Part shown: in pieces, positions 1-64,000 of the stretch
Position numbering within the stretch: the first letter of the stretch is position 1
How the letters are laid out: every line of letters begins with the position of its first letter
From: Defluviitaleaceae bacterium
GTDB lineage: Bacteria > Bacillota > Clostridia > Lachnospirales > WRAX01
Length of the DNA: 64,000 nt
Assembly: GCA_009784575.1 (NCBI GenBank)
Contig: WRBK01000007.1
Span: 1 to 64,000, forward strand
Direction: 5' to 3'
Translations under genes and position numbers: made by a program
Notes under the pieces: generated by a model
Database searches by the model: none
The model's input: only the letters and a program-made list of their open reading frames with translations
Told to the model about the DNA's origin: nothing

Positions 1-2
1 AG

Positions 3-107
3 ACCTTGGATAAAGTCATAGATAGGTTATGCGAAACAATCTGCCTGCTAACAAAATCGACAATAAAAAGCATAACAGGATGCGATTGGATTTTGCAATG
101 TTTTTAA
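3..107 (+). other. Possible C-terminal tail of a transposase (partial)
   Basis: An open frame enters from the window edge and ends at TAA 105-107 after 34 codons. It reads TLDKVIDRLCETICLLTK and then ITGCDWILQCF. The wording (a run of D/R/L/C/E/T residues followed by a 'SITGxxWI' ending) resembles the tails of transposases in Clostridia. This is a recollection of style, not an alignment. Support comes only from the decayed recombinase just downstream. It could equally be an ordinary gene end. Confidence 0.25.
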
Positions 108-157
108 TTGTAGTTTAGTATTAGGCAGTATATAGACAAGGTTCGCGACCAATACGA

Positions 158-486
158 CTATATTCTGATATCGAATATGCGGTGTACGGTTACGGCTTCC
201 GCTTCATTTATTTCTTGTATTTTGTTGCCGTTTTCGCGGTCATAACCAAAAGAGGGTACAAAGGCTATACCCTTCCTTGGCTTTGCGCTCCATGCCTAGC
301 CGTACCCGCTCCCCTAAGCTTTCTTGCTTAAATTCTGCGAAAATACACACAATCTTTAGAAGCATTCTGCCTGTTGCGCTGGAAGCGTCTATACTTTCCT
401 GTAGAGAATTAAACGCAATTATGATTATTGAAAAGCTCTACAAGTTCAATTAGATTTTTTGTAGAATGTGTTTTCAAGCCGTTTAA
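158..486 (-). pseudogene. Decayed serine recombinase (resolvase/integrase N-terminal domain)
   Basis: On the minus strand three frames must be joined to read one protein. The pieces are STKNLIELVELFNNH, then IAFNSLQESIDASSATGRML...IFAEFKQESLGERVRLGMERKAKEG, then VPSFGYDRENGNKIQEINEA...VHRIFDI. This is the conserved order of a serine recombinase catalytic domain: the helix before 'SLQESIDTSSATGR', the E/R-rich long helix, and the 'PFGYD' start of the recombinase domain. The frame changes near 410 and near 250, and the frame stops at 158-160. The active-site serine region and the DNA-binding C-terminus are absent. It is a non-functional relic of an integrative element. Confidence 0.7.
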
Positions 487-510
487 CCGAAGAAATATTC
501 GGTTTTATGA

Positions 511-539
511 TTGTTTTTATGCATATTTTGTGCTATAAT
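511..539 (+). promoter_or_regulatory. Sigma-A-type promoter for the MCP gene
   Basis: TTGTTT at 511-516 and TATAAT at 534-539 are separated by exactly 17 bases. Transcription would start near 546, giving a leader of about 140 bases before the MCP start codon at 688. A short palindrome (AACCG...CGGTT, about 484-505) lies just upstream. Confidence 0.6.
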
Positions 540-545
540 CGCAAG

Positions 546-687
546 TATAGGGCGTTCGAGACCACGAAAAACGCAATCTAAAAAGCCGTAACCTTTGCAG
601 AAACCCAATCGCTCTATGCCGAAGCAAATCTTATTCGGTATAATCTGTTCATGAGCAAGGCAAAATATTCAAAAGGAGTAGATTGAA
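546..687 (+). promoter_or_regulatory. Structured 5' leader of the MCP gene
   Basis: TATAGGGCG (546-554) can pair with CGCTCTATG (610-618), closing a domain of about 70 bases rich in A and unpaired GCC/ACC segments. TGCCGAA (617-623) can pair with TTCGGTA (634-640) to give a second hairpin. MCP genes in Clostridia are often under riboswitch control. I compared the leader with the c-di-GMP-I consensus from memory and could not place its conserved core, so no class is assigned. The ribosome site AAAAGGAG follows at about 670-678. Confidence 0.3.
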
Positions 688-3246
688 ATGGGTAAAATCA
701 ACGGTTTAAGATTCAAAGGCAAAATCATACTGCCTACTGTGGCACTGTTTATCCTGTTGCTTACTATCATCATTGCTTTTTCGGTGGTGCGGTTTACTAA
801 TTTTGCAGACAACCTCATGCAAGCACGTATAGAATCTGCCGCTGGCGGCATGAGAAGTATTGTTGACGACTACCGCCGTATGACAATAGAGCTTGGTATG
901 CAAATTTCTGCCGATGGATGGTTAGCTGATGCCCTTTTGGGCGGCGACAGACAAGAAATGATTCGTGTGGCCACGCAAATTGTGGAGGATAACAACCTTG
1001 CATTTATTACGCTTATGGATGCGGATGGCGTAGCAATGGTGAGAACTCACGACCCCAACGACTGGGGGCAAGAAATTAGAACACCTGCATTGATGGGAGC
1101 TTTAGAAGGTAATATTTCTGTTGCATACGGCAACTTTTGGACTTGGCAAGTTACCATTCGCCCTAGCATACCATTGTTTCATGAAGGGGAAATTGTAGGG
1201 GCATTTGTTCTAGCGTATGCCCTTGACACCAATTTTCTTGTGGACTGGATACAGGAAACATATGGTGCAGAGGTTGTTGTTTTTGCTGATGGCGTTAGTG
1301 TTGCGTCTACTTTTAGGGCATCAGATGGGTCACGAATCATGGATGTTGAGATGCCGCAGGAAGTTGTCGATACGCTGCTTGATAAGCAAAGTGAAATGTT
1401 CACCACGGTTGATATGTATGGTGAAACTTACAGCGCGTTCTTTTTGCCGTTGATAGGTTCGTATGAGCAAATGTTTGGTCAACTTTTTATGGGGCTAAGC
1501 AACGCAGGCGTTATTGCTGAAAGAAATGCATTGATATTGCAGATAACTTTAGTGGCTCTTGCAGGGGCCGCCATTACCATATTTGTGCTGTTCTTGATTT
1601 CGGGTAAGCTGATACAACCGATAAAACGGTTGCAAAGTTTGGTAGCAGATGTATCTGATGGAAATATCAACATCAATATGGATAGGAAAAATATTACCCA
1701 AGATGAAATTGGTGATTTAACGCTTAATATTTACAATCTTGTTGATGTGATTAAAATGATGATGCAGGATTTGACTCAGATGCATCATGCGTTTATAGAA
1801 GTAGGAGATTTGCAATTTAGCGTTGACTCCGAAAAGTACCAAAATTCCTTTAAGGAAATGATTGAACTAACAAGTAATATTATTCAAGCCATGACGACGG
1901 ATATTAAGGAAATTGCCGATGCTTTGGATAGAGTAGACCGTGGGGATTTTGACATTGCTCTTAAAGAGGAAATTTGGATAGGTGATTGGATGTTTATGCC
2001 TAAAGCACTTAACGGACTTACTGGCAATCTTAAAAGCATTAGCACAGAAGTAGGCAATATGATTGAATCGACGGCGGTTAAAGGCGATTTGACTTTCCGA
2101 ATTGAATCTGATAAATATAAAGGTGATTGGCGTGAAATTATGATTGGGCTTAATGGTATAGCCAAGGCTGTGGATGAACCTATTAAAGTGCTTAACGTAA
2201 CCCTCAATGAAATAAAAGCTGGTAACTTTGAATTGGCTAAGTTAGACAAAAAGCTTGTTGAGATGGGGCTTGAAGCTGATGCAAATAAATATAGCGGTAT
2301 ATTTAAGGATAGCATCTTTGCTATAGATGAGGCCATGATAGAAATACACTCCTATATCAACGAACTGGACGAAATATTGGCACAAATGGCAGAAGGCAAC
2401 TTACGTAACAAAATCGAACGTGAATACGTTGGCGATTTTGTTACCATCAAAAGTTCAATAAATAATATCAACAGCACCCTTCACAAAACCATGTCGGAAA
2501 TTTCTGCGGCTTCGGAGCAAGTATTGTCGGGTTCAAAGCAAATTTCTGCAAGTGCATCTGATTTAGCAAGTGGCGCACAGGAGCAAGCAAGTTCTGTTGA
2601 AGAGCTTAACGCTACTGTAGATATGATTAATCAGCAGACACAACAAAACGCAGATAATGCAGTAACGGCCAACGAACTCTCCAACAAATCCACAACCAAT
2701 GCTCAAGAGGGCAACGAAGCTATGAAACAGATGGTTGCTGCTATGGCTCAAATTAAAACATCATCCAACGATATATCTAAAATCGTAAGGACCATTCAAG
2801 ATATTGCGTTCCAAACCAATCTGCTTGCCCTTAACGCTTCTGTTGAGGCAGCAAGAGCTGGCGAACATGGCAAAGGCTTTAGTGTTGTTGCGGAAGAAGT
2901 GCGTACCCTTGCAGGACGCAGCCAAAAATCTGCCGAAGAAACTACAGCACTCATTGATGATTCTATAAACCGCGTAGAAATCGGCTCGAACATTGCCGAA
3001 ACCACCGCCGAATCATTAACTGCTATTGTTGCTGGTGCTGATGAAGTGCTTGCAATTATTAGCAACATTTCCGCCGCATCAAAACAACAAGCAGAAGCGA
3101 TTGGGCAGGTTAGCGTTGGGCTTGAACAAATATCAGGGGTTGTACAAAATAATTCGGCTGTTTCGGAGGAAACGGCAGCGGCATCAGAAGAACTAAATTC
3201 GCAAGCTGAATTGTTGCGGCAGCTAGTGGCGTTTTTCAAATTGTAA
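688..3246 (+). CDS. Methyl-accepting chemotaxis protein with extracellular Cache-type sensor
   Basis: An 852-aa membrane chemoreceptor. TM1 is at about residues 13-35, a roughly 250-residue extracellular region with the look of a double Cache sensor follows, and TM2 lies at about 285-308. HAMP-like segments then extend from about 308 to 600, unusually long, suggesting tandem HAMP modules. The C-terminal signalling domain contains the invariant hairpin tip [18 protein letters not shown] (about residues 704-721), which binds CheA/CheW. The start is set by AAAAGGAG spaced before ATG 688. The gene stands alone with its own promoter and terminator, and no che genes lie nearby. The ligand is unknown. 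Confidence 0.95.
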
Positions 3247-3266
3247 AAATTGCAAGCAAAGTAATA

Positions 3267-3336
3267 TATAGTAATTCTGCTTAAAAATAACGAAGCCGTG
3301 CGCGAGCTGAGGCGATTTTTAAGTTGAATTACTATA
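3267..3336. repeat. 70-bp hairpin-forming inverted-repeat element (MITE- or REP-like)
   Basis: The 22-base arms 3267-3288 (TATAGTAATTCTGCTTAAAAAT) and 3315-3336 are inverted copies that match at 19 of 22 positions, differing only in the central triplet (TGC against AAC as read outward-in). The 26-base centre is GC-richer (GAAGCCGTGCGCGAGC). It sits between the MCP stop codon and a separate intrinsic terminator, so it is not needed for termination. Confidence 0.6.
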
Positions 3337-3337
3337 C

Positions 3338-3380
3338 AAACCGCCTGTAAAGAATAATATTTACTGGCGGTTTTTCTTTT
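3338..3380 (+). terminator. Intrinsic terminator of the MCP gene
   Basis: AAACCGCC and GTAAA pair with TTTAC and GGCGGTTT around a short AT-rich loop, followed by TTTTTCTTTT. The 178 bases from 3381 to the end of the convergent MFS gene hold no gene or signal I recognise. Confidence 0.8.
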
Positions 3381-3558
3381 CCAAAAAACACGGTACAAAA
3401 TCTCAATATTGAAAACAGTGTTATGATATTGCTTAAGTTAGAGACTTAATGAATGAAGATGAGCTGGAACCTTGATAACCTCGGAGGTTACAAAAAAATC
3501 AATACTGATACAGGCGAAGAAGAGTAATGCAGTGAATAAAGAAATGCCTCGCAATATT

Positions 3559-4800
3559 TTAATTAGCGTGGTTTGACCGCAAAGCCACCTTGCCCCTTGC
3601 CACAACTGCCAAAAGCAAAGTAAACACGGCTATGGACATATATAGCACAAAATGCGTGCCGGCTAGATTCTCTATTAACCAGCCTAACAGAAGCTGGCCT
3701 ACGGGTGCAGAGAGATTTGCTATGGATACAAAAATGGCAATTGCCTTGCCCACTAGATGCGTTGGCACATTGGCTTGGGTGTAGGTCATTACGGAGATGT
3801 CCACTAGAGTGAAGGTAAACATGATAAGCATAAAGCCTGACACGAAGACTAGAAAAGGCAGGATGCCACTGGTTTCTGGTAGCAATGTGGATGTTGCTAT
3901 GGGTATGACAGCTAGAGCCATTGAGGCGATAAAAAGATGTAGGCGGTTAAGCTTTAGATATTTTTTGAGCTTGCCTGCCATTAGGCTGCCTATGAGGATG
4001 GCGGCACCTGTGGCAGCATTAGCAAAGCCCATGAACTGCTCGCTCATGCCAAAGGTGATGCGTATCATGTATGGGAATGCAACGGAAAACATAGCTTGGA
4101 AGAAGAACACAAGCACGGTGAAAACGAGAGCAAGGCGCAAAAGCAGCGGGTTTTCTTTGGTGATATGTATAAAGCCCTCTTTAAGGTCGGCGGCTATGGC
4201 TTTTACTATGCCGCCCTTGCGTTCTTTTGGTGTGTATGGTATTTTGATGAAGATGTTGATGATGGCGGAAAACAGAAAAATGATGACACAAAGGGCAACG
4301 AGGTTTATTACGCCCAATGTGCCATACAAAAAGCCGGCCATCATGGGCGCGGCTAGCATAGATATGGAACGGATGCCTTTGATTATGCCATTTGCTTTTA
4401 TTAGCTCATCTTTTTCTATGAGTACGGGCAGGCAAGCTGTAACTGTAGGGTGATATGCGGAGGAAATGAGGGTAAGCAGGGTTATTGTTGCGCCTAGCAA
4501 AATAACGGACTGGCTACCGCCAAAAAGCAATGCTGCCAAAGCAGCTACGACCAGTGTGTTTGAGCTATCACATACCACGAGCAGCATTTTTTTAGAAAAT
4601 CTATCGGCTATAGCACCACCTATTGGCGCAAAAAACACCATAGGCAGAAAAGAAATCGCCACCATGGTAGCAAATATTTCGGCAGAGCCTGTTAGGTCTA
4701 GCGCATACAACGATATGGCAAAACGCAGGAGAGCATTGCCGATAAGGCTAATGCCTTGGCTTATAATTAGCAGGGCGAAACTAAGCTTATTTTGAGACAT
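3559..4800 (-). CDS. MFS transporter, drug-efflux type
   Basis: A 413-aa protein of about 12 hydrophobic helices. It begins LSFALLIISQGISLIGNALL and carries the loop 2-3 signature GGAIADRFSKK, typical of the MFS. Its closest style is the MFS_3 group (EntS- and macrolide-efflux-like exporters), so proton-driven export of a small hydrophobic compound is likely; the substrate is not predictable. The ribosome site GGAGGG lies 8 bases before the ATG. It is divergent from comEA, with which it shares a 90-base intergenic region, and convergent with the MCP gene. No regulator gene is adjacent. Confidence 0.85.
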   Translation of the reverse strand: MSQNKLSFALLIISQGISLIGNALLRFAISLYALDLTGSAEIFATMVAISFLPMVFFAPIGGAIADRFSKKMLLVVCDSSNTLVVAALAALLFGGSQSVILLGATITLLTLISSAYHPTVTACLPVLIEKDELIKANGIIKGIRSISMLAAPMMAGFLYGTLGVINLVALCVIIFLFSAIINIFIKIPYTPKERKGGIVKAIAADLKEGFIHITKENPLLLRLALVFTVLVFFFQAMFSVAFPYMIRITFGMSEQFMGFANAATGAAILIGSLMAGKLKKYLKLNRLHLFIASMALAVIPIATSTLLPETSGILPFLVFVSGFMLIMFTFTLVDISVMTYTQANVPTHLVGKAIAIFVSIANLSAPVGQLLLGWLIENLAGTHFVLYMSIAVFTLLLAVVARGKVALRSNHAN

Positions 4801-4823
4801 TGGTGTACCCTCCGATATATAGG

Positions 4824-4852
4824 TTGATTTAGTGCGGAAAATTTGTTATAAT
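4824..4852 (+). promoter_or_regulatory. Sigma-A promoter for the comEA operon
   Basis: TTGATT 4824-4829, a 17-base spacer, and TATAAT 4847-4852. It would start transcription about 30 bases before the comEA start codon. It is the only clear promoter seen before the six-gene run that ends with holA. Confidence 0.7.
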
Positions 4853-4890
4853 ATAAACAGTATAACACATTTACGAAAGAAAATGGGCAA

Positions 4891-5565
4891 ATGTTTGAAA
4901 AACTAACTCAAAAATTTGGTATAAAAACCTCAAGGAATGCAAAAGTGTTGCTTTTTTGTGCTATTGGCGTTGTTATCATCCTCTCTATAGCCTACGCATT
5001 TTGGATAAGCATGCAAATGGGTGATGATGTTGATATGACTGTGCCTAGATTGCTGGTAACGGCAGATGTTGATACACAGGGCTATGTGGCACAAGGCTAC
5101 ACAACTACTGAGAATGACGAGCCGCAACCACAGCGAATAATGGTATATGTAAGCGGCGAGGTACATAACCCAGGCGTTTTTGAATTTTATGAGGGCGCGC
5201 GTATAGTAGAGGCGATAGAGGCAGCGGGCGGAATGACAGCGAATGCTGATATTAATGCCATAAACCCATCCCAAAGAATGGTGGATGAACAGCATATTAT
5301 GGTGTTTAACATAGAAGACAATATGCCGCCTACGGTGACGGCATCGGGACAAATAGGACAATCGGTGGATGGACGCATAAATATAAACACGGCCACAAGC
5401 GAGCAACTACAGACATTGAGCGGCATAGGGCCCGTTACGGCAGGCAATATCATTAACCATAGAGAAGCGCGCGGCGGATTTGCTACCATTGAAGAGATTA
5501 TGAATGTAAGCGGTATAGGCGAAAGAACATTTGAGAATATACGGGATGGCATAACGGTGGACTAG
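4891..5565 (+). CDS. comEA: ComEA-like competence DNA-binding protein
   Basis: A 224-aa membrane-anchored DNA receptor of the transformation machinery. A single N-terminal TM helix spans about residues 21-43. It is followed by an SLBB domain (VYVSGEVHNPGVFEFYEGAR, about 88-145) and a C-terminal helix-hairpin-helix pair: ININTATSEQLQTLSGIG, then FATIEEIMNVSGIGERTFENI. This order (TM, SLBB, HhH) and length are those of ComEA. The ribosome site is weak. comEC lies about 3.3 kb downstream on the same strand, with a two-component system in between, which is unusual because the two are normally adjacent. Confidence 0.9.
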   Translation: MFEKLTQKFGIKTSRNAKVLLFCAIGVVIILSIAYAFWISMQMGDDVDMTVPRLLVTADVDTQGYVAQGYTTTENDEPQPQRIMVYVSGEVHNPGVFEFYEGARIVEAIEAAGGMTANADINAINPSQRMVDEQHIMVFNIEDNMPPTVTASGQIGQSVDGRININTATSEQLQTLSGIGPVTAGNIINHREARGGFATIEEIMNVSGIGERTFENIRDGITVD

Positions 5566-5593
5566 ACAAATCCGATAAAGGGGATTAGTGACT

Positions 5594-6283
5594 ATGGCAA
5601 ACAAAATTCTAGTTGTAGATGACGAAAAAAACATAATCAAAGGCATAAAATTTAGCCTAGAACAAGATGGCATGGATGTTTCTGTGGCATATGACGGCGA
5701 AGAGGCTCTTAACCTTGCTAAAGATAATAACTTCGACCTCATTGTGCTTGATGTGATGCTGCCAAAGCTTGATGGGCTTGAGGTTTGTCAGGGTATCAGA
5801 GAGTTTTCGGACACGCCCATTATCATGCTGACAGCAAAAAGTGAGGACATGGATAAGATAATGGGGCTGGAATATGGCGCGGATGATTATTTAACAAAGC
5901 CTTTTAACATTTTGGAATTAAAGGCCCGCATAAGAGCTATTTTGCGCAGGAGCGCGAAAAATGGAGGCAAAGCACAGGCGGCAAAAAATACGCATGTGGT
6001 GCGCGGGCTGGAGATAGAGGCGGATAGCCGCCGTGTTAGCATATCTGGTAAAGAGGTTAATCTTACTGCAAAGGAGTTTGATCTGCTAGAGCTTTTGATA
6101 GAAAATGCTGAAAGAGTATATACGCGCGAGGAATTGCTGAACACTGTTTGGGGATACGACTATCCTGGTGATGTGCGCACGGTGGATGTGCATGTTCGTC
6201 GTCTGCGCGAAAAAATAGAGGATGCACCAAGCGACCCGAAGTATATACATACAAAATGGGGCGTGGGGTATTATTTTAAATGA
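5594..6283 (+). CDS. OmpR/PhoB-family response regulator
   Basis: A 229-aa two-domain transcription factor. The receiver domain has the acidic pair (VVDDEKN), the phosphoacceptor Asp in LIVLDVMLP (about residue 52), the T in IIMLTAKS and the K in YLTKPF. The winged-helix DNA-binding domain ends TVDVHVRRLREKIED...GVGYYFK. I chose ATG 5594 over GTG 5588 because AAAGGGGA (5577-5584) is then 9 bases away rather than 3. It overlaps the kinase gene by ATGA, so the two are translationally coupled. The kinase below is its evident partner. Confidence 0.93.
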   Translation: MANKILVVDDEKNIIKGIKFSLEQDGMDVSVAYDGEEALNLAKDNNFDLIVLDVMLPKLDGLEVCQGIREFSDTPIIMLTAKSEDMDKIMGLEYGADDYLTKPFNILELKARIRAILRRSAKNGGKAQAAKNTHVVRGLEIEADSRRVSISGKEVNLTAKEFDLLELLIENAERVYTREELLNTVWGYDYPGDVRTVDVHVRRLREKIEDAPSDPKYIHTKWGVGYYFK

Positions 6284-7728
6284 GAAAGCGGGATAGGCTA
6301 ATCAAAATTACACGCAATTTTTTTTCTAGCTTGCGTACATTGCGCTGGAAGCTCTTTTTATCGTATCTTTTGGTTAGCATTATTCCTATGTTTGTGCTTT
6401 GGGGCAACACCGCAGATATTTTGGAAAATCATCACATAGAGCAAAGAGCAAGCGAGTTACGTTTTGTATCTAACCAAATAGCAACGAGAATTGCGGATTC
6501 TACCTATATGCAAGAGCTTTGGATGCGCAATGTGATAAATATGCAGGTAATAACACCTGCCAGCGAAAGCCATAATTCCCGCATAATTGTGGTAGATTCT
6601 ATGGCTATAGTGCTTTATGATTCTCTTAATGTATATGACGGAAACACTCTAGCCAGCGCGGGTATAATACAGGCTCTAGGCGGCACACAAGATAGCACAA
6701 CGCCTGATAGCCGAACGATAGTCGAAATCGCGCCTATTTTTGATGGGGATGCGGTTGTGGGGGCTGTTATGGTAACGCATTCCATAACAGGGCTGGATGT
6801 ACTGCTAGATGATATAAACGAGCTTACAATAGGTTTTATTGTTCTTATGGGCTTTGTTTTGGCGGGTGCTGTTATGCTTATAGCGCAATGGTTCATACGG
6901 CCTATGCGCCATATCTTGTCTGCTACACAAAAAATCTCGGAAGGTCAGCTGGGCGAGAGGATAAACTTAAAAAGCAAAGATGAATTTAATGAGCTAGGAC
7001 TAGCTATAAACGACATGACGGATAAGCTAGAAAAGGTAGAAACAGCAAGGCAAGAGTTTGTATCAAATGTATCGCATGAGCTAAAAACACCGCTTAGCTC
7101 CATCAAGGTTCTATCAGAATCACTTGTGCATCAAGATGATGTGCCTTCGGAGGTGTATAAAGAATTTTTGACTGATATAAATTCCGAAGTTGATAGAATG
7201 ACAAGCATAGTAAATGAATTGCTGACCCTAGTGCGGCTAGATGAAACAGAACTGCCGCTTAATATAAGTAATTTTGACCTAAATAAGCTACTAGAAAGTG
7301 TTATAAAGCGATTAAAGCCTCTGGCGGATTCAAGAGAAATTTCTGTGGAATTTATAGAGCAAAAACAGATAAACATAGAAGCGGATGAAATGAAAATTAG
7401 TCTTGCCATATCTAATTTGGTGGAGAATGCCATAAAATATAATTATGTAGGCGGACATGCAAAGGTTTTGATAGATGCAGACAACAAAAATGCCTTCGTG
7501 ACCGTAACTGACAATGGCGCGGGCATAAGCGAAGAAAACCAAGCAAATGTGTTTGCGCGCTTTTTTCGTGTGGACAAGGGACGAGATAGGGAAACTGGCG
7601 GCACGGGTTTGGGTTTGTCCATTACACATAAGACAATATTGCTGCATAAGGGCAGCATAAAGCTAACAAGCAAAGAAGAAGAAGGAAGCACCTTCTTGGT
7701 AAGAATTCCGCTACACTATAGGCCTTAA
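6280..7728 (+). CDS. Sensor histidine kinase (HAMP, HisKA, HATPase)
   Basis: A 482-aa membrane kinase. TM1 lies at about residues 20-42, an extracellular sensor of about 130 residues follows, and TM2 is at about 185-206. HAMP spans about 206-260. The dimerisation domain carries the phospho-acceptor His in FVSNVSHELKTPLSS (about residue 266). The ATPase has N-box NLVENAIKYN, G1 DNGAGIS and G2 TGGTGLGLS. The architecture matches the WalK/PhoR/MtrB group. It overlaps the regulator gene by four bases and is followed 20 bases later by the GerMN gene, which suggests one envelope-stress module. Confidence 0.93.
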   Translation: MRKRDRLIKITRNFFSSLRTLRWKLFLSYLLVSIIPMFVLWGNTADILENHHIEQRASELRFVSNQIATRIADSTYMQELWMRNVINMQVITPASESHNSRIIVVDSMAIVLYDSLNVYDGNTLASAGIIQALGGTQDSTTPDSRTIVEIAPIFDGDAVVGAVMVTHSITGLDVLLDDINELTIGFIVLMGFVLAGAVMLIAQWFIRPMRHILSATQKISEGQLGERINLKSKDEFNELGLAINDMTDKLEKVETARQEFVSNVSHELKTPLSSIKVLSESLVHQDDVPSEVYKEFLTDINSEVDRMTSIVNELLTLVRLDETELPLNISNFDLNKLLESVIKRLKPLADSREISVEFIEQKQINIEADEMKISLAISNLVENAIKYNYVGGHAKVLIDADNKNAFVTVTDNGAGISEENQANVFARFFRVDKGRDRETGGTGLGLSITHKTILLHKGSIKLTSKEEEGSTFLVRIPLHYRP

Positions 7729-7748
7729 AAAGGAGGCGGGGGAGTAAA

Positions 7749-8828
7749 ATGTCAAAAAAGACTAGGAAATCCAAGGGCAATAAAAAAAGAATACGGCGTA
7801 GACATATACTTAGCATTGTGTCTATAGCACTGCTTGTTTGTGTTGGCGTTGTGGCTGTTTTGGGCTTTGGGGAATTGTTTAGCGATACACCCCCACAAGT
7901 GCAAAACCAAGCACAGCAAAACATCCAGGATGATACACAAAATCGTCCACAGGCACAAACACTTTCTATCAACTTTTATTTTCGTGATGCAGATGGGCGC
8001 TGGGGTAGCGAACAAAGGCAATTAGAACCAATGGATGATAATACGGACATAGTTTCGGCCATATTGCAAGGCATATTAGATGGTCCGCAAACAGAAGCTT
8101 TTTTACCTAGCATACCTGACGGAGTGCATATAGAAGGAGCAAGAATACGCACAAGCATAGAGAACACATTGCTTGTGACTTTTTCGCGGTCTTTTGCGGA
8201 TATAGACCCCATAGACATGACGCTTGCTATAAGCTCTTTGGTATACACACTAACTGAACTTGATTTTATCGACCAATTGGAGTTTTATATTGGTGAAGAA
8301 CCCATGCTTGATGGGCAGGGCAATACATTTGGTTTGCGTAGCCGTGAGAATACAAGCCTAGCAGAAACGGTGCCATCATGGATTGCGGATACCGCGACAG
8401 TTATTCTATACTTTCCAGATGAGCAAATGATGGGTCTTGTAGGTGAGATACGCGTGATTGAAGTAAACAGACAAGAGGACATTTGGAGCTTTATTCTGGA
8501 TGCCCTGATAGAGGGTCCTGTATCGCCTGACCTTTACCCTGCGATTCCGATAGAAACAACATTTGTCCTAGGTGAACTTATGGGAGACACCATAAGTGTT
8601 AGTTTTGGTCATGATTTCTATGATGCGCTTTCAAGTGGCGGCTCTGCTGATGAAAGCTTTATGGTGTATTCATTAGTAAATACGCTAACAACATTGCCAG
8701 AAATACGCCGTGTGCAGATATTTATAGATGGTCAACCTATTCAACCTGATGAAGAAGGAAATCTGCATATGGATTTGAGCGGGCCAATAGAACGTAATGA
8801 AAGTTTGATAATAGGCTATATGGACTAG
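7749..8828 (+). CDS. Membrane-anchored protein with two GerMN domains
   Basis: A 359-aa protein. A basic N-terminus and one TM helix (about residues 17-41) are followed by two GerMN modules: SINFYFRDADGRW to about residue 200, and ATVILYFPDEQMM to about 358. Each contains the family's 'aLieGP....l..aIP' line (ILQGILDGPQTEAFLPSIP and LDALIEGPVSPDLYPAIP). GerMN domains occur in the B. subtilis sporulation/germination protein GerM and in actinobacterial LpqB, which modulates the MtrB kinase. Here it directly follows a kinase/regulator pair, so a role as an envelope modulator of that kinase is a reasonable inference. Ribosome site AAAGGAGG. Confidence 0.85.
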   Translation: MSKKTRKSKGNKKRIRRRHILSIVSIALLVCVGVVAVLGFGELFSDTPPQVQNQAQQNIQDDTQNRPQAQTLSINFYFRDADGRWGSEQRQLEPMDDNTDIVSAILQGILDGPQTEAFLPSIPDGVHIEGARIRTSIENTLLVTFSRSFADIDPIDMTLAISSLVYTLTELDFIDQLEFYIGEEPMLDGQGNTFGLRSRENTSLAETVPSWIADTATVILYFPDEQMMGLVGEIRVIEVNRQEDIWSFILDALIEGPVSPDLYPAIPIETTFVLGELMGDTISVSFGHDFYDALSSGGSADESFMVYSLVNTLTTLPEIRRVQIFIDGQPIQPDEEGNLHMDLSGPIERNESLIIGYMD

Positions 8829-8848
8829 GCTATAAAGGGGTAATGGTC

Positions 8849-11224
8849 ATGGCACGACCCATGGTAGCACTTGCCGCTTTTCTTATCGGCGGCATCATCT
8901 TTGGATATTTTGGCATGGGCGAGCATCTATTCATTTTCGGTCTTATTGCCATTGCTATATCGATAATTTATTTTTTTGTATATAAACGCAAAATCGCCCT
9001 TATTTTTCCTATTTTTGCAATTATTGGGGCGTTTTTTGTTGCAGGCTCAATGACACCTACTGATAGCTTGATGGAGGAAGTGGCGGCACGCCACGGCTTT
9101 GTGCGCATAGAGGGCATTGTGGAGGATGTATCTACCACACGGACAGGTAGGCAGCGCGTCTCCGTACGTACTGTAGCATATCGAATAGGCCCTTTTGAGG
9201 AAGTCCATCAATCATCGGCAGTGTCCATTGTTGTTTATATGCCCGATGGTCATTTCGCTGTCTTGGGTCAACGTATTTTGGTAGCTGGTTATCTTTTGCC
9301 GCTAGACGAAGCGCGCAATCCTGGTAGTTTTAACGAGTCGCAATTTTTACGTAGCCGCGGCATTGAGTATAAGATTTTTGCAGAATCAGCGAGCTTGCAT
9401 GAAATATCATTGACACCAACAATGCATATTCGTAACTTTGGCGTGCGCTTATCCGCTGTATTTGATGATACTTTACCACCTTGGGCGGCGGGTATTATGA
9501 AAGCGATGATAGTGGGCGATAGGACAAGCTTAGATAGTGAAGTGCGCGATATGTACCGCTCCGTGGGCATGTTTCATATTTTGGTTGTATCTGGTCTGCA
9601 TGTTAGCATATTAGCCATAGCCATGGAAAGGGCATTAAAATTTATCGGGCTAGGCGCGAAAAAACGCTCAGCCCTTACGATTATCTTTATTGTACTGCTT
9701 GCGGTATTGACGGGTGCTAGCGTTGCTACTGTACGCGCCGCAATAATGGGCATAGCGCTAGTAGCATCTGGGCTGTTTGGCTATGAAAACGACACGCCGA
9801 CATCAATCTCCATGGCCGCTATAATTCTGCTACTTTATCAGCCGCTATATCTTTTTGACATCGGCTTCATATACTCTTTCTCGGTGGTGCTTGCGCTATC
9901 CTTGGGTACGCCATCCGTAGATAAGGTCTTTACCATGCTTATCGAACGCTATGATTTTCTTGAACCTATTTTAGGCAATTGGTATGCGAAAAAGTATTTG
10001 GCGGCTACATTTGCGGCAAACGCAGCATATTTTGTAGTCAATGCTTGGTTTTTCTACGAAGTTTCGCCTATTTCACCTCTTGTTAATTTCATTTTGTTGC
10101 CTAGTGTGTTTTTTGTGATTGTACTTGGATTTGTAATTGCTATTATTGGTGTTTTGGGTAGCATTGGACTGTTTTTGGCGCAAATATTAGCCTTTCCTCT
10201 ACTTTTGCTACTAAGCATATATGATTTTGTGATTAGGTGGTCGCTTCGTCTGCCATATGCCACAATAATAACGGGGAGACCTAGCGTTTTCATAGTTATT
10301 ATCGGCGTTGCCGTCATTATTGCCTTTATATATATCATGCATAAGGGCAAAAATATTGCGAGAAGGCTAGGGGTAGCGACTGCTGTGTTGGTTCTGGGCT
10401 TTTCTGCGAATTTTGCAGCGTATAGGATAAGTCCAAATATTAATATCACATTTTTGGATGTAGGACAAGGCAAATCGACGGTGATTTCGCGCGGTAATTC
10501 TGCTATAATTATTGATGGAGGCGGCGTGTTTGGGCGTGAGATGGGCGAAAATGTAGGTACATTTACTCTCGTACCATACCTAAACTATCGCGGTATTGAC
10601 AGTGTTACAGCCATAGCTAGCCATAATCACCGCGACCATGTGCTTGGGCTGATAGAAGCTATGTATGCAGGACGCATAGAGAATCTTATTTTGGCTCAGG
10701 CGGGTAGCGACCCTGACTACTACATGTATCTCGCTATGCTAGAGGCGGCTGATGCCATGGATATACCCGTTAGCTATATGTCTGCTGGGGATGTGTTTGA
10801 ATTTCATAATATGCGGCTATACGCGCTGTCGCCTTATTCTGACCCACTATTTTCGGGAACAAATAATGTATCTCTTGTATTGCGTGTTGTGCATGGTGAA
10901 AATGCAATATTGCTTACGGGTGATATCTATACACAGGTGGAGGAATATCTTGCAACACGTGGTGTCGATATTTCTGTCGATATTTTACAAGCCGCACATC
11001 ATGGTAGCCGCACGTCCACGTCTGACACATTTTTAGAGGCTACTTCACCTAGCCTAGCCATTATTTCGGCTGGGCGAAACAATATGTTTGGGCATCCGCA
11101 TAATACGGTTATACAACGCCTATACGAACATGGCGTACCATATCATAATACAGCAACTCATGGTGCGATATTGGTTCGTAGCAATGGTCGGAATTTAGAA
11201 GTACGCACAATGTTAAATCCGTGA
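8849..11224 (+). CDS. comEC: ComEC/Rec2 DNA-uptake channel
   Basis: A 791-aa polytopic membrane protein. Hydrophobic helices at the N-terminus precede a DUF4131-type region, then the competence domain (VSGLHVSILAIAMERAL, then multiple helices to about residue 520). A soluble metallo-beta-lactamase-like domain at the C-terminus has INITFLDVGQGKSTVI, the HxHxDH motif as ASHNHRDHVLGL, LLTGDI and AAHHGSRTST. It moves single-stranded DNA across the membrane. ATG 8849 is preferred to 8843 because AAAGGGG (8834-8840) is 8 bases away. It has full family length with all motifs intact and shares the operon with holA, as in many Firmicutes. Confidence 0.95.
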   Translation: MARPMVALAAFLIGGIIFGYFGMGEHLFIFGLIAIAISIIYFFVYKRKIALIFPIFAIIGAFFVAGSMTPTDSLMEEVAARHGFVRIEGIVEDVSTTRTGRQRVSVRTVAYRIGPFEEVHQSSAVSIVVYMPDGHFAVLGQRILVAGYLLPLDEARNPGSFNESQFLRSRGIEYKIFAESASLHEISLTPTMHIRNFGVRLSAVFDDTLPPWAAGIMKAMIVGDRTSLDSEVRDMYRSVGMFHILVVSGLHVSILAIAMERALKFIGLGAKKRSALTIIFIVLLAVLTGASVATVRAAIMGIALVASGLFGYENDTPTSISMAAIILLLYQPLYLFDIGFIYSFSVVLALSLGTPSVDKVFTMLIERYDFLEPILGNWYAKKYLAATFAANAAYFVVNAWFFYEVSPISPLVNFILLPSVFFVIVLGFVIAIIGVLGSIGLFLAQILAFPLLLLLSIYDFVIRWSLRLPYATIITGRPSVFIVIIGVAVIIAFIYIMHKGKNIARRLGVATAVLVLGFSANFAAYRISPNINITFLDVGQGKSTVISRGNSAIIIDGGGVFGREMGENVGTFTLVPYLNYRGIDSVTAIASHNHRDHVLGLIEAMYAGRIENLILAQAGSDPDYYMYLAMLEAADAMDIPVSYMSAGDVFEFHNMRLYALSPYSDPLFSGTNNVSLVLRVVHGENAILLTGDIYTQVEEYLATRGVDISVDILQAAHHGSRTSTSDTFLEATSPSLAIISAGRNNMFGHPHNTVIQRLYEHGVPYHNTATHGAILVRSNGRNLEVRTMLNP

Positions 11225-11236
11225 TGGGGTGAGCAT

Positions 11237-12223
11237 ATGAAAGAACTAAATAATCACATAAAAACAGGCAATTTTGCCAGATGCTACCTCCTTTTTGGCG
11301 AAGAATCCTTTTTGCTAGACCGCTGGCGCAAAAGCCTTGTTTCCGCTATATTGCCTGAAGATGCTAGGGATATGAATATGGAGATATTTGCTGGCAAAGC
11401 AGATGTAACGCGGATAATGGAAGCAGCCGAAACCATGCCATTTTTGGCAGAACACCGCCTGATTATAGTAGAGGATAGCGGGCTTTTTCAAAGTGGACGC
11501 AAAGATGATTCGGAAGCCATGGCGAGCTTTGTGGAGGACATACCAGAAAGTACCATAATCATATTTTCCGAAAAAGATGTGGACAAGCGCGGGCGGCTGT
11601 ATAAACGCGCCAACACAAATGGGCTTGCGCTGGAGGCAAAAACACCAAAAGAAGCGGACTTGGCAGACTGGGCAGCAAAGTTATGCGCATCTTTTGGGAC
11701 TGAAATGCCTAGGTCCGTGGCGGCATATCTTGCGCGAACAGCACCTGTGGATATGGCTCTCTTGTATAACGAAGTGGCAAAGTTAGCAGCCTACAAATTA
11801 GGCGGTGAAATAACAACTGCTGATATTGATGCTATTTGTACAAAGTCGCTAGAAGCAAAGATTTTTGACCTAATGCGCTTCATTGGCAATAAAGATGCAA
11901 AACGGGCGGCGGCTATGTATGCAAATCTCATAGCGGCAAAGGAAAGCCCACTTATGGTGCTGACCATGATAGCGCGGCAGTTTAGGTATTACCTGCAATG
12001 CACATATTTAGCACCCAAAATGTCACAAAAGGACATAGCATCAAAACTTTCGCTACATCCCTTTGCTGTCAGAGAATTTGTGGAAGGTGGGCGCAATTTT
12101 TCGCGTGAAGCTATGGTGAAAGCCTTAGAAAACTGCTTAGAAACAGATTATGCTATAAAAACAGGGCAGATGGCGGATGAGTTAGCCGTAGAGATTTTGA
12201 TTATTAAGACTTGCGCGGAATAA
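11237..12223 (+). CDS. holA: DNA polymerase III delta subunit
   Basis: A 328-aa clamp-loader subunit that opens the beta clamp. It begins with the family's CYLLFGEESFLLDRW near residue 17. The middle has AETMPFLAEHRLIIVED, and the C-terminal helical domain contains LMRFIGNKDAKRAAAMYA and MIARQFRYYLQ. The length is standard. It follows comEC by 12 bases with ribosome site GGGGTGA, the normal comEC-holA pairing of Firmicutes. The usual rpsT neighbour is absent and a motility-type promoter overlaps its 3' end. Confidence 0.92.
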   Translation: MKELNNHIKTGNFARCYLLFGEESFLLDRWRKSLVSAILPEDARDMNMEIFAGKADVTRIMEAAETMPFLAEHRLIIVEDSGLFQSGRKDDSEAMASFVEDIPESTIIIFSEKDVDKRGRLYKRANTNGLALEAKTPKEADLADWAAKLCASFGTEMPRSVAAYLARTAPVDMALLYNEVAKLAAYKLGGEITTADIDAICTKSLEAKIFDLMRFIGNKDAKRAAAMYANLIAAKESPLMVLTMIARQFRYYLQCTYLAPKMSQKDIASKLSLHPFAVREFVEGGRNFSREAMVKALENCLETDYAIKTGQMADELAVEILIIKTCAE

Positions 12224-12231
12224 GCCGATAT
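12205..12231 (+). promoter_or_regulatory. Sigma-D (FliA)-type flagellar promoter
   Basis: TAAG 12205-12208, a 15-base spacer, and GCCGATAT 12224-12231 match the sigma-D consensus TAAA-N15-GCCGATAA at all but two positions. It is the same sequence pair, with the same spacing, as the promoter before the flagellin transcript at 57647-57673. A sigma-A-like pair (TTGCGC 12211-12216, 17 bases, TATAAT 12234-12239) overlaps it. It overlaps the holA stop codon and points to the GNAT gene and the YjfB-type motility gene. Confidence 0.6.
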
Positions 12232-12248
12232 GGTATAATGGGTATAGT

Positions 12249-12752
12249 GTGAAAGGATGTGGCAACATAGTAACTTTGAAACCAATAACATCATGGCAAG
12301 AGTACGAGGCACTCATAAAATTGGAAACCCATGAAGAGCAAGAAGAATTTATCGGTTCAAATTTGAAGTGCTTTGCAGATGCTTTCGTTTGGCTTGAAAC
12401 TTCGGGCAACAAACCCATTCTATTAGGTGTTTATGATGGTAATATACCTATAGGGCTAACCATGATTAGCTACAACACAGCGGATGAACATGGAGTTGAA
12501 GGGCTTGATGAATCCCTGTATTACATCTGCCGATTTATGATTGATAAAAACTATCAAGGCAAGGGTTATGGCAAAGCTGCACTTGCTCAAATAATTGAGC
12601 TGGTGAGAGCTGAAAAGCCCCTAGGTCAAGCTGGCTGGCTTTACGTTTCGGTTCACAAAGGAAATCCTGCCACCCAACTTTACCAAAGCGTTGGCTTCAC
12701 AGAAACAGGTGATGGTAACGGGCTTGAAAACGACATGCGTATGCGGATTTAA
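12249..12752 (+). CDS. GNAT-family N-acetyltransferase
   Basis: A protein of about 160 aa transferring an acetyl group from acetyl-CoA to an unknown amine. The acetyl-CoA binding motif is MIDKNYQGKGYGKAALAQII (Q/R-x-x-G-x-G/A), followed by NPATQLYQSVGFTETG, the usual C-terminal strand. The start is uncertain: GTG 12249 would be nearly leaderless relative to the promoter above, and the family normally begins near TTG 12276. It is the first gene after a sigma-D-type promoter, so a link to motility, for example flagellar protein modification, is possible but not shown. Confidence 0.8.
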   Translation: MKGCGNIVTLKPITSWQEYEALIKLETHEEQEEFIGSNLKCFADAFVWLETSGNKPILLGVYDGNIPIGLTMISYNTADEHGVEGLDESLYYICRFMIDKNYQGKGYGKAALAQIIELVRAEKPLGQAGWLYVSVHKGNPATQLYQSVGFTETGDGNGLENDMRMRI

Positions 12753-12790
12753 TACACTATAGCAAACGACAATGAAAAACATTGAAGCAA

Positions 12791-12824
12791 GCCGAAACAA
12801 CCAATGCTCCAAAGGTGTTTCGGC
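12791..12824. repeat. Nine-base-stem inverted repeat
   Basis: GCCGAAACA at 12791-12799 and TGTTTCGGC at 12816-12824 are perfect inverted copies around a 16-base loop. No T-run follows, so it is not a simple terminator. It lies between the GNAT and YjfB genes and could be a processing or attenuation hairpin. Confidence 0.4.
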
Positions 12825-12891
12825 ACAGACTGAAACGATTTTGAATGTCGCTTGCGATACATTCACATAACAGATACAGGAGGTATAGATT

Positions 12892-13092
12892 ATGGACACA
12901 ATGGCAATTGCAACACTTTCTACACAAATGGCTCAACAAAACCTAATGCAGGAGATAAGCATTGGTGTAATGAGAAATGCTATGGACCACGCAGAGCAAA
13001 CAGCGGAAATGATGGCAGATATGCTACAAACGGCAAGCGTGCCGCCCGTAGGCTTTGATGGGCTTGGTGCTATGCTTGATATTATGGTATAG
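12892..13092 (+). CDS. YjfB-family putative motility protein
   Basis: A 66-aa protein: a short N-terminal segment ATLSTQMAQQNLMQEISIGV, then MRNAMDHAEQTAEMM and a Met/Gly-rich end. Length and layout fit the small YjfB family (putative motility proteins made in flagellated Firmicutes under sigma-D). The molecular role is not known. An excellent ribosome site AGGAGG lies 9 bases before the ATG. It lies 660 bases downstream of a sigma-D-type promoter, which supports the family call. Confidence 0.7.
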   Translation: MDTMAIATLSTQMAQQNLMQEISIGVMRNAMDHAEQTAEMMADMLQTASVPPVGFDGLGAMLDIMV

Positions 13093-13111
13093 TTAATTTT
13101 AAAAACACTTT

Positions 13112-13145
13112 GCCCGCTATTTTAGATGGATTTGCGGGCGTTGCT
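13112..13145 (+). terminator. Probable terminator after the YjfB gene
   Basis: GCCCGC 13112-13117 pairs with GCGGGC 13134-13139, followed by a T-rich but broken tail (GTTGCTTTG). A TATAAT at 13153-13158 just beyond it could start the next gene. Confidence 0.4.
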
Positions 13146-13173
13146 TTGTGTATATAATGGAGGTGTATTACAC

Positions 13174-13383
13174 ATGAAACAAAAATTTGTGCCGCTTTCC
13201 AAACGGTCGAAGAAAGAGAAAAAAGAATACCACGCAATGCAACGCAGAGACTGGGGCAACCTAAACCCCGCAACAAAAAAGACTCCAAATCTAAAAGCAT
13301 ATAACAGAAAAAAATCCAGACAACGGTGGTGTGAGCATGAACAACCGAGTTTGGATTTTTTGATTTTGTCAGGAGCGACATAA
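13174..13383 (+). CDS. Small basic protein of unknown function
   Basis: A 69-aa strongly basic protein beginning MKQKFVPLSKRSKKEKKEYH, with NPATKKTPNLKAYNRKKSRQRW in the middle and SLDFLILSGAT at the end. The start is fixed by TGGAGGTG nine bases before ATG 13174; the longer frame from 13126 lacks a ribosome site. The charge pattern (about a third K/R) suggests binding of nucleic acid or the ribosome. I do not recognise a family with certainty. A short TATAAT at 13153 gives it a possible promoter of its own. Confidence 0.6.
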   Translation: MKQKFVPLSKRSKKEKKEYHAMQRRDWGNLNPATKKTPNLKAYNRKKSRQRWCEHEQPSLDFLILSGAT

Positions 13384-13493
13384 AAAATATCTTTGTGCAT
13401 ATTGCAGGAAATAATGAATTATGGTACAATGAAGAATGGATTATAGGCATTTTCAAGTTTAAATGCTGTATTTTTGATTTGGAGGACTGGCTT

Positions 13494-13934
13494 ATGGCAT
13501 CAGGGAGAAATTTTTTGATAGTGGCAGGTGCTATGTTTTTGATTGGGGCTTTGATTACCCTTCTTGCACTTATAGTATCTTGGGTAGGAGCTATCAATGG
13601 ATGGGTGATATATTTTATTGCGCTGGTTTTGTGGCAAGCTGTGGCTGGGGTGCTATTTATAAAGTTTAGCAATGTGATAGAAAAAGCTAGATTAATGATG
13701 ATTTTAGCTATACTCTCAGTTGTGCCACTTATTGTTGAGATAGGTATTATTTTTGTTTACGAACTTAATGCCATGCCCATACATGCAATAATTATTTTGA
13801 TGCAACCAATGGTGGCTATATTTGGTGCATTAAGAAATAGAGACGAGCAAAAGGATATGGAGCTAGGGATAAGACTTGAGGCAGAAAGACAGCAAGAGAT
13901 GCAAGAGCATCAGGACGGGTCAAAGGAAGGGTAA
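13494..13934 (+). CDS. Four-helix membrane protein of unknown function
   Basis: A 146-aa protein starting MASGRNFLIVAGAMFLIG, chosen because GGAGG (13481-13485) is 8 bases before ATG 13494; the longer frame from 13395 has no ribosome site. Four hydrophobic segments lie at about residues 6-28, 36-58, 66-88 and 94-112. They are followed by a charged coiled tail rich in E, R and Q (DEQKDMELGIRLEAERQQEM). It lies 4 bases before uvrB, so it may be co-transcribed with it. No family recognised. Confidence 0.6.
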   Translation: MASGRNFLIVAGAMFLIGALITLLALIVSWVGAINGWVIYFIALVLWQAVAGVLFIKFSNVIEKARLMMILAILSVVPLIVEIGIIFVYELNAMPIHAIIILMQPMVAIFGALRNRDEQKDMELGIRLEAERQQEMQEHQDGSKEG

Positions 13935-13938
13935 ATAA

Positions 13939-15924
13939 ATGGATGAATTTCGCATAGTATCTGAATTTGCGCCCACAGGAGACCAGCCACAGGCGATAGA
14001 CACGCTGGCGGCGGGCTTTGAAAGCGGAAATAAATTTGGGACACTTTTAGGTGTCACAGGCAGCGGCAAGACCTTTACCGTGGCAAATATCATACAGCGG
14101 TTGCAAAAGCCAACAATCGTGATGGCGCACAACAAAACCCTTGCTGCCCAACTTTACAATGAGTTCAGGGAATTTTTCCCACACAATGCCGTGGAATATT
14201 TTGTAAGCTATTACGACTATTACCAGCCAGAGGCTTATGTGCCATCATCTGATACGTATATAGAAAAAGACAGCTCAATAAATGACGAAATAGATAAGCT
14301 GCGCCATAGCGCAACGGCGGCAATAGCAGAGCGGCGCGATGTTATCATTATTGCCTCTGTTTCATGCATATATGGCCTTGGCAGCCCAATTGATTATAAA
14401 AATCTTGTGATATCCCTGCGACCAAGCATGATGCGCGACCGCGACGAGCTTTTGCGCCGCTTGGTGGATATTCAATACAACCGCAATGACCTAAACTTTC
14501 AGCGCGGAACATTTCGCGTGCGCGGTGATGTGGTGGAGATTTACCCTGCAAACTCTGATGGCACAGCATTTCGCGTAGAGTTTTTTGGGGATGAAATAGA
14601 AAAAATCTCAGAAATAGATAGCCTAACAGGCGAGATATCGGCGGCGCGTACGCATATCTCTATTTTTCCTGCTTCTCACTATGTTACAACCCGCGAAAAT
14701 TTGGAACGCGCCATATCGGATATAGAAGAGGAACTGGCGGAGCAGATAACCAAGCTAAAATCCGAAGAAAAGTTACTAGAAGCCCAACGCATAACCCAGC
14801 GCACCCGCTATGACATAGAAATGCTGCGCGAAATGGGCTTTTGCAGCGGCATAGAAAACTACAGCCGCCATTTGGTAGGCGGCAAAGAAGGCGATGCGCC
14901 ACACACCTTGCTTGATTATTTTCCTGATGATTTTTTGATAGTAGTGGATGAAAGCCATGTTACATTGCCGCAGTTTCGCGGAATGTATTTAGGCGACCGC
15001 AGCCGTAAAGAAACGCTTGTGGACTTTGGCTTTAGATTGCCCTCTGCGCTAGATAACCGCCCCTTGCGCTTTGAAGAATTTGAGGGCAAGATGCAGCAGG
15101 CACTTTTTGTTTCGGCGACACCCGCGGTATATGAGCGCGAAAACAGTCAATTAATAGCGGAGCAGATAATACGCCCAACAGGCCTTGTAGACCCTGTTAT
15201 AGATGTTCGTCCGATAAATGGGCAGATTGATAATTTGATAACGGAGATACGAAAAGTAAAAGATGCAGGGCGTAAGGTACTGATAACCACGCTGACAAAG
15301 CGCATGGCGGAAGACCTAACGGACTATCTAAAGCAAAGCGCCATAGCTGTTCGGTATCTGCATAGCGATATAAAAACGCTGGAGCGGCTAGAAATTATAC
15401 GAGACTTGCGCATGGATGTTTTTGATGTGCTTGTAGGCATCAATCTTTTGCGTGAGGGTTTGGATATACCAGAGGTGTCTTTGGTTGCTATACTAGATGC
15501 CGATAAAGAGGGCTTTTTACGTTCTGAAACCTCGTTGGTACAAACCATAGGGCGCGCGGCGCGCAACGCTGATGGTCGCGTAATAATGTATGCCGACAAT
15601 GTAACGCGTTCTATGAATTATGCTATAAGCGAAACCAACCGCCGCCGCGATATACAGATGGCATACAACACAGAGCATGGAATAACACCGCAAACTATCA
15701 CAAAAAAGGTGCATGATATAATACAGGCTACAATATCCGTAGATGATAATGCGAAGAAAAAAGGTCCAAAGCTGGACAAAGACCCAGAATCCATGGACAG
15801 AGCAGAATTGCTGGCTCACTTGAAATCCATAGAAAAAGACATGAAACAAGCAGCTATGGATTTGCATTTTGAGCGGGCAGCGCAGTTGCGGGACAAGTTG
15901 TTTAAGGTGAAGAAGTTGTTGTGA
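13939..15924 (+). CDS. uvrB: Excinuclease ABC subunit B
   Basis: A 661-aa helicase-like damage-verification subunit of nucleotide excision repair. It has Walker [10 protein letters not shown], the DNA-clamping beta-hairpin [24 protein letters not shown]-box-like VVDESHVT, the helicase motif QTIGRAARN, and the C-terminal UVR motif [20 protein letters not shown] that contacts UvrC. Full length and intact. In most Firmicutes uvrA follows directly; here about 3 kb of GNAT and restriction-modification genes separate them. Confidence 0.98.
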
Positions 15925-15945
15925 TGAGGGGAGGGGAGCGATATC

Positions 15946-16488
15946 ATGCTAAAACTACAAGGCGAAAGAATATATCTAGCGGCATTAGAACGCGAGGATT
16001 GCAAGACATTGCTTGAAAACCTTGAGCATGATTTTGGAAACCCAATGGAGACATTAGACCTCGGATTTTCACTAGAAAACTATGATGAGTGGTTTGAAAA
16101 GGTGCAAAAACGGCTAAAAGGTGGCACGCATGTGAATTTGGGTATTTTTCTTAATGATGATATCATAATCGGTGATGTTGCGCTACAGCGTATAGATAAA
16201 ACCAACCGTTCTTGCACATTAGGCATGGGATTTGCTAAAGTAGAGCATAGAAACCAAGGATATGGTACGGAAGCGGCAAGCCTAATGTTGAAGTATGGCT
16301 TTTATAATTTAGGGCTGGAGCGCATCTGGGCTACAACCCTAGAACACAACATACTTGCACAAAAAATGATGGAAAAGCTAGGCTTTAGGCTAGAGGGTAT
16401 AAAGCGCAAAGCCGTGTATTTTTGCGGCAAATATATTGATGAATATCATTATGGCTTGCTAAAGGAAGAGTTGATATGGCAGAAATAA
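15946..16488 (+). CDS. GNAT acetyltransferase, RimJ/RimL-like
   Basis: A 180-aa protein of the RimL-type GNAT group. It begins LQGERIYLAALEREDC and has the acetyl-CoA site HRNQGYGTEAASLMLKYGF, then the family's NILAQKMMEKLGFRLEG. It probably acetylates an N-terminal or small-molecule amine; the substrate is unknown. Its last 13 bases overlap the cytosine methyltransferase gene in another frame. This tight overlap suggests it travels with the restriction-modification cassette or became coupled to it on insertion. Confidence 0.85.
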   Translation: MLKLQGERIYLAALEREDCKTLLENLEHDFGNPMETLDLGFSLENYDEWFEKVQKRLKGGTHVNLGIFLNDDIIIGDVALQRIDKTNRSCTLGMGFAKVEHRNQGYGTEAASLMLKYGFYNLGLERIWATTLEHNILAQKMMEKLGFRLEGIKRKAVYFCGKYIDEYHYGLLKEELIWQK

Positions 16489-17507
16489 AATCTAGCAAAA
16501 TCACTTTTATAGACCTTTTTGCGGGCATAGGGGGCATACGCCTAGGTTTTGAACAGCATGGCATGGAATGTGTCTTTTCTTCCGAATGGGACAAGTTTGC
16601 GGTGAAAACATATGAGGCTAATTTTGGGGAAGTACCGCACGGGGATATAACTTTGATTGATGAAGCAACAATTCCCTCTTTTGATATATGTTTAGCAGGC
16701 TTTCCTTGCCAAGCATTTAGTCTAGCGGGAAGTCGAAAAGGTTTTGATGATGATTATAAGGGACAATCAAGAGGGACTTTGTTCTTTGAAGTGGTTCGCA
16801 TATGTTCTTATCATAAACCTAAGGTAATTTTTTGTGAAAATGTCAAAGGTCTGCTTATTCATAACAAAGGCAGAACATACAAAACAATAAAAAGTACGCT
16901 TGAAAGCATGGGTTATACAGTGTTTGAAAAGATTCTTAATAGCAAAGATTTTGGTGTACCACAAAATCGTGAACGAATTTATGTTGTTGCTTTTAGAAAC
17001 GATATTGATGCCACAAGTTTTGATTTTCCTGAGCAAACGGATACAAGCAAACGGATTATAAACATTATAGAAAAAGAGCCTGTCGAGGCAAAATATTATC
17101 TTAGCGATGTGTATTTGGAGTGTCTTAGGAGACATAGAAGCAGGCATGAATCTAAGGGAAACGGCTTCGGCTATGAAATACGTGATATGAATGGAGTTGC
17201 AGGTGCTATAGTGTGCGGAGGCATGGGCAGAGAACGAAATCTCTTAATTGATAAGCGTCAAACGAATCTTGTTCCTACCACTAATATAAAAGGTGAAGTC
17301 AATAAAGAAGGTATACGCAAGATGACACCCAGAGAATGGGCAAGGTTGCAAGGCTTTCCTGACAGCTATAAGCTGCCTGTGGCAAATGTACACCTTTACA
17401 AGCAGTTAGCAAACTCGGTTACTGTTCCGCTCATAAGAGAAATTGCAAAAGGAATAAAGAAGGTGCTAGAAAGTAACGAAAGGCGGCGAAACAATGAAAG
17501 GGAATAA
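16476..17507 (+). CDS. DNA (cytosine-5) methyltransferase, HpaII-type modification enzyme
   Basis: A 343-aa C5-methyltransferase with the family motifs in order. SAM-binding motif I is FIDLFAGIGGIRLGF, the catalytic PC loop IV is GFPCQAFSLAG, motif VI is FCENVKGL and motif VIII is QNRERIYVVAF. A target-recognition region follows at about 200-275, then RLQGFPDSYKLP and LANSVTVPLI. It uses SAM to methylate cytosine. The neighbouring nuclease implies that the protected site is CCGG. It overlaps the upstream GNAT gene by 13 bases and the downstream nuclease gene by 14, so modification enzyme is made first. Confidence 0.93.
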   Translation: MAEIKSSKITFIDLFAGIGGIRLGFEQHGMECVFSSEWDKFAVKTYEANFGEVPHGDITLIDEATIPSFDICLAGFPCQAFSLAGSRKGFDDDYKGQSRGTLFFEVVRICSYHKPKVIFCENVKGLLIHNKGRTYKTIKSTLESMGYTVFEKILNSKDFGVPQNRERIYVVAFRNDIDATSFDFPEQTDTSKRIINIIEKEPVEAKYYLSDVYLECLRRHRSRHESKGNGFGYEIRDMNGVAGAIVCGGMGRERNLLIDKRQTNLVPTTNIKGEVNKEGIRKMTPREWARLQGFPDSYKLPVANVHLYKQLANSVTVPLIREIAKGIKKVLESNERRRNNERE

Positions 17508-18585
17508 AGGCGAATGGTCAGAAATATATGTCTTATTGCGCCTTCTGGCTGATGGCAGATTAAATGCTGCCGACGAAAAACTTCTGCCCATCAGTGATAT
17601 GTATTTTCCGATAATCAAAATTTTGCGTGAAGAGATAGCGGGTCAAATATACAAATACCTGCCAAATAATGATGGGGCACAAATTGAAATCTATCTGAAT
17701 GATGAATGTATAATGAGCAAAGCCATGCACGAATTTGAAGATATGTCGCAGAAGCTTTTTCATAAGATTAATTCTGGGGGAGAAAGGGCATTCTTAATCC
17801 CTGACATAGAAGAGTTTGTACGTAGCATCTTCGTTAATAAGCTAAAGGTATCTACAAGCAAAGAGGACATATTGATTCAATCACATGATATATTGACGGG
17901 ATATCAAAACATTGTAGGCTTTAGCATCAAAAGTGACCTTGGTAGTTCGCCGACATTACTAAATGCAACAGCGGCAACAAACTTTGTGTTTACTATAAAG
18001 GGGCTTGATGAAACGCATATTGAAGAGATTAATGCCATCAACACTCCAACAAAGCTTGTCGATAGAATGGCACGCATTAATGATTTAGGGGGTGTTTTGG
18101 CTTTTGAAGATATAGATAATGTTAATTTTAAAAGCAATTTAACATTAATTGATAGTCAGATGCCGAAAGTTGTTGCAGAAATGTTATTAGGCTACTATGT
18201 TAATAGAATAAATGACTGCTCTAGTCTTGTTGAGCATCTTTGTGAGATTAACCCTCTATCACTGACTCCAGAATATTACAGGCACAAGATTAGCGAGATG
18301 CTCTGTGCCTTTGCATTAGGGATGACACCGTCAAAAAAATGGAGCGGCACGGATGCGGCTACGGGTGGATATATAATTGTTAAAAAAGATGGCGATGTTC
18401 TGGCTTATCATATTTACAATAGGGATGCGTTTAAAGGATATTTGCTCGCAAATACACGACTTGAAAGAGGGAGCAGCACGAGGCATGGATATTGCACAAT
18501 TTATAGAGAGAATAATGAGATTAAGATAAAGCTAAACCTACAAGTTAGATTTATGTGGATAATTCACATGAAAGAAGGAATTTGA
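17494..18585 (+). CDS. HpaII-family type II restriction endonuclease
   Basis: A 363-aa protein beginning MKGNKGEWSEIYVLLRLLAD, which is the conserved start of R.HpaII-family enzymes (cleaving CCGG). The length is close to the known enzyme (about 358 aa). Other family-like stretches are KSDLGSSPTLLNATAATNF and the GYIIVKKDGDVLAYHIYNRD end region. Recognition of CCGG is inferred from the family, not read from the sequence. It is coupled to the methyltransferase by a 14-base overlap and to the next small gene by TGATG. Confidence 0.85.
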   Translation: MKGNKGEWSEIYVLLRLLADGRLNAADEKLLPISDMYFPIIKILREEIAGQIYKYLPNNDGAQIEIYLNDECIMSKAMHEFEDMSQKLFHKINSGGERAFLIPDIEEFVRSIFVNKLKVSTSKEDILIQSHDILTGYQNIVGFSIKSDLGSSPTLLNATAATNFVFTIKGLDETHIEEINAINTPTKLVDRMARINDLGGVLAFEDIDNVNFKSNLTLIDSQMPKVVAEMLLGYYVNRINDCSSLVEHLCEINPLSLTPEYYRHKISEMLCAFALGMTPSKKWSGTDAATGGYIIVKKDGDVLAYHIYNRDAFKGYLLANTRLERGSSTRHGYCTIYRENNEIKIKLNLQVRFMWIIHMKEGI

Positions 18586-18899
18586 TGTTACCTAGCGAAG
18601 TCGTTTATAACGTGGGAAAAGATGAAATTTTTAGGCGCGATAACTTCAAATGCGTTATGTGTGGAAAAGGTACTGTAGATGGAGTGGAAGTTGTTATTCA
18701 AAATGGGCAAACGCTTTGTGATGTACATGCTGTTATGATAAAGGGTCTTGAACCAGCGGAAATAGGCAAGAAGATGTTCTTGCGCTTCTATGAATACGCT
18801 AAAGAGTTTGATGATAAAGATTTGCTGAAACTATCAACACAGGCTCTTGAATTTTATGAGGAAAATGGTATTAATGGCCATATAGTTTGGGAGAGATAA
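18585..18899 (+). CDS. Small zinc-finger/HNH-like protein of the restriction cassette
   Basis: A 104-aa protein starting [20 protein letters not shown], with FKCVMCGKG and then TLCDVHAVM. Two Cys pairs plus His spaced like an HNH nuclease scaffold ([10 protein letters not shown] is the classic lead-in) suggest a zinc fold, but the usual catalytic DH..P and N are not visible. Start ATG 18585 overlaps the nuclease stop as TGATG with AAGAAGGAA upstream. It is translationally coupled to the endonuclease. It could be an accessory subunit, a regulator or a degenerate nuclease. Confidence 0.65.
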
Positions 18900-18917
18900 G
18901 AGAGGTTAAGTATTGAT

Positions 18918-21764
18918 ATGTCACAAAACAAAATCATAATAAAAGGCGCAAGAGAAAATAATCTAAAAAATATAGATTTGGAGATACCGCGCAACGCAAT
19001 GGTGGTACTTACGGGGGTTTCGGGCAGCGGCAAGTCGTCACTTGCCTTTGAGACGTTATATGCCGAAGGGCAGCGGCGGTACATGGAGAGCTTATCCAGC
19101 TATGCCCGCCAGTTTCTTGGGCAGATGGAAAAGCCTGATGTGGACTCGATTGAGGGGCTTTCGCCCGCCATATCCATAGACCAAAAAAGCACAAACCAAA
19201 ACCCGCGCTCTACTGTAGGTACGGTTACGGAGATTTATGACTATCTGCGCTTACTTTTTGCGCGGGTGGGCATACCACATTGCCCTAAGTGCGGGCGCGA
19301 AATTACAAAACAGACAGTAGACCAAATTGTAGACCAAATAATGATGCTGGATGAAGGCACGCGCCTACAATTGCTTGCCCCTGTGGTACGTGCGCGCAAA
19401 GGTGAGCATACAAAGCTGTTAGAAGATGCTAAGCGCAATGGCTTTACGCGCGTACGCATAAACGGCACTGTGCAGGAGCTAGCAGATGAAATAAAACTAG
19501 ACAAAAACAAGCGGCACAGCATAGAGATTGTGGTGGACAGGCTTGTGGTGAAAGAGGGCGTGCAAAAGCGGCTTTCGGAGTCTGTGGAGACTGTGATGGG
19601 GCTTTCGGACGGTATATTGATTGTGGATGTTAATGGCGAAAAAGACCTTAGCTTTTCGCAGAATTTTTCTTGCCCTGACCATGGCGTGAGCTTGCCTGAG
19701 ATTGAGCCGCGCATGTTTTCTTTTAACAACCCGCAGGGGGCTTGCCCTGACTGTAGCGGGCTTGGCTTTAAGATGGAGTTTGACCCTGAGCTTATTGTGC
19801 CAAACCCCGACCTTTCTCTTGCGGCGGGAGCTATTGTTGCCCCTGGCTTTAATCAGGCGGGCAACACAGGCACATGGGGCGGAAATATTATTACGCATTT
19901 GGCAAAACACTATAAATTTAGCTTAACAACACCATTTAAAAAGTTAGGGCTAGAAACGCGTCGCATAATTCTATATGGAAACGATGGCGATGTTTTCCCT
20001 ATAAATTACAATGATACACGCGGCGAGCCAAGGGTATATATGCATCATTGGGAAGGCATCATACCTACATTAGCCCGCCGCTACAAAGAAACGGGTAGCG
20101 AATGGAGCAAGCAACAATATGAGGGCTATATCACAAATATAGAATGCGATACATGCGAAGGCAAACGCCTAAGACCAGAGATATTGGCGGTGACAGTTGG
20201 CGGCACAAATATTGCGGATATATCCACCATGCCTGTTGTACGTCTTAATAAGTTTTTTGAGGCATTAGAACTTTCGCCCATGCACGCCACAATAGCTGAG
20301 CGTATCTTGAAAGAAATCAAGGCTCGCGCTGGGTTTTTGGTTGACGTAGGGCTGGATTATCTTACTTTGGCGCGCTCTGCGGGAACACTTTCTGGCGGCG
20401 AGGCACAGCGCATACGCCTAGCTACCCAGATAGGCTCTGGGCTTGTTGGCGTGGTATATATTTTGGACGAGCCTAGCATAGGGCTACATCAGCGCGACAA
20501 TGATAAACTGCTAAAAACTCTGAAACACCTTCGCGATTTGGGTAATACCCTAATTGTGGTGGAGCATGATGAAGATACTATGCTAGAGAGCGACCATATT
20601 GTAGACATAGGTCCTGGTGCTGGTGCATATGGCGGCGAGGTGGTGTACAATGGCACTATCGAGGGCATTTTGAAGGATGAAAACTCAACAACAGGGCAAT
20701 ATATGAGTGGCAGGAAAAAAATAGAAGTGCCTAAGACAAGGCGCGCTAAAAACGGCAAAGCCCTTAGAATAGAGGGTGCTGCAGAAAATAATCTAAAGGG
20801 CATTGACATAGAAATCCCGCTTGGAATGCTTGTTTGCGTAACTGGCGTGTCTGGCAGCGGAAAATCCAGCTTGATAAATGAGATTTTGTATAAGCGATTG
20901 GCGCGCGACCTAAACCGTGCGAAAATAAAGCCTGGCAAACATGAAGAGCTTAGCGGGCAAGAGTATCTGGACAAAATAATTAATATAGACCAAAGCCCAA
21001 TAGGGCGCACCCCACGAAGCAATCCCGCCACATACACAGGGCTTTTTGACCTTGTGCGTGACCTTTTTGCGGCAACGCCAGAAGCAAAGGTACGCGGTTA
21101 CCAAAAAGGGCGGTTTAGCTTTAATGTGAAGGGTGGACGTTGCGAAGCTTGTAATGGCGACGGCATGATAAAAATAGAAATGCACTTTTTGCCAGATATA
21201 CATGTGCCATGTGAGATATGCCATGGCAAACGCTATAATAGGGAGACGTTAGAGGTGCGCTATAAAAGCAAGACCATAGCAGATGTGCTTGACATGACAG
21301 TGGATGAAGCATTGGAATTTTTTGAAAATCTGCCAAGATTGCGCGAAAAAATACAGACACTTCATGATGTGGGGTTATCCTATGTAAAACTTGGTCAATC
21401 CTCCACCACCCTATCTGGGGGCGAGGCACAGCGCGTAAAGCTTGCTACAGAGCTAAGCCGACGCAATACAGGCAAGACAATATATGTGCTAGATGAACCC
21501 ACAACAGGTCTGCATATGGCGGATGTGCATAAGCTCGTAGATATACTGCAAAAGCTAACAGATGGCGGCAACACCGTGGTTGTGATAGAGCATAACCTAG
21601 ATGTTATAAAAACTGCCGACCATATTATAGACCTTGGGCCAGAAGGCGGCGATATGGGTGGAACTGTGGTGATATGCGGCACGCCAGAGGAAGTGGCGAA
21701 GAGCAGGAAGTCTTACACGGGGCAGTATTTGAAGAAGGCGTTGAAGAAGAAAAAGAATGAATGA
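18918..21764 (+). CDS. uvrA: Excinuclease ABC subunit A
   Basis: A 948-aa twin ABC ATPase that finds bulky DNA lesions and loads UvrB. Walker A motifs are [16 protein letters not shown] near residue 33 and [16 protein letters not shown] near 640. ABC signatures [12 protein letters not shown] and [12 protein letters not shown] occur once per half. Zinc-binding Cys pairs are visible in [25 protein letters not shown] and CEICHGKR. Full length. The restriction-modification cassette lies immediately upstream, 18 bases from its start, so it may now depend on transcription through that cassette. Confidence 0.98.
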
Positions 21765-21788
21765 TATTGAAATTTGGGGGTATGACAT

Positions 21789-22556
21789 ATGAACAACAAG
21801 TTAAAAACCCATTATGAAGAAAACTACGAAGAGGATGGGCGGTTATGGCGCAGTAATGGTCATAAAATAGAATTTCTAACAACCATACATTATTTTGATA
21901 AGCTTTTGCCTAAAGGTGGTCGCATCTTGGATGTATGCGCTGGTACTGGCGAATACGCATTTTATCTGGCAAACAAAGGGTATGATGTTTTTGCTTGCGA
22001 TTTGCTGGACAAGCATGTTAATATTATGAAAGCCAAGCCGTATGCTGATAAGCTAGAGGGCATAGAGGCTGCGAACGCGCTTGATTTATCACGGTTTGAT
22101 GAGGGTAGTTTTGATATTGTGCTATGCATGGGTGCGTTGTATCATATCTTTGACCCTCTGGAAAGAGAAAAATGTGTGGCAGAATGTTTGAGGGTATTAA
22201 AAACTAACGGTATATTTGTTTTTGCGTACATAAACCGCAATGGAGCGTATATTGCCGACCTTGGGCGTGAAGATGGATATAAAGTCCGAGATTTGATACA
22301 AGTGATAAAAACAGGCAAAAGCGGTGTGTTCTATGGAATGGATTTTGGGGAAGCGGATGCTTTGGTAACTAAATTTCCACTAACAAAAATAGTAGACATA
22401 GGCACCAATGGGTTGCGCTATCCTTTGGCAGATTGGATTAATTCTGCTGATGAAGATGAATTTGATGCCTATATGGAATATCATCTTGCTACATGCGAGC
22501 AACCGTCCATCATTGGCCACAGTCCCAATGCCTTATGGATTGGCAAAAAGGTGTAA
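21789..22556 (+). CDS. Class I SAM-dependent methyltransferase
   Basis: A 255-aa Rossmann methyltransferase. Motif I is GGRILDVCAGTGEYAFYLA (D-x-x-x-G-x-G), motif II VFACDLLDKHV, motif IV DIVLCMGALYHI and post-motif FVFAYINRN. This is the UbiE/Methyltransf_11 style with a LYHI acceptor loop as in small-molecule methyltransferases. Substrate unknown. Ribosome site GGGGG lies 9 bases before the ATG. The next gene is a diverged tandem copy of it. Confidence 0.85.
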   Translation: MNNKLKTHYEENYEEDGRLWRSNGHKIEFLTTIHYFDKLLPKGGRILDVCAGTGEYAFYLANKGYDVFACDLLDKHVNIMKAKPYADKLEGIEAANALDLSRFDEGSFDIVLCMGALYHIFDPLEREKCVAECLRVLKTNGIFVFAYINRNGAYIADLGREDGYKVRDLIQVIKTGKSGVFYGMDFGEADALVTKFPLTKIVDIGTNGLRYPLADWINSADEDEFDAYMEYHLATCEQPSIIGHSPNALWIGKKV

Positions 22557-22572
22557 AAATCAGGAGGAAAAC

Positions 22573-23220
22573 ATGAGCATAGACGTTTTGGTCACCACAC
22601 ATTATTTTAATAAACTCTTACCGCCTAGTAGCCGCATCCTATATATCAGTGAGGGAGAGAGCGAATATGCCCCCTACCTGATGGAGCAAGGGCATGAAGT
22701 CACCGTTTTTAATTCGCTAGAAAAGTACGCAAGTGGCGAATATGCAATAGATTTATCTGCATTCAAAATGGAAAGTTTTGATGCGGTTTTGTGTTTGGGT
22801 GCGCTTCACAACCTCTTTTATTTGGTGGAGCGCGAAGGATGTGTAGCGGAATGCTTGAGTGTGTTAAAATCTGGCGGTATTTTCGTTTTTTCTTATATCA
22901 ATCGTGATGCTACGCATATCACAAAGTCTGTCAAGGGAACAGCGGCACTTGACGATTTGGTAGATGCAATGAAAACTGATAGATTGGGCATGTTTTATGC
23001 AATGGAAGCTGGTGAAGCGCAGACCCTCATGGGCAAATTTCCAATTACAAAGATTGCAAATATAGGCATAGATAAGCTGGACCAAGCCCTGCAACGAAAG
23101 CTCGGTATTGCTACAAGCAAAGAGCTTGCTGACTACATGGAAAATTATCTGGCTACATGTGAGCAACAATCCGTCGTTGAGCATAGTAGCCATGTGTTGT
23201 GGTTTGGTAAAAAGAATTGA
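22573..23220 (+). CDS. Diverged methyltransferase paralogue with degraded SAM motif
   Basis: A 215-aa tandem copy of the preceding gene. Shared segments include TTHYFNKLLP, LCLGALHNLF, REGCVAECLSVLK, FVFSYINRD, ITKIANIG and the closing ATCEQQSVVEHSSHVLWFGKK. Motif I has become SRILYISEGESEYAPYL, losing the Asp and the Gly-x-Gly, and about 25 residues around motif II are shortened. The frame is otherwise open. ATG 22573 with CAGGAGG was chosen; the longer frame from 22408 runs inside the upstream gene. It probably no longer binds SAM, so it may be a pseudo-enzyme or partner of the intact copy. Confidence 0.75.
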   Translation: MSIDVLVTTHYFNKLLPPSSRILYISEGESEYAPYLMEQGHEVTVFNSLEKYASGEYAIDLSAFKMESFDAVLCLGALHNLFYLVEREGCVAECLSVLKSGGIFVFSYINRDATHITKSVKGTAALDDLVDAMKTDRLGMFYAMEAGEAQTLMGKFPITKIANIGIDKLDQALQRKLGIATSKELADYMENYLATCEQQSVVEHSSHVLWFGKKN

Positions 23221-23235
23221 AAACAGGAGGGAAAT

Positions 23236-23754
23236 ATGATATTATCAGGGTTAGAGATTGCGAAAAAAGCGGAGGAAGGCAAGGAGATAATTATAAAGCC
23301 TTTTGTGCCAGATATGGTAGGGCCAAATAGCTATGATTTACGCCTAGCGGATACATTGGTGGTCTATGAAGATGAAGTGCTAGATATGCGCCAACCAAGT
23401 GCTACAAAGGAAATTGTTATCCCTAAAGAAGGCTATGTGCTACAGCCAGGCAAGCTATATCTTGGTCGCACAATAGAGCATACAGAGACCCTAGGCTATG
23501 TACCCATGTTAGAAGGGCGTAGTAGCATGGGGCGGTTAGGTATAAGCATACATATCACGGCGGGCTTTGGCGATGTAGGTTTTAAGGGTTATTGGACATT
23601 GGAAATACATTGTCTGCATCCTGTACGAATATACGCAGGCGAGCGCATCTGCCAGATATATTATCATAAAATTGAGGGCGACTATGTGCCGTATAAAGGC
23701 AAATATCAAGACAACACAGGCATACAGGCGAGCATGAAGTATAAGGATAGGTGA
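23236..23754 (+). CDS. dcd: dCTP deaminase
   Basis: A 172-aa trimeric enzyme converting dCTP to dUTP (or to dUMP in bifunctional members) for thymidylate synthesis. The conserved block EGRSSMGRLGISIHITAGFG then VGFKGYWTLE holds the catalytic Glu and the nucleotide-binding Arg/Ser residues. The N-terminus begins MILSGLEIAKKAEEG and the C-terminal YQDNTGIQASM is the family's phosphate-closing tail. Ribosome site AGGAGGG. The length fits the family. Confidence 0.93.
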   Translation: MILSGLEIAKKAEEGKEIIIKPFVPDMVGPNSYDLRLADTLVVYEDEVLDMRQPSATKEIVIPKEGYVLQPGKLYLGRTIEHTETLGYVPMLEGRSSMGRLGISIHITAGFGDVGFKGYWTLEIHCLHPVRIYAGERICQIYYHKIEGDYVPYKGKYQDNTGIQASMKYKDR

Positions 23755-23758
23755 TTTC

Positions 23759-25084
23759 ATGGCTATGGGCAACATGAAACTAGATAAAAAGAAACCAAAA
23801 GTAGGCTTTGTCACCAGAATGGTGGATGCTATAAACAAGCTGTACCCCTTCAAGAAAGAAGAGGTGGTGGAACGCAAAAGCCGCTTCGAGGGCTTTTTGC
23901 GCCATGGCGAAAAGGAAGGCAAGATTGGCGTGGTTTCTGCTGTGCGGCTATGTGACGAGGCGTTGGACATTGTCTCTGACCGCATTATGCTAACAAACCG
24001 CCTAGCAGCACTTGATGAGCGCATGGCTGAGGTCGAATGCTATGGCAAGCTAACAGATGAAGAGGTGGACGACCTAAAGGACATGCTTGCAAGCTATACC
24101 GCTCTAGCAAAGGACTCTAATCAGCTAAAATATCAGGTCACGAGCTTTGATAAAAACTTGGTGCGCATGGAGCGTATGGAAGAAGAAGCGACAGCGGATT
24201 TGCCAGAGATAAAATTTGCGGAAGAACGCCAGCGCATGTTTAAGCAAGATATAGGCTATCTGGAAGGCGAAAAAATGGTGCTTGCTCATGAGCGCGAAAG
24301 ACTAAGAAATGCCATAGATTTTGTATATAAATTTTCTATTGCTCTTGTATTTTTCTTTGGAGGCATGGCTCTTGTTATGGTGTATCTGTATATCTTTCAA
24401 AATATACAAACAATGCTTGTGCTTTCTAGTATGCTTATTGTGGTTGTTATTATTTCCGCTTTGCTGTATGCCCTACGAAACCGATTAAGGTATGAGCTGG
24501 CATTAAATGCAAAAAAACAAAGCAAGGCAGTGGAGCTACTTAATAAGAAAAATGCCGTATATGCACATTTCACCAACTACCTAAACTACGAGTATAGAAA
24601 ATTCCGCGTACGCAACAGCGAAATGCTTGCTAATAATCTTACGGATTTCGGACATTACAAGCATCTTACAAAACGGCTTGATAGTTTGCGCAATATAATG
24701 TCGCAAACAGAGGCTGCCATAGGCTTTTTCTTGAAAGATAAGGGTATAGAGGCTAGATTTTCGTCTATAGAAAAATTTGCGGCAACGCTGAATCTGGATG
24801 ATAAAAAGCAGTTTTATCAAGAACTGCATCGCGAAAAAAACCTCATAGAAAAGAGCTTGGAACGCCTAGATGTGCGCAGTTCACAGATATGGGATGGGCT
24901 GATGAATTTGCGCGAAAATAAGCGCGATGCAGACACTATCAACAAAATTATAGAAGAATATGTGGAAAAAGCCGACCGTATACTAAATGCGGACAGGGCA
25001 GATGGCACAACGGCCATGGATGATGTGCTTAAAGAAGAAGATTTTGTGGATGATGGGGGGAGCATAGAGCTTGCGGCGGAATGA
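23759..25084 (+). CDS. Coiled-coil protein with a central two-helix membrane hairpin
   Basis: A 441-aa protein of unknown function. Long helical, charge-rich stretches (about residues 60-180 and 240-420) flank two hydrophobic helices at about 185-208 (SIALVFFFGGMALVMVYLYI) and 214-236 (MLVLSSMLIVVVIISALLYA), so both ends lie on the same side of the membrane. No catalytic motif was recognised. It follows dcd by 4 bases and precedes valS. Its position and style suggest a conserved clostridial membrane scaffold, which I cannot name. Confidence 0.7.
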   Translation: MAMGNMKLDKKKPKVGFVTRMVDAINKLYPFKKEEVVERKSRFEGFLRHGEKEGKIGVVSAVRLCDEALDIVSDRIMLTNRLAALDERMAEVECYGKLTDEEVDDLKDMLASYTALAKDSNQLKYQVTSFDKNLVRMERMEEEATADLPEIKFAEERQRMFKQDIGYLEGEKMVLAHERERLRNAIDFVYKFSIALVFFFGGMALVMVYLYIFQNIQTMLVLSSMLIVVVIISALLYALRNRLRYELALNAKKQSKAVELLNKKNAVYAHFTNYLNYEYRKFRVRNSEMLANNLTDFGHYKHLTKRLDSLRNIMSQTEAAIGFFLKDKGIEARFSSIEKFAATLNLDDKKQFYQELHREKNLIEKSLERLDVRSSQIWDGLMNLRENKRDADTINKIIEEYVEKADRILNADRADGTTAMDDVLKEEDFVDDGGSIELAAE

Positions 25085-25187
25085 TTATGTTAATATCAGC
25101 TGTGAATGATGCGGGGGCGGCCGTCCTTGCAAGGTGAAACCCTTTGGGGTGATTTAGATAAAAAGAACTTATATTGAGGGATGAGTT

Positions 25188-27821
25188 ATGAAAAAAGAAC
25201 TAGACACAAGATATGACCCAAAAAATGTAGAAGACAGGCTGTATGCCAACTGGCTAACGGCAGGGCATTTTCATGCCAAAGTGGACGAGGGCAAAACACC
25301 ATACACCATAATGATACCACCCCCAAACATCACAGGACAGCTACACATAGGTCACGCGCTAAACAACACCTTGATTGATATTCTGATACGCACAAAGCGT
25401 ATGCAGGGTTATAACGCACTTTGGATGCCAGGCACAGACCATGCCGCCATCGCCACAGAGGTAAAAATTGTAGAGGACATGGCAAAAGATGGCGTAAGCA
25501 AGTTGGATTTGGGGCGCGATGGCTTTATGGAACGCGCTTGGGGCTGGTATGACAAGTATGGCTCTACCATAATCAATCAGCTACATAAACTGGGCTGTAG
25601 TTGTGACTGGGAGCGCACGCGCTTTACCATGGATGAGGGCCTGTCGGATGCAGTGCTTGAGGTTTTTGTGCGCCTACATAAAAAAGGGTTTATTTACCGT
25701 GGCGAAAGGCTAATAAACTGGTGTACGCAATGCCAAACAACCATTTCTGATGCTGAGGTTGAGCATGAAGAAAAGCAGGCTGGCTTCTGGCATTTCAAAT
25801 ACCCTGTAAAAGATATGCCAGATACCTTTGTTCAATTTGCAACCACACGACCAGAAACTATGCTGGGCGACGTTGCAATAGCTGTAAATCCAAATGATGA
25901 GCGATATACCCACCTAGTAGGCAAAATCGCCATCATGCCTATTCTGGACAGAGAAATCCCTATTATTGCGGATGATTATGTAAAAATAGATTTTGGCACG
26001 GGTATGGTGAAAATAACACCAGCACATGACTTTAACGACTTTGAAATTGGTCAGCGGCATAATCTACCGCTGATAAATATAATGAATGACGATGGGACGA
26101 TAAATGAAAATGGCGGATGTTACGAAGGGCTTGACCGTTATGACACCAGAAAGCGCATTATAACTGAATTTGAGGAGCATGGGCTTTTTGTAAAAAAAGA
26201 AGATATAGTAAACGCTGTAGGTGAGCATGACCGCTGTGGCAGTGTAGTAGAGCCGCTTATAAAGCTACAGTGGTTTGTGGCTATGGAAACGCTTGCAAAA
26301 CCTGCGCTTGATGCGTATAGAAACGAAAAGTTACGCGTTGTACCTTCTCGCTTTGGCAAAGTATATGCCCATTGGCTAGAAAATATCAGGGATTGGTGTA
26401 TTTCCCGCCAGCTTTGGTGGGGGCATCGCATACCTGCATATTATTGTGATTGCGGCGAAATTGCAGTGGCAAAAACCACACCAGACAAATGCTCAAAATG
26501 TGGCAACGCAAATCTTGTGCAAGACGAAGATAGCCTGGACACTTGGTTTTCTTCGGCTTTATGGCCATTTTCCACTCTTGGTTGGCCAAAAGAAACAGAA
26601 GAGTTAAAATATTTTTACCCCACAAATGTGTTATGTACAGCCCCTGATATACTGTTCTTTTGGGTTATACGCATGGTGTTTTCTGGGCTTGAGTTTACTG
26701 ACCAATTGCCTTTTAAAGATGTATTTCTACACGGTCTTGTGCGTGATGAGCAAGGGCGCAAAATGAGTAAATCCGCTGGAAATGGCATAGACCCCCTAGA
26801 TTATGTGGAGAGATATGGCGCGGATGCCTTGCGTTTTTCGTTGATTGTAGGCAACTCCGCTGGGGGTGACCTTCGCCTTTATGATGACAAAGTGGAGCAA
26901 GCCCGCAACTTCCTAAACAAAATATGGAATAGCGCACGATTTATCATGATGAATCTTGGTGATACACCGCCTAATGCTGATATTGAAGACCTAACCGCCG
27001 CCGATAGATGGATAATATCGTTAGCAAACAAGATGGCGGCAGACGTTACACAAAATATAGACAACTACGAACTTGGTGTAGCCGCCGATAAGGTCTATAG
27101 CTTTATGTGGGACGAATTTTGCGATTGGTATATAGAGATGGCAAAGCCGCGCCTTTATAATGCCGAAGACCCCACCCGTGATGCGGCTTTGTGGACACTA
27201 ACCTATGTGCTGAAAACAGGGTTAAAGCTGTTGCACCCATTTATACCATTCATAACGGATGAAATCTATACAACATTGGGCAGCGATGCTAGTATAATGG
27301 TGTCCGAATGGCCAAAATACGACGAAAATTACAATTTTGCCGCAGAGGAAACCGAGATAGAGCATGTGAAAGAGGCGGTACGCGCCATACGTAATGCGCG
27401 GGCAAATATGAATGTGCCGCCAAGCCGCAAGGCAAAGGTGTTTGTGGTGACAGGCGACCTTGCTTTGCGCGATATTTTCAAGAGCTGTGATAAATACATT
27501 ATGGCTTTAGCATCGGCATCAGAGGTTGCTGTACAGCCAAGCAAAGCGGGCATTGATGATAATGCCGTATCCATCGTAATCCCTAGCGCAGAAATCTTCA
27601 TGCCTTTTGCGGAGCTTGTGGATATCGAGAAGGAAAAAGCAAGGCTGGCAAAAGAAATTGAGAAGCTAGAAAAAGAAGTAGGACGCGTAACGGCAAAGCT
27701 AAATAATACTTGCTTTACGGATAAAGCACCTGCTAATGTGGTGGAAGAGGAAAAGGAAAAAGAGAGAAAATATAAGGAAATGTTGGCGGCTGTGGAGCAG
27801 CAATTACGAGCCTTAAAGTAG
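25188..27821 (+). CDS. valS: Valyl-tRNA synthetase
   Basis: An 877-aa class I synthetase. The HIGH motif lies in PPPNITGQLHIGHALNNT, the editing CP1 domain spans about residues 190-340 (ATTRPETMLGDVAIAVNP), the KMSKS loop is GRKMSKSAGNGIDPLDYVE, then the anticodon-binding region, and the C-terminal coiled coil is EIEKLEKEVGRVTAKLNN. A zinc-type CDCG...CSKCG knuckle is visible near residue 420. The 103-base leader contains no T-box signature, so tRNA-dependent antitermination is not evident. Ribosome site GAGGGATG. Confidence 0.97.
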   Translation: MKKELDTRYDPKNVEDRLYANWLTAGHFHAKVDEGKTPYTIMIPPPNITGQLHIGHALNNTLIDILIRTKRMQGYNALWMPGTDHAAIATEVKIVEDMAKDGVSKLDLGRDGFMERAWGWYDKYGSTIINQLHKLGCSCDWERTRFTMDEGLSDAVLEVFVRLHKKGFIYRGERLINWCTQCQTTISDAEVEHEEKQAGFWHFKYPVKDMPDTFVQFATTRPETMLGDVAIAVNPNDERYTHLVGKIAIMPILDREIPIIADDYVKIDFGTGMVKITPAHDFNDFEIGQRHNLPLINIMNDDGTINENGGCYEGLDRYDTRKRIITEFEEHGLFVKKEDIVNAVGEHDRCGSVVEPLIKLQWFVAMETLAKPALDAYRNEKLRVVPSRFGKVYAHWLENIRDWCISRQLWWGHRIPAYYCDCGEIAVAKTTPDKCSKCGNANLVQDEDSLDTWFSSALWPFSTLGWPKETEELKYFYPTNVLCTAPDILFFWVIRMVFSGLEFTDQLPFKDVFLHGLVRDEQGRKMSKSAGNGIDPLDYVERYGADALRFSLIVGNSAGGDLRLYDDKVEQARNFLNKIWNSARFIMMNLGDTPPNADIEDLTAADRWIISLANKMAADVTQNIDNYELGVAADKVYSFMWDEFCDWYIEMAKPRLYNAEDPTRDAALWTLTYVLKTGLKLLHPFIPFITDEIYTTLGSDASIMVSEWPKYDENYNFAAEETEIEHVKEAVRAIRNARANMNVPPSRKAKVFVVTGDLALRDIFKSCDKYIMALASASEVAVQPSKAGIDDNAVSIVIPSAEIFMPFAELVDIEKEKARLAKEIEKLEKEVGRVTAKLNNTCFTDKAPANVVEEEKEKERKYKEMLAAVEQQLRALK

Positions 27822-27846
27822 CGGTTTCAAGTCACGGGGAGGTATC

Positions 27847-28335
27847 ATGAAAACTATGAAGATGGGACTTGCTGCTTTTGTGGCCATGCTTACCATTCTA
27901 ACTGGCGATATTGCTTTAGAGGAGCTTGATAGTGCTAATTATGCAATCACTGAGGCATGGTGGACATCTGCCGACCAATTTGAGCTGGGTCGAGGCATTG
28001 TTACAGAAAGCCCATATCGTGTTGGAGGTGGCATTAGAATAACGACGAGCTCGTCGGGAAGCAATAATGACGAGCGCATTGTTCGTGTGGACGTAGAAAT
28101 AATTGTGGATAATGCCAATTCAAACGAAGCCAGAGATATCATAATGACCTTTGCTGAACGAGAAGCTGAAATTGGGAATATCATTGCAAATGTGCTGCGC
28201 CAAACTACATTTGAGCAGCTGGCGGTCATCAACGGCCTTGAGGTTGTGACCGATGAAATCTTGATTGAGTTGCAGGAATTTTTTGGTAGTCAACTGATTG
28301 CGCGGATACATTTTGTAGAATTGGTTGTGCAATAA
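27847..28335 (+). CDS. FliL-like exported protein (putative)
   Basis: A 162-aa protein with a hydrophobic N-terminus (about residues 5-22). The C-terminal half resembles the flagellar FliL fold: ARDIIMTFAEREAEIGNII, a helix, then LIARIHFVELVVQ, compared with the 'I..VYFTEFVVQ' ending of FliL. FliL is a motor-associated single-pass protein. The N-terminal half is unlike FliL and carries a Ser/Asn-rich linker. No flagellar genes adjoin it, so the call rests on the C-terminal pattern only. Ribosome site GGGGAGG. Confidence 0.4.
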   Translation: MKTMKMGLAAFVAMLTILTGDIALEELDSANYAITEAWWTSADQFELGRGIVTESPYRVGGGIRITTSSSGSNNDERIVRVDVEIIVDNANSNEARDIIMTFAEREAEIGNIIANVLRQTTFEQLAVINGLEVVTDEILIELQEFFGSQLIARIHFVELVVQ

Positions 28336-28357
28336 TCTAAACAAAGGAATGATAATA

Positions 28358-29662
28358 GTGACTATAGAGACCGCCCAGCAATATCTGCTGGAAAGTTACG
28401 GCAATGGCAAGAAAAAGGGGTTGGAGGCCATGTCGCAGGCTCTGGGGCTTTTGGGCAACCCACAAGATGACCTAAAAATAATACATGTAGCAGGCACAAA
28501 TGGCAAAGGTAGCTTTTGCGCTATGATGGCGGCTATCTTGCGAGAATCAGGGTTGCAGACAGGCTGCTTTATATCGCCGCATCTTGAGGTTTTCAACGAG
28601 CGATTTACCATAAACAACGAGATGATAAGCGATAGTGATTTTGCCGAATGCATTAGCAAAGTGGTTGAGGTAAGCCGCGCGATATTTGGTGATAACGATA
28701 CATTTAGTTATTTTGAAATCTTAACCCTTGTTGCTTTTATTTACTTTCAGCAAAAGCAAGTAGATATATGCCTGCTAGAGGTAGGCATCGGTGGACGGCT
28801 GGATTCAACAAATGTGATAAAATCACCGCTTTTATCCGTTATTATGTCCATAGGCATGGACCATATGGAAATACTTGGAGATACTGTAGAGCTGATAGCA
28901 ACGGAAAAGGCGGGCATAATAAAAGAAAATTGCCCTGTGGTATTGTACCCCAATGATGATTTGGTGTATAATATAATTGCGGACATTGCGATGTCAAAAA
29001 ATGCTAAAATACATAGTGCGAGGGATATTGACTTAAAAGTGTCCAAAACCACCCCGCAAGCGACATTCTTTAGCATATATCATGAATATTTTGGAACTGC
29101 AAACATAGAGCTAAACCTTGTAGGACAACATCAGTTGCAAAATGCCAGCGTTGTAATGGCGGCGGCGGTTGCCCTAAGGGATGTCGGCATAAGCATTGAT
29201 GCGGAACACATAAAGCGTGGTCTATCAAAGGTATATTGGCCAGGTAGAATGGAAATTGTCAATGAAAACCCTGTGATAATACTAGAGGGTGCACATAATC
29301 TTCAAGGTGCGCAAGCCGCCGCACACAGCATGAAAACACTGTTTGCGGATAAAGAAATTACCCTTGTTATGGGCATTATGGAAGATAAGGAATACAATGA
29401 AGTTGTGAAAACGCTCGTATCGCCCGCCTCAAAAGTTGTTTTTACAAAACCAAAATATGATTTTAGAGCCGCCACACCAGCCGCGCTTGCCGAGGTGCTT
29501 GGCAGGGATGCTCCAAAGGATATGCATATTGAGGATGATTGTCATATGGCATTGCAAAAAGCCATAGAAATCACAGATAATAAAAATGGTGTTATTTTTT
29601 GCTCGGGGTCGCTGTATTTGATAGGCGATTTGCGTAGCTTTGTAAAGGAAGGATTGTGCTAG
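28358..29662 (+). CDS. folC: Folylpolyglutamate/dihydrofolate synthase
   Basis: A 434-aa ATP-dependent ligase adding glutamate to folates. The P-loop HVAGTNGKGSFCAMM lies near residue 45, followed by TGCFISPHLEVFNERF, the Mur-ligase style LLEVGIGGRLDSTNVI, SIGMDHMEILGDT, and LEGAHNLQGAQAAAHSM near 310. I chose GTG 28358, nine bases after AAAGGA (28343-28348); ATG 28349 is too close to that site. It is followed at once by a small conserved-looking gene. Confidence 0.93.
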   Translation: MTIETAQQYLLESYGNGKKKGLEAMSQALGLLGNPQDDLKIIHVAGTNGKGSFCAMMAAILRESGLQTGCFISPHLEVFNERFTINNEMISDSDFAECISKVVEVSRAIFGDNDTFSYFEILTLVAFIYFQQKQVDICLLEVGIGGRLDSTNVIKSPLLSVIMSIGMDHMEILGDTVELIATEKAGIIKENCPVVLYPNDDLVYNIIADIAMSKNAKIHSARDIDLKVSKTTPQATFFSIYHEYFGTANIELNLVGQHQLQNASVVMAAAVALRDVGISIDAEHIKRGLSKVYWPGRMEIVNENPVIILEGAHNLQGAQAAAHSMKTLFADKEITLVMGIMEDKEYNEVVKTLVSPASKVVFTKPKYDFRAATPAALAEVLGRDAPKDMHIEDDCHMALQKAIEITDNKNGVIFCSGSLYLIGDLRSFVKEGLC

Positions 29663-29664
29663 GC

Positions 29665-29820
29665 ATGATTAATTTTGAAGAAGAGCTAAAAAAGTTTAAA
29701 CCTGTATTGGAAGTGGATGATTTGCAAGACCGCGTTGGCAATAACGATGTTAAAGATATCTTGGAGCTTTTGCAATATTTATCCACAAAGGCTGAAATAC
29801 CTGAAAGAGAAAGGGATTGA
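29665..29820 (+). CDS. Small acidic protein downstream of folC
   Basis: A 51-aa frame: MINFEEELKKFKPVLEVDD then LQDRV...VKDILELLQYL and a charged end ERERD. It begins two bases after the folC stop with AAGGAAGG upstream and ends overlapping the possible starts of the TPR gene, so it fits as a real coupled gene rather than a chance frame. It is predicted mostly helical. Function unknown. Confidence 0.6.
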   Translation: MINFEEELKKFKPVLEVDDLQDRVGNNDVKDILELLQYLSTKAEIPERERD

Positions 29821-29825
29821 TGCAT

Positions 29826-31304
29826 ATGGAAGCAATACATATGGATTGCCCAAGATGCGGCGGCCGCCAAACGGCAGAAGCCCACGATATCACCTGTGAA
29901 TACTGCAGCATAAATATGCCGCTATTTATTAAATCGCGGAATATGTCGGATGCTCATTATGATAGAGGGCTGGAATTGGCCAAGGCACGCAATCTCACGG
30001 CATCAATCGAAGAGCTGACATCTGCCCTACAAATAAATAAAAAGAACATAAAAGCCCGAAATCTTTTAGGGCTTTGTTATCATGCTACGGGACGTATTGG
30101 CGAGGCTCTACGTGAATGGGTTATCAGCTCCAACTATGGCGCGGATGAAAACCTCGCAAAGGACTATATACTAGATTTTCAAGATGATATACCGCTTTTG
30201 GAAAGTTATGCGGACGGATTGCATAATTATAACGAGGCTCTGCACTACATGAATCAGGGTAGTGAGGATTTGGCTGTAATACGCCTAAAACGTGCCATAG
30301 AAATTAATCCTAATTTCGTAGATGCGCTCAATTTGCTAGCACTTTGCTATATGATGACAGGCGAAAGACAAAGAGCGGGAGTCTTGGTGGAACGCGTTTT
30401 AATGATAGACGTTGGAAACCCTTTTGCTAGACGATATTATCGTGAAATATACCAAAAGAAAGTGCCTGCAGCCAAGCGATTAAAAATACAGGTTGACGAT
30501 ACGGAAAAAAGCTCTGCACAATCAAATGCAAGCGAAAAATCCATAGCACAACAAAAAAGCGAAAGGCAAAACCCCTTTGCTGTACAAAGCCAAAGGGCTA
30601 TGCCGAGAACATCGCATATTTCAGGCATCTTGCTTTTTGTTGCGGGTCTTGGGGCTATGTTTTTGTTTATGTTCGTGCTTGTGCTACCATCATATCTGGA
30701 GGAAAGTCTATCGGAGTCTGAAAGGCTTTCTACCGAACTTAGCACCAGACAAACCACCCATGCTAGCCAGATATCAGACCGCGACGAAACCATCGCAAGT
30801 CTTAATGAACAGCTAGATGATTATAGACGACTATCCGCTGACCAAGAAAATTTTATAGATAATCTGCAAAATGTGAATTGGGTAAATACTGCCCATGCCT
30901 ACCTAACACGCGACCAAGCACGCGAGGCTCTGTCGGCTCTCGAAAACGTAGATGTGGCACGGCTTTCGTCCGATGTAGATGCGCTATCGACATACAACTA
31001 TGTACGCCATAGGGCTACGCCTATAGTTGAGGAAAACTATTATCAACTAGGCGAAACCCTATTTAACACGGGTAACTATGACCTAGCTCGTGAGAACCTA
31101 GAGCGAGCCGCAAATCTCATTGTTTCGCGTCCAAATCCTTCTGATTCTGAGGTAGGGCATTATGTGTTTTATTATTTAGGGCGAATTGCGGAAATTCAAG
31201 AGGAGTTTGCTGTTGCGCGCTATCATTATCAAAGAGTTATTGATGATTTCCCTGGCACAAACCGCGTAAATGCGGCACAAACACGCCTAAATCAACTACA
31301 ATAA
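29826..31304 (+). CDS. TPR-repeat membrane protein with N-terminal zinc ribbon
   Basis: A 492-aa protein. The N-terminal zinc ribbon is CPRCGG...CEYCS (about residues 6-25). Cytoplasmic TPR-like helices follow at about 38-215 (NARNLLGLCYHATGRIGEALREW style). A Ser/Gln-rich linker leads to one TM helix at about 262-285. Beyond it lie a coiled coil (SLNEQLDDYRRLS) and further TPRs (YYQLGETLFNTGNYDLARENL, VARYHYQRVIDDFP) outside the membrane. Start ATG 29826 has AAAGGGA 10 bases away. Probably a scaffold in envelope assembly; no specific partner is indicated. Confidence 0.75.
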   Translation: MEAIHMDCPRCGGRQTAEAHDITCEYCSINMPLFIKSRNMSDAHYDRGLELAKARNLTASIEELTSALQINKKNIKARNLLGLCYHATGRIGEALREWVISSNYGADENLAKDYILDFQDDIPLLESYADGLHNYNEALHYMNQGSEDLAVIRLKRAIEINPNFVDALNLLALCYMMTGERQRAGVLVERVLMIDVGNPFARRYYREIYQKKVPAAKRLKIQVDDTEKSSAQSNASEKSIAQQKSERQNPFAVQSQRAMPRTSHISGILLFVAGLGAMFLFMFVLVLPSYLEESLSESERLSTELSTRQTTHASQISDRDETIASLNEQLDDYRRLSADQENFIDNLQNVNWVNTAHAYLTRDQAREALSALENVDVARLSSDVDALSTYNYVRHRATPIVEENYYQLGETLFNTGNYDLARENLERAANLIVSRPNPSDSEVGHYVFYYLGRIAEIQEEFAVARYHYQRVIDDFPGTNRVNAAQTRLNQLQ

Positions 31305-31396
31305 AATTTTTTAAAAATTAGCAGACAAAGATATGCCGCCTGCGTATATTATATTAGAAATCACATAAAGGATTTAAAATCAGGAGGTATAAAACT

Positions 31397-31747
31397 ATGA
31401 ACAAATCTGTATTTGGCTTAAATGAAAATATGGCGGCGGCTCTTGCCTACCTAGGCATATTTATCAGTGGCATAGTCATCCTAATCACAGAAAGAGAAAA
31501 CAAATTCGTTCGCTTTGCGGCATTGCAATCCACTGTGTTGTTTTTACCGCTATTTCTGGTGATGATGGTGCTGGGCTGGTTTACATGGATACCAATTTTG
31601 GGACCTCTAGTCTTTGGTCTTGTTAGCGGCATTATTGGATTTGTAACCTTCCTTGCTTGGATATACCTAATGTTTATGGCATACAAGGGTCAGGCTGTAA
31701 AAGTACCGTTTATTGGCGATATCTGCTGGGAGCAGGTACACAAGTAG
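31397..31747 (+). CDS. DUF4870/Tic20-like membrane protein
   Basis: A 116-aa protein with three hydrophobic helices, opening NMAAALAYLGIFISGIVILI then RENKFVRFAALQSTVLF, the pattern of the DUF4870/Tic20-like family. It ends in a KGQAVKVPFIGDIC element also typical of that family. Function unknown. Ribosome site AGGAGG is 9 bases before the ATG. It is a single-gene unit with its own terminator. Confidence 0.8.
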   Translation: MNKSVFGLNENMAAALAYLGIFISGIVILITERENKFVRFAALQSTVLFLPLFLVMMVLGWFTWIPILGPLVFGLVSGIIGFVTFLAWIYLMFMAYKGQAVKVPFIGDICWEQVHK

Positions 31748-31764
31748 AAATTTCATACAAAACC

Positions 31765-31794
31765 AGAGGGCGGATGATTCTGCCCTCTTTTTAT
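31765..31794 (+). terminator. Intrinsic terminator of the Tic20-like gene
   Basis: AGAGGGC 31765-31771 pairs with GCCCTCT 31782-31788, followed by a T-run. Confidence 0.85.
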
Positions 31795-31841
31795 AGCGTT
31801 TAAAGTCAAGAAATACTAGCCAAAACCCTCTATATTTTATT

Positions 31842-32774
31842 TTGAAGGGGCGAGATAACGATGCAAAAAAATCAAACGAAACCTCAGCGGCAATAGCAAG
31901 GATAAAGTCATACATCACTTTGCATATCCAAGAAACCATTACGGCAAGCGATTTGGCGAAAGCGGCTGGCTATTCGCAATACCATATGGCACGGATATTC
32001 AAAGAAGAAACAGGGCTTTCTCCTTTTGAATACCTACGCCACAAACGCCTGACCGCCGCCGCACATGCTTTGCGAGAAGGCAAGCAAAAAGTGCTAGATA
32101 TTGCCCTAGATTTTGTTTTTGATAGCCACGAGGGCTTTACACGAGCTTTTGCAAACGGATTTGGCATTTCTCCTAAGAAATATGCAAGCCATCCGCTGCC
32201 TGAGGGCTGGCTGATACCGCGCCGTTATCTCGACCGTTCTAAAACAAATACGGAGGTAGACAACATGAATGAAACAGCAGTGATTTTTACACAGATTATT
32301 GAGTGCCCTGCACGAAAGCTCATCCTCAAGCGCAGCACGAAAGCAGATGACTATTTTTCTTATTGTGAAGAGGTAGGTGGTGGCAAAAGTGATGATTCCG
32401 CGGTATGGGATGTTCTAAGCGAAATCAAAGAAGCTCTTTATGAGCCAGTGGGATTGTGGCTACCCAGAAACATGAGACCAGAAGGAACAGGCATCTATGC
32501 TCATGGGGTTGAAGTTTCTGCTAACTATGCAGGGGAAATCCCGAATGGATTTGATGTAATAGACCTAGAACCCTGCAAACTTCTTGTTTTTCAAGGCGAA
32601 CCTTATAGCGATGCAGAATTTGACAAAGCGATAGGCATATGCTTGGAGCGCATAAGCAAATTCAATCCAGAGGTCTATGGATACAAATATGCACCAGAGC
32701 TTGCTCCGAAAATGCAGTTAAAGCCTTGGGGCTGGCGTGGGTATATTGAAATGCAATCGATAGTAAGCAAGTAA
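31842..32774 (+). CDS. AraC-family regulator with GyrI-like effector domain, apparent 5' frameshift
   Basis: About 300 aa. The AraC double HTH is at the N-terminus (TASDLAKAAGYSQYHMARIF, then GFTRAFANGFGISPKKY), and a GyrI/effector-binding domain follows from about residue 140 (PARKLILKRS to the PWGWRGYIEM end). The good start, ATG 31861, has GAAGGGGCGAG upstream, but its frame stops after 11 codons. Adding one A to the seven-A run at 31865-31871 joins it to the main frame as MQKKSNETSAAIAR. The open frame itself can only start at TTG 31842, which overlaps the ribosome site. Either the run is miscounted or the gene is off or switchable. Confidence 0.8.
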   Translation: MKGRDNDAKKSNETSAAIARIKSYITLHIQETITASDLAKAAGYSQYHMARIFKEETGLSPFEYLRHKRLTAAAHALREGKQKVLDIALDFVFDSHEGFTRAFANGFGISPKKYASHPLPEGWLIPRRYLDRSKTNTEVDNMNETAVIFTQIIECPARKLILKRSTKADDYFSYCEEVGGGKSDDSAVWDVLSEIKEALYEPVGLWLPRNMRPEGTGIYAHGVEVSANYAGEIPNGFDVIDLEPCKLLVFQGEPYSDAEFDKAIGICLERISKFNPEVYGYKYAPELAPKMQLKPWGWRGYIEMQSIVSK

Positions 32775-32780
32775 ACCAAA

Positions 32781-32821
32781 AAAACCATAGGGCGGATGCT
32801 TATCCGACCTATGGTTTTTTG
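32781..32821. terminator. Bidirectional terminator between AraC and VOC genes
   Basis: AAAACCATAGG...CGGA pairs with TCCG...CCTATGGTTTT, with an A-run on the left and a T-run on the right. It serves both converging genes. Confidence 0.85.
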
Positions 32822-32834
32822 CAACTAGAAAGTC

Positions 32835-33197
32835 CTAATGCTCCGCCGAAAACATCCAATTTACTCCATATTTATCTTTTAATGAGCCATGTAATTCTGT
32901 AAAGTCCGCAGGTTGCAGGTCATATCTTATTTTGCCACCTTCCGCTAAGGCATCCCAAGCCTTTTGCAACTCATCAGCCTTTAGGCAAATGCTAATAAAC
33001 ATATTATTATTTACACTTTCTTCCTCAGAATCACAGCACAAAATAGTTGAACCTAATATATCAAGCTCTGCATGATAAACTTTATCAGAATTATCAGGAT
33101 ATTTCATTGCAAAATTAACTTTACCTTTAAAGATGCTCACATATCTTTCCATAGCTTCCATGCAGTTGCCATTAAACATTAAGTAAGTTTTAATCAT
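32835..33197 (-). CDS. VOC/PhnB-family protein
   Basis: A 120-aa protein of the glyoxalase-fold (VOC) superfamily, PhnB/DUF1338-like subgroup. The opening TYLMFNGNCMEAMERYVSIF (the 'FNGNCEEALEFY' motif), then VYHAELDILGSTILCCDS and the ending LKDKYGVNWMF, are characteristic. No specific enzymatic function is established for this subgroup. Ribosome site GGAGGT lies upstream of the ATG at 33197. It is co-directional with the nitroreductase gene 12 bases upstream, so both share the operator-controlled promoter at 34034-34070. Confidence 0.85.
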   Translation of the reverse strand: MIKTYLMFNGNCMEAMERYVSIFKGKVNFAMKYPDNSDKVYHAELDILGSTILCCDSEEESVNNNMFISICLKADELQKAWDALAEGGKIRYDLQPADFTELHGSLKDKYGVNWMFSAEH

Positions 33198-33208
33198 ATT
33201 TACCTCCT

Positions 33209-33811
33209 TTAACTATATACAAGAACCCGCTTTTCAATAGGCTCGAAAGCTTTTTCGCCATGTGGTTCTTGATTAGGTGCGCCAAAAGGAATCTGACCTA
33301 CCATCTTCCAAGAATCGGCTACACCCAGTTCTTTGCGAACATCTTCCTCTATAAGCTCCGAATAATGTTGCAGACTTGCCCCATAGCCCTCATCCGAGAG
33401 ATTGGTCCAAAGGACATATTTTAGCATACCGCTAGCTTGTTGCGCCCAAATAGGAAAGTTGTCTGCATATATGGCATATTGCTCTTGAAGACCTTTGACA
33501 ATATCAGCATCTTGGTAGAGCAGGATAGTGCCAACGCCGCCCGCAAAGCCATCAATACGCGCCTCTGTGGCAGAAAAATCATCCGCTGGAACTATAGCGC
33601 GCAACTTTTCTTTTAACATAGCCCAAAACCAACTGTTCTTTTCGCCCAAAAGCACTATTGCTCTTTGCTCCTGTGCATTAAATGCCGTCGGGCTATATTT
33701 AACACTATCATTAACAATTTCCATAAGCCTGTCCTTGGAGATAACCTCCTCATTTTTCAAAGCATGTATGCTTCTTCTGTTTACCATTGCTTCCTTAAAT
33801 GTTTTCATCAT
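33209..33811 (-). CDS. Nitroreductase-family FMN oxidoreductase
   Basis: A 200-aa protein of the nitroreductase fold (HBN1/YdgI-like subgroup). It begins TFKEAMVNRRSIHALKN with the FMN phosphate-binding RRSIHAL, then SPTAFNAQEQRAIVLLGE, and ends with GQIPFGAPNQEP. It would reduce nitro-aromatics or quinones with NAD(P)H. The start at 33811 has GGAGGG seven bases before it. A short paralogous reading frame precedes it on the same transcript. Confidence 0.85.
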   Translation of the reverse strand: MMKTFKEAMVNRRSIHALKNEEVISKDRLMEIVNDSVKYSPTAFNAQEQRAIVLLGEKNSWFWAMLKEKLRAIVPADDFSATEARIDGFAGGVGTILLYQDADIVKGLQEQYAIYADNFPIWAQQASGMLKYVLWTNLSDEGYGASLQHYSELIEEDVRKELGVADSWKMVGQIPFGAPNQEPHGEKAFEPIEKRVLVYS

Positions 33812-33822
33812 AACCCTCCGTC

Positions 33823-33999
33823 CTAATAGTGGAATAGCGCAACGGTTGCCCATTTGCTGCTAATAACTGCTCTATGCTCTTGCCCTACGCAAGATGTCGG
33901 GCAGTATCTCATACTTTCATTAACAACATCCATAAGCTCTTGACCTCTTTTCGCGTTTGCGCCTATTTTGTTAAATATGAATTCTTTAAGCATCTTCAT
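33823..33999 (-). pseudogene. Truncated nitroreductase paralogue (58-aa frame)
   Basis: A 58-aa frame with a strong ribosome site (CGGAGG, 9 bases before the ATG at 33999). It reads MKMLKEFIFNKIG and then ELMDVVNESMRYCPTSCVGQEHRAV. The latter part copies the neighbour's LMEIVNDSVKYSPTAFNAQEQRAI, so it is the N-terminal fragment of a duplicated nitroreductase. It ends 11 bases before the intact gene. It now acts at most as a leader peptide of the operon. Confidence 0.65.
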
Positions 34000-34033
34000 A
34001 GTATTACCTCCGTTTTAAAATTGACTTGAGAAT

Positions 34034-34070
34034 ATTATAACATTTAATTCCTAGTAAGTCAATAGGAATT
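34034..34070 (-). promoter_or_regulatory. Promoter with palindromic operator for the nitroreductase-VOC operon
   Basis: On the minus strand TTGACT (complement of 34057-34062), 17 bases, TATAAT (34034-34039). The -35 box sits in the centre of a perfect palindrome with 8-base arms AATTCCTA (34046-34053) and TAGGAATT (34063-34070). This layout is typical of repression by a dimeric winged-helix regulator (MarR/HxlR type). No such regulator gene lies in this window, although the AraC gene is close by. Confidence 0.7.
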
Positions 34071-34101
34071 ATAAAATATTTTTAATATTCCTTAGAATTT
34101 T

Positions 34102-35436
34102 TCAACGAGGGTTTTTCAACAATTCAACCAGATTTTCATAGGTATTCGTGCTTGGCTTCTCAATCACCTGTTCCATAAGATATTGCAAATGCTCTCCCAC
34201 AGCAGCCGAAGGGGCTATGCCTAGCTCCCTCATCACATCGCGCCCTGTTATTGCTAAGTCGCTTATCTTCACAGGCTCACCAGCGGCTATTATTTCTTCT
34301 AGCAGAGCCTTTGCGGTCAGCACATCTTGTAGCTTTTGCCCCTTAGCCCTATCGCTTTTCGCCATGTTATCAGCGGCTTGAAAATTTAGTACATCACGAG
34401 CAGCATCTGTACCTAATTTATTTAGCAAACGCTTTATGGCTGTCCTTTTTGTGCCATAGTCATTGCCATGATGCTTTATTATTGTCAATACACGGCTTGT
34501 TGTATGATTATCAAAACGCCAGTGGTCTAGGGCTTTTTCGGCTATCTTAGTAGATACTGCTTCGTGACTATGAAAATGATGTATACCATCAGCATCCATG
34601 GCTCTGGTATGCAGTTTGCCTGTATCGTGATACAATGCTGCTATACGCAACGCGGCATCAGGCGGGGTATTACGCAAAACGTGCAAACTATGACCCAAAA
34701 CATCATAGATATGATATGGATTGTTCTGCTCATATCCAGCAAGAGCTGCCATTTCAGGGAAAAGCGTATCAGCACAATCCTCCAAAAATATTTCTATCCT
34801 ATCGAAATCATCGGACAAAAGCATCTTCATAAGCTCCACACGAACACGCTCCACAGCTATATTATGCAGATTTTTCCGCCCATTTATGGCAGCATTACGT
34901 ACATCTGGTGCAAGGTCAAAACCTAGCGTTGCCGCAAAACGATATGCACGCATTATGCGAAGGTAATCCTCAGCAAAGCGTTCGCCAGCATTGCCAACAC
35001 AGCGAATGACACGGTCCTTTATGTCATCATGCCCGCCAAAATAGTCAACCAAGCCTGCCTGGTCGCTATACGCCATAGCATTTATCGTAAAATCGCGCCG
35101 CGCAAGGTCTTCACGCAAACTATCTGTAAAGCTAACACTATCTGGTCGCCTGCCGTCGCCATATGCGCCATCAATACGATATGTTGTCACCTCATAATAT
35201 TTATTCGTGGCATTTACAGCAATTGTGCCATGCCGCTCACCTATATCTATCATCTTGCGCCCCGCAAATACAGCCTTTATGTCAGATGGCAGGGCATTTG
35301 TGGTTATATCCCAATCCTCCGCCACGCGCCCAATAAGGCTATCGCGCACGCAACCGCCTACCACATAGGCATCAAATCCACGTGTAGCTAGTTTTTGAAT
35401 TATGTCGGCTGCACCTTTTGGTATATTTATTTTCAT
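34102..35436 (-). CDS. cca: CCA tRNA nucleotidyltransferase
   Basis: A 444-aa class II nucleotidyltransferase adding or repairing the CCA end of tRNA. Visible motifs are AYVVGGCVRDSLIG and DWDITTNA (the metal-binding DxD), RRDFTINAMAYS, ERFAEDYLRIMRAYRFAATL and the ERVRVELMKMLLS region. A C-terminal HD domain has IAALYHDTGKLHTR and HFHSHEAVS. No truncation seen. Ribosome site GGATG is modest. The 280-base region between it and the ImmA gene holds its promoter. Confidence 0.95.
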   Translation of the reverse strand: MKINIPKGAADIIQKLATRGFDAYVVGGCVRDSLIGRVAEDWDITTNALPSDIKAVFAGRKMIDIGERHGTIAVNATNKYYEVTTYRIDGAYGDGRRPDSVSFTDSLREDLARRDFTINAMAYSDQAGLVDYFGGHDDIKDRVIRCVGNAGERFAEDYLRIMRAYRFAATLGFDLAPDVRNAAINGRKNLHNIAVERVRVELMKMLLSDDFDRIEIFLEDCADTLFPEMAALAGYEQNNPYHIYDVLGHSLHVLRNTPPDAALRIAALYHDTGKLHTRAMDADGIHHFHSHEAVSTKIAEKALDHWRFDNHTTSRVLTIIKHHGNDYGTKRTAIKRLLNKLGTDAARDVLNFQAADNMAKSDRAKGQKLQDVLTAKALLEEIIAAGEPVKISDLAITGRDVMRELGIAPSAAVGEHLQYLMEQVIEKPSTNTYENLVELLKNPR

Positions 35437-35508
35437 GGAGCTTTCATCCTTATACAGATATTTTTGCCAACTGGTAAAATATATGATTATCCAGTCAACT
35501 ATTTTGCC

Positions 35509-35538
35509 ATTCTATCATATCTTATCAAGCCTTGTCAA
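35509..35538 (-). promoter_or_regulatory. Sigma-A promoter for cca
   Basis: Minus-strand TTGACA (complement of 35533-35538), 18 bases, TAGAAT (complement of 35509-35514). The rest of the 35437-35718 gap is AT-rich with a short AGTCG...CGACT repeat near 35657-35675 and no further gene. Confidence 0.55.
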
Positions 35539-35796
35539 TGTCATAACGCCACTGCAAACAAAACATTTATCTACGTAAATATGAATACACATAATAAATG
35601 TAGTTGAGCATGATTTGCATTGTATGTTTTTGCATTCATTTGAACATAATGACCAAATAAGTCGGTTTAAGCGACTATATTTAAAAAAATCTAGCTTTTT
35701 AAGAAAGTTTGTGATAAAATGAGATTAACATGGCTCTTTAGTAGAAAATTTAGAACATCACATCAAGAAAAAGCTGTTGAAAAAGGAGGCGTTGAA

Positions 35797-36336
35797 ATGG
35801 CAAAATTTGACGGAGTTAAGGAAGCAAAAAAACTCTACGAGAGACTTTTTGACGCTGATAGGGTAATATGGACTGGACAATATGTAACGGATTTGGAAAA
35901 AGTATTGGATGATCTTGACATAGGAGTTATTCGCGCTGATTTTAGCAAGGAATTTAATAATATTGATAGAATTAGAAATAACAATGTATCGGGGTTTTTG
36001 TTTAAAAACAAAGGGAAGCACACAATATTCATGAACACAAATACAAGCGAATCTGCCAAACGACAACGTTTTACACTTGCTCACGAAATCGGTCATTTTT
36101 GTTTAGGTCATTCTGAAGATAATGATACGTATTTTCGTCCGCGAGATATTAACTCTTCCTCAGGAAAAGATGAGTACGAAGTTTCGGCAAATGCCTTTGC
36201 TGCTGAACTATTAGTACCTGAAAAGTTAATAAAAAATCTGTATGAGGTTGGTCAGTCCACGAAGCTGCTGTCTGAAATTTTTAATGTGTCGGAAGATGTA
36301 ATAAAACATAGAATAAAAAATTTGGAGCTTAGATAA
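35797..36336 (+). CDS. ImmA/IrrE-family metallopeptidase
   Basis: A 179-aa zinc peptidase of the ImmA/IrrE (DUF955) group, with the HExxH motif in FTLAHEIGHFCLGH (near residue 96) and the downstream glutamate region EVSANAFAAELLVPEKL. Members cleave repressors or other regulators on stress. ATG 35797 is set by AAAAGGAGG. No HTH domain is fused or adjacent, unlike typical phage ImmA/ImmR pairs. It overlaps the next gene by one base (TAATG), so the two form a functional pair. Confidence 0.9.
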   Translation: MAKFDGVKEAKKLYERLFDADRVIWTGQYVTDLEKVLDDLDIGVIRADFSKEFNNIDRIRNNNVSGFLFKNKGKHTIFMNTNTSESAKRQRFTLAHEIGHFCLGHSEDNDTYFRPRDINSSSGKDEYEVSANAFAAELLVPEKLIKNLYEVGQSTKLLSEIFNVSEDVIKHRIKNLELR

Positions 36337-36860
36337 TGGGCAAATTGAATAACGAAAAAAATACGGACACCAACCAAGAAGACATAGCCGTTCTTGAGAA
36401 GGTTCGGGAAGAAAATAAGCAGGTGGTTCAGGATTATGAAGGTCATGCGCAGGAAGGGTATGACAAGACAGAACCTTCTACTTTTGCTGATACAATTCAT
36501 CAGCAAAATTCCCTCACGGGACTTGGTCTGTGCAACAGAATTTACGATGACTGGCTAAATACGGACAAAAGTGAGAAAAGACTGCGCAGAGCATTCATGT
36601 GGATAATTTTTATTTTTGTTATTATTCAGTTTGTCGTTGCTGTTATCCTTATGATTTCAAATCAGGAGATAAGCGATACAGTCTTTGTATCCTTCTTTGC
36701 GGCAATTCTGGTTCAATTCACAGGTGTGATTTTTGTTATGGCTAAGTATTTTTATAGTGAAAGAAGCACCAAGCCTTTAGAGGTAGTAGCGGCTCTGATA
36801 CAAACAATTGGGCAGACCAATAGGGATTATAACAACGAAAAAGAAAACGAAAAGGCATGA
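36336..36860 (+). CDS. Two-TM membrane protein paired with ImmA peptidase
   Basis: A 174-aa protein: about 85 soluble N-terminal residues rich in charge (DIAVLEKVREENKQVVQDYE), then two TM helices at about 88-110 (AFMWIIFIFVIIQFVVAVIL) and 118-140. A short C-terminal cytoplasmic helix follows (LEVVAALIQTIGQ). No family recognised. Tight coupling to a peptidase and the small 2-TM layout resemble effector/sensor membrane proteins of bacterial conflict systems. This is analogy only. Confidence 0.7.
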   Translation: MGKLNNEKNTDTNQEDIAVLEKVREENKQVVQDYEGHAQEGYDKTEPSTFADTIHQQNSLTGLGLCNRIYDDWLNTDKSEKRLRRAFMWIIFIFVIIQFVVAVILMISNQEISDTVFVSFFAAILVQFTGVIFVMAKYFYSERSTKPLEVVAALIQTIGQTNRDYNNEKENEKA

Positions 36861-36894
36861 CTGGCAAATGTTGGTCATGCCTTTTCGTTTTTTT
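36850..36894 (+). terminator. Strong intrinsic terminator of the ImmA operon
   Basis: AAAAGGCATGAC 36850-36861 and GTCATGCCTTTT 36874-36885 form a 12-base stem followed by a T-run. The stem includes the stop codon of the 2-TM gene, and its A/T flanks can also serve the convergent gene. Confidence 0.9.
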
Positions 36895-36896
36895 AC

Positions 36897-38057
36897 CTAT
36901 TCATTCCCCAAATGGTCAAAATACCCCTTAATATAAATAAACGGCGTACCCTTAGACCCACTACCAGAGGTAAGGTCACAAAGGCTACCAACCAAATCCA
37001 CAATTCTGCGTGGCGTTGTGCCTTCTTTCTCAAACTCCTCTGCCTCTTGCTTTAGGTAGTTCTTTATAGCCTGATTCAACTCATCTCCAGAAAGGTCAGC
37101 AAACTTGCTATCTGCTAGATATTTTATCTTTGTTTCGTCGGGCAAGCCTGCCAAGCCGCTTGTAAAGCCAGGCGAAATCACAGGGTCGGCAAGCTCCCAT
37201 ATATTTCCTACGGGGTCTTTAAAGCCGCCGTCGCCATATATCAAAACCTCTACAGTCTTGCCTGTTTTTTGCTTAATGGCATCCTGGATCTTGCTTACGA
37301 CCACATCCGCATCGCGTGGGAATAGCTTTAATTGTGTTTCATTGGCGATATTTGAGCCAAGCAAGCCATATTGCGGATTATATCCTCTGCCCTCTGCCGC
37401 TGTATTTAGTATTTCATCCAGAGATATTACATTGGCCCCTGCCCTTTGCAATATCCCCTTCGTTAGCTCTCTTGTGTGTATGTCGCATACCAAAACATCC
37501 TTTGTATGGTTTAGTATTTCTGTTGGGTTATTTGCTAGGATGATGCTTGTGTTGCCTGTATTTCTGTACATGTCGATATAATCTACATTGGTAAAAGGAT
37601 GTCTGCATTCCCCAAAAATCTTAATAAACTCATCCGCCGTAAAAACATCGCTCCAAGGATTAATGCCATTTTCAATAACCTTTTCCATAGATACAAGAGG
37701 ATTGCCAACCTCGTCAGATGGATAGCTCATCTGAATAGTAATTTTTTTACCAGACAGCGCAATGCCTTTTAGTATCATAGAAAATCTATTGCGGCTCATA
37801 ATAGGAAAAACAAGCCCTATATGGTTGCTGCTAAATTTTGTATTTACATCATCTGCTATATCTTGGGTCGTTACATAATTGCCCTGCGTACGAGCAAGCA
37901 CTGCCTCTGTTACGCCCAAAATGTCACCATCATTTATAGAAAAGCCTTCATTTTCCGCTGCTGCCAAGAGTGTGCTCACACATATGTCTACAAGGTCGTC
38001 CCCTTTCCTTAAAACAGCCGTTCTCAAACCCATTACCACTGTTCCGCAACTTCTCAT
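36897..38057 (-). CDS. Coenzyme F420:L-glutamate ligase-like protein (CofE family)
   Basis: A 386-aa protein of the F420_ligase fold: VTEAVLARTQGNYVTTQDIA (the 'sEaiva..eG' region), VFPIMSRNRFSMILKGIA, a nucleotide-binding style VEVLIYGDGGFKDPVGNIWE and GFTSGLAGLPDETK. CofE adds gamma-glutamates to F420-0, but most Clostridia lack F420, and no other F420 gene is present. Their longer CofE-like proteins have no proven substrate. ATG 38057 is chosen with GGAGGT just upstream. It may be a gamma-glutamyl ligase for another acceptor. Confidence 0.75.
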   Translation of the reverse strand: MRSCGTVVMGLRTAVLRKGDDLVDICVSTLLAAAENEGFSINDGDILGVTEAVLARTQGNYVTTQDIADDVNTKFSSNHIGLVFPIMSRNRFSMILKGIALSGKKITIQMSYPSDEVGNPLVSMEKVIENGINPWSDVFTADEFIKIFGECRHPFTNVDYIDMYRNTGNTSIILANNPTEILNHTKDVLVCDIHTRELTKGILQRAGANVISLDEILNTAAEGRGYNPQYGLLGSNIANETQLKLFPRDADVVVSKIQDAIKQKTGKTVEVLIYGDGGFKDPVGNIWELADPVISPGFTSGLAGLPDETKIKYLADSKFADLSGDELNQAIKNYLKQEAEEFEKEGTTPRRIVDLVGSLCDLTSGSGSKGTPFIYIKGYFDHLGNE

Positions 38058-38177
38058 AACCCATACCTCCACATAAAAAATAACCGCCTACACGAAGCAG
38101 CGGCTATGGTATAAACGCAATCAACGTCAACCACATAGCGATTGTACTTCGTTTAATTTTACCATGGATACAGCACA

Positions 38178-38206
38178 TTGTCAATAACCATTTTAAAGTG
38201 TATAAT
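38178..38206 (+). promoter_or_regulatory. Sigma-A promoter for the CapA-family gene
   Basis: TTGTCA 38178-38183, 17 bases, TATAAT 38201-38206, then AGGAGG and ATG 38230. Confidence 0.7.
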
Positions 38207-38229
38207 TAATCAAATCAGGAGGTGGCTTT

Positions 38230-39669
38230 ATGAAGATTAAAGCGATACATGTATTTTTTATTGTAACCATTATTATTTTTGCAGCGATTGCTGTTTTTCT
38301 TGCTATACGTGCTATTCCTACTATTGCAATAGACGGCGATGATATAATGCAAGATTTGGCAATGGCTCAGCCAGTAGATGATATACTCATATCCCCAGAG
38401 CCTACACCAATACCAACACCGCCACGCCCACCGCAGGTACATAATGCCACCATGGCGTTTGTGGGCGATATTATGGGGCATATAGAGCAGTTAAATGCCG
38501 CGCGTGTCAGCCCAGGCGTATATGACTTCAACCATGCCTTCCGCTATGTTTCTAGGCATTTTGCCACTGCTGATTTTTCCATAGGCAACCTAGAAACCAC
38601 AATCGTCCGACCAGAAATGGGCTTTGCGGGTTGGCCGCTCTTCCGCTCGCCTATAGCCCTAGCAGAGGCGGTGCAAAACGCAGGCATATCCTTTTTAACC
38701 ACAGGCAACAACCATAGCTTTGATGCAGGCGCGGCTGGCGTAATACAAACCATAGAAGCTTTGAATTATCTAGGCATACCCTACACAGGCACATTTTTAA
38801 GCTATGACGAGCGATATGACATCACCATGGTGGATGTAAACGGCATAACTTTTGCCCTTATTGCCTTTACATACTCCACAAACGCCATATCACTAGATGC
38901 CGATGGGCGCATGATGCTAGACCAAACATGGTGGTGTCGCGGTGAGATGAACTGGATGGTGAAATACATATACCACGACAGAGTGGGGCAATCCGTAATA
39001 GATTATGAACTAATAGCCGAAACCATAGCTCGCGCAAGGGCTTTAAACCCAGACTTTGTTGTGATACTGCCCCATATCGGGCTGGAATATTACGGCACAA
39101 TGGGCGACCACAGAGACACCTTTGACGTAAACACCGACCCACGCTGGTATCATTGGATGCGCACCATCAACTTTATGCTAGAATCTGGCGCAGACATAAT
39201 AATGAGCAGCCACCCCCACACCCTCCTCCCCGCCGAGTTTGTATATGTCACAGAGCTAGATGGCTCTGTCCGCCGCGCTTTTGTAGCATACTCCATGGCA
39301 AACTTCATCTCCGCCCAGCGCACCAGACCCCGCGAAGCCAGCGCAATCTTCTACCTAGACTTTGAGAAGGTAGAAGGCGAACGCGCCATCATCACAGGTG
39401 CACGCTACACCCCCATATGGGTGCAGGGGCGCGACTTTACCATCTTCCCCGTTACATACACGCTGGAGCAACTAGCGCAAGGCGCGCAAATGGATTTGAA
39501 TAGCAATGAAATAGCCCGCATACGCCAAGTGCAGCTAGACGTGACACATATGCTCTCTGGCGCGCCAATACCCGAGGAATATATGCAAGAATACTATGAG
39601 ATAACCCGCTCAAGGATGTTGGAGGAATGGCCAGGGCGGGATATATGGGGTGAATTGCCGTGGCGGTAG
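38230..39669 (+). CDS. CapA-family exported phosphoesterase-like protein
   Basis: A 479-aa protein. The N-terminal signal/anchor helix spans about residues 7-27, a Pro-rich linker (SPEPTPIPTPPRPP) follows, and the PGA_cap domain starts near 75. Metal-site-like motifs are visible: MAFVGDIMGH, FSIGNLETTI, FLTTGNNHSFD, VILPHIGLEYYG and IIMSSHPHTLLPAE. The family is named after the poly-gamma-glutamate synthesis protein CapA, but many members act elsewhere in the envelope. No capB/capC genes are present. It lies near a CofE-like gamma-glutamyl ligase; a link is conceivable but unproven. Confidence 0.85.
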   Translation: MKIKAIHVFFIVTIIIFAAIAVFLAIRAIPTIAIDGDDIMQDLAMAQPVDDILISPEPTPIPTPPRPPQVHNATMAFVGDIMGHIEQLNAARVSPGVYDFNHAFRYVSRHFATADFSIGNLETTIVRPEMGFAGWPLFRSPIALAEAVQNAGISFLTTGNNHSFDAGAAGVIQTIEALNYLGIPYTGTFLSYDERYDITMVDVNGITFALIAFTYSTNAISLDADGRMMLDQTWWCRGEMNWMVKYIYHDRVGQSVIDYELIAETIARARALNPDFVVILPHIGLEYYGTMGDHRDTFDVNTDPRWYHWMRTINFMLESGADIIMSSHPHTLLPAEFVYVTELDGSVRRAFVAYSMANFISAQRTRPREASAIFYLDFEKVEGERAIITGARYTPIWVQGRDFTIFPVTYTLEQLAQGAQMDLNSNEIARIRQVQLDVTHMLSGAPIPEEYMQEYYEITRSRMLEEWPGRDIWGELPWR

Positions 39670-39684
39670 ATTGTGTGGTATAAT
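39655..39684 (+). promoter_or_regulatory. Promoter for the Rgg-like regulator
   Basis: TTGCCG 39655-39660, 18 bases, TATAAT 39679-39684. It overlaps the stop region of the CapA gene. Ribosome site GAGGAGG follows. Confidence 0.55.
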
Positions 39685-39709
39685 AAAATAGTCGAGGAGG
39701 TGATTTTTG

Positions 39710-40633
39710 ATGGCTGAATATTTGATTGGAGAAATAATTCAGCGACTACGCAAACAAAAGGGTATATCCCAAGATGAATTGGCAGGCGCAATTTTGGATA
39801 GAGGTCATTTATCAAGAATTGAGAGCGGCAAAACAATGCCTAGCAAAATGACCATAGAGATGTTGTTTGAAAGGCTAGGCTATGACCCAAAAGCCTTTGT
39901 AGACTTTTATGTTGACAAAGAAACGGCAGAAATTCAGGTGATGATGGATGAACTCAATGGACATCTAAGGGAAAGGAGGGTTTTAGAGGCTGATATACTG
40001 ATAACAAAGCTAGAGATGCATAGAGTGTTTAAGGGAAACAAGTTATATAAGCAATATCTTTTAGTTGCCAAGGCAAGCAATGCAATTACCAAAAAAGAGC
40101 CTGATGGGGTTTTTGACATCCTTTTGGAAGCTGTGAAAATAACTATACCTACATTTAATGAAGTAGATATAGAAAAATATCTGCTTACAAAAACAGATAT
40201 CGAAATTATCAATATGATAGCTATAATGCATAAAAACAATGGCGATTTGGATAGAGCTATTAATCTCATGTATTTTTTAAAAAGAGGTTTTGATAGTCGG
40301 TATATGGATAATGCTTCAAAAGGTACTCATTATCCTCTGGCTATCTTTAATCTTACAAAATATCTAAGCTTGGCAAAAAGATATAGGGAGGCTATAGAGC
40401 TATGCGATATTGGCATGAAATTGTGCATTGATATCAGCGCATTACGTCTACTTCCGCTAATAGCACTAAATAAAGCTTATTGCTTACACGAAATTGAAGA
40501 TGATGATTCCTGTGAAAAACTCCTAAGGCAGGCATATTATACCTGTGAAATGTATGGGATGCTTAGTACAAGAAGGAAAATTAAAGTCTATGCCAAGAGC
40601 AAACTTGACATAGACTTAGGTAAGTGTATATAA
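39710..40633 (+). CDS. Rgg/RRNPP-type peptide-responsive transcription regulator
   Basis: A 307-aa protein. The N-terminal XRE helix-turn-helix (IIQRLRKQKGISQDELAGAI then GHLSRIESGKTMPS) is followed by a helical C-terminal domain of about 240 residues with TPR-like pairs (LTKYLSLAKRYREAIELCDI, LIALNKAYCLHEI). This is the architecture of Rgg, PlcR and related RRNPP regulators, which bind re-imported signal peptides. ATG 39710 with GAGGAGG was chosen. It is convergent, 14 bases apart, with a gene for a small exported peptide, and upstream of a large palindrome. These features make a peptide-sensing role likely. Confidence 0.85.
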   Translation: MAEYLIGEIIQRLRKQKGISQDELAGAILDRGHLSRIESGKTMPSKMTIEMLFERLGYDPKAFVDFYVDKETAEIQVMMDELNGHLRERRVLEADILITKLEMHRVFKGNKLYKQYLLVAKASNAITKKEPDGVFDILLEAVKITIPTFNEVDIEKYLLTKTDIEIINMIAIMHKNNGDLDRAINLMYFLKRGFDSRYMDNASKGTHYPLAIFNLTKYLSLAKRYREAIELCDIGMKLCIDISALRLLPLIALNKAYCLHEIEDDDSCEKLLRQAYYTCEMYGMLSTRRKIKVYAKSKLDIDLGKCI

Positions 40634-40647
40634 AGCACCGACTGGAG

Positions 40648-40824
40648 TCAAGGGCGCGTTATATCATCATCTTCTATAGGTGGTGTCCTTGGCGAGATGC
40701 TCTCTTGAGAGAAAACAGGAGAGGTATCGGCTTCGGCAGCCTCTACGAATATAATATTTATAGAGGCTGCCGTTACCATAAAAATTGCAACCCACGTCAA
40801 AAATCTTAACTTTATCTTTTTCAT
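40648..40824 (-). CDS. Small exported peptide, candidate quorum-sensing pheromone precursor
   Basis: A 58-aa protein starting MKKIKLRFLTWVAIFMVTAA, a textbook signal sequence (basic start, hydrophobic core). A probable cleavage site after VEAAEA leaves about 26 residues, DTSPVFSQESISPRTPPIED plus DDITRP. The ribosome site AAGGAGG is 8 bases before the ATG at 40824. It converges with the Rgg-like regulator and is divergent from a secreted-protein gene across a palindrome. This size, signal and position match RRNPP pheromone precursors (Phr, PapR, SHP types). No homologue recognised. Confidence 0.75.
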   Translation of the reverse strand: MKKIKLRFLTWVAIFMVTAASINIIFVEAAEADTSPVFSQESISPRTPPIEDDDITRP

Positions 40825-40869
40825 ACGCAAAACCTCCTTGTATATGTGATTAAACAGACACTTTGTTAA

Positions 40870-40898
40870 ATTATACATAAAAAGTGCCTTGCTGTCAT
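40870..40898 (-). promoter_or_regulatory. Promoter of the peptide gene
   Basis: Minus-strand ATGACA (complement of 40893-40898), 17 bases, TATAAT (complement of 40870-40875). The -35 box is the outer end of the left palindrome arm. Confidence 0.65.
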
Positions 40899-40953
40899 GT
40901 AGCAAATCATGCACGAAATTTGTCGATTTTCGTGCATGATTTGCTACATGACA
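40893..40953. promoter_or_regulatory. Perfect palindrome with 26-base arms: probable shared operator
   Basis: Arm 40893-40918 begins TGTCATGTAGC and ends ATGCACGAAA. Arm 40928-40953 is its exact reverse complement, with a 9-base centre at 40919-40927. Both outer ends provide -35 boxes (ATGACA) of diverging promoters. It lies between the peptide gene and the secreted-protein gene and has no T-run, so it reads as a DNA operator rather than a terminator. The nearby Rgg-like regulator is the obvious candidate to bind it. Confidence 0.85.
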
Positions 40954-40976
40954 AGAGTAATATTTTGTGGTAGTAT
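40948..40976 (+). promoter_or_regulatory. Promoter of the secreted-protein gene
   Basis: ATGACA 40948-40953, 17 bases, TAGTAT 40971-40976. It mirrors the peptide promoter. A short palindrome (ATATGG...CCATAT, 40981-41000) would lie at the very start of the transcript. Confidence 0.55.
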
Positions 40977-41036
40977 AAAAATATGGATGCGCACCCATAT
41001 TCTAGTTATCTAATAATTTTAAGGGAGGCTATAATT

Positions 41037-41594
41037 ATGATCAAAAGTATTACTAAAAAATTAAGTGTTTTATCGCTGATAGCTGTTTTTGTGTTTGTCG
41101 GCACTTTACCAGTTTATGGAAATAATACTGATGAGCTACGACTTGATAATGTTCAAATTGTCATTCAAGAGGATGAGGAAAGTATTTTTCATTTCCATAT
41201 GGATTCAAACGGTGAAATCATAGGAGTTTTGATAGTTTCAAAAGAACATGCTGGGGCAATGGAAAATAATATCAGCCCAAGATATATACCTGATGCACCT
41301 CAAAGAGGCACTAGATCTTTTCAGCACTCTTTCAACACAGGTCTTACACAGAGAGGCATCGCTTCGGATTTAGCATTTAGCTTTACTCCAAGCATTGGAC
41401 ATGCGCAATTTACAAGCGTTTTTTTCTCAAGAACAGGACTACATTCGAACTCTATAGTTATTACTGATGCAGATCGTTCGGGTAATCGCGCTTGGGTTAA
41501 CATTCGTTGCAACAACACTGGGCAAACTGGCGGGGTTGATTTTGTAGTAAATAGTGCTGGATTTGTTACAGCAACACAAAGGTCTCTAAGGTAA
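41037..41594 (+). CDS. Secreted protein of unknown function under the palindrome
   Basis: A 185-aa protein with a signal peptide (KKLSVLSLIAVFVFVGTLPV, cleavage likely after VYG). The mature region is rich in beta-prone segments (VQIVIQEDEESIFHFHMDSN, ASDLAFSFTPSIGHAQFTSV) and Asn/Thr/Ser near the C-terminus (NIRCNNTGQTGGVDFVV). No lipobox or known domain. Start ATG 41037 has GGGAGG eight to nine bases before it. It is the direct output gene of the presumed peptide-sensing operator; it might be a secreted effector, adhesin or immunity factor. Confidence 0.7.
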   Translation: MIKSITKKLSVLSLIAVFVFVGTLPVYGNNTDELRLDNVQIVIQEDEESIFHFHMDSNGEIIGVLIVSKEHAGAMENNISPRYIPDAPQRGTRSFQHSFNTGLTQRGIASDLAFSFTPSIGHAQFTSVFFSRTGLHSNSIVITDADRSGNRAWVNIRCNNTGQTGGVDFVVNSAGFVTATQRSLR

Positions 41595-41648
41595 GCTAAT
41601 AACCGATGCAAAACAAGATACATAGCAATATGTTTTGGCGAATAAATC

Positions 41649-41692
41649 AACACTCTCTGCATTGACAACAATGAGGGGAGTGCTTTGGTTTC
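41649..41692 (+). terminator. Probable terminator of the secreted-protein gene
   Basis: CACTC...CATTG pairs with CAATG...GAGTG around ACAA, with G-T pairs in the middle, followed by CTTTGGTTTC. Confidence 0.5.
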
Positions 41693-41734
41693 ATTATATG
41701 AAATTAATTTATCTTAGAACTAGGAGGCAATCTT

Positions 41735-42919
41735 ATGAAAACTAAGCGCAAGAAAACACCATTGATATCAGCTGTATTTTCATTATCAATTATGGCAGTA
41801 TTAACTTTTAGTGGTTGTGCGGATGAACAACAAGAACCTGAACAAAACTTCATAGAGGAGCAACTAGAAACAGTACAGCACATTTGGCCCATTTTTATAT
41901 TTGGCTTTGAGTCTGGCAGTTATGATGAACGCCCAACAGTCGATGATTCGAATTCATTGCATAATATGCTTTTAGGTTTTCCTAATGGCGAAATAATGGT
42001 ATCGCTACAAAGCATCCATGACTTGGATTTTGTCCAGCCATCACATGTGGAAATAATTTTTCTTGGCACATTGGATGAAATTAACGAATGGATAGCAATT
42101 AACGACAGCCCTTTCGAGATTTCACATTTTCTTTCTGAGGAGCATAGAGATTTTGGCTTAATCTACGCAGTTTATGATTATCATAGAATAGGTCAGCCGA
42201 TAGAAAGAGTTATAAGAGAGTTTGCGACACAGGAGCAACTCGAATACCATAATGTTATAATTAGCCCAGACAATTTTGAGGTTATTTTTATAGGTAAAAG
42301 AAGCGAAATAAGAGAAATTATAATGCCTTCGGACGATAATTCACAAGAAATAACCCCCACAGACTGGGTACAAGAAGCTGCGGACTATTTGATATGGCTA
42401 CGCGGGCTTGATGCCCCAGAATATGCAGAATACTTTAAAGAACAGGATGTTTCTTTATTTTTCTTTTGGGATGACAACACTTTTGAGCCTTCAAACTTTA
42501 TTTCCGTGGAGCATATCGACGATATGCTTTCGCATGAGCAAAGACGTGGTCATGCAAATGTAATAGCGGATATGATGTCGGAGTATCTTGGATATGCAGT
42601 TACAGCCGACCAAATAGGAGAATATTCGGGTAACTTTTTATTTAGTTGGCAAGATTTTGTTACGCCAGAGCAGTTCGCAATCGCAAGAGATTACCTAGAA
42701 ATCTCAGATGGCATGTTTTTTGATAATTTTATCTATCTGTATTTACACATAGCCCAACCACAAGGCATAATTGGAGAGATAATAACAAGCCTAAGAGCCG
42801 AACAACAACTAGGCACACCATCAGAATTTAACCAAAGCGACCCGTTAAGAATATTGGCTGAAATGCGCATGGGGTTTGAGGATTTTGAAAATGAATTTAG
42901 GATGAACAATATGCCATAG
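41735..42919 (+). CDS. Lipoprotein of unknown function
   Basis: A 394-aa protein with a lipoprotein signal: basic start MKTKRKKTP, hydrophobic core, and lipobox TFSGC near residue 27. The mature part is acidic and soluble. It contains a repeated pattern of short alpha/beta segments (VEIIFLGTLDEINEWIAI and FEVIFIGKRSEIREIIM), which suggests an internal duplication. No known family recognised. Ribosome site TAGGAGG. It follows the secreted-protein gene after a probable terminator, so it may be expressed separately. Confidence 0.7.
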   Translation: MKTKRKKTPLISAVFSLSIMAVLTFSGCADEQQEPEQNFIEEQLETVQHIWPIFIFGFESGSYDERPTVDDSNSLHNMLLGFPNGEIMVSLQSIHDLDFVQPSHVEIIFLGTLDEINEWIAINDSPFEISHFLSEEHRDFGLIYAVYDYHRIGQPIERVIREFATQEQLEYHNVIISPDNFEVIFIGKRSEIREIIMPSDDNSQEITPTDWVQEAADYLIWLRGLDAPEYAEYFKEQDVSLFFFWDDNTFEPSNFISVEHIDDMLSHEQRRGHANVIADMMSEYLGYAVTADQIGEYSGNFLFSWQDFVTPEQFAIARDYLEISDGMFFDNFIYLYLHIAQPQGIIGEIITSLRAEQQLGTPSEFNQSDPLRILAEMRMGFEDFENEFRMNNMP

Positions 42920-42928
42920 CATGAAAAT

Positions 42929-42957
42929 GGGCGACCTTGCGGTCGCCCCTGTGTTTT
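42929..42957 (+). terminator. Intrinsic terminator of the lipoprotein gene
   Basis: GGGCGACC 42929-42936 and GGTCGCCC 42941-42948 form an 8-base stem with a TTGC loop, then CTGTGTTTTATT. Confidence 0.85.
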
Positions 42958-43031
42958 ATTCCGCATTTTGTATCATCTACAAATAAATGGACAAATCATA
43001 AGCAAATACTGTCATTTTTTATATTTTTTGC

Positions 43032-43060
43032 TTGACAAAGAGCGCACACCTTGATACAAT
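43032..43060 (+). promoter_or_regulatory. Strong promoter of the RiPP operon
   Basis: TTGACA 43032-43037, 17 bases, TACAAT 43055-43060: a near-consensus sigma-A promoter, about 45 bases before the precursor start. Confidence 0.8.
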
Positions 43061-43109
43061 TATACCATAAAAGTTACATACAAGTAAATGAAAAAGGAGG
43101 TCATGAATA

Positions 43110-43193
43110 ATGGAGATTAAGAAATCTGTGGTGATTCCTGTTATCCCTTTGTCAAATAATTGTCAATGCACCAATGAGTGTCCTTCTGGTTAG
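43110..43193 (+). CDS. Three-cysteine RiPP precursor peptide
   Basis: A 27-aa peptide. The leader-like part is MEIKKSVVIPVIPLS and the core is NNCQCTNECPSG. Cys residues at 18, 20 and 24 are followed by a short Pro-Ser-Gly end. The ribosome site AAGGAGG (43094-43100) is 9 bases from ATG 43110; a competing ATG at 43103 opens only five codons and is too close. It is directly followed by radical SAM/SPASM and ABC exporter genes, so it should be a ribosomally made peptide with radical-SAM-installed (for example thioether) crosslinks. It may belong to a known small Cys-rich clostridial peptide group. Confidence 0.8.
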   Translation: MEIKKSVVIPVIPLSNNCQCTNECPSG

Positions 43194-43223
43194 GTTAGTC
43201 GGTTCTTATAGTTAACCAACACT

Positions 43224-43282
43224 TATCAAAATAAACTAACACTTGATACATTGTTTATTTCAAGTGTTAGTTTATTTTGATA
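43224..43282 (+). terminator. Large hairpin between precursor and maturase: partial terminator/attenuator
   Basis: The 23-base arms 43224-43246 (TATCAAAATAAACTAACAC...) and 43260-43282 are exact inverted copies around a 13-base loop. The inner, more stable part (CTAACACTTGA) is followed by the T-rich outer right arm TTTATTTTGATA, as in a bidirectional intrinsic terminator. Placed after a precursor gene it would limit read-through and give more peptide than enzyme, as in many bacteriocin operons. Confidence 0.75.
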
Positions 43283-43311
43283 GCGATACTTATAAATAGG
43301 AGGATGATTTT

Positions 43312-43644
43312 GTGCAGTTTATTTTTTCTAGCTTTATAGATATTAGTGAAGATCAGGAAACAATTTCAATCAAATCATACAAAACAGGCTCAACCATTAA
43401 TCTTTTTGAGGATTTATACATTTCGGAATTCAGAAATATACAAGAAGCAAAAGGCGTACAAACGATAGAATCCGAACTATGTAAAGCACTCTACGAGGAA
43501 GGTATGTTGATTCATTCAGATGAAAGCGAAACTGAATTCTTTTGGGATTATGTTAAAAACAATGATGATCATACCTTAGGTCTAATCATTCTTCCTACTG
43601 AATCATGCAATTTAAGATGCGTATACTGTTATGAAGATATTTGA
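43312..43644 (+). pseudogene. Radical SAM/SPASM peptide maturase, N-terminal part (frameshifted)
   Basis: A 110-aa frame from GTG 43312 (AGGAGG eight bases before). It holds a helical N-terminal region and then LGLIILPTESCNLRCVYCYE, which contains the CxxxCxxC that binds the catalytic 4Fe-4S cluster and SAM (near residues 99-106). The frame ends at TGA 43642-43644 just after CYEDI. The rest of the protein continues in the +1 frame; dropping one base near 43640 gives CYEDFDARELSDVHYD, the normal continuation. Alone this piece cannot be active. Confidence 0.8.
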
Positions 43645-44581
43645 TGCTCGAGAACTATCTGATGTTCATTATGATGTGCTTTATGATTTAATTAAGAACA
43701 GAATTGATGCTGGAATCAAAAACTTGTGCATCTCATGGTTTGGAGGCGAGCCTCTGTTAAAACACAAAGAATTATTAAAATTTAGCAGCAAAGTGATGGA
43801 TTTAGTTGATTTGAAGAACATCAATTTTGTAGGAGGAATGACCACGAACGGTGTCGTGCTTGATACTGAGATTTTTAATAAGCTTGTTTCGGCTGGCATT
43901 AGAAATTATCAGATAACGCTGGATGGTTTTTCGCATGATAAGCAACGCATCTTTAAGGGTGGAAGAGGCTCTTTTGATATTATACATAAAAATATTATTA
44001 ACATACTCAAAACAGATATTGACTTTGAATTAGTATTGAGAGTTAATATCTCTAAAAAAGAGTTTGACTTTAGGTTCTATGATTTATTCAAAGAATTTGT
44101 TGATGACAAAAGGCTTATATTCTTAATAAAAGCGATTGAGCGGTGGAGCGACAAAGAAATAGAGATACCTATATTTAAGAGTGCAAACGAAGCTACAAAA
44201 GAGATTAAAAAGCATCATGCATATATAAAAGAAATGGGATTAAAGCTTTATGCAGCAGAAAAAGAAGGGTTTTTGTGTTTTTCATGCCATGCTGCAAGTC
44301 CTAGCTACTATGTCATTAGGGGCGACGGCACGATTTGCAAATGTACAGTAGTATTGGGCGATGATATTAACTCAATAGGGCGCATTAATTTGAATAATAA
44401 AAACTTGGAGATAGACGAACATAAAATGAGGAGATGGACAGATATGCCGATAAATCAAGAGTGCAGAACGTGCTCTCTCCTTTATAAGTGTTTTAACCGT
44501 GCTTGCCCCTTGGCTAGGATAAAATACGGAAATGACTCCTGTACAGTGTTCAACTCATTGCGCGATAGAAATGAGGTGTAG
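43631..44581 (+). pseudogene. Radical SAM/SPASM peptide maturase, C-terminal part (frameshifted)
   Basis: A 316-aa frame carrying the rest of the radical SAM barrel (LCISWFGGEPLL, FVGGMTTNGVVLD, YQITLDGFSHDKQR, FELVLRVNISK) and a SPASM domain with Cys residues in FSCHAAS, ICKC, CRTCSLLYKC and NRACPLA. The internal ATG 43631 has no ribosome site, so it is expressed only if the ribosome shifts frame or the frameshift is a sequence error. The whole protein would be about 422 aa, normal for peptide-modifying SPASM enzymes. It ends 6 bases before the exporter gene. Confidence 0.85.
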
Positions 44582-44587
44582 TCACTT

Positions 44588-46216
44588 ATGTGTCGATATT
44601 TTCTAAGATTTAAGAATCTGGTAATGCTTACAACTATTAGCTTGATAATAACAAGTGTCTTTTTTGTTTCTTATTCGGTGTTTGCGGGCTGGATGACTTC
44701 ATCTTTAAACAACGATGAAATAGGGATTGCTTCAGCACTGGTATTAGTCGCTGGATATTTGGTTTCTGCTCTTATTATTTTGTATACACAATACTCACTT
44801 ATTAATAAATTTGTTGCAAATGTTAGACTTGCCCTTCAAAAAGATATAGCTATGAAATTATTGTCCAAAAGAGAAGATGTTTCAGGAATACTGAATATAT
44901 ACAATCAAGAAATTGACCTTGTATTAAATGGATACATTCGCAACATTCCTTTCGTTATAACCTTAACCATGTCTTTTCTTGTTGCGGTAGCTTATGCTTC
45001 GGTTTTATCTTGGCAAATCACAATTGGTTTCGTTATTGTTTCGCTTTTCACAGTTGTTTTTAATCACCTGTACAGGGGCAGACTTGCTTCGGCCTTGGAA
45101 AATCATCGAGCAAAGAATACATTGATAAACGCAACGGTGAAGGGGACTTTTTCAAACACAAAGATGATAAACATTTTTCAAGCAAACTTTTTTGCGTTTG
45201 ATAGAATGGAAAGGGTTTTTGATTCATCAAGCAAAGCTTTTGTCCGAAATCAGCTCGTTACAAAAGTTGCTAATTTAGTAAATCAATCCATCTCGAATTT
45301 GCTGGGTATTTCTATAATTGTAGTAGGATTTTGGCTTGTTAGCCTAGAAATTCTCACCTTAGGTGCTGTTATGACCCTAATGTTCCTTTTGCCGCATATA
45401 TCGGCACCATTTCGACAAATTATGGATTTAAAAAACTCAATAGATTCGACTAAAGAAGTACGAAATCGCTTGAGTGAGATCATTGCAACAAAGAATGATG
45501 AGTTGATATTAGATTTAGATAAAAGTGATATAGAGTTTAGAAATGTTAGCTTTACATATGATGCGCACGAATTTATGGAAAGCTTAAGTTTCACCTTTGA
45601 AAAAGGAAAAAAATATTTAATTATTGGTGAAAGCGGTAGTGGAAAATCTACGCTTCTTGATCTGATTCTAAAAGAAATCACCCCTTGTGCTGGCAAAATT
45701 ACATATGGGGAAACTTCGCTAGAATGTGTTTCTGCAAATTCGTGGTATAAAAATTTAGGGTACGTGGGTCAGAATATAAGTATGATACCTGGGACACTAA
45801 TAGACAATATCGTTCTCAATGATTCATATGATGTAAAGAAGTTCGACCATATTGTGAAAACCTTGGGGTTGGATTATTTGGAAAATTCAATGAATGTCGA
45901 GTTAAATGAAGAATACAATAACTTTTCTGGCGGCGAACTTCAAAGAATAGCAATTGCAAGAACACTATATAAAGATAGTGATATAATGATTTTTGATGAA
46001 ATCACTTCTGCTCTTGACCCTAAAAATGCTTCCATCATTGAAGGTTATTTAGCTGGAATAAAGGATAAAATTGTCATAAGTGTTTCTCATCGTATTAGCG
46101 AAAGTGTTTTGGGTCACTACGACAAAATAATGCTTATGGAGAAGGGTGCGATCATTTATTTTGATTCTTATGTAAACGACCATGAAGGGACATTAAGCAA
46201 ATTCATAAGTGGCTGA
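44588..46216 (+). CDS. ABC-type peptide exporter (fused permease-ATPase)
   Basis: A 542-aa ABC half-transporter. Six TM helices lie in about residues 10-300 and the ATPase from about 310. Walker A is IGESGSGKSTLLD (near 348), signature FSGGELQRIAIAR (near 445), Walker B IMIFDEITSALD (near 466) and the H-loop SVSHRIS. There is no N-terminal C39 peptidase domain, so leader removal must be done by another protease. As the last gene of the RiPP operon it probably exports the modified peptide. A terminator follows. Confidence 0.9.
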   Translation: MCRYFLRFKNLVMLTTISLIITSVFFVSYSVFAGWMTSSLNNDEIGIASALVLVAGYLVSALIILYTQYSLINKFVANVRLALQKDIAMKLLSKREDVSGILNIYNQEIDLVLNGYIRNIPFVITLTMSFLVAVAYASVLSWQITIGFVIVSLFTVVFNHLYRGRLASALENHRAKNTLINATVKGTFSNTKMINIFQANFFAFDRMERVFDSSSKAFVRNQLVTKVANLVNQSISNLLGISIIVVGFWLVSLEILTLGAVMTLMFLLPHISAPFRQIMDLKNSIDSTKEVRNRLSEIIATKNDELILDLDKSDIEFRNVSFTYDAHEFMESLSFTFEKGKKYLIIGESGSGKSTLLDLILKEITPCAGKITYGETSLECVSANSWYKNLGYVGQNISMIPGTLIDNIVLNDSYDVKKFDHIVKTLGLDYLENSMNVELNEEYNNFSGGELQRIAIARTLYKDSDIMIFDEITSALDPKNASIIEGYLAGIKDKIVISVSHRISESVLGHYDKIMLMEKGAIIYFDSYVNDHEGTLSKFISG

Positions 46217-46226
46217 GGCATGAAAT

Positions 46227-46274
46227 AAAACATCCCTACGATGTGCAGAAAGCATCTAAAATAGGGATGTTTTC
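46227..46274 (+). terminator. Terminator of the RiPP operon
   Basis: AAAACATCCCTA and TAGGGATGTTTT form a 12-base stem around a longer loop, followed by CATTATA. The A/T flanks make it usable from both strands, so it can also end the P-type ATPase transcript. Confidence 0.75.
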
Positions 46275-46275
46275 A

Positions 46276-48939
46276 TTATACTGTATCAATAATTGTCTCT
46301 TTTTGGTTTTCCTTCCTCGGATACAACAAAAACTTCTCAATCTCCACAATTATTATCGGCAATACAGCGAGCCCTGCCACCACCACCCAAGCCTCCATAG
46401 GCAAAGGCACTACACGAAACACCCTTGCTATAGGCTCTATAGATATCACGCTAGCTTGCAAAGCTACGCCTATTATCAGCGCACCCACAAGATATATGTT
46501 TTGGAAGATAGGCATACGCAGTATGGACGTTTCGCTGCGCATATTAAAGGCATGGACGAGTTGCGAGATGCTAAGGGTAGCAAAAGCCATTGTGCGTCCG
46601 AAAGCCACGCTTTCTCCTGTGTCAAAGAAGGTTGTACCTATGCCAAATGCTATTAGTGATAACATACCTATCATTGCACCCTCAAGGAATATCCTTTGCC
46701 ATAGCTTCCTACTAAACAACCCCGCACGGGATGCCCTTGGTCTGCCATGCATAATATCGCCAGAAACAGGGTCTAGCCCAAGTGCGATAGCAGGCAAAGA
46801 ATCTGTTACCAAATTTACCCATAATAGATGGATGGCTAATAGTGGCACTTGCCAACCAAGCATAACTGCCATAAATATCGTGATTATCTCGCCTATATTG
46901 GACGAAAGCAGAAAATGTACGGCTTTGCGAATATTGGTTAGTATGCCGCGCCCTTCTTCCACGGCATGAACAATTGTAGCAAAATTATCATCTGTTAGCA
47001 CTATGTCTGCAGCACCTTTTGCTACCTCTGTGCCGTTTATTCCCATGGCACAGCCGATATCTGCCGCCTTTAGTGCGGGCGCATCATTTACACCATCGCC
47101 TGTCATGGCAACCACATGCCCATTGCTTTGATATGCCTTAACAATACGCATTTTATGCTCTGGTGAAACGCGGGCAAAAACTGCGCTTTGTTCAACAATG
47201 CCCTCCAGCTCTGTTTGCGAAAGCCGCGCTATGTCCTCGCCTGTCACCGCCACATCATCATGTCCTGCGCCTATACCTATTGACCGCGCCACAGCAAGAG
47301 CTGTTTGTGGATGGTCGCCTGTTATCATAACAGGGCGTACACCTGCCGCCTTACATGTTGCCACAGCCTCACGCACCTCTGGGCGGGGCGGGTCTATCAT
47401 GCCTACAAGTCCTGCAAAAATCAGGTTTTCTTCCAGTTCGTCATACTGAATGCCTTTAGGTGCTGAATCAAGCTGCCTAAACGATACTGCAAGCACCCGC
47501 AAAGCTCTATCGGCCATCTTACTAACTTGCCTTAATATCTCATTCTGCCGAGTGGTTGCCATCGCCTGTATTTTGCCGTTTTCATAATAATGTGTGCAGC
47601 GTCGCAAAAGCACATCTGGCGCACCCTTTGTTATCGACATATAGCCGCCATTATCACGATGTACCGTCGTCATTAATTTACGCTTAGAATCAAACGGTAT
47701 TTCGGCTATCCTCTGTTTTTCATCCTCCAACCGCCCCTTGTCCAGTCCATATTCTAGTAGGGAAGTAATAAATGCCGCCTCCGTGGGGTCGCCTAGAACA
47801 TTGCCCTCGCTTACAATGCTATCATTGCACAATGCTCCAAGCTTAATAATATCCAGACCATCATTGCTATCATTTCGCAAGCTGCCACGCCCTGTTGATA
47901 TTTCAACAATGCGCATACGGTTTTGTGTTAATGTACCTGTTTTATCACTGCAAATAACGGTGGCAGAGCCTAGGGTCTCCACAGCAGGCAATTTGCGTAT
48001 GATAGCACTGCGCTTTGCCATGCGCGTTACACCTATAGCAAGCATGATGGTGACTATAGCCACAAGCCCCTCTGGTATGGCAGCCACAGCAAGGCTTACA
48101 GATGTTATAAACATCTCCATCGGCGGTATCTGTCTATATATGCCAATCACAAATATCACAGCGCATATAATAAGGGCGGAAACGCCAAGTATCTTGCCTG
48201 TTTCTGCCAGCTTACGCTGTAATGGCGTATCAGGGGCTTTTTCTGCCATCAGCAGGCTTGCTATTTTCCCCATTTCTGTACCCATGGCTGTAGCTATAGC
48301 TATGCCGCGCCCGCGCCCATATGTTATGGATGAGCCAGAAAACACCATATTTATCCTATCGCCCAGCGGCGCGCTTGCCGCAACTATGGCATCAGCATCT
48401 TTTTCAACTGGCGCAGATTCGCCTGTTAATGCGCTTTCTTCGGATTTTAAATTAACAGCAGAAACAAGCCGTAGGTCGGCAGGTACAATATCGCCAGTTT
48501 CTAGGTATACAATATCCCCAGGTACTATCTCTTCTACTTTTATAACCACAGCTTGTCCACCACGTAAAACCTTTGCTGAAGGCTGAGAAATCTGCTTTAG
48601 TGCCGCCAAAGCTCTTTGGGCGCGGCTTTCTTGCACAAGTCCTAAAATAGCATTAAGGATAACTATAGCCAATATAACCAGCGGCTCTGTCAGGCTTTCC
48701 TCACCGTGCATCCTGCCCGCAAAATAGCTAAGCCCCGCCGCAAATAGTAATATAATAACCATAAAGTCATTAAATTGCGCAAAAAAGCGGATAATAAGCG
48801 GAGCTTCGCGCCTACCCTGTATGGCATTGTGTCCAAAATCTTTCAGACGGCTTTCCGCTTGCGCTGGCTTTAATCCCTTAGACTTGTCTGTTTTATATTC
48901 TGTAAGCGCGAAATCCGCAGGCTTGTTGTGCCAATTCAT
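46276..48939 (-). CDS. P-type Ca2+-transporting ATPase (P2-type)
   Basis: An 887-aa cation pump. The cation-ATPase N-terminal domain contains TDKSKGLKPAQAESRLKDFG. The actuator domain has LTGESAPVEK, the TM4 ion site is AAIPEGLVAIVTIMLA (PEGL, as in SERCA/PMCA-like pumps), the phosphorylation loop is ICSDKTGTLTQNRM (Asp near 330) and the hinge is MTGDGVNDAPALKAADIG. The ion is most likely Ca2+ (P2A/P2B type). ATG 48939 is chosen with GGGGG upstream; the annotated-looking extension to 48963 lacks one. Full length. Confidence 0.92.
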   Translation of the reverse strand: MNWHNKPADFALTEYKTDKSKGLKPAQAESRLKDFGHNAIQGRREAPLIIRFFAQFNDFMVIILLFAAGLSYFAGRMHGEESLTEPLVILAIVILNAILGLVQESRAQRALAALKQISQPSAKVLRGGQAVVIKVEEIVPGDIVYLETGDIVPADLRLVSAVNLKSEESALTGESAPVEKDADAIVAASAPLGDRINMVFSGSSITYGRGRGIAIATAMGTEMGKIASLLMAEKAPDTPLQRKLAETGKILGVSALIICAVIFVIGIYRQIPPMEMFITSVSLAVAAIPEGLVAIVTIMLAIGVTRMAKRSAIIRKLPAVETLGSATVICSDKTGTLTQNRMRIVEISTGRGSLRNDSNDGLDIIKLGALCNDSIVSEGNVLGDPTEAAFITSLLEYGLDKGRLEDEKQRIAEIPFDSKRKLMTTVHRDNGGYMSITKGAPDVLLRRCTHYYENGKIQAMATTRQNEILRQVSKMADRALRVLAVSFRQLDSAPKGIQYDELEENLIFAGLVGMIDPPRPEVREAVATCKAAGVRPVMITGDHPQTALAVARSIGIGAGHDDVAVTGEDIARLSQTELEGIVEQSAVFARVSPEHKMRIVKAYQSNGHVVAMTGDGVNDAPALKAADIGCAMGINGTEVAKGAADIVLTDDNFATIVHAVEEGRGILTNIRKAVHFLLSSNIGEIITIFMAVMLGWQVPLLAIHLLWVNLVTDSLPAIALGLDPVSGDIMHGRPRASRAGLFSRKLWQRIFLEGAMIGMLSLIAFGIGTTFFDTGESVAFGRTMAFATLSISQLVHAFNMRSETSILRMPIFQNIYLVGALIIGVALQASVISIEPIARVFRVVPLPMEAWVVVAGLAVLPIIIVEIEKFLLYPRKENQKETIIDTV

Positions 48940-48969
48940 ATTATCAGCCCCCATTGCGTACATAGTTTT

Positions 48970-50505
48970 TTACTTCCTAAATGCCAACATCTGTTTAATA
49001 TCGTTTATTGTGATAATTCCTAAGAGCATTACGGCAGCACCATAAAGCCCCATCAAAAGCCCAAGTGAAACCACTATTCCCCATAACTCACCAAGAGCCG
49101 AAATATAATTATTGTGCAGATAATTCACAACCAACCCTGCTGCCAATGCTGCGATGCCAGGTTTTACGAGCCAGCGAAATATCTGCGGTCTAACATCCGT
49201 CACCTTTTTAATGCGGGCTATGTCAAAAACTGTGATAATAACAAGCCCCACAAGCCAGCCTACCAAAAACGCCCAAACCCCATAATACGGCACTAAAAAG
49301 AATGTGAAGGCAATATTGATGGCAGATGCCAAAAGGCTATTGCGGAAAATGAAAACCTGCTCACCAAGCCCATTTAGTACGCCAGAAAAAGTTATATTAA
49401 GATACCAAAACGGACACATGAGTCCAAGAACTAGCAGATACGCGCCGAGGTCTTGATTATATACCAACTGCCCAATCTCATAAGGAAACACAACAAATAT
49501 AAGCCCTGCGCCAAAGGCGATTACGCTAGTCAGCACTATGGATTTTGATATAGTGGAATTTACACGCCTATATTGCCCCATGGCTAATGCCTCTGATATA
49601 GATGGCACAAGCGATACGGATAGGGCTACCAAAAGTGCCGATGGAAAAAATATCAGTGGCATAGCCATACCCGTAACCCTACCAAAAACTGCCATAGCAT
49701 CTTCTGCGCTATATCCCCATAGCTGTAGCCTTTGTGGTATCAGCACATTTTCCACGGCAGATAGAAATGACGAGGATATGCGGTTAAGCGTGAGAGGTGC
49801 AGCCATGGCCATTATTGCGAACAAGGCTTGATTTTGTGTCATTAGCGGTACTTTTTTAGGCATTTTTGCCTTGTAACGCTTATATGATATATATACATAA
49901 ACAAAGGACAAACCCTCGCCTACCACAATGCCTATTACAGCCGCCGCCGCCGCATATTCTAGACCGCGAGGAATGAATGTTCCTGCCAGCATTAAAATTA
50001 TGGTCATACGCGCTAACTGCTCTATAACTTGGCTAACTGCTGGTATAACCGCCTTCTGCAAACCCAAGAAATATCCGCGTATACAAGAGCCAGCCGCCAT
50101 AAATACAAATGAAACCGATAAAATGCGTAAGGAAAGTGTTATACGCCCATCGTTCATTATCCCTGCGGCTATGGGTTCGGCAAAAATAAAAAGACCCAAG
50201 GTAAGTGCGGCAGAAATCCCAGTTGTAAGTAACAAAGATTGCCGCAAAAGCCGCCGCATATTGCCATATTCGCCCTTTGCCTGCTCTGCTGCTACAAGCC
50301 GTGAGAGGGTTGTGGTTATGCCGCTGCAAGAAATAGCCCATGCAAGCGAGTATATAGGCATTATAAGCTGAAAAAGCCCCATGCCCTCTGCTCCAATAGC
50401 TCCCGCCATAAAAATTCGGTATGCAAAGCCTATTAGCCGTGTTATCACATTGGCAACTGTCAACGTTAATGCGCCCGTTATTAAAACCTTTTTGGAATAT
50501 GCCAT
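48970..50505 (-). CDS. MATE/MOP-superfamily flippase, SpoVB-like
   Basis: A 511-aa membrane protein with about 14 TM helices of the polysaccharide-transporter group. It begins AYSKKVLITGALTLTVANVI then AGAIGAEGMGLFQLIMPIYS, the signature opening of SpoVB/MurJ-like flippases. SpoVB is needed for spore cortex synthesis, so a sporulation or lipid II-related role is likely. ATG 50505 follows GGGGGAA; the 50 extra residues of the longer frame are not family-like. Divergent from obgE. Confidence 0.85.
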   Translation of the reverse strand: MAYSKKVLITGALTLTVANVITRLIGFAYRIFMAGAIGAEGMGLFQLIMPIYSLAWAISCSGITTTLSRLVAAEQAKGEYGNMRRLLRQSLLLTTGISAALTLGLFIFAEPIAAGIMNDGRITLSLRILSVSFVFMAAGSCIRGYFLGLQKAVIPAVSQVIEQLARMTIILMLAGTFIPRGLEYAAAAAVIGIVVGEGLSFVYVYISYKRYKAKMPKKVPLMTQNQALFAIMAMAAPLTLNRISSSFLSAVENVLIPQRLQLWGYSAEDAMAVFGRVTGMAMPLIFFPSALLVALSVSLVPSISEALAMGQYRRVNSTISKSIVLTSVIAFGAGLIFVVFPYEIGQLVYNQDLGAYLLVLGLMCPFWYLNITFSGVLNGLGEQVFIFRNSLLASAINIAFTFFLVPYYGVWAFLVGWLVGLVIITVFDIARIKKVTDVRPQIFRWLVKPGIAALAAGLVVNYLHNNYISALGELWGIVVSLGLLMGLYGAAVMLLGIITINDIKQMLAFRK

Positions 50506-50583
50506 GAAATTCCCCCTGCATGATTCTATGAGAACTCGTCCAGAATTAGCACATTCTTTTTGCTGGATTTTTGTCATTACCTG

Positions 50584-50592
50584 TGTTATAAT
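50584..50592 (+). promoter_or_regulatory. Extended -10 promoter for obgE
   Basis: TGTTATAAT at 50584-50592 is a TGn-extended -10 box; no good -35 is present. Transcription would start about 15 bases before the obgE ATG, next to its GGAGG site. Confidence 0.5.
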
Positions 50593-50614
50593 GTAGTGTG
50601 GAGGTATATGTCTA

Positions 50615-51889
50615 ATGTTTGTTGATAAAGTTAAAATAAAAATAGCGGGCGGCAAGGGCGGAGATGGTCATGTGTCCTTTTTGCGTGCAAAATATGTACC
50701 AGCGGGTGGCCCTGACGGCGGAGACGGCGGCAAGGGCGGCGACATTATTTTTCGTGTAGATGAAAATATGGCTACTCTGCTTGATTTTCGTTATAAGCGC
50801 AACTATGCGGCACAGGCAGGGCAAAACGGCAGCAAACGCAATTGTAGTGGAAAAGCTGCGCCAGATGTAATCATAGATGTTCCACGTGGAACAATTATTC
50901 GTGAAGCCGAGAGTGGTCAGATAATGGCTGACCTTACCGAAAACGGTGAACAGCGCGTGCTTATAAAAGGCGGCAAAGGCGGCAAAGGCAATCAGCATTT
51001 TGCTACGGCGCGCAGACAAGCTCCTCGCTATGCCGAAAGAGGGCGTGAATCTAAGGCTTATGAGGTTATATTGGAGCTAAAAACATTGGCAGATGTCGGC
51101 ATAATAGGTCTGCCGAATGTCGGCAAATCTACCCTGCTTTCGATGGTCACAAATGCCAATCCAAAAATTGCTAATTACCACTTCACCACGCTTTCGCCTA
51201 ATCTTGGTGTGCTGCGCAATAGACATGGCGAGGACATTGTACTTGCGGACATCCCTGGGCTTGTTGAGGGTGCTAGTCGCGGTGTTGGGCTTGGACATGA
51301 TTTTTTGCGGCATGTGGAACGCACGAAGGTTCTTATACATGTGGTGGATGCTAGTGGCTTGGAGGGCGACCCATTAGATGCCATGGCACAGATAAATGGC
51401 GAACTGGCAGAGTATAGCGAAAAGCTGGCAACGCGCCCACAGGTGGTAGCAGCAAATAAAATGGATATACCAGAATCAGAAGAAAATCTGCCTCGTATAA
51501 TAGATGTTTGCAAACCTGACGGCATAGAAGTTTTTGGGATTTCTGCCGCCTCTAATCAGGGGCTTGATGAGCTAATGGATGCAGCTCATAAGCTTGTTAA
51601 AGAATTTCCAGAGGATATTGTTTTTGCGGAAGATTTTGAGGAATTTAGAGAAGATGAGGTTCGTAACGCGCCATTTACCGTTACTATGATAGAAGAAGGC
51701 TACTTTGTGGTAGAGGGTGTTGGTGTTGAAAAAATGGTGGGCTATACAGATGTGGATACGGAAAAAGGTAATGCTTTTTTCCAAAGATATCTTAAAGAGC
51801 GTGGGATAATTGAAGAACTAGAAAACAGCGGTATAGCCGAAGGCGATACTGTAAAAATATATGATATGGAGTTTGAATACTTCAAGTAG
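50615..51889 (+). CDS. obgE: Obg/CgtA GTPase
   Basis: A 424-aa ribosome-assembly and stringent-response GTPase. The N-terminal Obg fold is Gly-rich (KIAGGKGGDGHVSFLR, GGPDGGDGGKGGDIIF). The G domain has G1 IGLPNVGKSTLLS, G3 LADIPGLVEGA and G4 VAANKMDI. A C-terminal OCT domain of about 70 residues follows (FTVTMIEEGYFVVEGVGVEK), as in Firmicute Obg. GGAGG ribosome site. It precedes yhbY as in many Firmicutes. Confidence 0.97.
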   Translation: MFVDKVKIKIAGGKGGDGHVSFLRAKYVPAGGPDGGDGGKGGDIIFRVDENMATLLDFRYKRNYAAQAGQNGSKRNCSGKAAPDVIIDVPRGTIIREAESGQIMADLTENGEQRVLIKGGKGGKGNQHFATARRQAPRYAERGRESKAYEVILELKTLADVGIIGLPNVGKSTLLSMVTNANPKIANYHFTTLSPNLGVLRNRHGEDIVLADIPGLVEGASRGVGLGHDFLRHVERTKVLIHVVDASGLEGDPLDAMAQINGELAEYSEKLATRPQVVAANKMDIPESEENLPRIIDVCKPDGIEVFGISAASNQGLDELMDAAHKLVKEFPEDIVFAEDFEEFREDEVRNAPFTVTMIEEGYFVVEGVGVEKMVGYTDVDTEKGNAFFQRYLKERGIIEELENSGIAEGDTVKIYDMEFEYFK

Positions 51890-51904
51890 AGAGGAAAACA
51901 AATA

Positions 51905-52201
51905 ATGCAAGAAACACTAAACAGCAAGGATAGAGCCACATTGCGCGGCATGGCAAACACAATGCCAGCCATATTTAGACTAGGTAAAGACGGCATAACT
52001 GATGACTTTTTAACAGGGATAAGGGAAGCTTTGGAAGCTAGAGAGCTTATAAAAGTTGATATTTTGAATAATTGTGACCTAGATGTGCGTGAGGCGGCAA
52101 ATGAGGTTGCCCGCCGCACGAATGCGCATGTGGTACAAACAATAGGCAAAAAATTTGTGTTATACAGAAAGTCCTATACTAGGAAGGAAGGGATTTTGTG
52201 A
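51905..52201 (+). CDS. yhbY: YhbY/CRS1-type RNA-binding protein
   Basis: A 98-aa small KH-like protein binding pre-ribosomal RNA. It has LNSKDRATLRGMANTMPAIF, the GKDGITDDFLTGIREALEAR block (the GxxG loop region), ELIKVDILNN and VVQTIGKKFVLYRKS. The layout and length are those of the family. Coupled to obgE upstream and overlapping the next gene by four bases (GTGA). Confidence 0.92.
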   Translation: MQETLNSKDRATLRGMANTMPAIFRLGKDGITDDFLTGIREALEARELIKVDILNNCDLDVREAANEVARRTNAHVVQTIGKKFVLYRKSYTRKEGIL

Positions 52202-53838
52202 GAAAACAAGTATTTTTTCTAGCGATTTTTATGATTTTGACGGCGATAATGCCTGCTAGGCTACACGCAAGCCCGTTTATATCGCTGCAAAATGGCGAGC
52301 GAGCACAGGTTGTTGAGATTATTGACATTAATGCAATTCGGGTGCGCACGGATCGTGGCGATGCTCTTGTGCGGCTTATAGGCATACATCATGGCGGCAC
52401 GGCAGAGGGCATAAACTTTCTGACACGTGAGATTATGGGGACATATGTGCATGTGGTGCGCGACCCTCTGTTCCCCGATATTGGACGTTGGAATTATATG
52501 TATGTGATGCTTGTTGAGCGTTTTATTAATGGCGAACTTATCCTTACGGGCTTTGGGCGGCTTAATGAAGAACATTCCCGCGCCTCCCAATTTTCTAATA
52601 TTCAAACAGGTCAGGCTATAGCACGAGATGCGGGGCTTGGGCAATGGGCTAGTGAACTTAGCACGCCCATTATCACCCAATATGGTGAGCGTGTAAATAT
52701 AAACACGGCTAGTGCCGCACAAATTGTACAGCATCTCGGTGCGCCGCAAGCCTTAGCAAACAACATTGTGAATTTTAGAATCACAAATGTTTTCCAAACC
52801 ATCAATGATGTAAAATTTGTACCTGGTATGACATGGGAATTTTTTGCATCTAATAGGCATAGAATGTCAATTTCTACAAATATAAATACCGCACCATTGC
52901 CAGAAATACAAAGCTTAACAGGCATAACAGATGCGCAAGCACAGGCGATAGTAGAAGCACGCGGCGGCGGACAAAGCTTTACGGAGCTAAATCAGCTAGT
53001 GACACGCGGCCTTATTACTGCTCAACAACTTTCTGTAATAACGCCGTTTGTTTCTACGCAATCTGTAAGCATTATTCATTTTGCCAGACCAAATATCCGT
53101 GCAAATATGAATTTGGCAAGCACAGGGCAGCTTACGTCGGCTGGTGCAACTTCAACGCAAGCATCGGGCATAGTGTCGCAGAGAGGGCATTTGCATCTGC
53201 GCAATCTTCATGACCTTATCGACCTACCAGGCTTTGCTACTATGGCACAAATAAACCCGCTTGCGGATAATTTGCGAGCCTATACAAATCTAAACACCGC
53301 GCCACGCAGCGAGATTGAGAGCCTGTTTGGTTCGGCTGTAAATCATACGATTGTGGATAACATCATGAACAACAGACCTTTTGGCAGTCCTAGCCAGATA
53401 GAGTCGATTGTGGGGGCTGCCTTGTTCAGTGTAATGGAACCATTTATATATGTTGGTGGTCAGCCGCCGCATATCTTGATAAACCTGAATACTGCTACAC
53501 ATGCGCAATTGGTGGATGCTGGCTTCTATGATGCCGAGGCTACACGTGTTATTAATGCCAGACCTATCTTGCGCCCTAGCCACCTAGACCATTGGCAAGT
53601 GACATTGCGCGAGGATTTGCGCCATGTTTCTACGCTATATACCAATATCAACACAGCGTCAAATCAAGAGCTTCTAACGCTGGATGGCGCGATGACACAG
53701 GATATGGTTGCGCGTATCACGTCATATAGAAATGACCAGCCTTTCGGTAGCTTTGAGGAGCTAGAAGCATTTTTTGCCGCTGATGATGCGATGTGGGATG
53801 TGTATTTAAGACTTAGAAACTTTATAATCCTTAGATAG
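52198..53838 (+). CDS. Exported protein with nuclease-like domain and six HhH repeats
   Basis: A 546-aa protein with a signal peptide (VFFLAIFMILTAIMPARLHA). Residues about 35-150 look like the OB-fold of staphylococcal nuclease (VVEIIDINAIRVRTDRGDAL VRLIG, YVHVVRDPLFPDIGRW). Six ComEA-type helix-hairpin-helix modules of about 55 residues follow, each opening with a variant of NINTA: VNINTASAAQI, TNINTAPLPEI, ANMNLASTGQL, TNLNTAPRSEI, INLNTATHAQL and TNINTASNQEL. It should bind DNA outside the membrane. GTG 52198 follows AGGAAGGG. Such a six-repeat array is unusual; ComEA has one. Confidence 0.8.
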   Translation: MRKQVFFLAIFMILTAIMPARLHASPFISLQNGERAQVVEIIDINAIRVRTDRGDALVRLIGIHHGGTAEGINFLTREIMGTYVHVVRDPLFPDIGRWNYMYVMLVERFINGELILTGFGRLNEEHSRASQFSNIQTGQAIARDAGLGQWASELSTPIITQYGERVNINTASAAQIVQHLGAPQALANNIVNFRITNVFQTINDVKFVPGMTWEFFASNRHRMSISTNINTAPLPEIQSLTGITDAQAQAIVEARGGGQSFTELNQLVTRGLITAQQLSVITPFVSTQSVSIIHFARPNIRANMNLASTGQLTSAGATSTQASGIVSQRGHLHLRNLHDLIDLPGFATMAQINPLADNLRAYTNLNTAPRSEIESLFGSAVNHTIVDNIMNNRPFGSPSQIESIVGAALFSVMEPFIYVGGQPPHILINLNTATHAQLVDAGFYDAEATRVINARPILRPSHLDHWQVTLREDLRHVSTLYTNINTASNQELLTLDGAMTQDMVARITSYRNDQPFGSFEELEAFFAADDAMWDVYLRLRNFIILR

Positions 53839-53851
53839 TGGGGGAGAAAGC

Positions 53852-54763
53852 ATGTTAAATGATTTGATTAAGATAGCAGAAAACCACGGCGACAAGCTTG
53901 CCGTGGTTTCTATCGAAAATATCAGAGAAATGCAAAAAGATATGGAAAAATATAGAAGCGAAAATGATGCCACGCTTTCCGCTTACGAGAAGTCCATTTA
54001 TGATGAGGTTTTTCAGTTTGATAAATTGCTACCAAATGCACAATCCATTATCATTGTGGCTATACCGCGCCCTGCATATGCGAATGTTACTTTTGACCAT
54101 AATGGCAAGCAATATAAGGGATTTTCTGGTGTTGCCGCAAAAGCGGAAAAAACCGCAAGTTATATTACGGATTTTGTTCGTTCGAAAGGCTATGAAATTA
54201 ACCGCGAGCCGCGCTTGCCGCAAAAACGCATAGCTGTACAAAGTGGTTTAGCGCAATATGGGCGTAATAATATTGCGTATGTGGATGGTATGGGTAGTGC
54301 GCTTGCGTTGATGGCGTTTTCCGCAGATATGCCCTGTGAAAATACAGAGTGGCGTGAGGTGGTTGTTTCGTCTGTCTGTAAAAATTGCGAAATCTGCCAG
54401 ACCTTATGCCCCACAAATGCGATTAAGCGGGATAAATTTCATATTGACAGCAATATATGCCTAACACGCATGAACCGTAGCCATGACGACTTTCCTGATT
54501 GGTTGCCGCCCGGTGCGCATCATAGCATGTATTACTGCTTGATGTGCCAGATGCATTGTCCGATGAATAAAGGGCTTGAGACCATAGATGTGCATTTTGA
54601 TGAAGCGGAGACGGAGCGTTTGCTTGAGCGTGCGCCTTATGATGATGCGCCGCAGGGGTTGAAGGATAAGCTTTTGTTGTTGGGTGTTGGCAAGATAGAG
54701 GCTTTGCCGCGTAATTTGAGAGTTTTGTTTGATGCTGTGGATGATGGACATGTACATAATTAA
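53852..54763 (+). CDS. Double 4Fe-4S protein, QueG-like reductase
   Basis: A 303-aa protein. The N-terminal region is helical, and FDHNGKQYKGFSG and QKRIAVQSGLAQYGRNNIAY resemble the 'sGLG.iGkN' segment of epoxyqueuosine reductases. Two ferredoxin-type Cys clusters follow: CKNCEICQTLCPTNAI, and CLTR...CLMCQMHCPMNKG. It lacks the long corrinoid-binding N-terminus visible in canonical QueG and has no queuosine genes nearby, so a related reductase or activator function is equally possible. Cytoplasmic. Confidence 0.7.
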   Translation: MLNDLIKIAENHGDKLAVVSIENIREMQKDMEKYRSENDATLSAYEKSIYDEVFQFDKLLPNAQSIIIVAIPRPAYANVTFDHNGKQYKGFSGVAAKAEKTASYITDFVRSKGYEINREPRLPQKRIAVQSGLAQYGRNNIAYVDGMGSALALMAFSADMPCENTEWREVVVSSVCKNCEICQTLCPTNAIKRDKFHIDSNICLTRMNRSHDDFPDWLPPGAHHSMYYCLMCQMHCPMNKGLETIDVHFDEAETERLLERAPYDDAPQGLKDKLLLLGVGKIEALPRNLRVLFDAVDDGHVHN

Positions 54764-54778
54764 GAAGGGAATTAGCAT

Positions 54779-55369
54779 ATGGTTATATTAATTGGAGGTG
54801 TTGGTTATGCGGGCAAAACATTAATGGCTCAACAGCTACTTGAGAAATATAGCTATTCGTCATTGTCCGTAGACCACTTGAAAATGGGGCTATATCGTGC
54901 TGATATTGGATGTGGTTTTGCACCTGCCGATAGCTCCAAATTAATAGGTGATAAGCTATGGCCCATATTAAAAGGAATCATTATGACTTGTATCGAAAAT
55001 AATCAAAACCTCATAATAGAAGGGTGCTATCTACTCCCTAAAAAAATTAATGAGCTTGGAAATGAGTATTTGGCTGATGTAATTTCATTTTATCTGGGGT
55101 TTTCAATGTCGTATATAGAAAGGCACTTTGAAACAAAGATTTTGAAGCATCGGTCTGTGATTGAGCAGAGAGGTGAGCTTTGTGATGGATGGGATACCAT
55201 GGAACGTTATATTTTGGAAAATGAAGCCCAAAAAGAAATCTGCGAAAAATCGGGTGCTAAGTATTTTGAAATTCAAGATGACTATGAAGAAGAAATTAAA
55301 TGCGTGTATGGCTGGATTGATGGTGAAATATCACGGAAATCTGATATGCAGGGTACGATCTATAAATAA
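54779..55369 (+). CDS. P-loop small-molecule kinase-like protein
   Basis: A 196-aa P-loop protein. Walker A is IGGVGYAGKTLMAQQLL near residue 5, and the strand-2 region SLSVDHLKMGLYRADIG is followed by a QNLIIEGCYLLP motif like that of adenylate-kinase/2-phosphoglycerate-kinase relatives. It most likely phosphorylates a small metabolite; the substrate is not predictable. Its 3' end overlaps the end of a convergent pseudogene. Confidence 0.75.
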   Translation: MVILIGGVGYAGKTLMAQQLLEKYSYSSLSVDHLKMGLYRADIGCGFAPADSSKLIGDKLWPILKGIIMTCIENNQNLIIEGCYLLPKKINELGNEYLADVISFYLGFSMSYIERHFETKILKHRSVIEQRGELCDGWDTMERYILENEAQKEICEKSGAKYFEIQDDYEEEIKCVYGWIDGEISRKSDMQGTIYK

Positions 55370-56022
55370 CAGCGTGCTTTTCGCAATCTGCCCATAAACA
55401 AGTATACTCCCAATATTGCCATAAAGCTATTTGCGGATGTAAGATTACTAAATCGCTGAAACTACTCCGAAATACTGGCTTGGCGCAACACCTGTACCCA
55501 TTGCCCCTACAAACATCAGCACCAGAGCTATTGTGGCACATACAGCTAATGAAATAAATTCCTTTTTTGATATCAACCAATCATTATTATCACAAGAGAC
55601 ATTATGGATAACAAAACAATTGCCGCCGTTACCGCAATATGCATAATATCTTGAAAAGCCGCTGTGCCACTAGCTTCACCGCTCTCGGAAAGCGGGAATA
55701 TTCCAAATCCAACAATAGAACCCCAAAACATAACCGCGAACAAGTAGATTCCAAGGCGCAATGGCTTATTTAGTTTGCTTTGAATGGAGATGCATATCAT
55801 TATAACGCAGGTTATCCTTGACACGTCATATAACACAGGTAATTGATGCCAAAGTGAAAGTGAGGGTGCATTTGCCACACTTAGGTCGCTTACAGCACGG
55901 CTTATCTAGCCGTAATTGGGATATGTTATTGGCGCGAATACCACAGCTGCCGCATATGAAACAAAACTTGCTATCCCTAGCAAGCTTAACCAGCTTATTA
56001 AGTTTCTTTTTGGTCTTGTCAT
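55360..56022 (-). pseudogene. DUF998 membrane protein pseudogene
   Basis: The three minus-strand segments read, in order, ISWLSLLGIASFVSYAAAV; the DUF998 core ISRAVSDLSVANAPSLSLW to FQDIMHIAVTAAIVLLSI; EFISLAVCATIALVLMFVGA; and SFMAILGVYLFMGRLRK. Total length 663 bases is the normal 221 codons, but there is an in-frame TAG right after PITYPNYG (about 55906), a frame change near an A-run at about 55565, and a second one near 55455. It sits one base after fliS in the same direction. DUF998 proteins are multi-pass and of unknown function. Confidence 0.8.
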
Positions 56023-56023
56023 G

Positions 56024-56512
56024 TTATGCTTTATATCCCCCATCAGGGTTAAAATCTTGAAACTCCTCAAGTCTACCATCTTTGCCATAGGTCAAACCTG
56101 CGAAGATTTTTTGGCTATTTTCACCCAGCAGTCTTTCGTACAAGCCATCGTCACTATCTAGGGTCTGCCATGCTTTGTGTAGCTCTGCGACTATACCCCT
56201 AGCATCCGATAACAGGGCATTTTTTTCGTCATTCGTGCGCCTCATCCCAGCATGTATTAAACATTTATTGACATAGAGATACAAATTACCTAAATCTTTT
56301 GAAAATTCTATATCCATATCTAGGCTTGCGTGTAGCTCTGATAGAGCGGCTCTTGCACTCTCAAGCGCGGCAACACATTCTGGCATCCGTGCCGCCGCCG
56401 CGCTTGCTTCGTCCATGAAAAAGAGCAACAATTCATAATTTATAACGATCAATTGCATTGGGGTGGCATTTTTGATTCTCCTAGTAAATTCTTGCTTTAT
56501 TTTGTCGTCCAT
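56024..56512 (-). CDS. fliS: Flagellin export chaperone FliS-like
   Basis: A 162-aa helical protein: EFTRRIKNATPMQLIVINYE, the FliS opening, then ALESARAALSELHASLDMDI, LGNLYLYVNKCLIHAG and LLSDARGIVAELHKAWQTL, matching the four-helix bundle of FliS. It caps the C-terminus of flagellin and prevents premature assembly. It is somewhat longer than the usual 120-135 aa because of a C-terminal extension. It directly follows the flagellin gene, which supports the call. AGGGAGG ribosome site. Confidence 0.8.
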   Translation of the reverse strand: MDDKIKQEFTRRIKNATPMQLIVINYELLLFFMDEASAAAARMPECVAALESARAALSELHASLDMDIEFSKDLGNLYLYVNKCLIHAGMRRTNDEKNALLSDARGIVAELHKAWQTLDSDDGLYERLLGENSQKIFAGLTYGKDGRLEEFQDFNPDGGYKA

Positions 56513-56541
56513 GACAAGCCCTCCCTGTGCATAAGTCTAGT

Positions 56542-57468
56542 TTAATTGATGAGCTGAAGCAATTGCTGTGGTCTTGCGTTTGCTTGCGCCATTATACCCA
56601 TGCCAGCTTGGTTTAGGATATTGTGTGTAGATAGGCGCATCATCTCATATGCCATATCGGTATCCATAACCCTAGAAAGCGATTGTGAGGTAGCTACCAC
56701 GGCAGATTGCAAGCCAGACGATGTATATTCAAAACGGTTAATAAAGCCACCGATATGTGCTCTATTTCGTGAAACTTGGTCTATAGCGGCATCTAGCGCC
56801 TCGAGTGCCACGCTTGCCATGCCAGGGCAAGAAACCGTCAAGTACTCCTGTGCAGTGCTTGTTATTGCTGGCGTGCCTGACCATGCGGCAACGGCATCGC
56901 TCCAAGGCGTGTCAGTTGCATCAGGCATGAAATGTGGGCGCAAATCCGTAGGTACATCTGCTATACCCAAGTCCCATGGTCTAAAAGGAGGCAAGCTAAC
57001 AGCTATGGACATATGTTGTCTGCTGCCTGCTTGTATGCGAAGATTTTGCACCTCGCCATTAAGCAAACGTATATTATTAAATTCTACTTTACGTGTAACA
57101 TCTTCAAGCTCGGCTATAAGTGAGTCCACCTCTGCTTGTATGTTTTGTCTGTCCATCTCGCCATATGTATCGTTTGCAGCTTGCACAGCCAGCTCGCGTA
57201 TGCGCTGTAACATGTTATGTACATCTTGTAGGGCGGCATCGGCGGTTTCTAACATAGATGTGCCATCTAGCACATTTCTGTCTGCCATATTCATAGCATC
57301 TATTTGTCTGCGCATATGTAGAGAAATAGCCATGCCAGCTGGGTCATCCCCTGCGCTATTTATACGAAAGCCGCTAGATAGGCGCATTGTGGATGTTGCT
57401 ATATTGTTGTTTGTTCTTGTTAGTTGTGTATGCACTCTTAAAGCAGCAATATTATCAACTATTTTCAT
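56542..57468 (-). CDS. hag: Flagellin
   Basis: A 308-aa filament subunit with conserved D0/D1 ends: IVDNIAALRVHTQLTRTNNN then LSSGFRINSAGDDPAGMAIS at the N-terminus, and ALDAAIDQVSRNRAHIGGFI and ILNQAGMGIMAQANARPQQL at the C-terminus, with a short variable middle (about residues 170-220). The family's SAGDDPAG and ANARPQQLL are intact. ATG 57468 follows GAGGAGG. It overlaps the preceding small gene by 14 bases. Confidence 0.96.
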   Translation of the reverse strand: MKIVDNIAALRVHTQLTRTNNNIATSTMRLSSGFRINSAGDDPAGMAISLHMRRQIDAMNMADRNVLDGTSMLETADAALQDVHNMLQRIRELAVQAANDTYGEMDRQNIQAEVDSLIAELEDVTRKVEFNNIRLLNGEVQNLRIQAGSRQHMSIAVSLPPFRPWDLGIADVPTDLRPHFMPDATDTPWSDAVAAWSGTPAITSTAQEYLTVSCPGMASVALEALDAAIDQVSRNRAHIGGFINRFEYTSSGLQSAVVATSQSLSRVMDTDMAYEMMRLSTHNILNQAGMGIMAQANARPQQLLQLIN

Positions 57469-57601
57469 GGCGTTTTTCCTCCTCAAAGCGAGTTATTTTA
57501 TTTACAAATTCTTTTTCTGATTTTTCGATAAATTTCATTATAACAGAGACAGCCATGGACACATCCTTGGGTATTTTCTTGTCCTTATTGGTATTTTGCA
57601 T
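57455..57601 (-). CDS. Small protein overlapping the flagellin gene
   Basis: A 48-aa frame: MQNTNKDKKIPKDVSMAVSV then IMKFIEKSEKEFVNKI and a charged tail. AAAGGGG is 10 bases before the ATG at 57601. It ends inside the first codons of flagellin, so the two are coupled. It is the first gene after the sigma-D-type promoter. It is predicted amphipathic-helical; function unknown, possibly a translational regulator or accessory to flagellin synthesis. Confidence 0.6.
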   Translation of the reverse strand: MQNTNKDKKIPKDVSMAVSVIMKFIEKSEKEFVNKITRFEEEKRHENS

Positions 57602-57644
57602 TTCGGCCATCCCCTTTCTATTGCGACATTGTCGCTCACATATA

Positions 57645-60476
57645 CTATATCGGCAAATATGTATGCGCACTTAACTGCTTTTTAATCGCGGCAGAATCAG
57701 CAAAACTAACATCGACACTCTCAAAACCTAAATCCATCATCATATTTTCCAAATCTTGCTTGTTTTCAGATAGAAACTGATTTGCTTCATTATTGGATGC
57801 AAAGCGGATATGAGCTGCGCCATTAGTTAGGTTTACGAGACCCTGAACATCTCCCATGGCGGTCTTGAGAGCCATGTAAAGCGTGACACCCCTCTCGTCA
57901 TCCATGCTCATATTTTCATTTATAACATACATAGCAACATCGGCTATGCGCCCGTTAAAACGCATAGCAAAGCTATAGTCCGCTGTGTTTTCTAGCATCA
58001 TTTGGCGGAAATTTAGATTTTGCATTAACATATCTAGCTTCGTGATTTTTTCTGTGTTTTCTGTGTTTTCTGTGGATTGCTCAATTTGATTCATTAGGTT
58101 TTCGTTGAGTTCGGCAGAGGTTATGCCTTCGGTCAATGCTCCTAATGTAGTGTCCATCAAGCCATCGACTGCTGTGGATAATTCTGTTTCATCAAGTGCT
58201 TGCAAATCTTCATCTAGCTTGCGGTCGCGGTATGCTTTTAGCTGACGTATATTTGGTAATGTAACAGGCAAACCCATGCTTTGTAGCATACGCGCATTTT
58301 CTTTGCCATTTTGCATTTCTTCTATGGAGCGGTTTACGGCTTCTATATCCAACTCGTCTGCTATCTCTCCTGCCTCCTTCATTTCGCGGGCTATGTCCTC
58401 TAGCTTAGTTACAGAGGTAGCGAGAGGGTCTGTTAGCGACTCGCTTTGTACAAAATGTGCAAGAGGTTTTGGTGTAGCGGCGGAGATGAAACTAGTAACC
58501 AGATGCTTTGCATAATATGTGCCGTCATCAATAGAATAGTTGATGCTGTTGCGCCTGCCGCTTGTGGCATGAAAATTCTTAGAGAAGTCCAGCAAGTTTT
58601 GCAAGGTCATTTCTATACCAGCATTTACAGCAAAACCAATGCCAGCACCGCTATTTTTGGATACTTTATTAAGCATTTGGTAAATCTCAATTACCTTTGC
58701 GCGCACATCTTCTGTTATGTCGCCCACTTTATCCATTTCTGCAATATTTTTATAAAGCATTTCATTTTCATTTGTACCAAAGCTGTCATTGTACTTTGCT
58801 ATTTGCTCCAGAAGTTCATCTACATGCAGGGCAGAGGGGTTATGACCATCTGCTATCATTTGTGCTACCATGCGTGGATGCAATTTGTTTTGCACATCGG
58901 CAATCTTGGCATCGATGGTCTTTATCTGCAAGAGATTTTCGGCGTTGATATCCATGTTGTTCATGGTAAGGATTTTTGCGGCGCGAACGCTATGTATATC
59001 GTCTGAAAGTCCCATTTGGCGCAAAAGTGGCGCGAATTGCTCTGCTAGCTTATTAAATGTGTCGCCATGCTTCATGCTGGCCACGGTGGCATTTTTATCG
59101 TATTTGCGGCTTGCTATTAGGCTCTCTAGCCCTTGTAGTGTGAAGTCGAGGTCGGCGCGGTTTTGTGCTATCGCACCGAAATCTATAAAGCTGGCGAAAG
59201 GCAGTGTTAGAACACTTTTAAAAGTGTCAAGGATTGTTCTTTGATTTTCTGCTGTGTTATGCTCTTTGCCTAGCTCACGCAAAGCCGCCAACAGCTCGGC
59301 TTCTCTTTCGCGTAGCTGTTTTAGGGCTTCTATTTGTGGGTCTAGGTCTATTTCTAGGTCGGTATTCATAAGAGCGAGATTTGCTTCGTAAGACATAGCA
59401 AGGCGCGCCTCTGCCATTTCTAGTTGATGGTCTATGTATTTTTGCTCGTTGCTTTGGCTATGCTGCTCAGCATTGTAAATATCAAGGCTACCAATGCTTT
59501 GACCGTTATAATCGGCATCCATAGCATTTTGTGTTAGCGTATCCAAATTCACATTTCCTTCAATATCAGAAAGAAAAATCAGGCGGTCGAAATTATCAAT
59601 ATTTAGGTCTATGTTGTTATCAAGTAAAAAGCGTGCGCGGCTAAGGTTTTTGGCGGTGTCTTCCAAGCTTTCGCGCTCAAAAAAGGCGACAATATCTTTT
59701 TGGATATTTTGCCAATCCTTATCAGGCAAGGGGTTTGCTGTTGCCCCGCCGCTGTGTTTGTACACATATAGGTTATCAAGCGTTATTTCTGTGCCATTTT
59801 GAAGCATACGCGCTATTTGCTCATCGCCCATATCCATTATGCCGTCTAATTTGCTATGCAACTCATCTGTTATCTTCTGGCTGTTTTGTGCCACGGCGGC
59901 ATCTAGCTGACTTGTTACATTATCCAACATAGTTATTGAGATTTTGTCGATATTAACACCTGATGCTGCAAGCTGCGCCATTGCCGCACCGCGAGCGTTG
60001 CCTGCTATGCGGTCTATGCTACGGCTAAGCTTTGCTACAGCACGGTCAGCCTTTTCGCGCGCTTGTGCGCTGCTTTCGGATAAGGTGGCGGCATCTAGTG
60101 GATTCTGGGGCTTGGCAACTAGGTCATTTTGTACCATGAGGTCTTGTAAGCTTTGAGACGAATACATATGTGTTAGGAAACTCTGGCTGTTGGCATCGGG
60201 AAAGACCTGTCGCAAAGCTGTTTGACCATCATTGCCGTCATGTGACAGCTCAAAAAATACTGTATCGCCAACCTCGCCAATCACCTCACCACGGCGAATG
60301 TTTAGGCTTTCTCCATTTTCTAATGTAAGCATTGTTCCTGCATCATTTTTTTGCGCGATAATAGCAGAAATCAAGCCGTTTTCAGGCAAATTTGGCGCAA
60401 GGCTTCTGTTTCTAGGGGCTAGCGCATGGGGTCTTGCCGCTTGTTGATTTATACTAAAGATTTGATTATTTGTCAT
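57645..60476 (-). CDS. Large flagellum-associated repeat protein (DUF6240-like)
   Basis: A 943-aa protein. The Arg/Pro-rich N-terminal start resembles a FliK-type exported protein, then an OB-like region (DAGTMLTLENGESLNIRRGE) and about six helical repeats of the form 'LL..gI.ltl.Nl..lk': RMLQNGTEITLDNLYVY, FLLDNNIDLNIDNFDRL, ILTMNNMDINAENLLQI, AVNAGIEMTLQNLLDFS and MLQSMGLPVTLPNIRQL. This matches DUF6240-type proteins that I associate with flagella of Lachnospirales, possibly a hook-length-type function. The C-terminal domain is acidic, ending near YLPI. AAAGGAGG ribosome site. It lies upstream of the flagellin promoter. Confidence 0.6.
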   Translation of the reverse strand: MTNNQIFSINQQAARPHALAPRNRSLAPNLPENGLISAIIAQKNDAGTMLTLENGESLNIRRGEVIGEVGDTVFFELSHDGNDGQTALRQVFPDANSQSFLTHMYSSQSLQDLMVQNDLVAKPQNPLDAATLSESSAQAREKADRAVAKLSRSIDRIAGNARGAAMAQLAASGVNIDKISITMLDNVTSQLDAAVAQNSQKITDELHSKLDGIMDMGDEQIARMLQNGTEITLDNLYVYKHSGGATANPLPDKDWQNIQKDIVAFFERESLEDTAKNLSRARFLLDNNIDLNIDNFDRLIFLSDIEGNVNLDTLTQNAMDADYNGQSIGSLDIYNAEQHSQSNEQKYIDHQLEMAEARLAMSYEANLALMNTDLEIDLDPQIEALKQLREREAELLAALRELGKEHNTAENQRTILDTFKSVLTLPFASFIDFGAIAQNRADLDFTLQGLESLIASRKYDKNATVASMKHGDTFNKLAEQFAPLLRQMGLSDDIHSVRAAKILTMNNMDINAENLLQIKTIDAKIADVQNKLHPRMVAQMIADGHNPSALHVDELLEQIAKYNDSFGTNENEMLYKNIAEMDKVGDITEDVRAKVIEIYQMLNKVSKNSGAGIGFAVNAGIEMTLQNLLDFSKNFHATSGRRNSINYSIDDGTYYAKHLVTSFISAATPKPLAHFVQSESLTDPLATSVTKLEDIAREMKEAGEIADELDIEAVNRSIEEMQNGKENARMLQSMGLPVTLPNIRQLKAYRDRKLDEDLQALDETELSTAVDGLMDTTLGALTEGITSAELNENLMNQIEQSTENTENTEKITKLDMLMQNLNFRQMMLENTADYSFAMRFNGRIADVAMYVINENMSMDDERGVTLYMALKTAMGDVQGLVNLTNGAAHIRFASNNEANQFLSENKQDLENMMMDLGFESVDVSFADSAAIKKQLSAHTYLPI
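57647..57673 (-). promoter_or_regulatory. Sigma-D (FliA)-type promoter of the flagellin transcript
   Basis: On the minus strand TAAG (complement of 57670-57673), 15 bases, GCCGATAT (complement of 57647-57654). It lies in the 3' end of the DUF6240-like gene and drives the small peptide gene, flagellin and fliS. A small GCGAC...GTCGC hairpin (57622-57634) would be in the leader. Confidence 0.8.
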
Positions 60477-60529
60477 AATTTACCTCCTTTTATTGCTCTA
60501 TATCTATTTCGGCACAATTCAACAAAATG

Positions 60530-60558
60530 TTGACAGTCATTTTTCCCTGTGATATAGT
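60530..60558 (+). promoter_or_regulatory. Promoter of signal peptidase, giving a leaderless transcript
   Basis: TTGACA 60530-60535, 17 bases, TATAGT 60553-60558. The expected start of transcription is at or next to the ATG at 60565. Confidence 0.7.
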
Positions 60559-60564
60559 CATTTC

Positions 60565-61080
60565 ATGAAGATATTTCGCACAAAGAACAAGCATGTAAAT
60601 TTCTGGCTGGATGTTGTGCTAATCACAGCTTTTTTTGCAATTCTTTGTTATGCTTTCTTTTGGCCTGTACGGGTTGCGGGTAATTCTATGTCGCCCACTA
60701 TAAATATGGGCGACCAAGTGGCTGTGTCTCGCTTTCTGGGTCGTTTTGGCAATCATTCTAGTGGTGATTTGGTGATGGCACGTGTGCATACTGACGATGG
60801 ATTGGAAATTGTGATAAAACGTGTAGTGGCTACATCTGGCGACCATCTGATAATCATTGATGATGCGCTATACATCAATGGCGAGCAACAATATTGGATT
60901 CATCTTTTTGGTAATGATATTTTTGTAGATATTATCCTTGGTACTAATGAATATTTTCTTTTGGGAGATAATACCACTATTAGCAATGACAGCCGCCATT
61001 TCGGAATTGTAGAACGGCGACATATTTTGGCAACAATTATTCTGCGTTATTTTCCAATAAGTGTCATAGAAATCTTTTGA
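60565..61080 (+). CDS. lepB: Signal peptidase I
   Basis: A 171-aa membrane protease cleaving signal peptides. The N-terminal TM helix spans about 15-33, the catalytic Ser lies in VAGNSMSPTINMGD (near 41), the catalytic Lys in IVIKRVVATSGD (near 90), and box E is FLLGDNTTISNDSRHFG. Length is typical of Gram-positive SipS-type enzymes. No ribosome site precedes the ATG, and the promoter places the transcript start at the ATG, so it may be translated as a leaderless mRNA. Divergent from the large flagellar gene. Confidence 0.93.
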   Translation: MKIFRTKNKHVNFWLDVVLITAFFAILCYAFFWPVRVAGNSMSPTINMGDQVAVSRFLGRFGNHSSGDLVMARVHTDDGLEIVIKRVVATSGDHLIIIDDALYINGEQQYWIHLFGNDIFVDIILGTNEYFLLGDNTTISNDSRHFGIVERRHILATIILRYFPISVIEIF

Positions 61081-61120
61081 TTTTATAGGCTTTTGCGGCA
61101 TACAAAATGTTATTTTGCTA

Positions 61121-61149
61121 TTGACTTTGCACCTTGCATGTAGTATAAT
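61121..61149 (+). promoter_or_regulatory. Strong sigma-A promoter of veg
   Basis: TTGACT 61121-61126, 17 bases, TATAAT 61144-61149. The leader is about 75 bases. The veg promoter is a classical strong promoter in Bacillus. Confidence 0.75.
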
Positions 61150-61228
61150 TGTTAAAGAAATGTTACAATTGTGTTAGAAGAAGATGACACTGTTACATTT
61201 CATCTAACTATAGATTGGGGTGTTGTTT

Positions 61229-61477
61229 GTGTATGCAAGAAACGATGTTTCTACCGTAAGAAAAGATATCTCTCAAATTGTGGGGTCTAAGGTAATGCTC
61301 GAAACAAACAAAGGTAGGCAAAAGGCTCTGGTTTTTTCTGGCACAGTGCAAAATGCTTACCCATCCATCTTCACCGTAGCAGTTGATGCTAGCTCTGCTG
61401 GTCCAAAACGCACAGTGTCATACAATTATACCGATATATTAACGAGGTCTGTTGAAATTACGGTATTTGCTGATTAA
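61229..61477 (+). CDS. veg: Veg-family protein
   Basis: An 82-aa protein of the Veg family, a small beta-rich protein whose Bacillus member affects biofilm matrix gene expression. Visible are DVSTVRKDISQIVGSKVMLE, then TNKGRQKALVFSGTVQNAYP, the family's 'G.r.k...GvI...YPsiFvv' line, and the C-terminal VSYNYTDILTRSVEI. I chose GTG 61229, eight bases after TTGGGG. Alternative GTG 61220 overlaps that site. Confidence 0.88.
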   Translation: MYARNDVSTVRKDISQIVGSKVMLETNKGRQKALVFSGTVQNAYPSIFTVAVDASSAGPKRTVSYNYTDILTRSVEITVFAD

Positions 61478-61486
61478 TTCAACACA

Positions 61487-61522
61487 AAAACACCCGCCAA
61501 GTATTGATTGGTGGGTGTTTTT
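61487..61522. terminator. Bidirectional terminator between veg and the NACHT gene
   Basis: An A-run and CACCCGCCA pair with TGGTGGGTG and a T-run around AGTATTGAT. Serves both converging genes. Confidence 0.85.
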
Positions 61523-61549
61523 GTCAATGGGTGTATCGTAATTTTGATT

Positions 61550-63394
61550 TTATACAGAATAAAAATCATTATCCGCTGCTGTGGCAGTGTATTTTTTTGT
61601 TAGAGCCTTTCGGGCTTTGGATATATACAAAATAACTCGCCCTGCGAGAGTATCGCGCATTAATCCGTATAGCACTTTATCATCGCCAACAAAAATATGA
61701 TTTTGCCCCTTATAATGTGAAATTTCTTCATTTTCTGCAAAATAGTATATCTTATAAGTCTCATTGTCACACAGATGTTCGCGAACCCTTTGATCCTCCT
61801 CTAGCAAAGGGTTTCCAGGTATGAATCTACTCATAGTATGACAAAAAAGAAAATATTCTGAAGAAAATGGGTACGAAGGCTCGACAAACATAAAGTCTCC
61901 AGGAAATGATATTCTGGAAATCATTTTATTAAAGTAAAAATCATATTTATCACCTTTGGTAAAATCACTCTCCATTTCACTCAGAATTGGCAACAAAATA
62001 TTTTTCTCAAATTTAGCTTTAGCCATATTATAAAGCATCGAAAAAGTTTTATCTATTATTGCTTTGCCAACATCTTTTTTGATAATCGCCAGACCCCGTT
62101 TTTCCATTATATCGTCCGTTTGGTCTTTTAGATATACCGCAGTAAAATATTCTTGAAACGACCTATGCGAAAAGCTGTATGTAGGACCTTCCTTACACAA
62201 TACACACAGCGCATTTACTAGGTCATTAATATATTTATCTGCATCAAAACCAATACCTTCTTTTGCAACCTCTTTTTTTACCATATTAAGATAATCATTC
62301 AGGTCTTCCTTGCTAAAAGAGAATTTATTTTCATAATAGGTTATACAACAAAAAGTAGCAAATACTTTCTTAAAATCGCTTGGGTTCAGTCTACTTTCTC
62401 TTTTACGTATATATCCTGCTTTTGTACTATCATGCATCGTAAGCAGAGTTTCAAATGCTCTTTCATAGAACTGGTGGGGCGCACTGGGTATTTCTGCAAA
62501 ATCATCATAAGTCAAAAACATCATGGTTAAGAGTAAAGGGTTAGAAGCAAACTCCTTATGCTTTTCGTATAGCCCGCTATCACCATCCAGAGCAGTTATA
62601 AATCTTTGCTTGGTGTCTTCGTCAAACTCTAAATTCTCAATTAATTTAATGGCTTGACCTTTATCCAGAGCCATAATTTCTAATACTGCAAATTTTTCAA
62701 ACGGAATAAAGTCGCCAGAACCTTCAATGACTCTGGACGACATCATCACATTATTGTCTGGGTATTTATCGCAAAAAGCATTTAGTTTTTGCGTAAAAGC
62801 TTTAATTTTATCGCCATCCATCTCATCAAGACCATCTAAAAGAATCATGAACATCCCTCGTTCCAAGGCATACTCGATAGCATCTTTTGAAGTTGATTTG
62901 CTCAGAATATTCATACCTTCAAAAATTACATCTATTAGATTATAGTCACCATCTTGTCTATTTATATCTTTTAATTCAAAAAGTATGGGGATGAATTTGC
63001 TGCCATTACCTTCAAGTTCGCTTAAAAACAAATGCTTCATCAGCATAGATTTGCCTATGCCTCCAGTGCCACATATTATAGCAAAGTTTCCACGTAAAAA
63101 ACTACGAACAGTTGCCGAACTTTGAGCTAAGGCAAAAGTCTCTTTATTTAGCTTTTTCAATTTGGGTGTTACAAAAAAATCTCTTAGTTTTCTAAGTTCG
63201 TTCTTATATAGCAAGGTCTTTACTGTAGAATATTTTTTGTATGACTTATCTAAGTAGCTTCTAAATGCCGCGTCAAGGTCTATTCTATGTTTACCATGTA
63301 ACTTTTTGCTTATTGTCTCGGAAGCCTTTTCCAATATACCCTTAGACACACCTTTTGCCGTTGCTTCCACGAACTTATAATAATGGTCATCCAT
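61550..63394 (-). CDS. NACHT-domain STAND NTPase, probable anti-phage NLR-like protein
   Basis: A 614-aa protein. The N-terminal helical region (about 1-100) is followed by the NACHT NTPase: Walker A ICGTGGIGKSMLMKHL (near 107), Walker B FMILLDGLDEMDGD (near 180), MMSSRVIE and FASNPLLLTMMFL. The helical relay has YSFSHRSFQEYFTAVYL (near 406), and a C-terminal domain of about 200 residues carries no recognised fold. This layout matches bacterial NACHT/NLR-like defence proteins, although no separate effector domain is visible, so killing could reside in the terminal domains. ATG 63394 follows AGGAGA. It stands alone, like most bNACHT genes. Confidence 0.9.
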   Translation of the reverse strand: MDDHYYKFVEATAKGVSKGILEKASETISKKLHGKHRIDLDAAFRSYLDKSYKKYSTVKTLLYKNELRKLRDFFVTPKLKKLNKETFALAQSSATVRSFLRGNFAIICGTGGIGKSMLMKHLFLSELEGNGSKFIPILFELKDINRQDGDYNLIDVIFEGMNILSKSTSKDAIEYALERGMFMILLDGLDEMDGDKIKAFTQKLNAFCDKYPDNNVMMSSRVIEGSGDFIPFEKFAVLEIMALDKGQAIKLIENLEFDEDTKQRFITALDGDSGLYEKHKEFASNPLLLTMMFLTYDDFAEIPSAPHQFYERAFETLLTMHDSTKAGYIRKRESRLNPSDFKKVFATFCCITYYENKFSFSKEDLNDYLNMVKKEVAKEGIGFDADKYINDLVNALCVLCKEGPTYSFSHRSFQEYFTAVYLKDQTDDIMEKRGLAIIKKDVGKAIIDKTFSMLYNMAKAKFEKNILLPILSEMESDFTKGDKYDFYFNKMISRISFPGDFMFVEPSYPFSSEYFLFCHTMSRFIPGNPLLEEDQRVREHLCDNETYKIYYFAENEEISHYKGQNHIFVGDDKVLYGLMRDTLAGRVILYISKARKALTKKYTATAADNDFYSV

Positions 63395-63535
63395 AAATAT
63401 TCTCCTATTGTACACAAAAATCATTATGTAATGTTGTTTTTTAACTGTATATCTATGTATCAATATCAATAATTAGTTTAGCATAAATCGACAATATTTG
63501 TCAAGTTGTATGCATGATTATTGGCAGAACTAGAA

Positions 63536-63560
63536 AGACCGCCTAGCATTTAGGCGGTCT
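63536..63560 (-). terminator. Terminator of the PEGA-domain gene
   Basis: AGACCGCCTA 63536-63545 and TAGGCGGTCT 63551-63560 form a perfect 10-base stem with a 5-base loop; on the minus strand it is followed by TTCTAG. The 66 bases between it and the NACHT start region hold nothing else recognised. Confidence 0.75.
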
Positions 63561-63574
63561 CAAATGAAATATTT

Positions 63575-64000
63575 TTATGGGAAAAACGGACTAGGGCTAG
63601 GCGATGGGCTAACATCAGGATATAGCGGCGGAGGTGGGGTGGGCGTTGGGTTCGGGTCAGCTGGTGGTGGAGGCGTTGGGGTCGGCATTGGTGTTCCCAT
63701 AAAGTTCGGGTCGGATTGCAGCCACCAGCTATAGATATATTGGTCTTCTGTAACCCAGATGTCAGATGCACCGCCTACAAAGCCTTCTAATGCCATGGTG
63801 ACGGTGTGGCGGCGTAGCTCTAGTTCCATGGATACAGGCGAAAGCCCTACGAACTGCCCATCTAGGTACATTCTTGCGCCTGGCGGGCTTGTTGTTAGTG
63901 TTACATTTTGTGTGCGGATTATTTCTTCTAGCACTACGGTTATCTCGTGGTTTGCGGAATCTATGGTTACTTCTTGTTCAAAAGGCACAAAACCATTGCG
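63575..64000 (-). CDS. PEGA-domain surface protein, partial (N-terminus beyond window)
   Basis: The frame is open from the window edge and ends at 63575, giving about 141 residues. A PEGA repeat (TTSPPGARMYLDGQFVGLSP and then VTMALEGFVGGASDIWV) is followed by a Pro/Thr/Ser-rich tail (TPMPTPTPPPPADPNPTPTP). PEGA domains are common in envelope proteins of Clostridia and often sit in arrays next to protein kinase-like modules. The start lies outside the window; GTG 63988 is internal, not a chosen start. Confidence 0.8.
   Translation of the reverse strand, partial: RNGFVPFEQEVTIDSANHEITVVLEEIIRTQNVTLTTSPPGARMYLDGQFVGLSPVSMELELRRHTVTMALEGFVGGASDIWVTEDQYIYSWWLQSDPNFMGTPMPTPTPPPPADPNPTPTPPPPLYPDVSPSPSPSPFFP

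Follow-up and report, generated by a model that had tools for sequence, protein, structure and literature searches.

In Bacillus subtilis, the gene yjfB is under the control of sigma-D, the factor (FliA/sigma-28) of the late flagellar promoters. A search of the literature found no paper showing sigma-D control of yjfB. In the part of one study that was available, YjfB is placed in a sub-module of sigma-28 genes (PMC11607428), and in the available part of another yjfB is merely listed in an expression table (PMC4326333). For the promoters themselves, the B. subtilis consensus is quoted as TAAA-N13-16-GCCGATAW in an excerpt of a third study, which also reports SigD-like promoters for flgM and fliC of C. 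difficile (PMC3865298).

The window analysed here is a stretch of 64,000 nucleotides, positions 1 to 64,000 of contig WRBK01000007.1 of Defluviitaleaceae bacterium (GCA_009784575.1, hereafter G000). An earlier note on this DNA had pointed to a sigma-D-type promoter, TAAG-N15-GCCGATAT, at 12205-12231 of the forward strand, with the same boxes and spacing as the promoter of the flagellin transcript at 57647-57673 of the reverse strand. The agreement is exact at both sites. The first is made of TAAG (12205-12208), a spacer of 15 nucleotides and GCCGATAT (12224-12231), and conforms to the pattern TAAR-N13-16-GCCGATAW. The narrower pattern TAAR-N15-GCCGATAT matches these two sites only within the window and is never found in 100 shuffles of it. 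With a consensus score whose weights were set by the author after the known consensus, both sites obtain 19.1 and are the two best of the window, both strands considered, while the third-ranked site scores 15.0.

The scan of the whole genome that had been suggested for this motif showed no enrichment. TAAR-N13-17-GCCGATA occurs 13 times, against 28 times for a backwards control, and TAAR-N15-SCCGATAW with at most one mismatch 112 times against 136. The frequency of the motif was dropped as evidence for a promoter, since the counts do not exceed those of the control, and position, context and conservation must decide instead. TAAR-N15-SCCGATAW has seven exact matches in the genome, the two sites under study and five others (L141, L142, L145, L146 and L147), four of which were judged by eye to sit within longer open frames running in the same direction. 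The copy in L142 (1501-1527, G000:C5:2830) lies within a frame of 334 aa and also 174 nt upstream of a frame of 348 aa; it could still be a promoter. The copy in L145 is followed only by a frame of 109 aa at +218, judged unconvincing by eye. A related site, TAAC-N15-GCCGATAT (L150 1501-1527, G000:C1:35257), stands 61 nt upstream of a frame of 479 aa that appears by eye to be response-regulator-like, and is followed by AGTATTATATAAG, resembling the flagellin promoter.

The cognate sigma factor FliA/SigD is encoded in the genome (FliA_WhiG, TIGR02479, 264.7 bits for a cut-off of 189.6), together with FlgM (38.3 bits for a cut-off of 25). A box TAAT-N16-GCCGATAA is located 37 nt upstream of the flgM start. 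Five matches to flagellin domains were obtained, four of them above the cut-off. The flagellin gene of the window (56542-57486, reverse strand, frame as listed) is among the latter with 135.3 bits for PF00669, and the NCBIfam flagellin models among the matches listed for it are all below their cut-offs; its true start is probably an ATG slightly downstream of the listed one. A small frame was noticed by eye between this gene and its promoter (57486-57620, reverse strand). In the sister species of the same genus (G001), both boxes and the spacing of the flagellin promoter are identical. Among the flagellin and MCP leaders of relatives, only the box of a G001 flagellin leader at L130 is quoted; these rows were left uncounted, the automatic starts being wrong at a number of loci, L039 and L120 included. 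In G000, no site above 8 was found in the 200-260 nt scanned before the MCP genes of C2, C7 and C23 and the flagellin genes of C25 and C28, nor any above 10 in the leaders of flgL, flgK and fliW, in a scan that left out the partial flagellin match at C20. Both genomes are incomplete drafts (81.3% for G000 and 67% for G001).

Upstream of the site lies holA (11237-12223, forward strand, as are all features of this locus), which encodes the DNA polymerase III delta subunit, as indicated by the Pfam domain DNA_pol3_delta with its C-terminal domain and by a G001 orthologue with the same neighbours. TAAG is part of the holA codons and only the -10 box is outside the gene, whose stop codon is at 12221-12223; conservation of this -35 box is confounded because it is also coding sequence. 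A second promoter, of sigma-A type, is interlaced with the first. Its extended -10 box TGGTATAAT (12231-12239), with TG at 12231-12232, overlaps the sigma-D-type site, and TTGCGC (12211-12216), also within the 3' end of holA, is 17 nt upstream of TATAAT. In the element TTGCGC-N17-TATAAT (12211-12239), a TG-N-TATAAT box is preceded by a -35 box whose distance falls in the range of 16-18 nt, and the hexamers are common to G001, with p=0.030 there. It is absent from a stricter promoter scan, TTGCGC matching TTGACA at three of six positions.

Downstream come a GNAT acetyltransferase frame (12249-12752), a palindromic repeat (~12758-12859), AGGAGG (12878-12883) as the likely ribosome-binding site of yjfB, yjfB itself (12892-13092) and a conserved small frame, orf85 (13126-13383), which has no Pfam match and serves as the right-hand anchor of the comparisons below. 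The two genes expected behind the site are confirmed by domain matches above the cut-offs, PF00583 for the GNAT frame (46.2 bits for 20.7) and PF14070, YjfB_motility, for yjfB (56 bits for 27). Directly before yjfB only a weak candidate for a new promoter is seen, TTCACA-N18-TAGATT (p=0.075). Rfam models gave only MIR474 and CRISPR-DR10 over 12150-13150, both below their gathering scores and taken as chance.

The sister species carries the order comEC-holA-yjfB-orf85 (L056), with no GNAT gene between holA and yjfB. There, TAAG-ACTTGCGCAAAATAT-GACGATAT, again with a spacer of 15 nt and again at the end of holA, stands 28 nt upstream of yjfB and is followed by GATATAATGGGCATAGGAGG. Its -10 box, GACGATAT, differs from the GCCGATAT of the window, and both the sigma-D-type box and TATAAT are retained in the two genomes. 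The layout of the window is that of G001 up to GGGTATAG, after which come the GNAT gene, the repeat, AGGAGG and yjfB. Just past the holA stop of the window, 21 of 24 bases (12224-12247) match G001, where the full holA alignment gives 72%; by eye, however, holA of G001 continues through the -10 region to a TAA inside TATAAT, and TAAG is in holA codons in both species, so that some of these matches may be due to coding.

Because the G001 element precedes yjfB without a GNAT gene, and because yjfB leaders elsewhere are enriched in such boxes, the element at 12205-12239 is best read as an inherited yjfB promoter. With good but incomplete confidence, this promoter would have a sigma-D core and an overlapping sigma-A element, the GNAT gene and the repeat having arrived later between it and yjfB. 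The shared element, the absence of the GNAT gene from the sister species and the copies of the repeat described below are direct results of the comparison. The opposite history, a GNAT gene ancestral between holA and yjfB and lost in G001, could draw on the fact that only two members of the genus with flagellin and a holA-yjfB locus are compared, but it appears highly improbable. In seven of ten yjfB leaders of the family, a distance of 18-32 nt separates the end of the best sigma-A-type element from the yjfB start (six with p<0.05, and L051 with p=0.095), which makes a promoter near yjfB the usual state. In addition, another relative carries other genes between holA and orf85, without a match to the GNAT of the window.

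This relative, L171 (Defluviitaleaceae bacterium isolate Emb289P1bin130), has a HolA 77% identical to that of the window and an orf85 homologue (E = 6.7e-33). Neither YjfB nor the GNAT of the window finds a match in the locus, and no flagellin match was found in its genome, which may be the same as G002. The frames between holA and the orf85 homologue were named by eye as P-loop kinase-like, membrane and GNAT-like. The sigma-D spacer is interrupted by another palindromic element (L171 4984-5153), and TATAAT is missing; by eye, the flanks give TAAG-N15-GCCGATAT when the insert is left out. This single draft genome suggests that a dual promoter decayed after the loss of the gene behind it. In L173, the next relative by HolA (64%), the locus contains neither YjfB nor orf85, and no flagellin was found in the genome.

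The leaders of yjfB were surveyed over the 120 nt before the gene at 59 loci, window included, 49 of them outside the family and 10 inside, with p values against shuffles. By this definition the site before the GNAT gene is not counted in the row of the window. A sigma-D-type box with p<0.05 was detected in 18 of the 49 outside leaders (in one of them, L187, over the ribosome-binding site) and in three of the ten inside, the loci not being independent, as several come from one genus. Start positions were reset by pattern at five loci, and L011 and L030 kept their automatic start. Scores of at least 10 occur in 16 of the 49 outside leaders and in 86 of 2960 other windows of 120 nt from the same loci. 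Such an element is found before the same gene in G001, with GACGATAT, in other families by enrichment and in only three of ten leaders within the family, to which the site before the GNAT gene of the window is to be added; at six of the nine other family leaders no sigma-D box reaches p<0.05. The identification of 12205-12231 as a sigma-D-type promoter is supported by this enrichment, by the G001 element before yjfB, by the flagellin promoter of G001 and by the flgM box.

It might be argued, in line with the refutation that the earlier note had named for itself, that only the overlapping sigma-A promoter is used and that the sigma-D-like box is a chance product of the spacer and of holA codons. 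Sigma-A-type elements are commoner in the yjfB leaders of the family (six of ten at p<0.05, four of these six without a sigma-D box), and the lack of genome-wide enrichment of the sigma-D motif agrees with such a view. This explanation is nevertheless unlikely: GCCGATAT is made of bases outside the gene, at the exact spacing; CGATAT is retained in G001 and GCCGATAT in L171; the family members G008 and G014 also score for sigma-D; and boxes of this type are strongly enriched before yjfB in other families. Dual control of the inherited promoter by sigma-A and sigma-D is likely, since the extended -10 box overlaps the site and the sigma-A type is the commoner one in the family leaders. In G004, which has ten flagellin matches, the contig end leaves 112 nt of the yjfB leader; this stretch shows the sigma-A type only, and sigma-A may thus dominate in the family.

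The earlier note had further placed the GNAT enzyme in the late flagellar regulon, with acetylation of flagellar protein or glycan as its possible role. It is true that the promoter is followed first by the GNAT gene, which shares the strand of yjfB, and that its domain is above the Pfam cut-off. The membership of the regulon is nonetheless not supported by the comparisons. The gene is absent before yjfB of G001, and a GNAT gene adjoins yjfB at a single one of the 59 loci, the window itself (30 of these loci reaching only ~1.5 kb on each side), with no recurrent linkage to yjfB. The best PDB matches are spermine/spermidine acetyltransferases (2fl4 and 9dsb, E = 2e-09), of the BltD/PaiA type, and the third is a bifunctional AAC/APH. 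Five NCBIfam models match below their cut-offs (two RimI models, PaiA, AAC(6')-Ie and ArsN1), none of them flagellar, and no match to a GNAT family of flagella or flagellin glycans was obtained; the proposed acetylation rests on the position of the gene alone. At the homologous position the frame also lacks a usual start codon. In an alignment of 18 homologue rows, from which two internal matches were dropped, the start position is ATG in 14 rows and GTG, ATT (directly preceded by an ATG codon), TTG and ATA (L094) in the other four, and the window has ATA (12267-12269) there. AAAGGA (12252-12257), the likely ribosome-binding site, is 9 nt before this ATA. With ATA at the homologous start, initiation may be weak, or may take place at GTG 12249, where the frame begins, or at TTG 12276. 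A functional role of this enzyme within the flagellar regulon, through acetylation of flagellin, of the flagellin glycan or of some other protein of motility, is accordingly given very little credit. Relatives of this GNAT are common in the family and often in tandem, the nearest one (55% identical) being in G012; tandem arrays of paralogues are seen at L091 (G014:C16) and L090 (G012:C18). An integron cassette was considered and rejected, the repeats in these two arrays being mostly at gene spacing, by eye, with no shared recombination site suggested.

The palindromic repeat, which is MITE-like, is present in three copies in G000, those of C3 and C13 matching the window at 91% and 76%. Alignment of the three shows terminal inverted repeats, with the ends TATAGCAAACGACA and TGTCGCTTGCGATA, and a TA target duplication at the flanks is only suggested. 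The segment 12750-12891 folds at -29.7 kcal/mol (z = -3.41), as low as none of 200 shuffles. One terminator-like site (12816-12837) lies between the GNAT gene and yjfB, the shuffle mean being 0.8. A related stretch, 80% identical over 50 nt, follows the sigma-D-type box in the leader of a G001 flagellin gene (L130 1375-1424).

These data can be assembled into a scenario. In the ancestral state, TAAG-N15-GCCGATAT, overlapped by TTGCGC-N17-TATAAT, would drive yjfB. In the lineage of the window, the GNAT gene and, behind it, the palindromic repeat would have been placed between the start site and the ribosome-binding site of yjfB, and the present transcript would read GNAT, repeat hairpin, yjfB, with both sigma factors presumably using the element. 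The GNAT gene, which could be co-transcribed with yjfB by position, would owe its transcription to position only, as a case of promoter capture, and would have no action on flagella; having seemingly slipped in between promoter and yjfB, it gives little reason to think that the enzyme modifies them. More speculatively, the junction between holA and yjfB could be a recurrent site of gene capture on a dual sigma-A/sigma-D motility promoter remodelled by mobile palindromes, the incoming genes being the GNAT in the window and the P-loop kinase-like set in L171; this extension is doubtful.

If this gene-capture reading were true, the result in the window would be a polyamine-type acetyltransferase timed with motility, and a yjfB placed behind a hairpin. 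Function may be wrongly deduced from a promoter that two genes have in common, since a gene behind a flagellar promoter may be an insertion. For yjfB, which encodes an uncharacterised small protein, the survey also brings sequence support as a target of sigma-D, drawn from several families within the order, and the overlapping sigma-A/sigma-D promoter is now named and testable.

Compared with known systems, the repeat resembles MITE-type palindromic repeats in its length (about 100-123 bp), its terminal inverted repeats and its several dispersed copies. The GNAT frame shares its domain and its best PDB sequence match with the spermine/spermidine acetyltransferases 2fl4 and 9dsb, but its 22.3 bits for PaiA are far under the NCBIfam cut-off of 250. 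As in the part of the C. difficile study cited above (PMC3865298), flgM and a flagellin gene both have SigD-like boxes here. Like the yjfB of the sigma-28 sub-module (PMC11607428), the gene of the window encodes a protein of the PF14070 family and has a box of sigma-D type in front of it; it differs in being second in its presumed transcript. The site itself has the TAAR-N15-GCCGATAW structure of late flagellar promoters of the sigma-D (FliA/sigma-28) class and departs from the usual ones in two ways: a sigma-A box of the extended -10 kind overlaps it, and a GNAT gene and a repeat stand between it and yjfB.

Follow-up and report, generated by a model that had tools for sequence, protein, structure and literature searches.

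In the window (the whole 64,000-nucleotide stretch of DNA that was analysed), a 61-bp palindrome whose two ends are the -35 boxes of mirror-image promoters separates a small gene for a putative secreted propeptide from one whose protein is predicted to be secreted. We consider it very probable that this palindrome is the operator of the RRNPP (PlcR-like) receptor encoded at 39710, and that it would jointly switch the signal gene and the target. This reading draws on the class of the receptor, the convergent propeptide gene, the recurrence of the palindrome together with its mirror-image promoters beside related receptors, and the multiple copies present in two relatives.

The palindrome and its two promoters

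The features of the region are as follows.

39710..40633, plus strand: RRNPP-type receptor/regulator with N-terminal HTH_3 and C-terminal TPR (RNPP_C-like), PlcR-like fold
40648..40824, minus strand: unannotated gene of a 58-aa secreted propeptide, converging on the regulator gene; likely signal-peptide precursor
40833..40839, minus strand: perfect Shine-Dalgarno sequence AAGGAGG of the propeptide gene (read from the sequence)
40870..40875, minus strand: -10 box TATAAT of the propeptide promoter, 17 bp from the -35 box (sequence and symmetric-promoter test)
40893..40898, minus strand: -35 box ATGACA of the propeptide promoter, outer end of the left arm
40893..40918, no strand: left arm of the palindromic candidate operator, with core AGCAAATCAnGCAC
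40919..40927, no strand: unpaired centre of the palindrome, 9 bp
40928..40953, no strand: right arm of the palindromic candidate operator
40948..40953, plus strand: -35 box ATGACA of the divergent promoter, outer end of the right arm
40971..40976, plus strand: -10 box TAGTAT, extended (TGgTAGTAT), of the divergent promoter, 17 bp from the -35 box
41037..41594, plus strand: divergent target, 185-aa protein with signal-peptide-like start and Shine-Dalgarno sequence AAGGGAGG
41735..42919, plus strand: lipoprotein-like ORF with lipobox-like FSGC, downstream of the target

The two arms are complementary at 26/26 positions around the 9-nt unpaired spacer, an arrangement whose expected number in 64 kb, given the base composition, is about 8e-10, and they form the longest perfect inverted repeat of the window, the runners-up having arms of 23 bp (43224-43282) and 18 bp (36844-36891). 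A preliminary description of this DNA had presented the arms as exact reverse complements that read ATGACA outward at both ends, 17 bases from the -10 boxes, and every one of these coordinates proved exact. It had also named a search of the genome for further copies of the arm, and a dispersed repeat at unrelated sites as the outcome that would speak against its proposal. In the host genome (a 1.84 Mb draft, 81% complete), whole-genome BLAST found the 161-bp palindrome region only once. Half-arms were matched only with 2-3 mismatches, 30 times (two of these being the palindrome itself) against 8 for a reversed control pattern, and since they outnumber the control, weaker half-sites may be present elsewhere in this genome.

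Two impressions of finer structure within the arms were discarded. A dyad inside each arm, corresponding to one dimer per arm, seemed plausible by eye and failed a shuffle test (mean z 0.01), and a direct 12-bp repeat seen by eye within the arm of the window is indistinct in the orthologue.

The receptor, the propeptide and the divergent target

The N-terminal HTH domain of RRNPP receptors is present in the 39710 protein (Pfam HTH_3, 1.3e-10, above the cut-off), while the match to RNPP_C (2.7e-5, 24.2 bits) stays under the Pfam cut-off of 26.5. The best full-length match in the PDB for a profile of its relatives is PlcR (2.2e-17), and a Foldseek search with the AF2 model (pLDDT 87) gave the PlcR:PapR:DNA complex 3u3w first (TM 0.67), with ComR and Rgg2 next; therefore, despite the sub-threshold RNPP_C match, the model and its fold matches show a C-terminal TPR domain of the RNPP type. 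As judged from these profile and predicted-fold matches, the 39710 product is an RRNPP-type quorum-sensing receptor.

The minus-strand promoter faces the propeptide gene at 40648-40824, which is absent from the preliminary description. Its product begins with a KK-hydrophobic leader and a signal-peptide-like start, MKKIKLRFLTWVAIFMVTAASINIIFVEAAEADTSPVFSQESISPRTPPIEDDDITRP, which predicts secretion, and ends in PRTPPIEDDDITRP, while its stop lies about 15 nt from the stop of the regulator on the opposite strand, tail to tail. A 58-aa ORF with a Shine-Dalgarno sequence and a hydrophobic leader is the adjacent small secreted propeptide gene of RRNPP systems, and since both its look and its location are as expected for such a propeptide, 40648-40824 is likely the gene of a signal-peptide precursor.

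The plus-strand promoter faces 41037-41594, the product of which is predicted to be secreted and is without a Pfam family. The lipoprotein-like ORF at 41735-42919 is possibly part of the same transcript, and a terminator-like GC-rich hairpin follows it.

Further downstream, behind a TTGACA-17-TACAAT promoter (43032-43060), a 27-aa ORF at 43110-43193 (by-eye read MEIKKSVVIPVIPLSNNCQCTNECPSG) precedes radical SAM and ABC transporter genes, which could together form a RiPP-like cluster. The radical SAM gene (43312-44581) is split into two overlapping ORFs, 43312-43644 and 43631-44581, by a frameshift or a sequence error. The second perfect palindrome of the window, at 43224-43282 (23-bp arms, 13-bp loop), lies between a short Cys-rich ORF and the radical SAM gene, and is more likely an mRNA stem because it is located inside the presumed transcript.

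Recurrence beside related receptors

Related receptors were gathered from the same order, and 81 of them had enough flanking sequence. A convergent secreted small ORF occupies the matching place in 31/81, and in 19 of these 31 propeptide loci a palindrome with a score of at least 15 has its centre 70-125 bp upstream of the propeptide ATG, the remaining 12 being without a clear one. Among control ORFs of the same loci such a palindrome was found in 15/350, where seven of the 15 are the divergent genes of the very same palindromes; when these are dropped, the controls come to 8/343 (about 2%; Fisher 6e-18 against 19/31). The promoter scoring and the propeptide filter are our own heuristics and were tuned partly on the same loci; only a follow-up set of 13 loci was gathered later: six of its 13 loci have a palindrome at a score of at least 13 (slightly below the threshold of the main set), and there is additionally one palindrome with a score of 33 at 145 bp.

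The recurring palindromes have arms of 20-34 bp with near-perfect symmetry and central loops of 0-23 bp, and their sequences differ between loci. They come from several genera, the named relatives being Defluviitaleaceae and Clostridiales MAGs, some of which are probably termite-gut MAGs, judging from the isolate names of several of them (cf. PMC7024585). No long palindrome was present in distant relatives from another family of the class, some of which have convergent propeptides; therefore, the palindrome belongs to a clade and not to all RRNPP receptors, and we rejected it as a universal feature of this class. No relatives were found on viral contigs.

At many homologous loci the divergent genes encode secreted proteins. 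Others encode a radical SAM enzyme (L203), DUF6514 proteins (L073, L075), an ABC transporter part by our by-eye judgement (L067), and, in L066, a protein weakly similar to DUF5085, of which L069 has a homologue. The host genome itself has a second system on contig C27 (L075, 539-607 and 677-844), with a receptor, a convergent propeptide ending in GEPSPPPG and a different palindrome.

When the palindromes are aligned on their centres, the outer ends of the arms overlap -35-like hexamers (ATGACA, CAGACA, TGGACA, TTGTTA), and -10-like hexamers follow 16-18 bp beyond them on both sides, as in L059 (CAGACA-17-TAAAAT and CAGACA-17-TATGAT). The summed promoter score of the 42 sides is 424.6, compared with 315 +/- 8 when the flanks outside the palindromes are permuted with dinucleotides kept, and p <= 0.1 was reached by 13/21 propeptide sides and 19/21 divergent sides. 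This means that the symmetric divergent promoters, which had been proposed for the window, are a recurring design.

In the closest orthologue (L038, 47% identity) the arm core is retained, and its distance from the centre is unchanged. In L069, L203 and L052 the palindromes differ, and the changes occur jointly in both arms. Similarity of the palindromes correlates with similarity of the receptors (Mantel r 0.25 for the HTH and 0.44 for the TPR domain); since the value is higher for the TPR domain, the correlation may reflect shared ancestry and not DNA recognition. This covariation fits a cognate pair, and plain shared ancestry too. Two relatives have several copies, which mostly precede secreted-protein genes: G082 has three copies of its own palindrome in a 5-kb stretch, their arms varied and the promoters kept, and G041 has five identical copies, whose conserved common flanks suggest duplicated promoter segments.

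Separately, over 20 related ORFs with lengths of 576-722 aa (L042, L049, L274, L275, L284, L286 and others) encode a single polypeptide with two fused receptor modules, an arrangement of which we found no report in a brief literature search. The two HTHs, in those ORFs that show both, are only 12-32% identical to each other, and the nearby palindromes are still symmetric. L274 and L275, from two genera, have a common arm CCATGACGTTTTTGGAGA and differ by about 14 bp in the spacing between the arms, as though each arm were a unit of its own.

Proposed function and alternatives

These comparisons strongly support the view that the 39710 regulator has one operator serving both promoters. Binding by the receptor, processing and import of the peptide and positive feedback are what we infer beyond it. 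To hypothesize, 40648-40824 would yield a secreted propeptide, a processed C-terminal piece of which would re-enter the cell and bind the TPR domain of the receptor, while the HTH domains would read the two identical arms and the bound receptor would alter the access of sigma-A to the two embedded -35 boxes. Since the arms end in the -35 boxes of mirror-image promoters, both promoters would change at once, and a single binding event could shift the signal gene (feedback) and the secreted-protein gene at 41037 (output). Activation by a peptide-bound receptor is the mode of PlcR and ComR, and relief of repression that of Rgg3; either would yield positive feedback here.

The preliminary description had one dimer bound at the centre switching both promoters together. 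Palindromes in the same place and back-to-back -35 boxes in relatives favour the shared operator, but a dimer at the centre is not supported in that form: the centre is unpaired and variable (loops of 0-23 bp), and it is the arms that are conserved. One dimer spanning both arms, as in AimR, or two dimers would both be possible. A point against the operator reading is that arms of 26 bp exceed what one HTH should need, with no dyad inside them. The single copy in this genome, the 12 propeptide loci with no clear palindrome and its absence from the distant relatives count against it too. A distinct operator class, with a long and almost perfectly self-complementary site in which more than one HTH occupies each arm (two dimers or a tetramer), the mirror promoters are strictly co-regulated and fused receptors are served as well, is a suggestion that we regard as rather doubtful. 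If it is true, the fused two-module receptors of related bacteria, with their diverged HTH-TPR modules, use a site that is still symmetric.

It seems quite unlikely that the palindrome is the operator of another regulator and lies beside the RRNPP receptor by coincidence. The host genome does offer candidates, with two further related receptors and other HTH proteins, but palindromes that differ in sequence occupy the corresponding position next to related receptors of many genera, and they vary in step with the receptor.

We consider it very unlikely that the palindrome acts through its folding in DNA or RNA (as a cruciform switch, an attenuator or an mRNA stem) and not as a protein site. Near-perfect symmetry across arms of 20-34 bp would suit such a role, as would the single-strand DNA hairpin of the palindrome (-29.9 kcal/mol, z -11), which makes the cruciform raised in the preliminary description physically possible, although nothing requires it. 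However, neither transcript includes the palindrome, since the -35 boxes form its ends, there is no T run directly beside it on either side, as would follow the GC-rich stem of an intrinsic terminator, the central loops vary, and sites 2 and 3 of G082 retain their promoters despite mismatches in the arms. Rfam gave for the palindrome region only sub-threshold matches to eukaryotic miRNA-type hairpins, for which reason an RNA family identity was rejected.

A mobile or repeated palindromic element (REP/MITE-like), which the five identical copies with conserved flanks in G041 might suggest, or a bidirectional terminator is highly improbable and already largely refuted, since the host genome has one copy, the position is kept while sequences differ between loci, and the palindrome lies between divergent promoters and not at convergent gene ends.

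As the operator of its receptor, the palindrome would represent a compact design, in which one site serves both the signal and the output promoter. Operators of RRNPP receptors are known for few systems only, and the signature of a receptor, a convergent propeptide and a long palindrome with -35 boxes at both ends could be used for finding operators, signal genes and first targets from sequence, with no need of experiments. The series of receptor-palindrome pairs assembled in this analysis additionally makes HTH specificity testable in this receptor family, and the system is a pointer to peptide signalling in uncultured Clostridia.

Comparison with known systems

Regarding architecture, the open-access literature gave no report of 50-70 bp palindromes in which the -35 boxes of a mirror-image promoter pair are embedded, and the passages searched in RRNPP surveys describe none.

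PlcR-PapR of the Bacillus cereus group resembles the present system in the HTH and TPR fold and the neighbouring secreted propeptide gene, and also in a regulon rich in secreted proteins and in a sigma-A -10 box downstream of the boxes (PMC2464732). The PlcR box, wTATGnAwwwwTnCATAw, is 18 bp long, and where it lies between divergent genes its control may extend to just one of the two (PMC2464732), whereas here both -35 boxes are part of a 61-bp palindrome. On inspection of the sequence the PlcR box TATGnAnnnnTnCATA is absent from 40860-40980, so that this mark of a PlcR orthologue is missing.

The operator of AimR in phage SPbeta (arbitrium) is an inverted repeat of 6-25-6 (37 bp) with a tolerant central spacer, and is thus likewise a long, spacer-tolerant inverted repeat bound by an RRNPP receptor (PMC6458997). 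The repeat is limited there to the 6-bp ends around a non-repeated 25-bp spacer, while here it takes up whole arms of 20-26 bp (26 bp in the window, around a 9-bp centre), and AimR belongs, according to extracts of PMC12700828, to the nine-TPR clan, unlike the 39710 receptor.

In streptococci, RopB with LCP and ComR/ComS likewise have a receptor whose palindromic binding site precedes the signal gene, with a 9-7-9 RopB site and a 12-4-12 RopBss site (extracts of PMC10518010) and positive feedback on comS (extracts of PMC6703854). Those sites measure about 25-28 bp and are not described in these extracts as mirror promoters with -35 boxes in the arms. On the sequence evidence, the RRNPP system of the window is of an already known type, and, as far as the open-access literature covered goes, the architecture of its putative operator is new.
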